Source: Pseudomonadota bacterium (GTDB taxonomy: Bacteria; Pseudomonadota; Gammaproteobacteria; Acidiferrobacterales; Acidiferrobacteraceae). From it: DNA of 41,642 nt. The DNA lies in NCBI GenBank assembly GCA_021784755.1, contig JAJYHM010000005.1:1-41642 (forward strand), in the 5' to 3' direction. This document shows positions 1-41,642 of the stretch, in pieces (position 1 is the first letter of the stretch; the number at the start of each line of letters is the position of its first letter). Below the pieces are notes generated by a model. The model saw only the letters and a program-made list of their open reading frames with translations. It was not told where the DNA came from and did no database searches. The position numbers and the translations under genes were made by a program.

Positions 1-2100
1 ATGCTGCGACGCATGACGCGCGCTCACGGCGGGGTCATCGTCATCTTGGGCGCACTGGCGTTTCTAATCCATATCACGCTGGCGGATCGCATAAGAGAGA
101 TCCGCGCCGACGCGCGCTATATTAATCGCGCCGGCTTGGAGCGCATGCACCTTCAGCGTAGCGCTTTGCTGGCGACGCGGCTTGCCCATGCCCCCTTCGC
201 CAAAAGATCGGCCCTGCGCGCGGCGTTGCGGCGGCAGGCAGACATCATGTGGGGTCTTTGGCGCTCCTTGCCGCCCATGCGGGCGAGCCGCCCGCACCCC
301 CATGGACAGCTGACTGCGCGCCTCACCGCGTTTGTGGCGGCGCTGCGGGCCGCAGCGCAGGGTGGCGGGCACGCCGCGGCTTCGCTGAAGGCCATAGTCG
401 CTGCGGCGGATGGACCGCTCGTTGCTGCCCTGAATCGGCGGGTTCTCGCCTATCAGCACGCCGCCGATCGCGATAACACCGACCTGGCGCTTTTCGCGCG
501 CGATCAGTTCTTTCTCATGGTGAGCGCGCTCGGTGCGCTTACGCTCTTCATCTTTATGCCCCTCTGGCGCCTTATGCGCGCCGAGATCCGTAAGATGGAC
601 GATCTGATTGCCTACAACCGCACCTTGTTCGGGGCGGCCCCTGACGGCATCGTCGTAATCGATGAAGGCGGTATCATCGAGGCGTTCAATCCGGCCGCCG
701 AAGTCTTGTTTGGGAGGGCCTCCGAGGATGTGCGGGGTCAGGGTATCGAGCTATTGATGCCGGAGCCCGACCGCAGCCAGCACGCGGGGTATTTGCGTAG
801 GCATCTTGAGACCGGGGAGCGGCATGTCATCGGGCAGCTGCGCGAGGTGACCGCCGTGCGCCAGGATGGAAGCCTGTTTCCGGTCGAGCTCTCGGTCGGC
901 GCGATTAATGGCCGAAGACGGCGGTTCGTGGGACTGCTGCGCGATCTCACCGCGCGAAAGGCGGCGGAGCGCGCGCTCGAGCTCGTGCACGAACGTTACC
1001 AGGGTTTGGTCACCAACATCAGTGCCGGGATATTTCGGATCGAGGCCGCCAATCCCGCCCGATTTATCGAGGTGAATCCGGCTATGCTCGCCTTGTTTGA
1101 CGCGCCCGAGCGTGAAGCGTTGTTGGCGCAGCCATTGGCTACGCTTTTTGTACGGGATGAGGATCGCGTGATATTTTCGGAGCAGTGGGACCCGGAGACC
1201 TTGAGTGCTGATCGCGAAGTCCCGCTGCGCACCCTTCAGGGACGCGAGTTCTGGGCGCTCTTGAGTGCCGTGCGTAAGGGCGACGCGGGCCAAGTCTATT
1301 TCGACGGGGTTATGGAGGATGTGACCGAGCGCCGCGAGGCGGCCGAGGCGCTGGCGGCGCTGAACCGGGATCTGCGACAGAGGATCATCGATCTTGATGT
1401 GGCTAACAAGGAGCTGGAGGCGTTTAGTTACTCGGTTTCTCACGATCTGCGCGCACCGCTCCGAAGCATCGACGGGTTCAGCCAGGCCTTGCTCGAGGAC
1501 TACGCCGATCAGGTGGATGCGACTGGCCGCGATTATCTCTCCCGCGTGCGCGCCGCGAGCCAGAAGATGGCACAATTGATCGACGACATTCTCCAGCTTT
1601 CACGGGTAAGTCGCGCCCGACTCGTACGCGCTCCCGTGGATCTGAGCGCCATGGTCTACGAGATTGCCGATACGTTAACGGTAGGCGAGCCAAAACGCGC
1701 GGTCGAGTGGCGTATCGAGGCGGGTCTTGCCGTCATGGCGGATGCCGTCTTGATGCGCCAAGTTCTGACAAACCTATTGGCGAACGCTCTGAAGTTTACC
1801 TCAAAGCGTGCCGACGCAATCATTGAGGTGGGCCAAGCGTCGAGGGAAGGCGTCCGTGAGATTTTTGTGCGTGACAACGGCGCGGGTTTCGATATGACGT
1901 ATGCGGATCGCCTTTTCGGTGTGTTTCAGCGCCTGCACGCGAACCACGATTTTGACGGGACGGGCATCGGCCTTGCGATCGTCCAAAGGATCGTACGCCG
2001 TCATGGAGGTGATGTGTACGCCGATGGCGAGGTCGGTCACGGCGCCCGTTTTTCCTTTACGATACCCGACGAGGATGACCGCGATGCTTGCCACGCCTGA
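1..2100 (+). CDS. Membrane PAS-PAS sensor histidine kinase
   Basis: Membrane sensor kinase of 699 residues as read from the first base of the window, so the true start may lie upstream. A membrane helix (about 13-29), a periplasmic stretch and a second helix (about 167-190) come first. The periplasmic segment contains AGLERMHLQR, which resembles the PilJ/NarX-type sensor helix. Two PAS domains follow (about 204-320 and 333-445), then a HisKA dimerisation segment with phospho-acceptor His481 in SVSHDLRAPL. The ATPase domain has an N-box (NLLANALKF), DNGAGF and GTGIGLAI. The H-box style is that of phytochrome-like kinases, which typically pair with single-domain Rcp1-type receivers, and such a receiver overlaps its 3' end by 17 bp. 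The signal sensed is unknown. Confidence 0.9.
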   Translation: MLRRMTRAHGGVIVILGALAFLIHITLADRIREIRADARYINRAGLERMHLQRSALLATRLAHAPFAKRSALRAALRRQADIMWGLWRSLPPMRASRPHPHGQLTARLTAFVAALRAAAQGGGHAAASLKAIVAAADGPLVAALNRRVLAYQHAADRDNTDLALFARDQFFLMVSALGALTLFIFMPLWRLMRAEIRKMDDLIAYNRTLFGAAPDGIVVIDEGGIIEAFNPAAEVLFGRASEDVRGQGIELLMPEPDRSQHAGYLRRHLETGERHVIGQLREVTAVRQDGSLFPVELSVGAINGRRRRFVGLLRDLTARKAAERALELVHERYQGLVTNISAGIFRIEAANPARFIEVNPAMLALFDAPEREALLAQPLATLFVRDEDRVIFSEQWDPETLSADREVPLRTLQGREFWALLSAVRKGDAGQVYFDGVMEDVTERREAAEALAALNRDLRQRIIDLDVANKELEAFSYSVSHDLRAPLRSIDGFSQALLEDYADQVDATGRDYLSRVRAASQKMAQLIDDILQLSRVSRARLVRAPVDLSAMVYEIADTLTVGEPKRAVEWRIEAGLAVMADAVLMRQVLTNLLANALKFTSKRADAIIEVGQASREGVREIFVRDNGAGFDMTYADRLFGVFQRLHANHDFDGTGIGLAIVQRIVRRHGGDVYADGEVGHGARFSFTIPDEDDRDACHA

Positions 2101-2533
2101 ACGCTGTATCCTGCTGGTCGAAGATAATCCGGACGATGAAATGTTGACGCGCCGCGCCTTCGCGAAGAACAACATCACGAACCCAGTCGTTATTGCCCAC
2201 GATGGCGCCGAGGCTCTCGAGTATCTCTTCGACGAAAAAACCAACGCCGAGGGGGGCCAGGGCCTGCCGATATTGACGCTGCTTGATCTCAAACTTCCGA
2301 AGATCGATGGATTGACCGTGCTGCGCCGATTACGGGCGGACCCGCGCACCAGGCTATTGCCGGTCGTAATCCTCACTTCATCCGCGGAGCAGCAGGATCT
2401 GATCGAAAGTTACGGGCTCGGCGCCAACAGCTATATTCGTAAGCCGGTCGATTTCGCCCAGTTCACGGAGGCGGTGCGTCAGTTGGGCTTGTATTGGCTG
2501 GTTCTGAACGCAGCCCCGCCGATGCACGGGTAG
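2084..2533 (+). CDS. Single-domain response regulator (CheY/Rcp1-like)
   Basis: Stand-alone receiver of 149 residues. The acidic pocket is in LVEDNPDD near the N-terminus, the phospho-acceptor is Asp68 in LLDLKLP, the switch Thr is in ILTSS and the conserved Lys is in RKPVD. There is no output domain. The long loop between helix 2 and strand 3 (around NAEGGQG) is typical of Rcp1-type partners of phytochrome-like kinases. The start at 2084 was chosen because GAGG at 2071-2074 is well spaced; the in-frame ATG at 2075 has no room for a ribosome site. It overlaps the kinase gene by 17 bp, suggesting coupled translation, and probably relays phosphate from that kinase. Confidence 0.9.
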   Translation: MLATPERCILLVEDNPDDEMLTRRAFAKNNITNPVVIAHDGAEALEYLFDEKTNAEGGQGLPILTLLDLKLPKIDGLTVLRRLRADPRTRLLPVVILTSSAEQQDLIESYGLGANSYIRKPVDFAQFTEAVRQLGLYWLVLNAAPPMHG

Positions 2534-2541
2534 ACGGGACG

Positions 2542-5016
2542 ATGGATGCGCCTCTTCGTGTGTTGTTGGCGGAGGATGCCGAGGATGACGAGGCGCTGGT
2601 GCGCCGCACTCTCGCGAAAGGCGGCTTGTCTGCAAGCATAGAGCGGGTCGCGTCGCGGCAGGCCCTCGCCTATGCCCTCGACAACGGCGCTTATGATATT
2701 GTCTTGTCCGATTATTCGATGCCCGAGTTGAGCCCACACGATGTCCTCGCGGCGCTCGCCGAGCGTAAGATCGACATTCCGCTGATACTCGTTACAGGCA
2801 CAATTGGTGAGAGCCGCGCCGCCTCCATCATGCGCGCGGGCGCGCATGACTTTATCCTTAAAGAAGACCTATCGCGACTCGTGCCCGCAATGCAAAGAGA
2901 ACTGCGAGAGGCAGAGGGGCGTCGCACACGACGCGCTCTGGAAAACGAGAGACGTAAGCTTTCGAGAGTTGTCGCACAGACAGCGGACGCAGTCTTGCTG
3001 ACAGACCGGACCGGGCGAATAGAGTACGCGAACCCCGCGGCGAGTCGACAGACAGGTTATAGCGAGGCGGAGCTCCTGGGGGCGACACCAGCAATCTTTC
3101 GTTCAGGTTGTCATGATGAATCATTCTATCGAGATCTGTGGGACACACTGCTTGCGGGCCAGGAGTTCCGTGCGGTCTTTACCAACAAACGCAAGAACGG
3201 CGAGCACTATTTCGAGGCAAAGACGCTGACGCCCTTCAAGGATGAGGCGGGCGCCATCGTGGGCTTCATCTCTACGGGGCGCGACGTAAGCGAGCTTGTC
3301 CACGTGCGTGAGGACCTTCAGCGCTCGCTCTCGATCCTCACGGCGACCCTGGAATCGACGGCGGATGCTATTGTGGTGACGGACCTTCTACAAAATATAG
3401 TGCACTTCAATCAGCAGTATTGCGACCTATGGGGGTGGCCCGGTGCCCCCGGACGCTCTTGGGCGGAACGGGAAAAGGTGATAATGGCGCTTGTGTGCGA
3501 CCCCAAGACCCAATCTCAAGTCATTCGCCACCTCTATGAGCAGCCCGGGGAAACGCGGTCGGCGGTGTGGACTTTACAGGATGGACGCGCGATCGAGTAT
3601 TATTCGCAACCACAGAGGCACGGTGAGCAAGTAATAGGACGCGTATGGAGTTTTCGAGATGTCACCGAACGCGTACGTAACGAACGGCACCTCGTATACT
3701 TGGCTTACCACGACCCTCTGACGGATCTGCCTAATCGTCGATTCCTGGAAGAGCATCTCGAGGAGTGGTTTTTGAGGGCGCGCGAGCATTGTGCTCACGT
3801 CGTGGTGGTGCTTCTGGGCATTGATAGGTTCAGCCTCATAAACGAGACGCTGGGCCATCGGGCGGGCGACGAGATCCTGAAGACGATCGCCACCCGCCTG
3901 GCAAAGGGTCTCCCGGACTCGACGATTGTGGCACGGACCGGTGGCAGCGAGTTCGTGGTCGTACAGGAGGTGGCGAGCACTGAAGAAGGGAACGATCTCG
4001 CTGCGAGCCTGCTTGCTGTAGTAGGTGAGCCGCTCGTAGTCCAGGGCAAGGAGTTGTTCTTGACCGCAAGCGTGGGGGTCGGACTCTATCCCGAGGACTC
4101 CACAGACCCTTATGCGCTCTTGCAGCACGCCGATAGCGCTATGGCGCGCGCACAGAGGGATGGCGGGGATATGGTTGCGCGCTATCGGCCACACATGTCA
4201 TCGGACGCCGCGCAGCGGCTCGCAACTGAGCATGCCCTGCATCGGGCGCTGGCGCAGAACGAGTTCGTGCTCCATTACCAGCCCCAGGTGTGCCTCAAGA
4301 CCGGGCGCGTGGTTGGTGTAGAGGCACTTATTCGCTGGCAGGCCCCGGAATTGGGCCTCATACCGCCTGGTCGGTTCATTGGCATAGCGGAAGATACAGG
4401 TCTCATCGTTCCGATCACCGAATGGGTGCTGGCCACCGCCTGCGCGCAGGCGGTGAGCTGGCGTCGACAAGGGCTGCCCGAAATGGTGATGGCGGTCAAC
4501 ATCTCCGCGCGTCTCTTTAATTACGGCGACCTCCTCCAGACTGTGGACCGCGTCCTGGAGGCCACAGGACTCGGGGCGCAGGTTTTGGAGATCGAGATTA
4601 CCGAGGGTGTGATTATGCGAGACCTAGCCCATACGGTCGAGGTTTTGCGGGAGCTTCATCGGCGAGGCGTGCGTTCGAGTGTTGACGATTTTGGTACGGG
4701 TTACTGTGCGCTCGGCTACTTGCGCGACTTCCCGCTCGACGTCCTGAAGATCGATCGGTCGTTTGTGCAGCGGCTTGGGGGCGATCCTCGTGATGAAGTC
4801 GTAACCCAGACGATCATTCAATTGGCCCACACCTTCTCGCTATCGGTCGTGGCCGAAGGCGCCGAGACTGTCGAGCAGGTACGGCGGCTCATGGCTCTCG
4901 ACTGTGATGTCCTTCAGGGATATTTCTTCTCCCGCCCCGTGCCGGCGGAGGAATGTGGGCGGCTTTTGGCGCGCGCGCGACCCTTTGCGCCACCCACGGC
5001 CGACACGGTGTCGTAA
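2542..5016 (+). CDS. REC-PAS-PAS-GGDEF-EAL c-di-GMP protein with degenerate cyclase site
   Basis: Response regulator of 824 residues with c-di-GMP output. An N-terminal receiver (about 5-120, phospho-acceptor in VLSDYSMP) is followed by two PAS domains (about 140-265 and 275-395), a GGDEF domain (about 400-565) and an EAL domain (about 575-815). The cyclase signature reads GGSEF (467-471) in place of GGDEF or GGEEF, and no RxxD inhibitory site precedes it, so cyclase activity is doubtful. The EAL domain keeps its known catalytic set: VEALIRW, the Asn in AVNIS, EITE, DDFGTGY, LKIDRSF, AEGAE and the Gln before GYFFSRP. It is most likely a phosphodiesterase under receiver and PAS control, with GGSEF possibly a GTP sensor. 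It begins 8 bp after the receiver gene, in the same operon. Confidence 0.9.
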   Translation: MDAPLRVLLAEDAEDDEALVRRTLAKGGLSASIERVASRQALAYALDNGAYDIVLSDYSMPELSPHDVLAALAERKIDIPLILVTGTIGESRAASIMRAGAHDFILKEDLSRLVPAMQRELREAEGRRTRRALENERRKLSRVVAQTADAVLLTDRTGRIEYANPAASRQTGYSEAELLGATPAIFRSGCHDESFYRDLWDTLLAGQEFRAVFTNKRKNGEHYFEAKTLTPFKDEAGAIVGFISTGRDVSELVHVREDLQRSLSILTATLESTADAIVVTDLLQNIVHFNQQYCDLWGWPGAPGRSWAEREKVIMALVCDPKTQSQVIRHLYEQPGETRSAVWTLQDGRAIEYYSQPQRHGEQVIGRVWSFRDVTERVRNERHLVYLAYHDPLTDLPNRRFLEEHLEEWFLRAREHCAHVVVVLLGIDRFSLINETLGHRAGDEILKTIATRLAKGLPDSTIVARTGGSEFVVVQEVASTEEGNDLAASLLAVVGEPLVVQGKELFLTASVGVGLYPEDSTDPYALLQHADSAMARAQRDGGDMVARYRPHMSSDAAQRLATEHALHRALAQNEFVLHYQPQVCLKTGRVVGVEALIRWQAPELGLIPPGRFIGIAEDTGLIVPITEWVLATACAQAVSWRRQGLPEMVMAVNISARLFNYGDLLQTVDRVLEATGLGAQVLEIEITEGVIMRDLAHTVEVLRELHRRGVRSSVDDFGTGYCALGYLRDFPLDVLKIDRSFVQRLGGDPRDEVVTQTIIQLAHTFSLSVVAEGAETVEQVRRLMALDCDVLQGYFFSRPVPAEECGRLLARARPFAPPTADTVS

Positions 5017-5567
5017 GTGGGACGGACCCCCCCTCGGTCTGGTCTCGCGCCAAGAAAGATGCACGGCCTAATAGGCGCGGGCAACCTCCCCGCGGGAGTC
5101 AGTGTGATCGCAGGAATCGCGGGAGGAACGATATGGTGCGGACGTCGGGGGACCGCGCAGCGGGTATCGAAGGTGGGCACGCCACGAAGCTCTTGCAGGG
5201 TGTTCGCGCAATCGCCGCCCAGCGTCCCTGCGGTTCGAGCATGATCGCCACCAAGCGCGCCGCGGACACAACACACTGCGCTCAACCCCTTGTGGCTCGG
5301 CAAAGCCCTATCGGAGCTCTAGCCTCTGCTGGCGAAAGTCCGCCAACCGCAGTTCGCGTCAACTAAGACCAAAAGCGATCGCGGCCACCCAAAGATCGTT
5401 AGCCACAACCCCAACGGCGGGCGTGGGTTGGGACGGGGCCCTTTTCGGAGCCCTTTTCCTTTATGGCCCCGCAGCTCCTATGATAAGCTGAGCCGAAATC
5501 CCATTGTCGAATACCTCTTTTCCCTGATCGATGCGCCACGGCGCGGCACCGGATACGCGAGGATAGC
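5017..5567. other. Intergenic region, no gene recognised
   Basis: This 551-bp stretch has short open frames on both strands, none with a convincing ribosome site or recognisable product. CAACCC and GGGTTG around 5406-5432 could pair, and the sequence GCCCTTTTC is repeated around 5440-5460, but no clear U-tract terminator follows. The last 100 bases probably hold the promoter of the next gene; no strong -35/-10 pair could be fixed. Confidence 0.4.
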
Positions 5568-6491
5568 TTGCCCTACATATTTGGTTACCTGAGCTTGATC
5601 AATTCCGATTCTGTCCGCTTTAGCACACGGGATACGGCTCAAAACCTTTTCGTCCCCGCCCGGTTGAACGGCTATCGCCGAGTCTGGACAAGCTATCGGC
5701 ACCCCACGCTCCAATCACCAAAGCATTATATTTATCTCGACACCTTGGAAGACGTCAGATGCTTTTCCTGGGCGACTCTTGCACCAGCGCCTGGCTTCGT
5801 CAATGGGGCTTGTTTTGAGATAGACACCAACGATATCGTGCATGTCGACAGTAGGGAGGTTGGTTACACGCGCACCGAGATCACCGAAAGCCTTAAGCCC
5901 TATCAAGGCTTCCACTTGAAGCCAGGCGAACCCGTATATACATACTTGTCCCCGCCGGGTCGTTTAAACCAGCTGTACCCCAAGACAGTTCCTCACATCA
6001 GCGCCGACTACATCAATATGGGACTCCTTGGCGCTCTTTTTGTCGATACATTGGCCCCAGGCTTCTATAATGACTATATCGCCACCACTGATCCCGTAGA
6101 GGCGGCCATAAGCGATATTCGTCAGGTGTTTTGGGGGGACGACGGCCGCAGACTTTATCTGCTCGATGAAAAGGATTCCTCTGTTATTTTGCTACATGAT
6201 TTTGGTCATCCGGTGTTTTTAGCGCACAGCGAGAACGATATCCATCTGGGCCGGAACACTACTCCAAGTCTCGCTGCGCAAGATCTGCGGTCGGTAGCCA
6301 AGGACCACCACTCTCCTTATTACGAGTGCATGCATTGCCACGAGAAAGAGATAGGGCGCCGCCTTGAAAGCCCCGATCCGTGGACATCCGTTTACCTACT
6401 TAAAAATCCTGCCTTGACCCCTGAGCATGCAGCCCAGCTCCGGCGATCTGGCCACTTCCTTGCTCGATTGATACTGAAGTACGCAGCATGA
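5568..6491 (+). CDS. Gamma-glutamylcyclotransferase-fold protein with C-terminal extension
   Basis: Protein of 307 residues. The first half reads as a GGCT/ChaC-like fold: IFGYLSLI at 4-11 (family: FGYGSLI), PARLNGYRR, GACFEI, the DSREVGY motif with the catalytic-type Glu97, and a late ISADYI segment. This family cleaves gamma-glutamyl amines or glutathione to 5-oxoproline. The glycine of the substrate loop (YGSL) is Leu8 here, so catalysis is uncertain. The last ~150 residues are unrecognised and contain CMHCH (254-258); with no signal peptide a metal or thiol site is likelier than haem. The start is TTG, with GAGG at 5559-5562; the fold begins immediately after it, so a start further upstream is unlikely. 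The next gene overlaps it by 4 bp (ATGA). Confidence 0.65.
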   Translation: MPYIFGYLSLINSDSVRFSTRDTAQNLFVPARLNGYRRVWTSYRHPTLQSPKHYIYLDTLEDVRCFSWATLAPAPGFVNGACFEIDTNDIVHVDSREVGYTRTEITESLKPYQGFHLKPGEPVYTYLSPPGRLNQLYPKTVPHISADYINMGLLGALFVDTLAPGFYNDYIATTDPVEAAISDIRQVFWGDDGRRLYLLDEKDSSVILLHDFGHPVFLAHSENDIHLGRNTTPSLAAQDLRSVAKDHHSPYYECMHCHEKEIGRRLESPDPWTSVYLLKNPALTPEHAAQLRRSGHFLARLILKYAA

Positions 6492-7417
6492 TTAGGGCGA
6501 TCCGAAAGAAACTCATAAAAGTATCGCTTTCCTGGCAAACCCTCCTTTACATAAGCACGCTCTTTTTTCTGACGTCGTTCCTAAGCATCGTTTTAGCTAC
6601 AACCCATAATTTATCCATGGCGCAGGCCGCTTCTTATCTTGTGTTCTCCTTTCGGCCTGGGCATATCCCGGTGCCGCGTTCTGGCGTTGTACTAAAATGG
6701 TTATTCAATGCTTTAGTGATATTTATAACTGCCATATGGCAGGCTATATTTATATTTCGCCTGATGTTCTCGGAGAACTCCCTTCGATTCTCGAAGAAGA
6801 TCGCATTTTACGACTACAAATGCCTTAACGGGGGAAGTTCCCGCGAAGATCGTCCCTATCTGGTCTTCCGTATATTAAACGACGAAGATGCCCCTATATT
6901 TGACATAGACATACAGGTGATACTTAAATACTTGGATAAGAAATCCACTACAATACAACACTATTCCCTGAAGGTCCGGAATGCCAGGAGGGCTGTCTTG
7001 GAACCCGGTAATCCCTTTCGTATTTACATAGATATAGGCCTTATAGAGGAGGCGGTTGACAAGAAATATCTCATCCACAAAGATGACGTGGAACATAATG
7101 GTGTCAAGGACGCGCAAACTATAGATCTACTGGAGGAAGGTGGTGACGCAAGCGCTGGCCAAAGGATATTGGTTATCGTAAAGTCGTATGATGCGACGCT
7201 CGATAAGCGCTCCATAACGACCCATGAGTACGAATTTAGCAAGAGAGATGTGGTTGTCGGACGTTTTGAGAACATCCGCAGCATCGCGGAATGTCAGGCG
7301 GCTGGGCGGTCAGGTCTGAAATTGAAAAAAGGTTGGCGCGACTTTTACCCATCGGAGGTCGATGCGCACTTTGATCGAATTGCGCCTTGCGAAGAGCAGT
7401 ACGTGCTTTCCGAATAA
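6488..7417 (+). CDS. Two-helix membrane protein with Kir-like cytoplasmic domain, no selectivity filter
   Basis: Protein of 309 residues. Membrane helices lie at about 19-38 and 69-93, followed by a soluble domain. The soluble part follows the order of Kir/KirBac C-terminal domains: a basic LRFSKKI after the inner helix, RPYLVFRILND (KirBac: RPTLMFR), a beta segment ending IYIDI, then ILVIVKSYDATLDKRS and EYEFSKRDVVVGRF (KirBac: ILV..G.DET and a SY..DEI..G.RF block). This is remembered family knowledge, not a search. The segment between the helices has no TVGYG-like filter or recognisable pore helix, so it is unlikely to be an ordinary K+ channel. Base composition is lower in GC than the surroundings, with ATA isoleucine codons clustered at 6890-6930 and 7020-7045, suggesting transfer. 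It is translationally coupled to the GGCT-like gene. Confidence 0.6.
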   Translation: MIRAIRKKLIKVSLSWQTLLYISTLFFLTSFLSIVLATTHNLSMAQAASYLVFSFRPGHIPVPRSGVVLKWLFNALVIFITAIWQAIFIFRLMFSENSLRFSKKIAFYDYKCLNGGSSREDRPYLVFRILNDEDAPIFDIDIQVILKYLDKKSTTIQHYSLKVRNARRAVLEPGNPFRIYIDIGLIEEAVDKKYLIHKDDVEHNGVKDAQTIDLLEEGGDASAGQRILVIVKSYDATLDKRSITTHEYEFSKRDVVVGRFENIRSIAECQAAGRSGLKLKKGWRDFYPSEVDAHFDRIAPCEEQYVLSE

Positions 7418-7810
7418 TACGGGAAGGCCGGGCGATTGTGCCTATTCCGAAGCAGCACGGCGTGGCTGCGGTGAAGGTCGGACACTCTGAAGAGTGGGCC
7501 AGCTGCACTCCTGTTTTTCCAAGCCTTATATCCGTGCGGTGAGGCTTTATTGTCGGCGTGGGCCGATGGCCTTTTAGGGCGGTGTCAGCGGGAACGGTTG
7601 GTCCGTGGGGAAACCATGGCTGCGCACCTTTTCCGGACACGCTCTTTGTGTGCACGACCACGGGCGCAACTAGAACGAAGTTGTCGATTGGGAGCAGGCG
7701 GGCATTTCCGATCTTAGGCCTTGCGCCGGGCGAGGCCCGCTTACGGTTGCTTTTTCGATCCCTGCTTTGTACGATGGATCGCTTGCCATGGAGTGGCTTG
7801 GGATCTCGGA
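7418..7810. other. Intergenic region, no gene recognised
   Basis: This 393-bp gap separates the low-GC pair from the MEDS gene. A short perfect palindrome ACTCTGAAGAGT lies around 7486-7497, and GGCCT/AGGCC arms around 7717-7738 could form a small hairpin. No coding frame with a ribosome site and no clear promoter were found. Confidence 0.35.
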
Positions 7811-8407
7811 ATGGATGACAGAGACGAGATGGGGGAGGCGAATGTCCATATCCTCCAACTGTTTGACGACGAAGAGGCGCGCTGTGACGCAGTGACCGCC
7901 TTTAGTTCTTTCTTATTGAAGCAAAGTGGGGCCGTCTATTTACTGACCACGGTTGAGCGCGGCCGGCTGCTCGATGAGCGCTTGCGGGGGCTTGGCTTCG
8001 ACGTGGGCGGGCTTAAGGCGCGCGGGCAATTGTGTGTCGTGGATGCCAGTGAAGCATTGGCTTCGTTCATGGCCTCCACCGTTCCGGATGCCACACGGTT
8101 TCTTGAGTCGGTCGGCGGCGTCGTGAGCGAGATGGAGGCGCATTACCCAAGGGTCGGGGTCTACGAGGAGATGGCAGACGTTCTATGGGCTTGCGGGAAT
8201 CGCTACGGGGCTTTGGAGCTTGAAAGTCTCTGGAACGACCTGATGGCGGCGCATAAGTTTACGTTGCTCTGCGGTTATGCCAAGGAACGCTTCGCGAGTC
8301 CCGAGGATAAGGTGTATCTGCGCGAACTGTGTGTGTTACATGAGCGCATCGCGCGAGCTTCCGAGGATTCGACTGTACGCGCGGGCGACTACGGTTTTGG
8401 CCGGTAG
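7811..8407 (+). CDS. MEDS-domain (DcmR-type sensory) protein
   Basis: Soluble protein of 198 residues that matches the MEDS domain throughout: HILQLFDDEEA, then an ALxxFLLKQSGAVYLLTT strand region, LDERLRGLGFDV, RGQLCVVDASEAL and a C-terminal helical part. This RecA-like fold without obvious ATPase motifs is known from the dichloromethane regulator DcmR and occurs near histidine kinases and anti-sigma-type regulators; the ligand is generally unknown. No DNA-binding or kinase domain is attached. The start at 7811 follows GGGA with usual spacing; ATG 7829 is the alternative. Its 3' end overlaps by 19 bp the convergent GGDEF/EAL gene, so the two may be functionally or transcriptionally linked. 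Confidence 0.75.
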   Translation: MDDRDEMGEANVHILQLFDDEEARCDAVTAFSSFLLKQSGAVYLLTTVERGRLLDERLRGLGFDVGGLKARGQLCVVDASEALASFMASTVPDATRFLESVGGVVSEMEAHYPRVGVYEEMADVLWACGNRYGALELESLWNDLMAAHKFTLLCGYAKERFASPEDKVYLRELCVLHERIARASEDSTVRAGDYGFGR

Positions 8408-11400
8408 GCGCTGAGCCATTCCTCAAAGATCCGGACAGGAAGGGGTTTGCTGTAGTAATAGCCTTGAGCCTCGTCGCACCCCGCGCCGCGCAGCAGTTCA
8501 AGCTGTTCTTTGGTCTCGACCCCCTCGGCGATCACCGTGAGGCCGAGGCTATGACCGAGTGTGATGATCGCCGATGCGATGGCGGCATCCTCGGGGTTAC
8601 AGACGATGCCGCGGACGAATGATTGGTCGATCTTCAGGGTATCTATCTGAAAGCGTTTCAGATAATTGAGACTCGAATAGCCGGTGCCGAAGTCGTCGAG
8701 GGCGACCCGTAGGCCCGTGGCGCGAAAGGCGGCGAGGGTTTCGGCGGCGGTTGCCATGTCATCCATCAGTGTGCTCTCGGTCACTTCCAGCTCAAGCGCA
8801 TTCGTGGCCGGATCGAATCCCGTACACTTTAGTATCCGTTCGACTGTGGCGATGAAATTTCGGTCCCGAAATTGGCGTCCGGACAGGTTCAACGAAATTC
8901 TGAGCTCCTGGAGCGCCCGCTCCTGCCAGATCTGCCCCTGAGTGCATGCCGTCCGTAGAACCCACTCACCTATCGGAACGATAAGCCCGCTCTCTTCCGC
9001 CACGCGGATGAATTGATTGGGCGCGACGAGACCATGCTCGGGGTGCTGCCAGCGAATGAGAGCCTCGGCGCCGACGATGCGGTTTGTGCGCAGCGAGATC
9101 TGTGGCTGGTAATATAGGAGGAGCTGGTCGCGCTCAAGCGCTAGGCGCAGGCCGTCCTCGGTAGTTCGGCGTTCACTGATTCGGGCGCTCATGGCGGCGG
9201 CGTAGAAGGCAAACCCTCTACCCCCCGCCTCCTTGGCTTTGTACATGGCGACATCTGCGTTTCGCAAAAGTCCATCGCCGTCGGTATCGTCGAATGGGTA
9301 GACCGTAATCCCGATGCTTGCGGTCATGTACGCGGTTCGATCCTGGATCAACAGCGGCTCAGAGATGGCAGTGAGTATCCGTTCGGCGATGCGGGATATG
9401 TCGTCGATCGAAGCCAGATTCTGCAGAAGAACCGTGAACTCATCCCCGCCCTGGCGCGCCACAAGGTCGTCACGTCGTGCAACCCAGTCCTCGTGTCGTA
9501 AGACCCCTATCAGACGCTTTGCGACTTCCTGCAAAAGCCGGTCACCATATTCGTGGCCGAGTGCATCGTTGATGTTCTTGAAATTGTCCAGGTCCAGGAA
9601 CATGACTGCCATGAGCGTGGATTGTCGCTGCGCGGTAGCCATGGCCTTGTCCAGGACGTCATGGAGAAGGATCCAATTGGGGAGGCCGGTCAGGATATCG
9701 TGTGTCGCCTGATGGCGAAGGCGTGCCTCGAGCCTGCGGCGCTCAGTCGTATCTTGGACGATAGAGACCACCGCAGGTACTTCGTCTGTCAGCGATAGAT
9801 GAAGGCGCGCCTCTATTGGATAAAGCGTTCCGTCTTTGCGGCGATGCTCGCCCTCCAGTTTCGTATGTGATGCGTCTGGGTTGCCGAGTGAGTCTATGAG
9901 GCGCGCGAATTCTTCTCGGGAAAGGCTGGGGTTCAAGTCGAGGGGGGTGAGGGCGTAGAGCTCTTCTGGGGAATAACCGAGATTGCGTTGTGCTCCCGTG
10001 TTCACGACCAAGAAGCGATACGACTGAGCATCGAACATGTAAATTTCATCAGAGGATTCGTCTAATATCCGCGCAAGCCTCCGTAGCGTGTCCTCATGGC
10101 GCTTGCTTGCGCTGATATCCTCCACAAGCATGACTATGTAGTCGAGGCCTCTGTCGGCCCGTCTCACCGCTCGCAGTGCCACATGGACATAGATCGTATG
10201 ACCGTCTTTATGGAGGTAGCGCATATCGCACGTCATGGCGTCCAGAGATCCTCTTTGGAGTTTCTGCAGAAGCTTCAGGCTACCGGCTCGATCGTCTGGG
10301 TGAGCGATATCGTCGCATGTGTGGGTGAGAAGTTCGCAGTGCGTGTAGCCGAGCATGGAACACATGGCGTTATTGACCTCGATCCACCGCCCTTCGGGGC
10401 TGGTCGCCGCCATGCCAATGGCGGCCTGCTCGAAATAGGCGCGGAAATGTCGCTCCCGGTCGCCCAGCGCCTCCTGCGCGGCGAGTCGTTCCCGCTCATG
10501 GTCGAGGCTGTCCAGTGCGAATGATACTGTGTGGGTCATGTCACGTAATACGCCCACCATGTCCTTGTCGAAGGCGGCCTTGTGGGTGTGGTAGACGCTC
10601 AAAACGGCGAAGGGGGCGTCCCCCCGTGTTATCTGAAGAGAGCAGGAGGAATTGAGGCCCGCTTCGGCCGCTCGGTCGCGCCATGCGCGGGTCGAGTCAT
10701 CGCCCTGAAAGTCTGTAATGACGACAGGCCAGCCTTCGCGAAAGGCAACACCTACGGGACCCCGTCCCTCGACTTTGTCCGGATCCGCAGAGATGCGGAT
10801 GCCGTCTAAGTAGGCGAGCCCGGAACCGTATTGGGCGACCGGGCGTATCTCGTCGCTGCCGTCCGCGGATATACCGATCCAGGCCATAGCGAAGCCGCCT
10901 AGATCCACGGCCAAGCGACAGGTCATGGTGAGGAGCTGGGTTTCGTCGCGTGTGTGGCGGACGGCGGCGTTCAGGGCACTTAAGGCTTGGTAGGAGCGCG
11001 CGAGGCGCGCGTCTTGCGTGGGAGAGTCTCGTTCTCGGCCTAAGTCGCGTAGTAGGAGGACAAATCGGATAGCGCCGGGCCCATACGTGCGGCTCGCGCG
11101 TACCTCGACGACAAGCTGGTCTTTGCGATCCTTGGCCGCGATCGTAACGATCGCGCGCGAATCTGCTAGATCTAGTGTTTTCAGGTCATATCCAGGAAGG
11201 GCGGTTGTGACGGATTGGCCCATTAGGGCGGCGGCGCTTTGGCCTAGCAGTTCCTCGGCCGCCTGGTTTATAGCGGTGACCGTAAAGTCATCCTTGAGGT
11301 ACAGGAGAGGAAAGTGCGTTTGATTCAGGGTATCGAGGCTTTGCGTCATGAGTGTCGGGGGGACGCCTGCGTTGGCGGGTATCCTGTGCGCGTATGCCGC

Positions 11401-11418
11401 AGTTTTAGGCTTGCGCAA
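8389..11418 (-). CDS. PAS-GAF-PAS-PAS-GGDEF-EAL c-di-GMP protein
   Basis: Cytoplasmic protein of 1009 residues with PAS (about 28-130), GAF (about 150-310), two further PAS domains (about 325-450 and 455-580), GGDEF (about 590-750) and EAL (about 765-1005). The cyclase motif GGDEF (657-661) is intact and is preceded five residues upstream by RRDD (648-651), a product-inhibition site of RxxD type. The EAL residues are also intact: EALIRW, NLSGRQF, EVTES, DDFGTGY, LKIDQSF, AEGVE and AQGYYYSKP. Both synthesis and breakdown are therefore possible, controlled by the sensory domains. The start is uncertain: TTG at 11418 has AAAGG four bases upstream, while ATG at 11349 lacks a ribosome site but would still include the first PAS domain. 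No membrane segments were seen. Confidence 0.9.
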   Translation of the reverse strand: MRKPKTAAYAHRIPANAGVPPTLMTQSLDTLNQTHFPLLYLKDDFTVTAINQAAEELLGQSAAALMGQSVTTALPGYDLKTLDLADSRAIVTIAAKDRKDQLVVEVRASRTYGPGAIRFVLLLRDLGRERDSPTQDARLARSYQALSALNAAVRHTRDETQLLTMTCRLAVDLGGFAMAWIGISADGSDEIRPVAQYGSGLAYLDGIRISADPDKVEGRGPVGVAFREGWPVVITDFQGDDSTRAWRDRAAEAGLNSSCSLQITRGDAPFAVLSVYHTHKAAFDKDMVGVLRDMTHTVSFALDSLDHERERLAAQEALGDRERHFRAYFEQAAIGMAATSPEGRWIEVNNAMCSMLGYTHCELLTHTCDDIAHPDDRAGSLKLLQKLQRGSLDAMTCDMRYLHKDGHTIYVHVALRAVRRADRGLDYIVMLVEDISASKRHEDTLRRLARILDESSDEIYMFDAQSYRFLVVNTGAQRNLGYSPEELYALTPLDLNPSLSREEFARLIDSLGNPDASHTKLEGEHRRKDGTLYPIEARLHLSLTDEVPAVVSIVQDTTERRRLEARLRHQATHDILTGLPNWILLHDVLDKAMATAQRQSTLMAVMFLDLDNFKNINDALGHEYGDRLLQEVAKRLIGVLRHEDWVARRDDLVARQGGDEFTVLLQNLASIDDISRIAERILTAISEPLLIQDRTAYMTASIGITVYPFDDTDGDGLLRNADVAMYKAKEAGGRGFAFYAAAMSARISERRTTEDGLRLALERDQLLLYYQPQISLRTNRIVGAEALIRWQHPEHGLVAPNQFIRVAEESGLIVPIGEWVLRTACTQGQIWQERALQELRISLNLSGRQFRDRNFIATVERILKCTGFDPATNALELEVTESTLMDDMATAAETLAAFRATGLRVALDDFGTGYSSLNYLKRFQIDTLKIDQSFVRGIVCNPEDAAIASAIITLGHSLGLTVIAEGVETKEQLELLRGAGCDEAQGYYYSKPLPVRIFEEWLSAYRPKP

Positions 11419-11541
11419 TAGGCCTTTACCGGTAGGCTCGTCGTTGGCGCGGAAAGTTTATGAGGGGAGAGCGCCACGCCATTGTGTGCCGGGTGCCATA
11501 CAGATTTCGCCATCCTGTGCGCTCCCTGAATGCTTCTGCAA

Positions 11542-11597
11542 ATACAGATGCATACAGACATTTGTTATCAGTTTGACAGACTGTGCGGTGTTGTCAA
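11542..11597. promoter_or_regulatory. Candidate operator: direct repeat plus inverted repeat
   Basis: ATACAGA occurs at 11542-11548 and 11552-11558, a ten-base period like tandem half-sites read on one face of the helix. Close by, TTGACA (11573-11578) and TGTCAA (11592-11597) form an inverted repeat with 13 bases between; on either strand this also offers a consensus -35 box. The elements lie 120-180 bases upstream of the GGDEF/EAL gene start on the minus strand. Binding by a regulator is inference. Confidence 0.35.
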
Positions 11598-11885
11598 GGC
11601 AGCATGGCAGGATCGGCACGTGAGCCTCGATCCTGCTGTGTAAATTGGAGAAGGAGGCCCCGGGTTCGCGCTTTAAATGGTTGCAAAGACCGCAAAAGGG
11701 GCGGCCAGAGGGTGCGGGGCCCTGTCTGTCGCTATGCGGATGAGTCCGAGGGCTTCCTTTCGCGCAGGGGAAGGCGCCGGGCCTTGGTCGTCGCGGGCCT
11801 TTTGGCCCGGCCAGACGACCGTAAGCGCGGTTTGGACACCCAACCGCGTTAATCCATGAGGACGGCGAGGCGGCGCAAGGGGGAT

Positions 11886-11902
11886 GACCCCACCGGGGGG
11901 TC
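11886..11902 (-). terminator. GC-rich hairpin just downstream of yajR
   Basis: GACCCC and GGGGTC pair around a five-base loop, starting five bases past the yajR stop codon. The T-rich side (TTTGTT) faces the plus strand, so as a minus-strand terminator it lacks a U tract. It could instead protect the transcript end. Confidence 0.4.
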
Positions 11903-11906
11903 TTTG

Positions 11907-13319
11907 TTAGGCCTGGGCTGCGAAGGGTTCGGTGGATGGGCGCGCGAAGGCGCGCAACTCGGCCTCGTCGACCACAGCACGGTCGATCTTCAGGTAAGCG
12001 GCACCTTCGTCTGCGACGACCGCGACTTCGGCCACGCCGCGAATGGCAGCAAGCGAGGCCTGGAGGGCGCGGGCCGCCGCGGGGTCGGGGGCGTCGATCG
12101 GTAGGACATAGCTCGAGAGGTACTGAGGCTCCGGCATCTTGCGCGCCACGAATAACCACAGGAGGGCAAGGCTAGCGCACGCCAAGAAATCGGCGTTGAC
12201 ACCCCAGGCCCCTTTGAGGAGGCCGCCTATCGTGCCGCCCGCAAACACGCCCAGGAATTGCGATGTCGAGTAGGCGCCCATGGCCGTACCTTTCTGGCTC
12301 ACGGGCGCGATTTTCGCTACGAGCGAGGGGAGGGTTGCCTCCAGGACGCTGAATGCCGTGAAGAAGAAAAGGAGGTTAATGCCCATGGCGACCAAGGAGC
12401 GATCTACGTAGATATTGGTAAGGTTCGCAAGCCCGAGGACCGTAATGGCGCCGAGCAGGACCTGGCGCATTTTACGCTTCTGTTCGGCGATGATGATGAA
12501 GGGGATCATCGCCAGGAAGGCGAACACCATGATGGGGAGGTAGAGTTCCCAGCTCTTGTCGGTGGCGACGTGCGTGGTGTGAGCGAGCACGACGGGCAAA
12601 GCTACGAAGTTCGAGGTAAGCACGAACTGCATGATGAAAATCCCGAGGTCGATCCTCAACAACTCGGGGTTACCCAGAACCTTGCTGAATGAGGCTGTCT
12701 CGACACCAATATCCCGGTGGCGCAAATGGGATCGAGGCGCGGGCACGACTCCGACCACGATGCCCATGGCAACCACGCCGAGGACGGCAGTCGTCCAGAA
12801 TATCCCCGTCACGCCAATCAGGCTGTTCAGTACGGGCCCCAGGACCATCCCCAGCGTGAACGCGATCCCGATGGTAACCCCTATGGTCGCCATGATTTTT
12901 GTGCGATGTTGCTCGCGGGTCAGGTCCGCGGCCAGGGCGAGTATGGTGGACGACATGGCGCCCGCCCCTTGCAGAGCGCGCCCGATGATCACGCCCACGA
13001 TGGTGTGGGAGAGGGCCGCCACTATGCTCCCGAGGATAAAAAGCGTGAGCGCCCCCAGGATGACGGGTTTGCGTCCGATTGTATCGGAGAGCTTTCCGAG
13101 GAGGATCTGGAAGCTCGCCTGCGAGAGTCCATAGATTCCGAGGGCAAGCCCGACCAAGAATGGGGTGTGGCCCTTCAATTCCGCGCCGTACATGGTGAAC
13201 ACGGGAAGGATCATGAATAGGCCCAACATCCGGACCATGTAAATGGCGGCGAGCGAATAGGCCGTACGCCGCTCCTGCGGCGACATCTTGTCGTCGAATC
13301 CCGGTGACCGTCTTGGCAT
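11907..13319 (-). CDS. yajR: YajR-type MFS transporter with C-terminal YAM domain
   Basis: Major facilitator of 470 residues. Twelve hydrophobic segments are followed by a soluble C-terminal ferredoxin-like YAM domain (about 405-460: ARALQASLAAIRGVAEVAVV...AYLKID). Motifs closely follow E. coli YajR as remembered: MSPQERR near the start, RMLGLFMILPVFTMYG, GIYGLSQASFQI.LGKLSDTIGRKP (motif A), GRALQGAGA, LTREQ.RTK and GTAMGAYSTSQFLG. It is a proton-coupled inner-membrane transporter; the substrate is not established for the family. The start at 13319 has AAGGA upstream; the Met of MSPQERR is an alternative. It stands alone, facing away from the cytidine deaminase gene. Confidence 0.9.
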   Translation of the reverse strand: MPRRSPGFDDKMSPQERRTAYSLAAIYMVRMLGLFMILPVFTMYGAELKGHTPFLVGLALGIYGLSQASFQILLGKLSDTIGRKPVILGALTLFILGSIVAALSHTIVGVIIGRALQGAGAMSSTILALAADLTREQHRTKIMATIGVTIGIAFTLGMVLGPVLNSLIGVTGIFWTTAVLGVVAMGIVVGVVPAPRSHLRHRDIGVETASFSKVLGNPELLRIDLGIFIMQFVLTSNFVALPVVLAHTTHVATDKSWELYLPIMVFAFLAMIPFIIIAEQKRKMRQVLLGAITVLGLANLTNIYVDRSLVAMGINLLFFFTAFSVLEATLPSLVAKIAPVSQKGTAMGAYSTSQFLGVFAGGTIGGLLKGAWGVNADFLACASLALLWLFVARKMPEPQYLSSYVLPIDAPDPAAARALQASLAAIRGVAEVAVVADEGAAYLKIDRAVVDEAELRAFARPSTEPFAAQA

Positions 13320-13768
13320 TGGCTGCGACTTTCCTTATGGCGGCGGCCACGCGGGTTAGTCGGCGCGGCCTTTTTTAAGCGCCGCAAGTATAACCCGAAA
13401 AGGACGTGGGCCGAAGCCGAATATCCCTTCCCCCTAGGCGAGATCGTGCCGCGCCGATGCCCACCCGCAGGTGTGGGCCGAAAGATGTGTCACCTACCTT
13501 TTTGCGTCTTGCTGTTTGTGATCGTTTTGGGCCCACCCTCGACCTTGCGCCCCGCCGGGCGCGTGCGTGACCGATCAACGCCGCCTTGTCGAAGCCGGGC
13601 CACGCCTTAGGGCCGGGCGCGCACTTGGGGTGGCGTAAGGGCCATTTACGGTGTGCCCCGATCTATTTTCGGGTCGCCGGAGTTGTGGCGGCCCGCCCAG
13701 TTGTGAAGACCCTAAGCCAGGTATTTAATGACGGTAGGGCGGCACGGGGTTCCGGGACGGGATGGGCA
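13320..13768. other. Divergent intergenic region between yajR and cdd
   Basis: 449 bp that must hold promoters in both directions. CGGCGC (13361-13366) and GCGCCG (13379-13384) form an inverted repeat around a T-rich loop in the yajR leader. No small gene with a ribosome site was found, although the cdd reading frame stays open back to 13586. Confidence 0.35.
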
Positions 13769-14200
13769 ATGAGCGAGCCGGTTGGGCGGGATGACTTGGA
13801 GAGACTTTTGCGTGCGGCGCAAGAGGGGATTGCGCACGCTTACGCGCCTTACTCGGGATTTCCGGTTGGGGCTGCGGTCCTTACGGTTGCGGGCGAGGTG
13901 TTTGCCGGCTGCAATGTGGAAAATGCCGCCTACCCCTTGGGATTGTGCGCGGAGGCTGCGGCACTCGGATCCATGGTCTCCACGGTCGGCCATAGGCGGC
14001 TGCGTGCTGCGCTCGTGTTGATCGCCCGGCCGGCGCGCGCCTGGCCTTGCGGGGGCTGTCGGCAGCGGCTGCAGGAGTTTATGGAGGCTCAGGCTATGGT
14101 CTACGCGGCCGGCCTTGGGCTCGAGCCCGTCGGTGTTCCGTTCGCGCAACTCTTGCCTTGGGCCTTTGGCGGTCAGGATCTCGCCGAGCCGATGACGTAG
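13769..14200 (+). CDS. cdd: Cytidine deaminase
   Basis: Small tetrameric-type cytidine deaminase, 143 residues, converting cytidine and deoxycytidine to uridine and deoxyuridine. Visible marks are YAPYSGFPVGAA, the NVENAAYPLG substrate loop, the catalytic CAEAAAL (first zinc Cys and the general acid/base Glu) and PCGGCRQ with the other two zinc cysteines. The start at 13769 gives the family's normal length; the open frame extends another 61 codons upstream with no family resemblance. Eight bases downstream begins a ruined deoC, the usual partner in deoxynucleoside salvage. Confidence 0.92.
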   Translation: MSEPVGRDDLERLLRAAQEGIAHAYAPYSGFPVGAAVLTVAGEVFAGCNVENAAYPLGLCAEAAALGSMVSTVGHRRLRAALVLIARPARAWPCGGCRQRLQEFMEAQAMVYAAGLGLEPVGVPFAQLLPWAFGGQDLAEPMT

Positions 14201-14208
14201 GAAATGGA

Positions 14209-14850
14209 ATGCCCGTGTCCCGGGCACCGATGAATTGGGCCCGTCTCCTTGACCTCGCACGCCTCGAGACCTGCGCCGGTGATGAAGACGCTGTCGTCAC
14301 GGTCGCGGATTTCCAAGGGGTGGCCGGCCGCCGGATCAGTATTGGCGGTAGTGGTGGGGCTTGCACGATGGCGCCATGAAGATCGATGTCGTAGCCCCCT
14401 ATCGGCGCTAGGCGCAGGCGACGGTCATGCGGTCGCTGCGCAGACCGTTATCTCGTGGTGGGTTACTGCGCGCATGCTCGTGAAGGCGATCCTCGAGACC
14501 GGATTTATACCATCGTCGGCGCAAGGTCAGGCGCTTGCTTGGGATAGCGCGCGTCCGCGTACGGCCTTCGTCAAAATCCTAATCGGCAAGGTCGGCTGTG
14601 GCGCGCGTCGGAGGGCGTGGAGGGCTTGGCGCAAGTCTTAGGACGTTTACGGGTGGCAGGGCGTGGCGTTGGACTCGAGATCGCACGTGGCGGGCGCAGC
14701 CACGCCCAACTGCTCCTCGCCCCGAGCATCGGTGTCCGCCATCTCGGCGTGGGTTTTCTGGAGCCCGTCACCCTCCAGATCGGGGCAAGCAGCCTATGGG
14801 CTGGCTTGCGGGCGGACCCGGTCGAAGGCTGGCCGCGCGTCCCGCCCCTG
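14209..14850 (+). pseudogene. deoC: Decayed deoxyribose-phosphate aldolase (deoC)
   Basis: Pieces of DeoC appear in order but in different frames. Frame 1 from ATG 14209 gives NWARLLDLARLETC (family: LRALKLMDLTTL). Frame 2 gives MLVKAILETG (family: LLKVIIETG) at about 14473 and FVKILIGKVG at about 14568, covering the Schiff-base lysine motif FVKTSTGK. Frame 1 again gives VGLEIARGG at about 14664 (family: VGFKPAGG) and TLQIGASSLW (family: RFGASSLL) near 14775. At least two frameshifts and loss of the central YPRF...VDVVFPY part make it non-functional. Its place directly after cdd suggests a former nucleoside-salvage operon. Confidence 0.8.
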
Positions 14851-14880
14851 AGGCGGTTGCGTTACCCGGGCCCTTGCCTG

Positions 14881-17676
14881 TCACTGCGTCGCGCGTCCCT
14901 TCTGGCGGTCAGCGCCGGCCTCATAGGCGGCGAGCGGCGCGCCGCGTCGTCGCGCGTAGCCAGCGAGATACCGCTGCATGGCTGCGTACGCCGCTTGGCC
15001 GCGCGAGGCGATCCATTCCTGCCGCATCTGTTCGGGCCCTGGGATCTTAAGCAGAGTCGTGGGCGCGAACGCATGGCGTACCGGGGGCGCCTTCGCGCCG
15101 TGAGAGTTGATGTGCGCTTTATACCAGTCGGGCGAAAGCACATGGCCCGCAGCCCCGGCTTCGCGACGCAGGAGCGTGTAGTGCGTACAGACGCCTGCGT
15201 TGAATGTAAGCGGGATTTGCGAGAGACGAACACGGGGCTGGGTATAGTCGGGGTGGCGGGTCCAGATGCGCGCTAGGACGGTCGCGTTCTGGTCCCATTG
15301 TGACAGCGGCGGCAGCCCAAAGATCGCCTCGGTGGTCTTCAGGATATTCACCTGCGAATAGGGGTGGGTGTCGAGCAGACCGCGCTTGACCCACGGTCCC
15401 ATCGCGAGCGCAAATGTTCTATGAGCATTGATGTGATCGGCCCCCGACTGTGCGTCGTCTTCAGTCAGAAATACCACCATATGGCGCCACTCTGGCGTCG
15501 TCGACAGGTAGTGGACGAGTTGCGCGGTAGCAAGGTCGTTGTTGGCCACGTAGTAGTCCGGACTGTAGTAGCACGCTTTGCGGCCCGCGGTATGGTCATC
15601 GGGCAGCCAAATGTAGATGAAATGAGGGAATGCCGCTCCGGGATGGGCTTTGAGCCAGCGGATGGCGAGATGCGTGCGCGCGGTGTCGAGGAGCATTCGA
15701 TCCCAGCCAGGGAAACTGGTTGCGAGGTGCACCTTCATGGCGGGCGATATGGCACCATCGCGCGCACGAGACACGAACTCCCCGAAGTCCTCGAAGGAAA
15801 CATGGTGGGCTAGGAGATCGTTGAAGAGAAAAAGTCGGCCGGGGTAGCTGATCCAGGGGTTGGACCATTTGCCGAGTGCCGAGAGGTTTTCATAGATCGC
15901 ATAGGGGTTATCTACGCCCAAGGGAAAGCCGCCGGTGCCGGTGGCGCCTCCTGGGATTAGGGACTGTGTCCATCCGGGGTTGGCGACAAATCCGCGGTGC
16001 GAGTAGTACTCGGGCCAGGTGCGCTGGACGAAGTCGGAGTCCGAGGCCGCCGTGGTCCACTGATGTCCCTGGGCTGTGACCTCGCCGTCGGCCATGAACT
16101 GCGCAAATAAGGTGTAACGGTGCGCGAGGGCGTAGAGGTTTGGCAGTTCGTGCGGGCCGTAGAGATCAAGTCTCGGGTCCGCGTAATGTCCGGCCGCGCG
16201 ATATTTCCCGAAATCCTCGTCGAAAGTTTTGTTCTCGCGCAGGATGAATACCACGTAATGGACGTGGCGGCGCAGGAAGGCGGCGGTGGCTTGGTCGTGG
16301 CGCTCGCGCGCTGCACGCTCGCGCAACGTGAAGCCGTCATGGCGTAATGCGAGCTCCGTCCATTGCGGGAGTCGTGCCGATATGGTGGCAAATGGGATCT
16401 TCTGGACGAGGCCGTCCATCATGTCGCCCACCCATTGGTGGCGGATGTTGGGTCCCGAGCCCAAGCCTTTTGCCGATACGGCGTAGAGTGCGTGGGTGTT
16501 GCTGGCAAGCGCGGTCGGGTACCAACCGGTCGGGATCAGGCCTTCGCGGCGCCCTGATCGCGGATCGAAGACCGCGATGTCGTTGTTTCCGGCATTAGCG
16601 ACAAACAGTCGTCCGTGGGCGATGGTTAAGGCATCGGGATAGCTTCCCGGCGGCGCGCCTGGGTAGGGGCTGTCGTCGATCCAGCGTACGACCTTTCCGG
16701 ACGCGGTATCGATCTGCGCGATCCGATCGACGTTGCTCAAGGTAACAAAGAGGTCGCGTCCCTGACGCTGCGCGACCATTGCCGTGGGGTGCAGCCCGGC
16801 GGCCGCATCTGCGGCCGATGCTGGCGGGCCGACTTGAACGCGGCCGAGGCGCGTGAAACGACGCGGGTCGACGAGCGCCACCGCGTTTGCGCCCCAGAGG
16901 CTCACGGCGAGCCGCTTGCCATGATCGGCAAGGGCCAAGGCGTAGGGGTAGGCGCCGATATTGAGGTAGCGGGCGTGTCCGGTCTTCAGGTTGACACGTG
17001 CCAGGCTGTTGGCGAGCAGCCCCGCGGCAAAGAGGTGATGATTGCGTGGTCCGAGGACGACTGCATCGGGATAAAATAGGCGTGGGCTACCCACGTGGTG
17101 ACCTTGATAATGGTAGGGGTATTGGGTCTTCGGAAACCGTTGCCAGCGCAAGGGGTAGCGCCGTATGAGCGTGAGTCGCCCCCGGTCATTCCGTAAGGCG
17201 AGCACGTCATTGGTCCCTCCCCCGGCGGCATAGAGGTGGCCGCCGGGGCCGGCAGCCAGCCCCTGGAAGAGGTCCTGGTGTGCGATGGCGAGGATCGCAT
17301 CGTCGCTCGCGACCGGACTCTTGTGACGGCCGCGGTAGGCGGCCATCTGATCGATCGGCGCGAGGGTATGGGCATCGTAGGAGGTGATGGTTTGGGCGCG
17401 CGTTGCGCCATTGGCGAGGACGAGCAAGATACGGCCCGATACGGTGGCGGCGGTCGCGAAGTTCGGTGTGCCGTTGATCGTGCCAACCGGACTTGTCACG
17501 CGACCGGTCGGCAGGATGTGCGTGTAGGTCGCGCGATCGGACGCATTGATGGTTACGGGCTGCGACACGTCGCGGTCGTTAGAGGCGGCTTGCGCCAGCG
17601 TGCTCAGGGAGATGCCCCCCAAGGCGATTCCTAAGCTCCATACCGTCCAAACGCGTCCTGGAAACCACTTTCTCAT
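14881..17676 (-). CDS. Secreted beta-propeller / phosphoesterase-family protein
   Basis: Exported protein of 931 residues. A signal peptide (MRKWFPGR..., hydrophobic core, LAQAAS) is followed by a seven-bladed-type YVTN/YncE-like propeller (about 50-440: repeated AxxPDGxxLxV-like strands such as LYAAGGGTNDVL and LFVANAGNNDIAVFD). The alkaline-phosphatase superfamily phosphoesterase domain (about 470-800) contains ENKTFDEDFG at about 479-488, DGEVTAQGHQW, LPDDHT at about 690 and EDDAQSGADHINAHR at about 735, matching the metal-binding motifs of the PF04185 group (phospholipase C/acid phosphatase). The start at 17676 has GGGAG seven bases upstream and begins the signal peptide; the open frame extends much further. 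Likely a periplasmic or secreted phosphatase or phosphodiesterase; substrate unknown. The C-terminal ~120 residues are unrecognised. Confidence 0.85.
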   Translation of the reverse strand: MRKWFPGRVWTVWSLGIALGGISLSTLAQAASNDRDVSQPVTINASDRATYTHILPTGRVTSPVGTINGTPNFATAATVSGRILLVLANGATRAQTITSYDAHTLAPIDQMAAYRGRHKSPVASDDAILAIAHQDLFQGLAAGPGGHLYAAGGGTNDVLALRNDRGRLTLIRRYPLRWQRFPKTQYPYHYQGHHVGSPRLFYPDAVVLGPRNHHLFAAGLLANSLARVNLKTGHARYLNIGAYPYALALADHGKRLAVSLWGANAVALVDPRRFTRLGRVQVGPPASAADAAAGLHPTAMVAQRQGRDLFVTLSNVDRIAQIDTASGKVVRWIDDSPYPGAPPGSYPDALTIAHGRLFVANAGNNDIAVFDPRSGRREGLIPTGWYPTALASNTHALYAVSAKGLGSGPNIRHQWVGDMMDGLVQKIPFATISARLPQWTELALRHDGFTLRERAARERHDQATAAFLRRHVHYVVFILRENKTFDEDFGKYRAAGHYADPRLDLYGPHELPNLYALAHRYTLFAQFMADGEVTAQGHQWTTAASDSDFVQRTWPEYYSHRGFVANPGWTQSLIPGGATGTGGFPLGVDNPYAIYENLSALGKWSNPWISYPGRLFLFNDLLAHHVSFEDFGEFVSRARDGAISPAMKVHLATSFPGWDRMLLDTARTHLAIRWLKAHPGAAFPHFIYIWLPDDHTAGRKACYYSPDYYVANNDLATAQLVHYLSTTPEWRHMVVFLTEDDAQSGADHINAHRTFALAMGPWVKRGLLDTHPYSQVNILKTTEAIFGLPPLSQWDQNATVLARIWTRHPDYTQPRVRLSQIPLTFNAGVCTHYTLLRREAGAAGHVLSPDWYKAHINSHGAKAPPVRHAFAPTTLLKIPGPEQMRQEWIASRGQAAYAAMQRYLAGYARRRGAPLAAYEAGADRQKGRATQ

Positions 17677-18150
17677 GCGATATCTCCCTTGCGGCGCCGC
17701 GTGTCCGCGCGTCCGTTTAGCGCAGCTTAGCGCGTCTCTATGTCGCTTGCATGGCAGTACGGCCCGGGTCCGTATCCGGATCGAGCCCGCGACCATCAGG
17801 GTGCGAGACCTGGGGTGCAGGTTATTGATGGGCCCCGTTCGAACCCTGGAAAACATGGAAGCAACCCTACCATACAGGGGAAGCGCCGCGGCCTCGAACG
17901 CATATTGGCCGGTGGTTCCGGTTCCGGGCGGGAACCGTCCGAGGGGTGGAGCGGGGAAGTGCGCCGCGATGACCGGCCGTGCGGCCGGCAATGAGTACGA
18001 AACTTCCGTCATAGCCGTATCGGCTTGGCGGGAGCAGTTCATGGAAAAGCCTGTGCATCGACATAGGCATGTGGACCGACATTCTCGCGCGCGTCGTTAT
18101 TTCTCCCACGATAACCGCAACGTCGGTTCATTGGCGGGAGCGTTGAGGTA
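17677..18150. other. Intergenic region upstream of the phosphoesterase
   Basis: 474 bp without a supported gene. A perfect palindrome CCGGCCG-TG-CGGCCGG lies at 17973-17988. The phosphoesterase promoter should be here, but no good -35/-10 pair could be assigned. Confidence 0.35.
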
Positions 18151-18552
18151 TCAAAGTGCGATCACTTTCACGATGCGTGCGAGGGCGGCAAAGTTGGGCG
18201 GGTTGCGGGTGTAAATCGGCAGGCTGTTGGCGGCCGCAGTGGAGGCAATCAGTAAATCCGCAAAGCGTGCACGGCTCGATTGTCCGGCCAGTCGGGTGGC
18301 TGCGAACATTTGACCATAAAGCCGGGCCGCTTCGCCGTCAAAGGGTAGTGCGTCCCATGTCGCCGCAGCCCATTGCAGTCGGTCCTGGCGCCGCGCCCGC
18401 TCTTGGTCGTCGCGTGTTGCATGGGACCCCGCAGCGAGTTCCGCGAGGGTAACGGCCGAGATAGCGGACTCATCAGGAAGCAAGGCGGCATCCAGAATGT
18501 CGTGGTCGATGACGACGGATGCGTCTAGCAGGCTGCGAGTTTTCTCAGCCAT
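18151..18552 (-). CDS. vapC: PIN-domain toxin (VapC family)
   Basis: PIN-fold ribonuclease of 133 residues, the toxin of a type II pair. The acidic pocket is visible as LLDASVVID near the N-terminus, TLAELAAG in the middle and RFADLLIASTA near the C-terminus. The fourth acidic position, usually in TRN..DF, reads TRNPPNF, so one acidic residue is replaced by Asn. The ATG at 18552 overlaps the antitoxin's stop by eight bases (ATGGCTGA), typical of coupled toxin-antitoxin genes; ATG 18567 is an alternative. It would cleave RNA when freed from the antitoxin. Confidence 0.85.
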   Translation of the reverse strand: MAEKTRSLLDASVVIDHDILDAALLPDESAISAVTLAELAAGSHATRDDQERARRQDRLQWAAATWDALPFDGEAARLYGQMFAATRLAGQSSRARFADLLIASTAAANSLPIYTRNPPNFAALARIVKVIAL

Positions 18553-18793
18553 CGACGGTTTGGTCAATTATAGCGTCCACATCGGCACGAAAACGGGCTG
18601 CATCGATCCGGGGCGCGCGCGTGGCGGCATCAGCGATGATGGCCCGCGGTACATAGCGTCGTGGCCTAATCGGCCGCAGCTCGGCAATCGGCTCGCCATT
18701 GCGAGTCACGACGAGGATTTGCCCCGCCTGTACCTCACGGAGTACCGCTGCAGACTGATTGCGAAGCTCCCGTTGGCTAATGGTCCTGTTCAT
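18545..18793 (-). CDS. Phd/YefM-family antitoxin
   Basis: Antitoxin of 82 residues. The N-terminal DNA-binding part has ISQRELRNQSAAVLREV and ILVVTRNGEPIAEL, the hallmark of the Phd/YefM fold; the C-terminal tail (DAARFRADVDAIID) would wrap the toxin. The start ATG 18793 is set by homology, because the ribosome site is weak. Such antitoxins repress their own promoter, which should lie at 18794-18850. A decayed relative lies at 20013-20214. Confidence 0.87.
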   Translation of the reverse strand: MNRTISQRELRNQSAAVLREVQAGQILVVTRNGEPIAELRPIRPRRYVPRAIIADAATRAPRIDAARFRADVDAIIDQTVDG

Positions 18794-18940
18794 GAGACCA
18801 ATTGTAGCGCCCTGTAGCAATCTGTGTCTCAATGGGCGCGAGACGCCTCCGTTGTGTCGATACCGGCGATCGCCCATTTTACGCAACGCACTGGCCTACC
18901 CCCGGGGGACCGATGACGACGGCTTGCAGGAGTCCTATGA

Positions 18941-19228
18941 TCGGCGGGATCGACTGAAGCCCAACGGAATCTCGCGGGTTGGCTTGCGAAGTGGGCCACG
19001 AAGTACCCGAAGCTCACGAATGGGGTCGAGGACGATATCGGCAAGACCTTGGCCTGCCACCGGCTGCCCCTGGCGTACCGCAAGCATCTCGAATCCACCA
19101 ACGGGCCGCAGTGGCTGAATGAGGCGGTCAAGCGCCGGGCCCGGGGCTGCGGGCATTTTGCCAAACACCGAATCGTGTCTCAGGCGTGTACGAGCTCTCT
19201 GCGTGGAGAGCCACGAGACGTGTCTTGA
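18941..19228 (+). pseudogene. IS256-family transposase remnant (C-terminal end)
   Basis: An open frame without a start codon reads LAKWATKYPKLTNGVEDDI, then TLACHRLPLAYRKHLESTNG, then LNEAVKRRARGCGHF and a stop at 19226-19228. This follows the C-terminal end of IS256/mutator transposases: a WxxKYPKLxxWxE helix, a FYRFP..H-(K/R)-(R/H)-xxxTN motif, then LN-xx(I/V)-(K/R)RR(T/A)R. The preceding DDE core is absent and no terminal repeats were recognised, so this is a relic. It marks past insertion next to the toxin-antitoxin pair. Confidence 0.75.
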
Positions 19229-19395
19229 GGGCAATCGCTAGCTCAACAGGGGGTCGTCTGGAAGAACAGCGCCGAGAACGGCTTCGGCAGGCGGCCTGAT
19301 GAGCCCCCTCCCACCAAAATGAGTTGGCGCTCTGGCACATCGAGATGCCATTTAGGGGGGGCGGCTACTTCCTTAACGGGACGAGCACAAGCTGT

Positions 19396-19425
19396 TTGGC
19401 GCTTGCGCGTGGCACGCACTAAGAT
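19396..19425 (+). promoter_or_regulatory. Candidate sigma-70 promoter of the acetyltransferase gene
   Basis: TTGGCG (19396-19401) and TAAGAT (19420-19425) are separated by 18 bases and match four of six consensus bases each. A start near 19432 would leave a leader of about 22 bases including the strong GGAGGGG ribosome site of the next gene. Confidence 0.4.
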
Positions 19426-19453
19426 GGGCGCTCATAACGGCCGGAGGGGAGTC

Positions 19454-19999
19454 ATGTCTGCGGTTCCAGAATGGGTTTTTTCCCGAGTCGATGAGGCCGC
19501 AGAGATCGCGGCGCTCGTCAATGATGCCTATCGCGCGACTGGTCAGATCAAGGGGTGGACGAGCGAGGGGCATTTATTGGGTGGGCAGCGCATTGACGCC
19601 GACATGTTGGCCGATATCCTTGTGCGCGATGGGAGTCGTGTCCTGCTCGCGCGCGTAGAAGGTCAGCTTGGCGCGTGTATCCATCTTGAGCGGGTGTCGT
19701 CCACTGTGGCGGCGTTCGGGCTTTTCGCGGTTCGCCCTGCCATTCAGGGGCAAGGAATCGGGCGTTCCCTCGTCACCTATGCCGAGTGTTGGGCAAAGGC
19801 CCATTGGGGTGTACAGCAAGCGGAGATCACGGTGATCGATCTTCGGCGCGATCTCGTGGCCTGGTACTTGCGCATGGGCTACCGCTTCACGGGCGAGCGC
19901 AAAGCCTTTCCGTATGGTGACGCGCGCTTCGGAATCCCAAAGCGTTCCGACCTCGCGTTGGCGGTGATGCGTAAGACCTTGGGATCCTCTGGATGCTAA
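19454..19999 (+). CDS. GNAT-family N-acetyltransferase
   Basis: Acetyltransferase of 181 residues. The acetyl-CoA pyrophosphate loop is in VRPAIQGQGIGRSL (motif A, Q-x-x-G-x-G type); the C-terminal AWYLRMGYRFTGERKAFPYGD is the usual motif B region (YxxxGF/Y). The N-terminal AALVNDAYRATGQIKGWTSEGHLLGGQR resembles GNATs that act on small amine substrates, but the substrate cannot be told. The start 19454 is fixed by GGAGGGG five to six bases upstream. It is a single-gene unit between two toxin-antitoxin regions. Confidence 0.88.
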   Translation: MSAVPEWVFSRVDEAAEIAALVNDAYRATGQIKGWTSEGHLLGGQRIDADMLADILVRDGSRVLLARVEGQLGACIHLERVSSTVAAFGLFAVRPAIQGQGIGRSLVTYAECWAKAHWGVQQAEITVIDLRRDLVAWYLRMGYRFTGERKAFPYGDARFGIPKRSDLALAVMRKTLGSSGC

Positions 20000-20012
20000 T
20001 AGAAGCCTTACG

Positions 20013-20214
20013 TCACCGTGTTGCGCCTTCCTGGGCGACCCGCGCTGGGCGTACGCCTGAGTGATACGTCTTTCGGCGTCGCGGCTGAATCGGTCGAAAC
20101 GCGGTAATTGGGTTGTCGCTGCGAGTTAGGCCAAGAATGCGCCCAGCCCACACTTCACGGAGTACTGCCGCAGACCGACTGCAAGGCCCCCCGATGGGTC
20201 GTTGTCCCCTTTAT
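20013..20214 (-). pseudogene. Decayed second Phd-family antitoxin
   Basis: Read on the minus strand, SAAVLREVWAGRILGLTR followed by PITAFRPIQPRR aligns position for position with SAAVLREVQAGQILVVTR and PIAELRPIRPRR of the intact antitoxin at 18545-18793. The start position is ATA instead of ATG, and one extra base in a G run near 20189-20194 shifts the frame before the conserved core. DNA similarity continues a little upstream. No toxin gene remains; the acetyltransferase end lies immediately beyond. Confidence 0.7.
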
Positions 20215-20250
20215 AAGCCCGACCATGGCAAGAGTAGCGCATCGCAGTAA

Positions 20251-20421
20251 TCGGCCCGATATTTGCGTGAAGCTCTCCGTGATCAGGGCCTGTGGTCCTT
20301 TCTATACCAGTATCGATATAACGCATATGCCCAGGGTAACACCTTGGACTACCTGACTCGAAAGGCCGATGACTACGCGATGACGATCCGGCAAATTGTG
20401 CGCAAGACCCAGGGCTCGTGA
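20251..20421 (+). pseudogene. Unrecognised gene fragment (C-terminal 56 codons)
   Basis: An open frame bounded by stops reads YLREALRDQGLWSFLYQYRY, then a stretch containing GNTLDYLTRKADDYAMTIRQ and ending RKTQGS. The composition looks like real protein (helical, aromatic-rich) but there is no ATG or ribosome site; TTG 20263 is the only candidate start. It may be the tail of a lost accessory gene. The family was not identified. Bases 20422-20595 hold nothing recognisable. Confidence 0.35.
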
Positions 20422-20595
20422 CGACGGTTGCAAATCGCTCCGTATGGTTGTCGTACGTTCCCGTCACGCGGATCGCACCGATTGGCCAGCTGGATGGGTG
20501 GGTGGCCAAGAGAGGGTCCGCTGCCCGGTCCCGTGGCCGGCGCTTCCGCGATTAGCCATCCGCCTCGCGCGCGCCTATTGTGCGGGTAAATGTGG

Positions 20596-21294
20596 CTAGG
20601 GGCTGGTCTTGGGGGTCGGTGCGAAGCCGCGGGCGCGCGCCAAGGTCCGGATGAGGATGTCGCCGGCGTCCTCGGCGCGGGCGGCGAAGCTTATGACCCC
20701 GTTTCTGTGGCCGCCCATGACCACAAGGCCTGCCGCGCGACAGTCAGGTAGGGCGAGGAGAGCCTGGACCTCGCGGGCGATTTCGGGGGTCCCATAGGGT
20801 GCATCGCGCGCCGTCGATGGGAGTCCGAGAGCGTCGGCGCAGGACCAGATTTCGGGCGAGTGGCCATGGAAGACATAACGGACGTCGACGAGAGAGGCAT
20901 AGAAAATCGCGTGCGTCAGGGACTCGGAGGAGGGTGGCGAGGGGCCCTCGGCGTCGATGCGATTGGCGGCGAGATCCCAGCCCGTAACCAGGCTGTAATC
21001 CTTGGCGGTGAGCACGGCCTTGTGGCCGGTTTGGGTGGCCGTGATCAGGAAGCGTTCTTGGCCCTTTTGCCCGGCATCGAAGCGTTCGCTGACATTCCCG
21101 AAGCCTATGAGGCCGCTGTCCGTAGCCTCCTGCCCTATGAGCCCCAGATCGAAGAGGATTTGGCGCCACCCCTGTAAGGTGGCGAGGCGCGCGGCGGCGA
21201 GCGGTGCGTCTCGCGTGTAGCGAAGATGGAACTTCGTGACCCCTTCCCGTTCGGTGCCGGCTGTATCCGAGCCGTCTGCTCCTAGAACTCCCAT
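20596..21294 (-). CDS. Class II aldolase/adducin-domain protein
   Basis: Soluble protein of 232 residues with the class II aldolase fold: GLIGFGNVSERF near the substrate loop, FHGHSPEIW carrying the two zinc histidines of the HxH type, and VVMGGHRNGVISFA with the later zinc histidine. Family members split or isomerise phosphorylated sugars, and some act in methionine salvage; the substrate is not evident. The only in-frame Met start (21294) lies inside the 3' end of the upstream barrel gene, overlapping it by 13 bases, so translation is probably coupled. Alternative non-ATG starts were not seen. Confidence 0.75.
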   Translation of the reverse strand: MGVLGADGSDTAGTEREGVTKFHLRYTRDAPLAAARLATLQGWRQILFDLGLIGQEATDSGLIGFGNVSERFDAGQKGQERFLITATQTGHKAVLTAKDYSLVTGWDLAANRIDAEGPSPPSSESLTHAIFYASLVDVRYVFHGHSPEIWSCADALGLPSTARDAPYGTPEIAREVQALLALPDCRAAGLVVMGGHRNGVISFAARAEDAGDILIRTLARARGFAPTPKTSP

Positions 21295-22088
21295 CCCGCG
21301 CCCAAGCCCCAGTAATTACGGTACCCGCCTAGGGCGCCCGACAGGCGCTGCCCGATCTCCGCGTCGACCTCGACGTGTCGCGTTACGAGATATTGTATGC
21401 CGCCGTCCGAGTCCCAGCCGCTGCCTGCCCCTGCGGCCGTATGGGTTTGCCCATAGACCTCGCCGTAGAGCTGCCAGCGCGGATCGATGAGCCAAGTGGC
21501 CGTGAAATCCGGGTTCACGCTCGTGTAGCGGCGCCCTTGTTGATCGTAAAGGCTCGTCACGCCGAGCATGAGCCCGAGAGCGACGGTATTTGTGAGGTTG
21601 TAGCCCACGATTCCGTTGATGGCCGACCCCCAGCCATCGGCGGTCCCGTTCGCGTTGTATGTTCCGGGGGCCGTGAACAGGACCTCGCCGGTATAGATCC
21701 AGCGGCGGGTGTAACCCCACTCGTGTTTAATTCCCATGACTGCAGCGCTGTAATCCGTCTCTGCGCCGTGTTCATTTGCGGCGTAGATTGCATTCGGGGG
21801 AAGGAGTACGAATTCGTTGCGTTGCGGCAGACCGAATCGGATCTCTGTCTGTGGGAGCGTTTGTCGAGTACCGGCGTTTGTGTTGAGGTGGGCGTAGCCC
21901 AGCTCCACGATCGCCCGCCCCGGTGCCGCTACGCACGCGCTGTCGCCCACGGTTGGCCGATCGAGTTCGGCGAGCAGGCCTGAGGCTCCCCCGCACGGGT
22001 TGGGGACTACAGACGTGATCGAGGCGTGTGCCGCTACTGCCGCGAGCGTAAGCCAGGGGATTACGGTGAGGGTGGGTATCAGGCGCAT
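21282..22088 (-). CDS. Outer-membrane beta-barrel protein (putative transporter)
   Basis: Exported protein of 268 residues with a signal peptide (hydrophobic core, cleavage near AAHAS). It shows alternating amphipathic strands and ends in Trp-Glu-Phe, the usual C-terminal aromatic of outer-membrane barrels. The pattern (GRAIVELGYAHLN, QTEIRFGL, GIKHEWGYTR, GYNLTNTVALGLMLGVTS, final GLGAGWEF) resembles the group annotated as MetA-pathway-of-phenol-degradation outer-membrane proteins. The role is unknown; co-translation with the aldolase-like gene hints at uptake or export of a small organic compound. Confidence 0.7.
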   Translation of the reverse strand: MRLIPTLTVIPWLTLAAVAAHASITSVVPNPCGGASGLLAELDRPTVGDSACVAAPGRAIVELGYAHLNTNAGTRQTLPQTEIRFGLPQRNEFVLLPPNAIYAANEHGAETDYSAAVMGIKHEWGYTRRWIYTGEVLFTAPGTYNANGTADGWGSAINGIVGYNLTNTVALGLMLGVTSLYDQQGRRYTSVNPDFTATWLIDPRWQLYGEVYGQTHTAAGAGSGWDSDGGIQYLVTRHVEVDAEIGQRLSGALGGYRNYWGLGAGWEF

Positions 22089-22338
22089 GTCGTCAGTCTT
22101 GTCTCCGGTCGCATTTTGTGTGAGGCTCGACGCTTAGAGATGATAGAGGATGGCCGCACACTTTTCACCTGCGGACTATAGATAGCCCGCGCCCGTCGAT
22201 TTTTGGGTTTGATGTTCAAAGGCCCGTTTCGTTCGGCGGTCAACGGAAAGGCATCGCGTACGCCATCCGGGCGAGAATCGAAATGCGTTGCGTGACGGAT
22301 GCCGAAGCCGCGGGCTCTACTTACGGAGAGTGCAGCGA

Positions 22339-22740
22339 GTGCATGATGATCTCGTTCAAGTGTTGTCGCCTTATGGGTGTGAGGAGACGGTCGAGCGCCT
22401 CATAGCGGCGGTCGTCACGGCGCGCATGGGGCTCGTGGCCCACATCAACGGCCAGGCGAACGCCGCCAAGAAGGGGCTTGTGGTCGACTGCGACCAGATA
22501 CTGGAGATTTTCCGGCCGGATTTTGCGGTACGCGTGTGGTCGGCGCGCAAGGCGGCGGGTCTCGACATCCCCTTACGTCTTCACATTTATGTTGTAGATA
22601 GCCGCACGATCACTGCCTATCGCCGTCCCTCGCAGGTCTTCGCCCGGTACGACCACCCGGATCTTGTCACCCTCGGAGCCGAGCTTGACCGTATTTTTGC
22701 CGGTATCGTCGAGAACGCGCTCGCTGTCCAAGTTTCCTAA
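22339..22740 (+). CDS. DUF302-domain protein
   Basis: Protein of 133 residues covering the DUF302 (TT1751-like) fold: SPYGCEETVERLIAAV at the start, GLVAHINGQANAAKKGL, then DIPLRLHIYV and YRRPSQVFARYD and a C-terminal helix. The fold is common in sulfur oxidisers but its biochemical role is not established. The GTG at 22339 was chosen for GGAG at 22325-22328; TTG 22288 is an in-frame alternative without a good ribosome site. No signal peptide is seen with this start. Confidence 0.7.
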   Translation: MHDDLVQVLSPYGCEETVERLIAAVVTARMGLVAHINGQANAAKKGLVVDCDQILEIFRPDFAVRVWSARKAAGLDIPLRLHIYVVDSRTITAYRRPSQVFARYDHPDLVTLGAELDRIFAGIVENALAVQVS

Positions 22741-22864
22741 TCCAACTCTTGTGCCTACCTGTCGGGGGCCCGCTTGCCAGGGATTTTGACGCGGATGTCT
22801 AAAGGTGCATGGAGGCGCCCGTGCTCGTGCGGCACAATGGTGTCTGGCCTTCGAGGTGTCGTCG

Positions 22865-24082
22865 ATGATCTTTCCTTTGTTCCTAGCACTTTACGGCTTG
22901 GCCCACGTCTTCATCTGGCACGTCCTGGTGGTTGGCTTCGCGCTTTCGCCACCCTTGTCCGCCGTTCTCGGTGGAGTGCTTCTCGGTCTTGGACTTACCC
23001 CGTTTTTCGCGCGTCGCATGGACCGGCGGCAGTTCAAGCATATCGGACGAGTCTTGTCGTGGATCGGCTACACCTGGGCTGGTCTCGTACTGCTGTTCAC
23101 CATGGCACGGCTTGCGACTGACCTCATGCTTGGAGGCTGGTTTGTTCTTATGGGCGCGCCTTCCCATGCTGCAGCTCGCGTCGCGTCGTTGATATCGAGC
23201 CTGAGCTTGACCGGCCTATTGGCGATCTACGCGTTTTTCGAGAGATCGCGCATTCAGGTAGAGACGGTTAACGTCCCGACCACAAAGGACATCGGCCCCT
23301 CCACAGTCCTTTGCATAGCCCAGATATCGGATGTTCATATCGGCACGATGAATGGGCGTCGTCGCATCCAGACGCTCCTAAAGAGGCTTCAAGAGCATGA
23401 ACCGGATGTCGTGGTGTCGACCGGTGACTTGATCGACTCGCACGCGGGACTCGCGGTACCCGTCACCGAGGCCTTGGCGGCCTTTAAGCCGCGCTTTGGT
23501 AAGTTTGCCGTGATAGGTAATCACGAGTGTTACGCGGGTCTTGAGTCAGCGCTGCCCTTCATGGAACGCTGCGGCTTCGTCGTGCTGCGCAACACTGCAG
23601 CCGTCGTCCCTGGGCTGCGGTTCGTGGGCGTCGACGATCCGGCGGCGAGTAAGCCAGAGGAGGCGGCGCGCTGCGAGGCGCGGATCCTGCGCGGAGTCTC
23701 GGACGATACCTTTACGGTTCTGCTCAAGCACCGTCCCGATGTGTTGCCCGGTTCCGAGGCTCGCTTCGATCTGCAGCTTTCGGGACATACCCACAAGGGA
23801 CAGATCTTCCCCCTTGGTTTCCTTACCCGCTTGTACTATCCGGCGCATGCCGGGCTGTTTCGCTTGGCGCACGCCTCCTATCTCTACGTGAGTCGTGGCA
23901 CTGGCGCCTGGGGGCCGCCGTTCCGCTTACTTGCGCCACCCGAGATCACGCTCTTTAGGGTGGGACCAGGCCTCCCCGATCCAGGGGGGCAGACCCTCTC
24001 CACTTTGCCTTCCGCCGAGGTGATCGAAGGGCGGGCATCGTCGGCGTCGACTGTGACTGCGTTTAGCGACAGGCCTTCCTAG
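22865..24082 (+). CDS. Membrane-anchored metallophosphoesterase
   Basis: Protein of 405 residues. Four membrane helices occupy about 1-145, then a calcineurin-like phosphoesterase domain: QISDVHIG (D-x-H), STGDLID (GD), VIGNHECY (GNHE/D), VLLKHRPD and LSGHTHKGQ (GH-x-H). All five metal-binding blocks are intact. The architecture matches YkuE/YaeI-type proteins, which act at the membrane on phospholipid-like or cell-wall substrates. The start 22865 has GAGGTG upstream. The last ~50 residues are a low-complexity tail. The 3' end overlaps the convergent kinase gene by four bases. Confidence 0.88.
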   Translation: MIFPLFLALYGLAHVFIWHVLVVGFALSPPLSAVLGGVLLGLGLTPFFARRMDRRQFKHIGRVLSWIGYTWAGLVLLFTMARLATDLMLGGWFVLMGAPSHAAARVASLISSLSLTGLLAIYAFFERSRIQVETVNVPTTKDIGPSTVLCIAQISDVHIGTMNGRRRIQTLLKRLQEHEPDVVVSTGDLIDSHAGLAVPVTEALAAFKPRFGKFAVIGNHECYAGLESALPFMERCGFVVLRNTAAVVPGLRFVGVDDPAASKPEEAARCEARILRGVSDDTFTVLLKHRPDVLPGSEARFDLQLSGHTHKGQIFPLGFLTRLYYPAHAGLFRLAHASYLYVSRGTGAWGPPFRLLAPPEITLFRVGPGLPDPGGQTLSTLPSAEVIEGRASSASTVTAFSDRPS

Positions 24083-25293
24083 GTCGCATGCCGCGCGGCC
24101 TTGGGTTGCTCGAGGACCGTAGTGTCCTGGGCAGGCTGCGGTTTGATCGGCACGCGTATCCAGAATGTTGCGCCCCCACTCCGGTTGTTGTGGGCCCCGA
24201 TATCGCCTTGGTGGAGCGCTATCAGTTCCTTGCAGATAGCAAGGCCCAAGCCCGTGCTTTGCTCGTTTCCTGTGGGCTTGTTGCTGAGCGATTGATAAGG
24301 TTGGAAGAGGTGGGTCTGATCCTGGGGTGACAGTCCAGGCCCTTCGTCGGCGACCTCGCACACGATCTGCTCGTTATCGGCTGATGTGGAGACCACAACG
24401 TGCGTTTTGGGCGGGCTAAACTTTATGGCGTTCCCGATCAGGTTGTCCAGTACCTGCAGGAGCCGTAGTTCGTCGGCGAGGATATGTGGGATACCGGGGG
24501 AGAACTTGAGGTCGAGTTCTATGCCTTTGCCGTGCGCGTAGCCTAAGTTGTGGGCCACCGCTTGTCGGACGATGGCACCGAAGTCGGTGGATTGTTTTTG
24601 GAGGTGGACGCGGCCGGCGCGAATGGCGCCCATGTCGAGCAGTTCACCTATGATCTGCTGCATGTATTTGCCGGTATCGATAAGAAGATCGAGGGCCGAT
24701 TGATCGTCCGCCGACATCGGTTGCCCCGTTGTGGCCGTTAGCCGAATCTGGCTTGCCACATCGAGCATGAGCATGATGGGTTTTTTGAGATCGTGGCTAG
24801 CGGTCCGGAGGAAGTGGTCGTTTACGTCCTTTAGGGCCTTCAAGGTGATCTGTGTGCGCACGCGGGCGCGCACCGTACTGGCATCAAAGGGTTTCACGAC
24901 ATAGTCATTGGCGCCGTCCCGTAAGGCTGTAACAATGTTCACGGTATCGGACGACCCGGAGATGATAATGATCGGCAGATTCAGGGGCGAGCGCTCGGCG
25001 CGGATGCTATTGAGCAGGCCTAGGCCGTCGACGGGCCCAGGCAGACGCAGATCAAGCAGTATGAGGTCAAAATCCGCGTGCGCGAGCTTTTCCATCGCTT
25101 CGGCGGCGTCGCAGGCAAGCTGAACCGCATAGCCGTCGCGTTTTAAGCCGATCGCAAGCCCGGCGCGCAGGCCGTCATCGTCGTCCACCACCAGTATCCT
25201 GCGTCGCGGCGCATCGTCGTGTGTGATGCCGCCGTCGACGACATCGCTCATCGTCTGTGGTCCCGCATGATTGTCCCCTTTGTTGTCAAGCAT
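24079..25293 (-). CDS. Receiver-histidine kinase hybrid (REC-HisKA-HATPase)
   Basis: Soluble protein of 404 residues. An N-terminal receiver (about 32-150) has the acidic pocket in VVDDDD, phospho-acceptor Asp81 in LLDLRLPG and Lys in VKPFD. It is followed by HisKA with His167 in TASHDLKKP and an ATPase domain (NLIGNAIKFS, DEGPGL, STGLGLAI). The order receiver-then-kinase is typical of proteins that take phosphate from another kinase and then modulate a further partner. There is no membrane or PAS segment. Start 25293 gives the longest form; ATG 25251 is equally possible, since neither has a strong ribosome site. Confidence 0.87.
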   Translation of the reverse strand: MLDNKGDNHAGPQTMSDVVDGGITHDDAPRRRILVVDDDDGLRAGLAIGLKRDGYAVQLACDAAEAMEKLAHADFDLILLDLRLPGPVDGLGLLNSIRAERSPLNLPIIIISGSSDTVNIVTALRDGANDYVVKPFDASTVRARVRTQITLKALKDVNDHFLRTASHDLKKPIMLMLDVASQIRLTATTGQPMSADDQSALDLLIDTGKYMQQIIGELLDMGAIRAGRVHLQKQSTDFGAIVRQAVAHNLGYAHGKGIELDLKFSPGIPHILADELRLLQVLDNLIGNAIKFSPPKTHVVVSTSADNEQIVCEVADEGPGLSPQDQTHLFQPYQSLSNKPTGNEQSTGLGLAICKELIALHQGDIGAHNNRSGGATFWIRVPIKPQPAQDTTVLEQPKAARHAT

Positions 25294-25601
25294 AGTCGAG
25301 ACCGGTCTTCTCGCAAGGTGTGCCGCGCCGCGCTTGGGATGTCCGACGAACGGCGTGCGCCACGACAGACGAGAAAGGGCTAGGAGACCGGCTCGATTGG
25401 GTGGCGCCGTTTCCCAAAGCCGCCTTCGACGAGGTTGGCACGCAATAGCGGGCGGCGTGCCGGGCGCGGGCGGCCGCTCAAAAAGGCGGCCTATAACCCC
25501 TACCCCACGCAGGCCTCCGAGGCCCCTGCACCGTTGCGGTGGCGTTAAGCCGGGGCCTCTTGGGGGCGTCTAACCGCTGGAATCTTTGCGGAAAAATATC
25601 A

Positions 25602-25617
25602 TGGCACGCGGCTTGCT
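25602..25617 (+). promoter_or_regulatory. Sigma-54 (-24/-12) promoter of the kdp operon
   Basis: TGGCACG (25602-25608), four bases, then TTGCT (25613-25617): an exact match to the sigma-54 consensus TGGCACG-N4-TTGC(A/T), with GG and GC 12 bases apart. Transcription would begin near 25628. The reading direction is toward kdp and no other plus-strand gene intervenes. An inverted repeat GAGGCCCC (25519-25526)/GGGGCCTC (25552-25559) lies upstream and could be an activator site. A sigma-54-type regulator is encoded at the end of the same cluster. Confidence 0.75.
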
Positions 25618-25627
25618 AGGATGGGGA

Positions 25628-25943
25628 TGCGGGTTGTGCCGTTCACGCCGAAGGGAGCGTAGGCACGGAACATACGATGATGTGTCCCGGCGTGGTTCAG
25701 GGCGGGCCCTTGCAGGGGCCGACCGATATCGAGGGGTCATGAGCGGGATGAAGACAGGGCGTGGCCACGCCTCGAGGTCGAACAGCGCCGGGATAAAGGG
25801 GTCTGGGGCCGCGAATGTCTTCATGGTAAGTTTTTTCGAAAGCCGCCCCCAACGGTCGCTTCTTCCGGGGATGCAGGCCGTCGCGACCGACGGCATATCG
25901 GATCCTGCTGGGTGCGGGCATAGGGAACGAGAGGAGTGCCACG
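25628..25943 (+). promoter_or_regulatory. Long structured leader of the kdp operon
   Basis: About 316 bases lie between the predicted transcription start and the first gene. ATGAAGAC (25748-25755) and GTCTTCAT (25817-25824) are perfectly complementary and enclose a 14-base palindrome (25758-25771, GGCGTGG/CCACGCC). Six T residues follow at 25831-25836, an arrangement like an attenuator. A further hairpin GCCGTCG-CGAC-CGACGGC (25877-25894) sits before the ribosome site. No known riboswitch was recognised. No convincing gene was found in 25294-25943; open frames there lack ribosome sites and family features. Confidence 0.45.
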
Positions 25944-26051
25944 ATGTTTTGGGTTATGGGAGTGTCGTTTATCGCGGTCTATGGGCTCTTTGCGGGCCTC
26001 GTGCGCTTCTCGAGCGTGGTCATTGGGAGTCGTGAAGGGGGAAATAAGTGA
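25944..26051 (+). CDS. Small membrane protein preceding kdpF
   Basis: Protein of 35 residues with one hydrophobic helix (about 3-26) and a basic, polar C-terminus. ATG 25944 has an excellent GAGGAG ribosome site seven bases upstream, the best in the operon, and its stop overlaps the GTG of kdpF by four bases. It lies just after the sigma-54 promoter. It is not KdpF itself, which follows; it may be an extra subunit or assembly factor of the pump, or a leader cistron that sets kdpF translation. Family not recognised. Confidence 0.65.
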   Translation: MFWVMGVSFIAVYGLFAGLVRFSSVVIGSREGGNK

Positions 26052-26128
26052 CGGATCTATTGCTCGCGCTTGTCGCCGCGGTGGCAGTCTATTTGGTCTA
26101 CGCGATCTTGTACCCGGAGCGTTTCTGA
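26048..26128 (+). CDS. kdpF: Potassium-transporting ATPase subunit KdpF
   Basis: Peptide of 26 residues with a single helix (DLLLALVAAVAVYLVYAIL) and a PERF end, the size and form of KdpF, which stabilises the KdpABC complex in the inner membrane. It starts with GTG overlapping the preceding stop (GTGA) and ends three bases before the kdpA ATG. Confidence 0.8.
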   Translation: MTDLLLALVAAVAVYLVYAILYPERF

Positions 26129-26131
26129 GTG

Positions 26132-27871
26132 ATGAGTGCGAACGCGTTTTGGCAAATCGCTATTGAGCTGCTGCTGGCGGGAGCGATCAGCGTTCCTTTT
26201 GGGCGCTATCTGGCGCACGTCTTTCAGGAGCAGAAGACCCTGTTCGATCCGGTCCTCAATCCGGTCGACCGACTTATCTATCGCCTCATAGGGCGGGATG
26301 CCGTGAAGGAGGGGATGGACTGGAAGGGCTACGCGGTCCATATGCTTCTCACCAATCTCCTTATGGGTCTCTTGATCTATGTGATCCTGTCTTTTCAGGC
26401 CCATTTGCCGTGGAACCCCCTGAAATTCCCCGACGTGCAACCCTTTCTCGCTTTCAATACGGCGGCGAGCTTCGTCACGAATACCAACTGGCAGAATTAT
26501 GGCGGCGAGTCGACTCTTTCGCTTTTTAGCCAGATGGCCGCCATAACCTTTCCCATGTTTATTTCGGCGGCAACGGGCTTGGTCATGGCGATCGCGTTTT
26601 TTCGCGCACTTACCCCGAATCGTGATAAAGGCCCCATTCTCGGCAACTTCTACCACGATTTCGTGCGGGTCCTCACGCGCGTGTTTCTCCTCCCATGCCT
26701 TTTTATTACACCGATCCTGGTTTGGCAGGGATCTCCCGAGACGCTCACGGGCATGGTCACGTCGCACCTCATTCAAGGTGGCGTGCAGCACATACCCCTA
26801 GGTCCGGTGGCGGACCTCGAGGTCATAAAACATTTGGGCACGAATGGGGGCGGATTCTTCAATGCGAATTCGGCGCACCCCTTCGAGAACCCGACGCCTT
26901 TGTCGAACGTCATCGAGACCCTGCTTATGATGGTAGGCCCCATGGCACTGGTCGTGGCCTTCGGGCGCATTGTGGGGAACCCGAAGCTGGCCCGCGTGAT
27001 CTACACGGTCATGGCGTCGATGCTGGTAGTCGCGGTGTTCACGGCCGTGATTGCCGAGCAACGCGGCACGCCGCTTTTGGCCCACGCGGGCTTGATGCAG
27101 CACGCGAGCGCCGGCCAGATGGGCGGCAATATGGTCGGTAAGGAGGTGCGGTTCGGCATCACCCAGAGCGCCTTGTTCGATACGGTGAGCACCGCTTCCG
27201 CGACTGGTGCGGTCAATTCCATGCTCGACAGCTATACGCCCGCAGGTGGCATGGTGTCGCTCGTGCAAATGATGCTGAATTGCGTATTCGGCGGCCAGGG
27301 TGTCGGGATGCTCAATTTCCTGATGTACGGCATTTTTGCTGTTTTCATTGCCGGCCTCATGGTAGGGCGCACACCGGAATTCCTCGGAAAGAAGATTGAG
27401 AAACGGGAAATCGTGCTGGCGTCTCTTGCGCTCTTGGTCCACCCCCTCATCATTTTGGTCCCGACCGCGTGGTCCTTGATGGCTCCATATGGAGTGAGCT
27501 CACTCGGGAACGCCGGATCACACGGTCTGTCCGAAGTGCTCTACGCCTTTACCTCGGCCGCCGCCAATAACGGCTCGGCCTTTGCGGGGCTAAACGGTGA
27601 CACCCCTTGGTATAATGTCGCTTTGGCCGTTGTCATTCTGGTGGGGCGCTACGCCTCGATCATTTTTATGCTGGCGCTCGGCGGCTCCTTGGCCGCGAAA
27701 CCACGCGTGCTGGAAACAGTAGGGACCTTGAAGACGGATACGGCGCTTTTCGGCGGGTTTTGGTTCGCCACCATCATAGTTGTGGGGGCGCTGACTTTCT
27801 TCCCTGGCCTCGTGTTGGGGCCCATCGCCGAATTCTATGCGCACCATGCATCGATTGGGGCGATACGATGA
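26132..27871 (+). CDS. kdpA: Potassium-transporting ATPase subunit KdpA
   Basis: Potassium-binding channel-like subunit, 579 residues, with about ten membrane helices. The four filter loops are visible in order: TNTNWQ, TNGGGFFNANSAHPFENP, SATGAVNSM and NNGSAFAGL. It selects K+ and passes it to KdpB for ATP-driven uptake. ATG 26132 was chosen; GTG 26129 directly before it is an alternative. The gene overlaps kdpB by four bases (ATGA). Confidence 0.97.
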   Translation: MSANAFWQIAIELLLAGAISVPFGRYLAHVFQEQKTLFDPVLNPVDRLIYRLIGRDAVKEGMDWKGYAVHMLLTNLLMGLLIYVILSFQAHLPWNPLKFPDVQPFLAFNTAASFVTNTNWQNYGGESTLSLFSQMAAITFPMFISAATGLVMAIAFFRALTPNRDKGPILGNFYHDFVRVLTRVFLLPCLFITPILVWQGSPETLTGMVTSHLIQGGVQHIPLGPVADLEVIKHLGTNGGGFFNANSAHPFENPTPLSNVIETLLMMVGPMALVVAFGRIVGNPKLARVIYTVMASMLVVAVFTAVIAEQRGTPLLAHAGLMQHASAGQMGGNMVGKEVRFGITQSALFDTVSTASATGAVNSMLDSYTPAGGMVSLVQMMLNCVFGGQGVGMLNFLMYGIFAVFIAGLMVGRTPEFLGKKIEKREIVLASLALLVHPLIILVPTAWSLMAPYGVSSLGNAGSHGLSEVLYAFTSAAANNGSAFAGLNGDTPWYNVALAVVILVGRYASIIFMLALGGSLAAKPRVLETVGTLKTDTALFGGFWFATIIVVGALTFFPGLVLGPIAEFYAHHASIGAIR

Positions 27872-29937
27872 GCGCGGCGGCGGCAGGCGCGCCCGGGCAT
27901 ATCGAGGGCGGGCGCAAGAGGACGCGGGAGCTCGCTGGGCAGGCGATCATCGACTCCTTCAAAAAATTCAGTCCACGGGTCCAGGTGCGCAACCCCGTCA
28001 TGTTCATCGTCTGGTTATCGATGTTCGTGACTTTGGCGTTGACCTTCGATCCGGACCTTTTCGGAAAGACGCAGGTGACTGCTGCCTATAACGGCTTTGT
28101 GACAGCCATCCTGTTCTTTACGGTATGGTTCGCGAACTTCGCCGAGGCCTTTGCGGAGGGCAGAGGCAAGGCGCAGGCCGATGCGCTGCGCCAAACCAAG
28201 ACGGACGCGACAGCACGGCGCATCGCCGACGATGGCACTCTTCAGGTGGTTGCGGCAGGCATGCTCCGTAAGGGGGATCGCGTGCGTGTCGAACGTGGCG
28301 AGATCATTCCGACGGATGGTGAGATCCTGGAAGGCATTGCGTCGGTCGATGAGTCGGCAATAACGGGGGAATCAGCTCCAGTCTTGAAGGAGCCGGGCAC
28401 GGATATGATGTCGACCGTCACCGGCGGCACGCGCATCCTTTCGGACTGGCTGGTTTTCAAGGTCTCCGCCGACCCGGGGCACACCTTCCTTGATCGCATG
28501 ATTCAGCTCGTGGAGGGTGCGCGGCGCCAAAAGACACCCAACGAGATTGCCCTGACTGTGCTGCTTGCGGTCCTGAGCCTGATATTCGTGATCGTGGTGG
28601 CTACTTTGAAGCCGCTCGCTTCTTTTCTTCATATCCATATCGATGTGGCGACCCTGATTGCGCTTCTCGTTGCGTTGATGCCTACGACCATCGGGGCACT
28701 CTTGTCCGCCATTGGCATCGCCGGCATTGATCGCGCTACGCGGTTCAATGTTTTGGCGATGTCCGGGCGGGCTGTGGAGGCGGCGGGCGACGTACAGACG
28801 CTTATCTTGGACAAGACGGGCACTATCACTATGGGCAACCGCCAGGCCACTGAGTTCGTGCCCTTGCCAGGGTACAGCGAGGACGATGTCGCAGCGGCTG
28901 CCATGGCCGCCTCCTGGTATGACTCCACTCCCGAGGGGCGGTCCATCGTGGCGCTGGCGGTGGCGCGGGGTGCCAAACGCGATCCTATTTGGGAGCAGGC
29001 GCAGGGCGTGGAATTTACCGCCGAGACCCGCATGAGCGGAACGAACCTGCCAGACGGTCGCGAGGCGCGTAAGGGTGCAGTCGCGGCGGTCGCGCGGTAC
29101 GTGCAGGAGGGCTTCAAGACCACGGCTCCGCGGGAGCTGAAGGAGGCGGCTGATCGAGTGGCAAAAAAGGGCGCGACCCCGCTCGCGCTCGCGATGGACG
29201 GGGCACTGATTGGCGTGATCGGTCTATCGGATGTCTTGAAGCCTGGTATGCGTGAGCGCTTCGCGCATATGCGCAGCCTCGGAATCAAGACAATCATGGT
29301 CACGGGCGACAACCCGATTACGGCGCGCGTGATCGCCGAACAAGCCGGCGTCGATGATTTCGTAGCTGAGGCTAAGCCCGAGGACAAGATCCGCGTCATT
29401 CGTTTGGAGCAGGGGCAGGGGCGGCTTGTGGCTATGACCGGTGACGGCACGAACGATGCGCCGGCGCTCGCTCAGGCGGATGTCGGCCTTGCCATGCACT
29501 CGGGGACGGTGGCCGCGAAGGAGGCTGCCAACATGATCGATCTGGACTCCGATCCGACCAAGCTCATCGATGTCGTGGCGATTGGTAAGCAGCTTCTCAT
29601 CACACGCGGGGCGCTTACCACCTTCTCTATCGCAAACGACGTGGCCAAATATTTTGCGATGTTGCCGGCCATGTTCATGTTGGCATTGCCAGGGGTGTCG
29701 GCGCTCAATATCATGCATCTTGCAACCCCTGAGAGCGCGGTCTTGTCGGCGCTCATATTCAACGCCGCAATCATTCCGATCTTGATCCCCCTGGCGTTGC
29801 GCGGGGTGCGTTTTCAGCCGACGACTGCCAATCACATGTTGGCGCGTAACGTTCTGTTCTACGGTTTTGGGGGCCTCATCGTGCCCTTTATTGGCATCAA
29901 GGCCATAGATCTCGTTCTAAGTCCGTTTTTGCGTTAA
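27868..29937 (+). CDS. kdpB: Potassium-transporting ATPase ATP-binding subunit KdpB
   Basis: P-type ATPase of 689 residues. It shows the TGES actuator motif, the phosphorylated Asp315 in DKTGTIT, the nucleotide-binding KGAV region, TGDNPIT and the hinge TGDGTNDAPAL. About seven membrane helices are present. It hydrolyses ATP to drive K+ through KdpA. The start ATG 27868 overlaps the kdpA stop. Confidence 0.98.
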   Translation: MSAAAAGAPGHIEGGRKRTRELAGQAIIDSFKKFSPRVQVRNPVMFIVWLSMFVTLALTFDPDLFGKTQVTAAYNGFVTAILFFTVWFANFAEAFAEGRGKAQADALRQTKTDATARRIADDGTLQVVAAGMLRKGDRVRVERGEIIPTDGEILEGIASVDESAITGESAPVLKEPGTDMMSTVTGGTRILSDWLVFKVSADPGHTFLDRMIQLVEGARRQKTPNEIALTVLLAVLSLIFVIVVATLKPLASFLHIHIDVATLIALLVALMPTTIGALLSAIGIAGIDRATRFNVLAMSGRAVEAAGDVQTLILDKTGTITMGNRQATEFVPLPGYSEDDVAAAAMAASWYDSTPEGRSIVALAVARGAKRDPIWEQAQGVEFTAETRMSGTNLPDGREARKGAVAAVARYVQEGFKTTAPRELKEAADRVAKKGATPLALAMDGALIGVIGLSDVLKPGMRERFAHMRSLGIKTIMVTGDNPITARVIAEQAGVDDFVAEAKPEDKIRVIRLEQGQGRLVAMTGDGTNDAPALAQADVGLAMHSGTVAAKEAANMIDLDSDPTKLIDVVAIGKQLLITRGALTTFSIANDVAKYFAMLPAMFMLALPGVSALNIMHLATPESAVLSALIFNAAIIPILIPLALRGVRFQPTTANHMLARNVLFYGFGGLIVPFIGIKAIDLVLSPFLR

Positions 29938-29952
29938 CCGCGAGGAGGCCGT

Positions 29953-30549
29953 CTGTCGCGTACCTTTGGGACTGCTCTACGTTTTACCCTCTTGACGTGG
30001 GTGATGTTTGGGCTCGGCTATCCCTTGCTCGAGATCGGTATCAACCAACTTACATTTCCGGGACCCGCCAACGGCAGTCTCGTGCGGCAAGACGGGCGGA
30101 TCGTGGGTTCCCGTCTGATCGAGCAGCGATTCCGGGGAGGCCGGTGGTTCCATGGAAGGCCGTCGGCCGTCCACATGGATCCGCGTTCGTCCGGCGCCTC
30201 TAATCTCGGCCCGTTGAGTCGCAGGCTTGCGCGTCATCTCGCCATGCGGCGCAATCGTCTTCTGGCCCACCACCCGACGCTTGCGGGGCAACGGTTGCCG
30301 GCGGATATGATCACGAGTTCGGGGTCCGGGCTCGACCCGGACATCACCCCCGCCAATGCCTATCTTCAGGCTCGCTGGGTCGCTCGCAAGCGCGGCCTGC
30401 CCCTAGCCTCGGTGCGCCGCCTCGTGGCGCGGCATGAACGTAGGCCCTGGCTCGGGCTGTTTGGACAGGCGCGCGTGAATGTCCTGGCGCTGAATCTGGG
30501 ACTTCAGCGACTCGCGAATCACAATCGCGATGACGGGATGGGACACTGA
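29953..30549 (+). CDS. kdpC: Potassium-transporting ATPase subunit KdpC, non-standard start
   Basis: KdpC, the periplasm-facing subunit: one N-terminal helix (TLLTWVMFGLGYPLLEIGI), FPGPANGSLV, GSRLIEQRF, TSSGSGLDPDITPANAYLQARWVA and VNVLALN, all typical. The frame has no ATG or GTG. CTG 29953 follows GAGGAGG (29942-29948) by four bases and keeps the full helix and the usual length (198 residues). TTG 29992 lacks a ribosome site and cuts into the helix. CTG initiation is therefore preferred but unproven; a sequencing error near 29950 is the other explanation. Confidence 0.85.
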   Translation: MSRTFGTALRFTLLTWVMFGLGYPLLEIGINQLTFPGPANGSLVRQDGRIVGSRLIEQRFRGGRWFHGRPSAVHMDPRSSGASNLGPLSRRLARHLAMRRNRLLAHHPTLAGQRLPADMITSSGSGLDPDITPANAYLQARWVARKRGLPLASVRRLVARHERRPWLGLFGQARVNVLALNLGLQRLANHNRDDGMGH

Positions 30550-31820
30550 GAGCCCGGGGCATTTCGACCAAGAATTGGTGGATGCCGGAATAGCCTATCC
30601 ACGCATCCCCCTCCTAGGCGAGGACCACGCGAGCGTTGCACTAGAAAGGGATCAGACGGAGAGCCTGTTTTTCTGAGTACGATAGGTTCTCGGAAATCGC
30701 TATTACTCTACAAAGCGGAGTAATATCAACGACCGATGCAGATCGGCGGCCGCTTGCGCTGTTACCCGATCTCCGCGTAAGCGCGAATCTTGCAGCGGCG
30801 GATCGGTCGTCAACGGTGCCCCGATAACGCCCGGATGCGGGAATATCAGTATTTTCGTCGCTTTGTGCGGACGGCCTTGCTGTGCGCAGGCCAATCGGGT
30901 CCCATCGATCGACAGTGCCGCCCCTTCAGGATCGAACTCACCGCCCTGGCGGCCGTGAGGGGCTGAGCGCTATGCTGAGCAAGGGCGTGTGATTCTGGAA
31001 ACTGACCTGCCAAACCTTGCGCCGCATCGCTCCACCTGCGTCATTAGGGTGGCTAGGGGATATAATCGAACCATGCTGAACCGCACGGCACCTGTTGCCT
31101 GTACCCCAACACCGCCCAAGCGGAGCGGAAGGGGTCGATCGTCGTGTCCCGAGGCATTGCAACCGTCGCGAAGCCGTGGCACCTCAAAAATCAGCTCGCG
31201 GATTTGAAGCGGCTCGGGCAGGGCGGTCTCCCGTAAGATGCGCGAGACCCAGCAAACGAGCGGCCAACAACGGGGTGTTCCGGCCTCCGCCGCTTTGCGC
31301 GATGACAGCCAACACTGGGGCAGGCCGCGTTGGGACTTTTTGCAGTAGATCTGTGCCACGCCAGCGGGTGGGATGGATCCTGGTACGGAGGGGAGCGCCG
31401 ACACCGACGATCCGGCCCACGCAACACCGTCATATGTGTTGGACAATGGCCGGACGGAAAGACCGTCCGTTCCGATCGGCAACACCTATGTCCCCGCTGC
31501 GGTGTCACCTGTGGCGGTGATGACAATGCGACCCTGGTACTATTGCGGTGGATGGAAAGGAGATTGGTCGGCAATGTGGGTATGTGGCCTACGGTTCCGG
31601 CTCTGGGGCCCGTTCGGGGTCGGGGGCAGTGCAGGACCGTGGGGCACTATGGCGGTTGCGTCGAAGCACGAAACTCGCGCCAGACGGCCGTCATGTTGGC
31701 GGGCGCAGTTTATATCGGGTGCGATTAGCAACGCGAAAGGGGGAAGCGTTTCCCTGGACGGGCCGCGAGCCCCAAAAATCCCCGCCCAAGCCAGTAAGGG
31801 CTTGAGCGGTGGGAGGTCTC
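30550..31820. other. Relic-like DNA splitting the kdp cluster
   Basis: 1271 bp between kdpC and kdpD with no intact gene. Three open pieces have protein-like composition but no good starts. A plus-strand frame ends at 30676 (contains FDQELVDAGIAYPRIPLLGE). A minus-strand frame covers 30703-30969 and is listed separately. A 36-codon plus-strand frame at 31238-31348 contains DDSQHWGRPRWDFLQ. None could be assigned. A hairpin CAAGCC/GGCTTG (31787-31804) lies just before the kdpD ribosome site. The promoter of kdpD must be here unless kdpC transcripts read through. Confidence 0.45.
30703..30969 (-). pseudogene. Unrecognised open fragment between kdpC and kdpD
   Basis: 88 codons closed by a stop at both ends, without ATG (only TTG 30894). 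The protein has ordinary composition: EFDPEGAALSIDGTRLACAQ, ATKILIFPHPGVIGAPLT and a helical end DLHRSLILLRFVE. It may be the tail of a former accessory gene inserted between kdpC and kdpD. No family assigned. Confidence 0.3.
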
Positions 31821-32987
31821 ATGGAACCGCAGAGCACTCTGTCCTCATCGGAACAGGATATTCTAAGCACGCTGAAGGAGCGCACGGCGGGCCGCCTTAA
31901 GATTTATATCGGGTCGGCGGCCGGCGTCGGGAAGACCTATCAGATGCTCCTCGAGGCGCGCAGACTACGCGACGAAGGTGTCGATGTGGTGTTGGGTTAC
32001 ATTGAGACGCATGGCCGTGTCGAGACCGCGGGGCTCGTGGGGGATCTTGAAAAAGTCCCCTTGCGGCGCATCCGTTACCAGGACAGATTTTTCGACGAAA
32101 TGAATCTGCCGGCAATCCTTGAGCGTCGGCCGCAGATCGTCATCGTCGATGAGCTTGCGCATTCTAATATTCCGGGGACCGAGCATCCAAAGCGTTATCA
32201 GGATGTGGAGGATATCCTGAAGGCCGGCATTAATGTCATTTCGGCTGTCAACATTCAGCATATCGAGAGCCTGAACCCCTATGTCGAGCGCCTAACCGGC
32301 GTCAAGGTGCGTGAGACCGTCCCGGATCGCATCCTGGCCATAGCAAGCGAGATCATCAATATCGATCTCTCGGTTGAAGACCATAGGGAGCGCCTGCGTC
32401 GCGGCAAGATCTATCCCTCCGAGAAGGTCGAAAGCGCGCTCCGCGGTTTCTTTACCCCGGAGAACCTCGCGGCCATGCGCGAAATGGCATTGCGTGAGGT
32501 GGCGAGCAAGGTCGAATATCAGACTGAGGAGCAACGGCTCTTGCGGGAGGCGGGGCCCCTGCGGCGTCCCGATCGTGTGGTCGTCTGCCTCGGACCTGAC
32601 CATGCCGCGAATGTGGCCCTACTGCGCCGCGGGGCACGGGTTGCCGGCCGTTTGAACGCGGATTGGTTCGCCGTCACGGTCGTGAGACCCGAGCTTGCGC
32701 CAGGAAAGGCCTTGAGTCCGGTCCGGAAGGAGTTTTTGAAGCTCGAGCGCCTGGCGGAGGATCTGGGGGCGCGGTTCAAGGTACTCGAATCGCAGAGCGT
32801 GCTCGACGCCCTCGTGAGTTTCGTGGAGGCCCACGGCATCACGATGGCGATCTTTGGCAAGAACCGACACGTAGGCTGGCGCCTGCGCCTATTCAAGTGG
32901 TTGACGCTCGAGTTCCTGAATCATACGGATGGGGTCGATGTTCAAATCGTCGACACCAAGGAGAGCGAGACGCAGACGCGTCACTAG
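31821..32987 (+). CDS. kdpD: Short KdpD: sensor ATP-binding plus Usp domain, no kinase
   Basis: Protein of 388 residues equal to the N-terminal cytoplasmic part of KdpD. The KdpD domain (about 20-230) has Walker A GSAAGVGKT (31-39), VDELAHSNIPGTEHPKR.QDV and VNIQHIESLN. A universal-stress-protein domain follows (about 250-375; RVVVCLGPD). The four membrane helices, GAF and kinase parts of full KdpD (about 890 residues in E. coli) are absent, and the stop is genuine: the next gene starts eight bases later in a new protein. It probably reports K+ or nucleotide state to the neighbouring kinase. ATG 31821 follows GGGAGG; GTG 31809 is a weaker option. Confidence 0.9.
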   Translation: MEPQSTLSSSEQDILSTLKERTAGRLKIYIGSAAGVGKTYQMLLEARRLRDEGVDVVLGYIETHGRVETAGLVGDLEKVPLRRIRYQDRFFDEMNLPAILERRPQIVIVDELAHSNIPGTEHPKRYQDVEDILKAGINVISAVNIQHIESLNPYVERLTGVKVRETVPDRILAIASEIINIDLSVEDHRERLRRGKIYPSEKVESALRGFFTPENLAAMREMALREVASKVEYQTEEQRLLREAGPLRRPDRVVVCLGPDHAANVALLRRGARVAGRLNADWFAVTVVRPELAPGKALSPVRKEFLKLERLAEDLGARFKVLESQSVLDALVSFVEAHGITMAIFGKNRHVGWRLRLFKWLTLEFLNHTDGVDVQIVDTKESETQTRH

Positions 32988-32995
32988 GATAATTC

Positions 32996-34801
32996 ATGCC
33001 CCGATCACTCAGTAATCGCCTCATTATCGCCATATCGGCGGTTGTTTTGTTTCTCGGCGTCTTGGGTGCCCTCCTTGTCGCCCGTGTGGGTGCACTCGGC
33101 GGTGTCACTCAGCGGATATTGAGGACCAATGCTCATGTCGCCGTCCTGATGAGCACCATGCGGGAGGCCGCTCATGCTTACGCCCTTGCGACCCCCGCGA
33201 CGGGGCGGGCGCGCATAGCGACTCGGTTCGCCGCTTCATCGCAAGGCTTCGGCGACGATACCGAAGGGTTGCATATAGGTCGTGAGCGCGCGCGTGTCTG
33301 GAGCGCATGGAAGGCCTATCGGATCCGTCCCGATGCCGCCCACCTCAAGTCCCTTGATCGTTCTCTGGATAGGCTGAGAGAGGTTACGCGCGCAGCCATA
33401 GGCGAGCGGGAGCATCGCGCGGTCAGTGCGATCAAGGACCTGACGATATTCGCATCGCTCGGGCTTGGCGCGTCGCTGCTTGCCATCCTGATACTCTCCG
33501 TGTGGATGGTGAGGCTCATTTTACGGCCCATGCGCCAGCTGGCACGCAGCATTCATGACTTGAGTCCTGCTGGCACGCACCGCGAGCTCGAGCGCTATGG
33601 GCTCGTGGAGTTCGATGATCTGACGAGAGAGTTCAATGGACTCTTGCGGAGACTTGACAAATACGATCGCGGGAATACCGAAAAGCTGGTCTATGAGAAT
33701 GCAAAGATCGATGCGCTCATAAACTCAATAGACGACGGGCTCGTTCTTTTGGATCGCCAGGGAAAGATTCTCCATGTGAACTTCATGGCCGGTATGTTGC
33801 TGCAGACCGAGCCTGGCGAGCTACTTGGTCGCAATATCAATGATCTGAACATAGCCACGCGGTTCTATATGAATCTTCGCAACGCCCTTATGTCGCTGCG
33901 TCGGGAGGATCAAGACGAGCCGCAGTATAGCCGCAACGAATTTTCGTTAACCATCCGCGGCCGGCTCCATTACTATATCCTGAAGACCGTTCCGTTCCGC
34001 GATAAGGGCCGCAGCATAATAGGGCTAATCGTCGTGTTGCAGGACGTGACGGAGTTGCGGCACGCCGAGCACCAGAGGACGCAGCTATTGGCCACGCTTT
34101 CGCATGAGCTTAAGACGCCACTTACAAGTCTCAGTCTCAGTATCGGTACCCTCTACGAGACCACCCATCAGGACAATTTTTCTGTGCAGGTCCGTCAGCT
34201 TCTGGAAATCGCCAAGGAGGAAGTGGGCCGCTTAACGATGTTAGTGGAGGATCTCCTTGACGTCTCTAGGCCGGACGCCATCCGCGCAAGTATCGATCTG
34301 AAGCCGCTGGAGCTGTGCGAATTCCTGCATCGGCAGGTTCACTCCTTTCGCCTCCAGGCTGAACTCCAGGATGTCGACATGGTAGTGCAGTGTCTCCCGG
34401 AGGTAGCCGTGAACGCCGATCCGATTAAGCTCGGCTGGGTTTTCAATAATTTGCTCTCGAATGCGCTGCGCCACACGCCCTTGCATGGCCAGATTACAGT
34501 GACGGTGTCCAAGCCGAGCGATGATGAGGTCCTGATGGAGGTGGCTGACACCGGACGTGGGATCCCGCCCGAGGAGTTGCCGAGCATATTCGAATGGTTT
34601 ACGCAAGGGACCGGGGAGCACCAAGGATCCGCAGGTATGGGGCTCGCAATCGTTCGCGAGATGGTGGAGGCGCATGGTGGGCGCATAACAGTGGCGTCCA
34701 AGGTGAACGAGGGGACCGTGTTTCGCATCAGCCTTCCAAGATACATGACGGCCGCCGACCTGCCATTGCAGCCCGTCGTGTCGCCACCGACGCAAGGGTG
34801 A
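32996..34801 (+). CDS. HAMP-PAS sensor histidine kinase, KdpD partner
   Basis: Membrane kinase of 601 residues. Helices lie at about 8-30 and 147-175 with a periplasmic helical segment between, then HAMP (about 175-230), PAS (about 235-355), HisKA with His370 in LSHELKTPL, and an ATPase domain (NNLLSNALRHT, DTGRGIP, GMGLAIVREM). The layout resembles KinB, the kinase of the NtrC-family regulator AlgB. Its place between short kdpD and an NtrC-type regulator suggests it supplies the kinase function missing from that KdpD. ATG 32996 is preceded by GGAT. Confidence 0.88.
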   Translation: MPRSLSNRLIIAISAVVLFLGVLGALLVARVGALGGVTQRILRTNAHVAVLMSTMREAAHAYALATPATGRARIATRFAASSQGFGDDTEGLHIGRERARVWSAWKAYRIRPDAAHLKSLDRSLDRLREVTRAAIGEREHRAVSAIKDLTIFASLGLGASLLAILILSVWMVRLILRPMRQLARSIHDLSPAGTHRELERYGLVEFDDLTREFNGLLRRLDKYDRGNTEKLVYENAKIDALINSIDDGLVLLDRQGKILHVNFMAGMLLQTEPGELLGRNINDLNIATRFYMNLRNALMSLRREDQDEPQYSRNEFSLTIRGRLHYYILKTVPFRDKGRSIIGLIVVLQDVTELRHAEHQRTQLLATLSHELKTPLTSLSLSIGTLYETTHQDNFSVQVRQLLEIAKEEVGRLTMLVEDLLDVSRPDAIRASIDLKPLELCEFLHRQVHSFRLQAELQDVDMVVQCLPEVAVNADPIKLGWVFNNLLSNALRHTPLHGQITVTVSKPSDDEVLMEVADTGRGIPPEELPSIFEWFTQGTGEHQGSAGMGLAIVREMVEAHGGRITVASKVNEGTVFRISLPRYMTAADLPLQPVVSPPTQG

Positions 34802-34805
34802 CTGG

Positions 34806-35978
34806 ATGCCGTCCGTACTCATAGTGGACGATGATCGTAAGATTCGGTTGACGCTCAGCATATTCCTTGAGCGGCGCGGATACCGTGTGCGGGATGTAGC
34901 GTCGGTCAAAGCGGCATTGACCACTTTGCGGGAGTTCCGCGCCGATATCGTCCTGTCGGACTTGAGGATGGAGGGCGAGGGCGGCATCGAGCTCCTGGCT
35001 GCCGTCAAGGCGGATTACCCATCGCTGCCCGTTATTATCATGACGGCGTACGCGAGCGTGGAGAAGGCGGTAGAGGCGATAAAGCGCGGGGCGGCCGACT
35101 TTATCGTAAAGCCCTTTGCTCCGGCCGAGATAGAGCAGATTCTGAGCCGGGCGATCCATATCCGGAGCCTCGAGGTGGAAAACCACAATCTCCGCGTGGC
35201 TTTGGACCAAGAGGACATGCTGACCCGTTCCGAGTCGTTTCGGCGGACATTGTCCATGGCCGAACGTTTTGCGCGCAGTGAAGCGACCGTGCTCGTGTTA
35301 GGGGAGAGCGGCACAGGCAAGAGTCTGATCGCGCGCCGGATCCACGCCGCAAGCAGCCGAAGCAAGGGGCCCTTCGTTGAAGTGAACTGCGCAAGCCTTT
35401 CGCCGAACTTGCTCGAAAGCGAACTCTTCGGGCACTGCAAAGGCGCCTTCACGGGGGCGATCAAGGACAAGGTGGGCCGACTCGAAGCTGCGGACGGCGG
35501 AACACTATTTTTGGACGAGGTGAGTGAATTGCCGGCTGAAGGGCAGGCGAAGCTCCTCCGCTTCCTGCAAGATAAGGTTTTTGAGCGAGTGGGTGAGCTT
35601 AAGACGCGCGCCGTAGACACCCGCGTCATTGCCGCGACCAACCGTGATTTGCGCGATCTCGTTGCTGGAGAGGGGTTTCGGGAAGATCTCTACTATAGGC
35701 TCAACGTCGCTGAGATACTCATGCCGCCTCTCCGGTCGCGCCCGGAGGATATCCCTATCCTTGTAGAGCGATTCGTGGCGCAGGCGGCGGCTCGCAACGG
35801 CCTTTCGTCGATTCCAGATATGGAGAATGAGGTAAAGACCTATCTTGCCCGTTACAATTGGCCCGGTAACGTTCGTGAGCTTCAGAACGTTATTGAAAGG
35901 TGTGTGATTTTGGCGGGCCCTGGACGCATAAGTGTGGAACATTTGCCGGATCGTTTGTCGACATATCCCGCGTCCTAG
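34806..35978 (+). CDS. NtrC-family response regulator lacking the DNA-binding domain
   Basis: Response regulator of 390 residues. Receiver (about 3-120) with phospho-acceptor Asp52 in LSDLRM and Lys in VKPFAP; AAA+ sigma-54 activation domain (about 140-375) with Walker A GESGTGKS, the sigma-54-contact loop GAFTGA (213-218), Walker B GGTLFLDEV, and WPGNVRELQN. The protein stops soon after, at EHLPDRLSTYPAS; the Fis-type helix-turn-helix of ordinary family members (about 450 residues) is missing. No HTH is encoded in other frames before the next gene at 35995, so this is not a recent frameshift. It could activate sigma-54 polymerase from solution, as FlgR-like proteins do. The likely target is the promoter at 25602-25617. 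Confidence 0.9.
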   Translation: MPSVLIVDDDRKIRLTLSIFLERRGYRVRDVASVKAALTTLREFRADIVLSDLRMEGEGGIELLAAVKADYPSLPVIIMTAYASVEKAVEAIKRGAADFIVKPFAPAEIEQILSRAIHIRSLEVENHNLRVALDQEDMLTRSESFRRTLSMAERFARSEATVLVLGESGTGKSLIARRIHAASSRSKGPFVEVNCASLSPNLLESELFGHCKGAFTGAIKDKVGRLEAADGGTLFLDEVSELPAEGQAKLLRFLQDKVFERVGELKTRAVDTRVIAATNRDLRDLVAGEGFREDLYYRLNVAEILMPPLRSRPEDIPILVERFVAQAAARNGLSSIPDMENEVKTYLARYNWPGNVRELQNVIERCVILAGPGRISVEHLPDRLSTYPAS

Positions 35979-35994
35979 CCATTGAGAGTCGCTC

Positions 35995-36861
35995 GTGGGG
36001 CGTTCTGCCTCGAGGATCCGGTTTTTGAAGACTTTGTGGCTGGTGGTGCTGGCGGCGGGCGTCCTGCAAGGGGCGGCGGCTGCGCAGGAACGGTCCGTAT
36101 GGAGTATTGACGATAATGTGTCAGCCTCTTACCGATTGACGGATTTCCATTACGTAGAACCAAGCGATACATGTGCGCTAGCGGTATGCACAAATGCTCC
36201 GCAAACGGATTACTTCGATCGTGAATATGGATTTATAGACGGTTTCCAGGCCAGCGCATCGGGCCTGCTTTTGCGCGAACGCCTCTATGCCCGCGCGCGC
36301 TACGACTGGACGAGCGGGTACGTGCGCTACCAGGGTTATACGCAGAGCGGTGGGGCTGTGCCAAGCACGGTCTCGGGAGCGGTCATTTCGGACTACAGCG
36401 TGCGGTTGGGCGCGGCGTTCCCTGAGCGTTCTGTCATGGCGGTGCCGTTTTTCGAATACGGGCATCACGCGTGGCGGCGAATGGTGGGGGTGGGTACGGG
36501 ACAGGCCTACGAAGAGGATTACCGGCATGACTACATGGCGCTTGGCGTCCTGGTCCAGATGGCGTTCACAGACGCGCTCGTGGCGAGCATCTATGCCTCG
36601 GCGGGACAAACCATGAATCCCGCGATCAGCGTGCCCGCGTATGATTTCTCTCAAGCGCTCGGAACGGCCGCACTCGTCAAGGCGGGCGCGTCTTTGGATT
36701 TTCGCGTGTCGCGTCGCCTCGGGGTGTACGGCGCCGTCCGCTACACACGATTTTCGTATGGGCAGAGCGTGGCGCAGCCATCGGGCAGTCTTGTTATCAT
36801 GGAGCCCCAGAGTAATACGGTCATGACAAGCTATGAAGGTGGCATGCGGTTTTTCTTCTAG
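35995..36861 (+). CDS. Outer-membrane beta-barrel protein
   Basis: Exported protein of 288 residues beginning with GTG. The signal peptide (hydrophobic core, cleavage near GAAAAQ) is followed by alternating strands (YARARYDW, YSVRLGAAF, GVYGAVRYTRFSYG) and a C-terminal GGMRFFF ending in Phe, as in outer-membrane barrels. No specific family was recognised. It follows the regulator gene by 16 bases and may belong to the same transcript, so it could be an outer-membrane sensor or porin connected with the response. Confidence 0.65.
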   Translation: MGRSASRIRFLKTLWLVVLAAGVLQGAAAAQERSVWSIDDNVSASYRLTDFHYVEPSDTCALAVCTNAPQTDYFDREYGFIDGFQASASGLLLRERLYARARYDWTSGYVRYQGYTQSGGAVPSTVSGAVISDYSVRLGAAFPERSVMAVPFFEYGHHAWRRMVGVGTGQAYEEDYRHDYMALGVLVQMAFTDALVASIYASAGQTMNPAISVPAYDFSQALGTAALVKAGASLDFRVSRRLGVYGAVRYTRFSYGQSVAQPSGSLVIMEPQSNTVMTSYEGGMRFFF

Positions 36862-37369
36862 GGACGAGCGGCTCTTTTTCGCGCTCTGGCCCCATGAAGA
36901 TGTGCGCGTGCGCCTAGCGGCGGAGGCACACGGGGCTGGCGGCCGGTCGCGCCCGGCCGATGGTTACCATATGACGCTTGCGTTCGTGGGCGAGGTGGGG
37001 GATGGCGTTCGATGCGCCCTAGAGCTGGCGGCCGCTTCTTCCGTATGGGGAAGCTTCCTGTGCGTGCTCGATCGGATAGACGCCTTGGGCTCCGGGATCG
37101 AGGTCCTCCTGCCTTCGGCTTCGCCGCCGCGGCTCCTGGGGCTTGCCGCGAGCCTGCAGGGCCTCGTGGCGGATGTCGCGGGAACCGTCGAGCGCCGCCC
37201 GTACCGTCCCCATGTCACGCTGGCCGGCCATGTGGACCATGTGCGGTCGGTAAGCCTTTCGTCGCCGATTATCTGGCCTGTGCGAGAGTATGTGCTGTGC
37301 CGATCACAAAGGACCAGGTCTGGGTTCTATAACGTTTTGGAGCGGTGGCCGCTTTATGAAGATCTATGA
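36833..37369 (+). CDS. thpR: RNA 2',3'-cyclic phosphodiesterase ThpR
   Basis: 2H-family phosphodiesterase of 178 residues that opens 2',3'-cyclic phosphates at RNA ends. RLFFALWP marks the N-terminal strand, and the two catalytic HxT motifs are HMTLAFVG (about 46) and HVTLAGHV (about 125). ATG 36833 lies inside the barrel gene (29-base overlap); GTG 36839 is an alternative, and the ribosome site is weak. It overlaps marC by 14 bases. Confidence 0.85.
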   Translation: MKVACGFSSRDERLFFALWPHEDVRVRLAAEAHGAGGRSRPADGYHMTLAFVGEVGDGVRCALELAAASSVWGSFLCVLDRIDALGSGIEVLLPSASPPRLLGLAASLQGLVADVAGTVERRPYRPHVTLAGHVDHVRSVSLSSPIIWPVREYVLCRSQRTRSGFYNVLERWPLYEDL

Positions 37370-37982
37370 TGTCTTTCTGACCTTCTTTGTCGTGGTCGAC
37401 CCCATCGGCTTGGTGCCGCTCTTTGGGGCCCTCACCGCAGGAGCGAGCCCAGAATATCGTCGGCGGATGGCAGTGAAAGGCGTCCTGGTGGCCGCGCTCG
37501 TGCTGTTCTTTTTTGCCTTTAGTGGTTTTGCCCTCTTGCGCGTCCTGGGGATTGGCCTTGCGGCGTTCCGTATCGCGGGCGGGGTGCTCCTATTTTTGCT
37601 TGCGATCGACATGGTGTTTGCGCGCCATTCGGGGCTGCGGTCCACGACTCGGCGCGAAACGGAAGAGGCACGCGGCCGCGATGACATCTCCGTCTTTCCG
37701 CTCGCCATCCCGCTGCTGGCGGGCCCCGGGGCGCTTACGAGTCTCCTGCTCATGCTCTCGGCCGCCCATGGGCGCCTTGCCGCAGTTGGACTTCTCCTTG
37801 GTATACTGACCTTGGTGTTGGCCATTACGCTTGGTGTGCTTCTTTCCTCGGTGCGGATACTGGCGCTGATGGGCGAGACCGGGGCCAACGTGGTTACGCG
37901 CTTACTCGGCGTGTTGTTGACGGCCCTCGCGGTCCAGTATGTGCTGACCGGCATACGCGTAGGCCTCCTCCAGGGCCATTGA
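37356..37982 (+). CDS. MarC-family integral membrane protein
   Basis: Protein of 208 residues with six hydrophobic helices. FFVVVDPIGLVPLFGALTAG near the N-terminus and IPLLAGPGALTSLLLM in the middle are the family's two conserved repeats. MarC-like proteins are inner-membrane proteins of uncertain function; a link to antibiotic resistance proposed from the name was not upheld. The start 37356 overlaps thpR by 14 bases. Confidence 0.88.
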   Translation: MKIYDVFLTFFVVVDPIGLVPLFGALTAGASPEYRRRMAVKGVLVAALVLFFFAFSGFALLRVLGIGLAAFRIAGGVLLFLLAIDMVFARHSGLRSTTRRETEEARGRDDISVFPLAIPLLAGPGALTSLLLMLSAAHGRLAAVGLLLGILTLVLAITLGVLLSSVRILALMGETGANVVTRLLGVLLTALAVQYVLTGIRVGLLQGH

Positions 37983-37986
37983 GCAT

Positions 37987-38367
37987 ATGGAAGAGATCTC
38001 AGTGGATGCACCGCCCTTCGATGGGAACCACGAGCGGGAATTGGTGGTGGTCGCCTATGCCCTGTATGTCGTAGGTTTCTTCGGCATGCTGGCACCGAGC
38101 GTTCTGGCTCTGGGCCTGAATTACTGGCGCCGCAATCGCAGCGGCAGCTGTTATGGGAGTCACCACCGATGGATGATACGGACGTTTTGGTGGGGCCTGT
38201 TGTGGGCGGCCGCCTCCTTGCTCCTCCTCTTTGCGCTTGTAAGCTATGTCGCGTTGATCGTGGTCAGCGTGTGGTGGGTCTATCGTGTGATCCGCGGGGT
38301 TCTCGCTCTGGTTGACGAGCAACCCATGCCGCCCAGTTCGCTCCAGGTGACAAGCCAGTCGGCCTAG
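37987..38367 (+). CDS. DUF4870-type small membrane protein
   Basis: Protein of 126 residues with three hydrophobic segments (about 22-42, 65-90 and 92-108). The central SHHRWMIRTFWWGLLW matches the SHYRFQIRTFWIG-like signature of DUF4870/Tic20-like proteins as remembered. Function unknown. It starts four bases after marC, so probably one operon (barrel, thpR, marC and this gene). Confidence 0.7.
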   Translation: MEEISVDAPPFDGNHERELVVVAYALYVVGFFGMLAPSVLALGLNYWRRNRSGSCYGSHHRWMIRTFWWGLLWAAASLLLLFALVSYVALIVVSVWWVYRVIRGVLALVDEQPMPPSSLQVTSQSA

Positions 38368-38616
38368 GCCCGCGGGTTGTGTCCGTCAAGGTGTGCAAAT
38401 TCCTTCCTGGTATGAGGGAGGGTTTCATCGGGCCGCCCGCAGCCGTTCGCGGCGCACTGGGAAGGGATGCCAAAACTCTTGAGGCCGCCTGACGGGATGC
38501 CGAGCGGACGAGCAAAGCCTTTCTGCAGGCTCGCTTTGCTTGATCACGCACACCAGGTGCGCTGATAGGCGTATCCCCGTGGCCGCATCGGCTGAGAGTA
38601 TGTCGCGATTGGGCAC
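38368..38616. other. Intergenic region before the soxB terminator
   Basis: No gene recognised. CCTTCC and GGGAGG around 38403-38424 can pair and are followed by GTTTC, a weak plus-strand terminator candidate for the marC operon. Confidence 0.3.
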
Positions 38617-38644
38617 AAAAAAGGACCGCGAGAAGCGGTCCTTT
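38617..38644 (-). terminator. Intrinsic terminator of the sox operon
   Basis: AAAGGACCGC and GCGGTCCTTT pair over ten bases with a five-base loop. On the minus strand the stem is followed by six T residues, 28 bases past the soxB stop. It is the clearest terminator in the window. Confidence 0.88.
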
Positions 38645-38671
38645 GATTGAAGTGGATCGAGGGGCGGCTCT

Positions 38672-40453
38672 TTAGGTGCCCGTAAGAACCTTCTTCGGGG
38701 CGGGCCACGGCGCGTAGCCTGGATTATTTGCGACGCCGAGCAGTCGCGGCGTGTAGGCGGTCTCTGCGCGCACGGTCTTTTGGTCGCGCAGGTATTCCGA
38801 CACCACGTCCCAGATCTTTTTGCCCGGATGCTTGGGTCGGTAGACATCGGCCCAGCCCGACACTGTATAGCGCTTGTTAGGCTCTATGGGTTTGCCGTTC
38901 AAGAGCCGCAGATCGGAGATCCTATGGCCGATATTGCGTGTCGGAGCCATCGTGTAGGTGAAGCCGCCCACGCGCACCATGTCTCCACCCTGCTGATAGT
39001 AGGGGTCCTTGTTGAAGAGATTGTCGGCGATTTGTTCCAGCACGCTTTTCAGCTGTTTGCCGGTATAAGTGTCGAGGGTCGTCGCCGGATAGGTGATGGC
39101 CGTCTGATTCATGACGTCTTCCATCGTGATAGGCTCGCCGGGCAAAAGGCTCGTGCCCCAACGGAAGCCCGGCGAGAGCGCCAGTTGGGCGCCGGATACG
39201 GCGAGCTGTGCATCGATGATCAACTGATCGAATGTGCCGTTGAAGTTTCCGCGGCGATACAGCAACCCTTCGTTGATGGCGAGCTTCTCGGCGAGCTTGT
39301 CCGTATAGGGCGCGCGCACCTTCTGGACGTAGGCCGCCATTTCCGGATCCGCCGGCAGCAGGTCGGCGAACACCGGCATGAGGCGGGACTTGTAACCGCG
39401 CACCCGGCCACCGCGCACGTCGAGATCCAAAACCAATAGGAACTTCGTGTTGGACCCGGAATTGAAGACCAATGTCGTGCCGCCGCTATTGCGCACCGGC
39501 ACAGGCTCAGCCTCGGCATCGTGGGTATGGCCGCCCAAGATGACATCGATCCCGTGGACTTGGCGCGCCATTTTCAGATCCACGTCCATGCCGTTGTGCG
39601 AGAGGACGGCGACCACTTGCGCGCCTTTGGCCCGCACCTCGTTCACGGTCTTTTGCATATGCGCTTGATCGATACCGAATTCCCAGTCCGGGACCATGTA
39701 GGCTGGGTTGGCAATGGGGGTGTACGGGAAGGCCTGGCCGATGACCGCGACCTTCACGCCATTGACGTCGCGCATCATGTAGGGTTTGAAGACGAGTGAG
39801 CCCCAGGTGGAGTCGTTGACGTTCTGGGCAAGGAACTCGATATGGCCCTTGAGCTCTGTGTCGATGGCTTCTTTGACGCGTTTCGCGCCATAGGTGAATT
39901 CCCAGTGCGCAGTCATGGCGTCGACGCCGAGGAGCTTTTGTGCCCCGATCATGTCGCGCCCCTCGGTCCAAAGGGATGTCGCCGAGCCTTGCCAAGTATC
40001 GCCACCGTCCAGCAGCAGGCTGCGTCCGGCGCGCTCTCCGCGCACTTTCTTTACGAGCGTGGCGAGATGAGCGAAGCCGCCGATCTTGCCGAAGCGGCGG
40101 GAGGCTTCCGTGAAATCCAGGTAGGTAAACGCATTTGCGCGGCGCCCGCCGAACGGCACTTTGAAGTAATGGAGGTAGTGTTCGCCGACCAAGTGCGGAG
40201 GGCGACCCCAGGCGTGGCCTACGCCGATATTGATGTTGGGTTCGCGGAAGTAGACCGGAAGGAGCTGCGCGTGGCAGTCCGTCATGTGCAGCAGGCTTAC
40301 GTTGCCGTAGACTGGCATGTCATATAGGTGGCTTGCCGCCGCGGTGGCGTTTTCGCCGCCCTGTAGGCGATTTGCGCTGCAGCCTGAAAGTCCGGCGCCG
40401 GCCGCCCCGGCGACCGCCAGCATCTGCAAGAATTCTCGTCGTGACAAGCTCAT
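38672..40453 (-). CDS. soxB: Thiosulfohydrolase SoxB
   Basis: Periplasmic enzyme of 593 residues that releases sulfate from the thiosulfonate bound to SoxYZ. A twin-arginine signal (SRREFLQMLAVAGAAGAGL) is followed by metallophosphoesterase-type metal motifs: MTDCHAQLLPVYFREP, LLDGGDTWQGS, HWEFTYG, LSHNGMD and LGGHTHD, which bind the two manganese ions. The C-terminal 5'-nucleotidase-type substrate domain is complete. ATG 40453 has AGGAG upstream. It lies 188 bases after soxA in the same direction. Confidence 0.97.
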   Translation of the reverse strand: MSLSRREFLQMLAVAGAAGAGLSGCSANRLQGGENATAAASHLYDMPVYGNVSLLHMTDCHAQLLPVYFREPNINIGVGHAWGRPPHLVGEHYLHYFKVPFGGRRANAFTYLDFTEASRRFGKIGGFAHLATLVKKVRGERAGRSLLLDGGDTWQGSATSLWTEGRDMIGAQKLLGVDAMTAHWEFTYGAKRVKEAIDTELKGHIEFLAQNVNDSTWGSLVFKPYMMRDVNGVKVAVIGQAFPYTPIANPAYMVPDWEFGIDQAHMQKTVNEVRAKGAQVVAVLSHNGMDVDLKMARQVHGIDVILGGHTHDAEAEPVPVRNSGGTTLVFNSGSNTKFLLVLDLDVRGGRVRGYKSRLMPVFADLLPADPEMAAYVQKVRAPYTDKLAEKLAINEGLLYRRGNFNGTFDQLIIDAQLAVSGAQLALSPGFRWGTSLLPGEPITMEDVMNQTAITYPATTLDTYTGKQLKSVLEQIADNLFNKDPYYQQGGDMVRVGGFTYTMAPTRNIGHRISDLRLLNGKPIEPNKRYTVSGWADVYRPKHPGKKIWDVVSEYLRDQKTVRAETAYTPRLLGVANNPGYAPWPAPKKVLTGT

Positions 40454-40602
40454 AAGCGTCTACTCCTCGCGCTTGTTCAAGTATCGGATGGCGGGCAGTG
40501 CCTTGTGGGAGACTACCGCAATGGACCTTGGGCGCTATCGTTATGCTGCGCCGCAGTCTGCTAAGAGACGCAAGAGGGCGCCAATCTATTCCCCGCGAAG
40601 CG

Positions 40603-40622
40603 AGGCCGCCCGGAGGCGGCCT
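40603..40622 (-). promoter_or_regulatory. Intercistronic hairpin between soxA and soxB
   Basis: AGGCCGCC and GGCGGCCT form an eight-base perfect stem with a four-base loop, 20 bases past the soxA stop. There is no U tract, so it more likely protects the soxA message or tunes soxB expression than terminates. Confidence 0.5.
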
Positions 40623-40641
40623 GCAGGGGGGGTTGTGGCCC

Positions 40642-41478
40642 CTAAGGGCGTTGACTTGGTGCGCTTAAAGGGAGGCCCGTGTTCATGTACATCTGATAGA
40701 ACTCGAGGTCTCGATACTGGACGCTTTCCGGCTTGAAGGGGGCGGCCCCCACCTTCTTGTTGCATCCCTGGTAGCGCTTGGCGAGCGTGCCGAGTGTGCC
40801 CCACGCCGAGCGGTAGGCGGGGAAGTCGACGCCTTGGCCAAGCGCTGCGCTTATGATATTGCCCCGAAGCCGTTTGCCCGCGTTCCAGACATGACAGGTC
40901 GCACAGGAGAAATTGAGCTGTCCGCGCCGTGCCCAGAAGAACTGCTCCCCGGCCCGGAAGGCTGCCACGGCGCCCGGCGAGTTCACGTCAACATGGACCG
41001 GCATACCGTATGACAGGTGTTTGACGTAGGCATCGATGTCGGCCATGGGTCCTGTCGTCACATTCTTGTAGGGCGCAGCGCCATTACGCACCCGGCATGT
41101 GTTGATATCCATGACTAGGGTGCGGACCTCTTTGGTTGCGGGGTCCCAGTAGGGGTAATGTGTCGCGATACCTACGCCGCCGTTTTTGAAGCAGCTCGCG
41201 TAGGTATTGCCGTCCTTGAACGGGGTGTTCCAAAGGCGTTTCCCGCGATCCAGGGCAAACGTGTAGGACGGAAACTCCATGATCTGTTTCCACTGCGCCC
41301 TGAGGTTCTTAGCGGCAGGCATCGCGTAGACCGCGTTTGCGTAATCCTTGAAGGGCACATTGGGGAAGCGTTTATGGAAATAAGCCTGAAACTTCTCCAT
41401 GTCCGACTTCGGCGAAGCCTGCGCCATGAGGGGTGCGCACAGGGCCGCCGCTAATACCAGGATAGTAGTTTTTTTCAT
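40642..41478 (-). CDS. soxA: Sulfur-oxidation cytochrome SoxA (monohaem type)
   Basis: SoxA subunit of the SoxAX cytochrome, 278 residues, which attaches thiosulfate to SoxY. It has a signal peptide with cleavage near AQASP. One haem-binding CATCH is present in the C-terminal half, and the active-site persulfide Cys is in YQGCNKK. The first haem site of dihaem SoxA is lost: ASCFKNGG and a later NTC remain, as in monohaem (type II) SoxA. ATG 41478 has a strong GAGGAG ribosome site. No soxX lies between soxA and soxB, so it is probably upstream, outside the window. Confidence 0.95.
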   Translation of the reverse strand: MKKTTILVLAAALCAPLMAQASPKSDMEKFQAYFHKRFPNVPFKDYANAVYAMPAAKNLRAQWKQIMEFPSYTFALDRGKRLWNTPFKDGNTYASCFKNGGVGIATHYPYWDPATKEVRTLVMDINTCRVRNGAAPYKNVTTGPMADIDAYVKHLSYGMPVHVDVNSPGAVAAFRAGEQFFWARRGQLNFSCATCHVWNAGKRLRGNIISAALGQGVDFPAYRSAWGTLGTLAKRYQGCNKKVGAAPFKPESVQYRDLEFYQMYMNTGLPLSAPSQRP

Positions 41479-41528
41479 GATTCTCCTCTTCGATCGGGGG
41501 CTGAGTAACTGCGGCCCCCTGATCCCTC

Positions 41529-41642
41529 CTAGCTCACATGGGTTTGGGCGTGCCCGGTCATGCCCTCGTTGTCGATCCAGTCGACGGTGATGAGATCGCC
41601 CTTCTTCGCGTGGGTCAGCTTCACGGCGATGAGGGGGTCCTT
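41529..41642 (-). CDS. soxZ: SoxZ, C-terminal part (cut by window end)
   Basis: The last 37 codons of a minus-strand frame read DPLIAVKLTHAKKGDLITVD, then WIDN and HVS, the conserved C-terminal strand of SoxZ, partner of the substrate carrier SoxY. It is cut by the window edge. It ends 50 bases before soxA, giving the order soxZ-soxA-soxB. Confidence 0.88.
   Translation of the reverse strand, partial: KDPLIAVKLTHAKKGDLITVDWIDNEGMTGHAQTHVS

Follow-up and report, generated by a model that had tools for sequence, protein, structure and literature searches.

The potassium pump KdpFABC of a gammaproteobacterium in the family Acidiferrobacteraceae is, as we hold with moderate confidence, governed by a split control system with two arms: a transcription arm, in which a membrane histidine kinase would act on a sigma-54 activator that has no C-terminal HTH, and a short KdpD protein that would serve as a serine-kinase brake on the pump subunit KdpB. 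The genes, their domains and residues, their linkage, the promoter sequence and the missing HTH were read directly from the DNA. The oddest part of this control set is the lost DNA-binding domain of the regulator, which an earlier note on the same DNA did not name. A split Kdp layout under sigma-54 control is already published and is not new. We found no published report in which this layout is combined with an HTH-less activator, and a search of titles and abstract openings in the literature returned no HTH-less kdp regulator.

The whole stretch of DNA that was analysed (41,642 nucleotides, hereafter “the window”) is contig C14 of a genome of 2.36 Mb in 73 contigs, which is 85.65% complete. 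Its kdp cluster lies on the forward strand in the order sigma-54 site (25602), 35-aa microprotein, kdpF, kdpA, kdpB, kdpC, spacer, short kdpD, histidine kinase, response regulator, and outer-membrane protein. The microprotein (25944..26051), which is predicted to be a membrane protein and precedes kdpF on the 5' side, has no match in Pfam or NCBIfam, and a counterpart is recognisable in all 14 family loci scanned, window included. The gene kdpF (26048..26128, GTG start, 26 aa) scores 31.3 bits against PF09604, with a cut-off of 21.2, and 26.3 against TIGR02115, just below the cut-off of 26.85. It is followed by kdpA (26132..27871; TIGR00680, 646 bits, above the cut-off) and by kdpB (27868..29937; TIGR01497, 1039 bits), the only kdpB match over the cut-off in the genome, whose TGES motif carries the serine as residue 169 of the frame, in the place of Ser162 of Escherichia coli. 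The start codon of kdpC (29953..30549; PF02669 and TIGR00681 above their cut-offs) is uncertain and perhaps CTG. Three genes then follow at 31821-35978, and here the ORF coordinates, the gene calls and the spacing (8 bases between KdpD and the kinase, 4 bases between the kinase and the regulator) bear out the gene set that the earlier note had described, including its NtrC-type regulator (PF00072 and PF00158 over the cut-off) and its separate membrane protein that supplies the kinase.

This arrangement is conserved in the family. In a search of 60 genomes, the short KdpD was found in 17 of 18 family genomes, the exception being G007 (85% complete), and the relatives' proteins are 79-95% identical. 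In all 16 loci read from relatives, KdpD is followed by the kinase, and in 15 of them the regulator comes next, the sixteenth contig ending inside the kinase. The order kdpABC-kdpD-kinase-regulator is likewise seen in 15 of the 16 loci, and the contig of G005 starts inside kdpB. The gap between KdpD and the kinase is 8 bases in all nine relatives measured, and that between the kinase and the regulator is 0-4 bases in eight relatives and 182 in G009. In seven of the 16 relatives, a second kdpABC lies directly upstream, with subunits 41-58% identical. KdpE (NF007820) rises above its cut-off in none of 16 family genomes (G021 and G026, with full-length KdpD frames, provide the contrast), and PF02702 occurs once in the window's genome, at its 85.65% completeness. 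These searches bear out the absence of KdpE. The alternative Kdp control circuit proposed in the earlier note is supported by the conserved linkage, by a sigma-54 site in most relatives, and by the finding of no reserve KdpD/KdpE pair elsewhere. Such a pair was rejected on the family searches, save that in G015 a 772-aa frame gives a second KdpD match, with no KdpE over the cut-off.

The response regulator (34806..35978, forward strand, 390 aa) is composed of a receiver, a sigma-54 AAA+ domain and its lid, as seen with Pfam in the window and two relatives, and it ends directly after the lid, a point missed in the earlier note; HTH_8 is absent from all three of these regulators. The receiver residues D8, D9, D52, T80 and K102, the Walker A stretch G166-S173, Walker B D237/E238 and AFTGA at 214-218 are invariant in 15 of 15 sequences, the full GAFTGA loop being present in 14 and replaced by EAFTGA in G008. 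Because these residues are kept throughout, we read the regulator as an activator that is maintained intact, and not as a wreck. By architecture, it is filed as a group 5 sigma-54 activator, a class already published (PMC7175178). The window's genome has one copy of rpoN and 11 matches to PF00158, of which eight are strong (at least 229 bits, the kdp regulator included) and three are weak (21-31 bits). Among the seven other strong activators, all six that were scanned carry HTH_8, L006 having been left out of the scan.

The predicted sigma-54 (-24/-12) promoter of the operon, TGGCAC-N5-TTGCT, lies at 25602..25617 on the forward strand, where TGGCACGCGGCTTGCT is an exact match to the motif. With up to one mismatch allowed, the motif occurs once in the window and 0.99 times in shuffled sequences; the motif alone is no evidence for a promoter, since one near-match per such window is expected by chance. 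With a stricter pattern, the genome as a whole yielded two sites, both of them other than the one at 25602, and a reversed control yielded one. The case for the promoter, which the earlier note had placed at this position, therefore rests on its place, on Markov scoring and on conservation in relatives. With a scoring matrix of approximate values, this site was equalled in only one of 200 Markov simulations of the upstream region (836 bases). Upstream of the first kdp gene, sites matched by no more than 12 of 200 simulations were found in 12 of the 16 family regions when the window is counted (11 of 15 relatives), and sites matched by no more than 5 of 200 in 11 of the 16. The scoring gave no site in G003, G004, G012, or the 361 bases available for G010. 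Where two kdp clusters stand in tandem, the site precedes the first operon and none of the seven inter-operon gaps has one, so that the second operon would need read-through.

The sequence before this promoter was also searched for an enhancer. When relatives were compared in five pairs, identity was 76-100% over the -24/-12 element, 40-60% over the preceding 40 bases and mostly 20-40% in blocks from -200 to -40, with exceptions of 47% and 57% in G002/G008. Gapped comparison revealed a 25-base block common to the window and G006, a 14-base block that G002 and G008 have in register at about -66, and a long one in G016/G017, perhaps part of the divergent gene. The first two of these blocks speak against an enhancer-free reading. 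Dyads shared among 11 of the 12 promoter-bearing regions (G014 was left out) did not exceed those of 15 shuffled sets, in a search with no working positive control: of 15 Bacteroidota loci used as a control, only one had a usable sigma-54 site with the matrix used, and a second control of 10 kinase-kdpA gaps and eight regions upstream of regulators in other phyla reached best scores of 7.8 and 11.7, which are not convincing. These comparisons are no more than suggestive of a kdp promoter without an upstream enhancer.

How, then, might a regulator without an HTH be accounted for otherwise? The missing domain could be an artefact or a recent decay, through a frameshift, an assembly error or a pseudogene. 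Gene breakage does occur in the assemblies of this clade, since the regulator copy of G012 is split over two frames. On the other side, the regulator has a length of 388-392 aa in the window and in every one of the 14 relatives, from three genera, whose gene is intact; the first 25 residues past the stop in each of three frames, inspected by eye in these 14 relatives, offer no continuation; and mean column identity in the alignment is 85%. The constant length and the conservation refute this reading for the clade, and we regard it as extremely improbable. The regulator may also work in a mixed ring with an HTH-bearing activator, or be brought to the promoter by another protein. FleT, for example, partners with FleQ. 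The seven other strong activators, with HTH_8 in every one scanned, would provide candidate partners, and FleT, which has neither outer domain, is listed among the known activators (PMC7175178). Against such a partner, neither the dyad search nor the pairwise comparison, a weak test, brought out a conserved upstream site to which it could bind, and this alternative seems to us rather doubtful. We keep to a regulator that acts on its own, which by analogy with Helicobacter pylori FlgR, an activator that works without binding DNA (PMC3930126), would most likely act from solution, because it has no DNA-binding domain.

The membrane histidine kinase (32996..34801, forward strand, 601 aa) is built, according to Pfam and hydropathy, of a transmembrane span, a loop of about 110 residues, a second span, HAMP, PAS, HisKA and HATPase. 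The two hydrophobic spans cover about residues 4-38 and 148-179; PAS, HisKA and HATPase are over the cut-off and HAMP is just under it (23.6 vs 25). His370 is invariant in 20 aligned sequences, and Pfam finds no KdpD domain in this protein. The short KdpD (31821..32987, forward strand, 388 aa), in turn, has PF02702 (294 bits) as its only Pfam match, so that the sensor and histidine-kinase halves joined in one chain in E. coli-type KdpD are not found together here. The earlier note had the KdpD sensor and Usp domains standing alone: the KdpD domain without a kinase half is confirmed, and the Usp-like region, which Pfam does not call, is indicated by an alignment to NCBIfam NF038185, “KdpD-like non-kinase potassium sensor”, that is near full length (5-371 of 373) and scores 369 bits, under the cut-off of 550.

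It has been reported that the N-terminal domain of KdpD is an atypical serine kinase that phosphorylates KdpB at Ser162 and inhibits the pump, that this domain is sufficient alone in vitro, and that KdpD forms without the kinase half predominate in species lacking KdpE, where they are interpreted as post-translational brakes (PMC11018627). In the short KdpD, Walker A (G31-x5-G37-K38), Walker B (D110/E111) and the adenine-site R191 are found in every one of the 13 sequences aligned; residue 39 is Thr, or Ser in G009 and L093, and Trp39 of E. coli KdpD corresponds to Tyr40, these residues being paired with the published E. coli numbers by a constant offset and not by alignment to E. coli KdpD. 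Because the catalytic residues are kept and the TGES of KdpB is intact, we take the short KdpD as the serine-kinase form, which probably acts on KdpB as a brake on the pump.

The earlier note, in contrast, made the short KdpD the potassium sensor of the neighbouring kinase, a claim that is not supported as stated when set against the published biochemistry and the residues kept here. In its fuller form, this alternative holds that a cytosolic sensor of K+ (or ATP) controls the adjacent kinase in trans and so replaces the fused KdpD kinase. It draws on the 8-base spacing of the two genes in the window and the nine relatives measured, on a kinase near the short KdpD in at least 39 of 52 loci of other groups, and on the description of the Desulfovibrio vulgaris KdpD/kinase pair as a split kinase (PMC3333781). 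However, the published K+-sensing sites belong to the TM/GAF part of KdpD, which is missing here, c-di-AMP stimulates the short KdpD of Deinococcus geothermalis but K+ does not (PMC11018627), and a mere sensor would not obviously need the serine-kinase residues that are kept. A trans-acting sensor is thus unlikely in our view, and the serine-kinase brake remains our preferred role for the short KdpD.

As for the trigger of that brake, two candidates were rejected. Diadenylate cyclase (PF02457) was found in none of the 12 family genomes searched, including the single-contig, 99% complete G004, which argues against c-di-AMP unless an unknown synthase makes it; this absence is not special to the family, since seven of seven other genomes of the order also have no PF02457. 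EIIA-Ntr, considered as a trigger in trans on account of the KdpD-EIIA fusions that occur elsewhere, is absent as PF00359 from the same number of family genomes (12 of 12, again including G004) and present in five of the seven others of the order.

Taken together, the two arms may be envisaged as follows, in a scheme whose every phosphotransfer, promoter use, independence of an enhancer and signals we infer. The membrane kinase would sense low K+ or a related envelope cue and phosphorylate the receiver of the regulator, whose AAA+ ring would open the sigma-54 polymerase complex at the 25602 promoter and so switch on kdpFABC together with its regulators; the regulator, free in solution, would be helped by its own induction. 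When K+ is plentiful, the short KdpD would phosphorylate Ser169 of KdpB and shut the pump. Several observations stand against this two-arm model. Because the genome holds seven other strong activator matches, an activator that acts from solution might misfire, or be bypassed; the pairing of kinase and regulator is one of adjacency only, and is loosened to 182 bases in G009; no promoter was found in G003, G004, G012 or the available bases of G010; a short KdpD in genomes without a recognisable diadenylate cyclase misfits the c-di-AMP trigger of D. geothermalis; and Tyr40 stands at the place of Trp39. The brake might answer to a third kind of input, since there is apparently neither a K+-sensing domain nor c-di-AMP synthesis nor EIIA-Ntr. 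We tentatively put forward, as a possibility of lower standing, that contacts other than with DNA keep the activator specific to kdp and that the neighbouring kinase or regulator is the input of the brake, which would close a single K+ circuit.

The closest described system is that of D. vulgaris, DVU3334-3339, in which kdpFABC was reported in 2011 along with a KdpD/UspA protein, a distinct kinase and a two-component regulator of the sigma-54 type that targets its own operon (PMC3333781); we liken the two, with the same split KdpD/kinase and sigma-54 regulator, on that description. DVU3334 is listed among the sigma-54 regulators with the target “Potassium uptake” (PMC4641369), has been mapped through its binding to DNA, and has a motif for its binding sites (PMC3333781, PMC4641369), whereas the regulator here has no DNA-binding domain. 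In Deinococcus, a KdpD/Usp protein likewise without the kinase half lies by the pump genes and the two-component pair is separate (PMC11018627, PMC5716572); for D. radiodurans, however, the kinase is described as the C-terminal half of KdpD, in a separate operon with its regulator (PMC5716572), and the c-di-AMP-stimulated form of D. geothermalis (PMC11018627) differs from a protein in a family whose 12 searched genomes have no recognisable diadenylate cyclase. In the acidophile Acidihalobacter aeolianus, a sigma-54 regulator is placed in the same genomic context as kdp, and the system is described as E. coli-like with KdpD and KdpE (PMC9062700), a likeness again drawn from the description. As to the regulator itself, FlgR of H. 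pylori and the HTH-less CtcC of Chlamydia share the receiver and sigma-54 AAA+ architecture without a DNA-binding domain (PMC7175178, PMC3930126, PMC3162934). Flagellar genes are the targets of FlgR, and only one activator exists in Chlamydia (PMC3162934); the regulator described here is instead linked to a K+ pump, and its genome contains seven further strong activator matches.

Bacteroidota, Thermodesulfobacteriota, Aminicenantes and others also have a short or mid-length KdpD, a kinase and a sigma-54 regulator around kdpABC. All three occur together in 30 of 73 loci of other groups, and a kinase lies near KdpD in at least 39 of 52 short-KdpD loci, as mentioned above, and at least 10 of 21 mid-length loci, these kinase counts being lower bounds because many contigs are short. 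The six outside kinases scanned all have HAMP, PAS, HisKA and HATPase (PAS under the cut-off in L052), and three have a four-helix-bundle sensor match, one of them over the cut-off. A sigma-54 protein is found within 9.5 kb of kdpD in 31 of the 73 loci, and all 31 run 44-68 residues longer than the regulator here, HTH_8 being confirmed in both of the two scanned. In trees, the family regulators group with the kdp-linked ones of Myxococcota, Thermodesulfobacteriota, Aminicenantes, Chlorobiota and two “Proteobacteria” contigs, apart from Bacteroidota (support 99/96 in the first tree and 96/93 in the second, from which five family rows were dropped). We do not claim an origin from kdp-linked regulators elsewhere, because the trees used 25 of the 31 outside sequences and only three (first tree) or four (second) non-kdp members, on long branches, and because a non-kdp protein of Roseomonas is about as similar by identity (48.7%).

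A survey of 2011 estimated that about 4% of sigma-54 activators are without the DNA-binding and/or the signal domain (PMC3162934). Gene order ties the HTH-less activator here to a K+ pump, and the genome has seven other strong activator matches; unlike the case of Chlamydia, it therefore offers a natural test of the specificity that enhancer binding contributes. With a short KdpD that lacks both known cytosolic partners, the KdpD serine-kinase switch becomes testable in a simple protein. It should be mentioned that, for extreme acidophiles, a contribution of K+ influx to acid resistance has been proposed (PMC8886135).

Some minor features of the locus complete the description. The spacer between kdpC and kdpD (30550..31820, 1271 bases) is longer than those of the relatives, has four partial matches (78-82%) at other places in the genome, has no Pfam match in the five frames scanned, and is perhaps decayed inserted DNA. 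A riboswitch in the kdp leader was rejected, the whole window having no Rfam match at the gathering thresholds. A divergent receiver-histidine-kinase protein, recognised with Pfam (24079..25293, reverse strand), flanks the promoter region and has a homologue in 10 of the 16 relatives' loci. Starting 16 bases 3' of the regulator, the gene at 35995..36861 (forward strand) encodes a putative outer-membrane beta-barrel protein, for which AlphaFold2 predicts an N-terminal helix and 10 long strands (mean pLDDT 79 in the best of five models, 35-66 in the others); 9 of the 15 relatives have a homologue following the regulator.

Outside the family, a PTS_EIIA_2 domain lies at the C-terminus of mid-length KdpDs (frames of 556-643 amino acids) in all 11 of those scanned, which were drawn from 21 such loci. 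On the basis of this match, the kdpD genes of loci L057, L060, L068, L069, L075, L077, L078, L083, L096, L106, and L111 are assigned as KdpD-EIIA fusions, and these fusions are spread over many phyla. The fusion joins the nitrogen PTS physically to the KdpD serine kinase. We found no paper on KdpD-EIIA fusions in the literature searched, as judged from titles and abstract listings.

Within the family, two kdpABC operons lie in tandem with one short-kdpD/kinase/regulator set in seven of the 16 relatives (L144, L146, L147, L148, L149, L150, and L151). A predicted membrane microprotein of approximately 33-46 amino acids (its start is uncertain) is encoded upstream of kdpF in 14 of 14 family loci, the window copy, one of the 14, lying at 25944-26051 on the forward strand, and a different small membrane microprotein is found ahead of the first kdpA in all seven tandem clusters. 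One representative of each type gave no match in Pfam or NCBIfam.

The window operon is split between kdpC and kdpD by a spacer of 1271 bases (30550-31820), which has no Pfam match; it has partial matches (78-82%) on contigs C50, C26, and C13 of the same genome. The corresponding gap is approximately 530 bases in the family genome G006 and less than 300 in the remaining loci read. Divergent from the kdp promoter, a receiver-histidine-kinase protein is encoded on the reverse strand (24079-25293), with a homologue close to kdp in 10 of the 16 relatives' loci; this protein could be an input to the kdp circuit.

After the regulator, a 10-stranded outer-membrane barrel is predicted at 35995-36861 (forward strand), with generic barrel matches at 8-10% identity. 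In the Bacteroidota, a BBP2 porin is placed between kdpC and kdpD in both kdp loci inspected (L093, 8758-9945; L115, 8838-9920). In another family genome, G012, the regulator is split over two reading frames (L126, 10406-11633), which is a frameshift or an assembly error.
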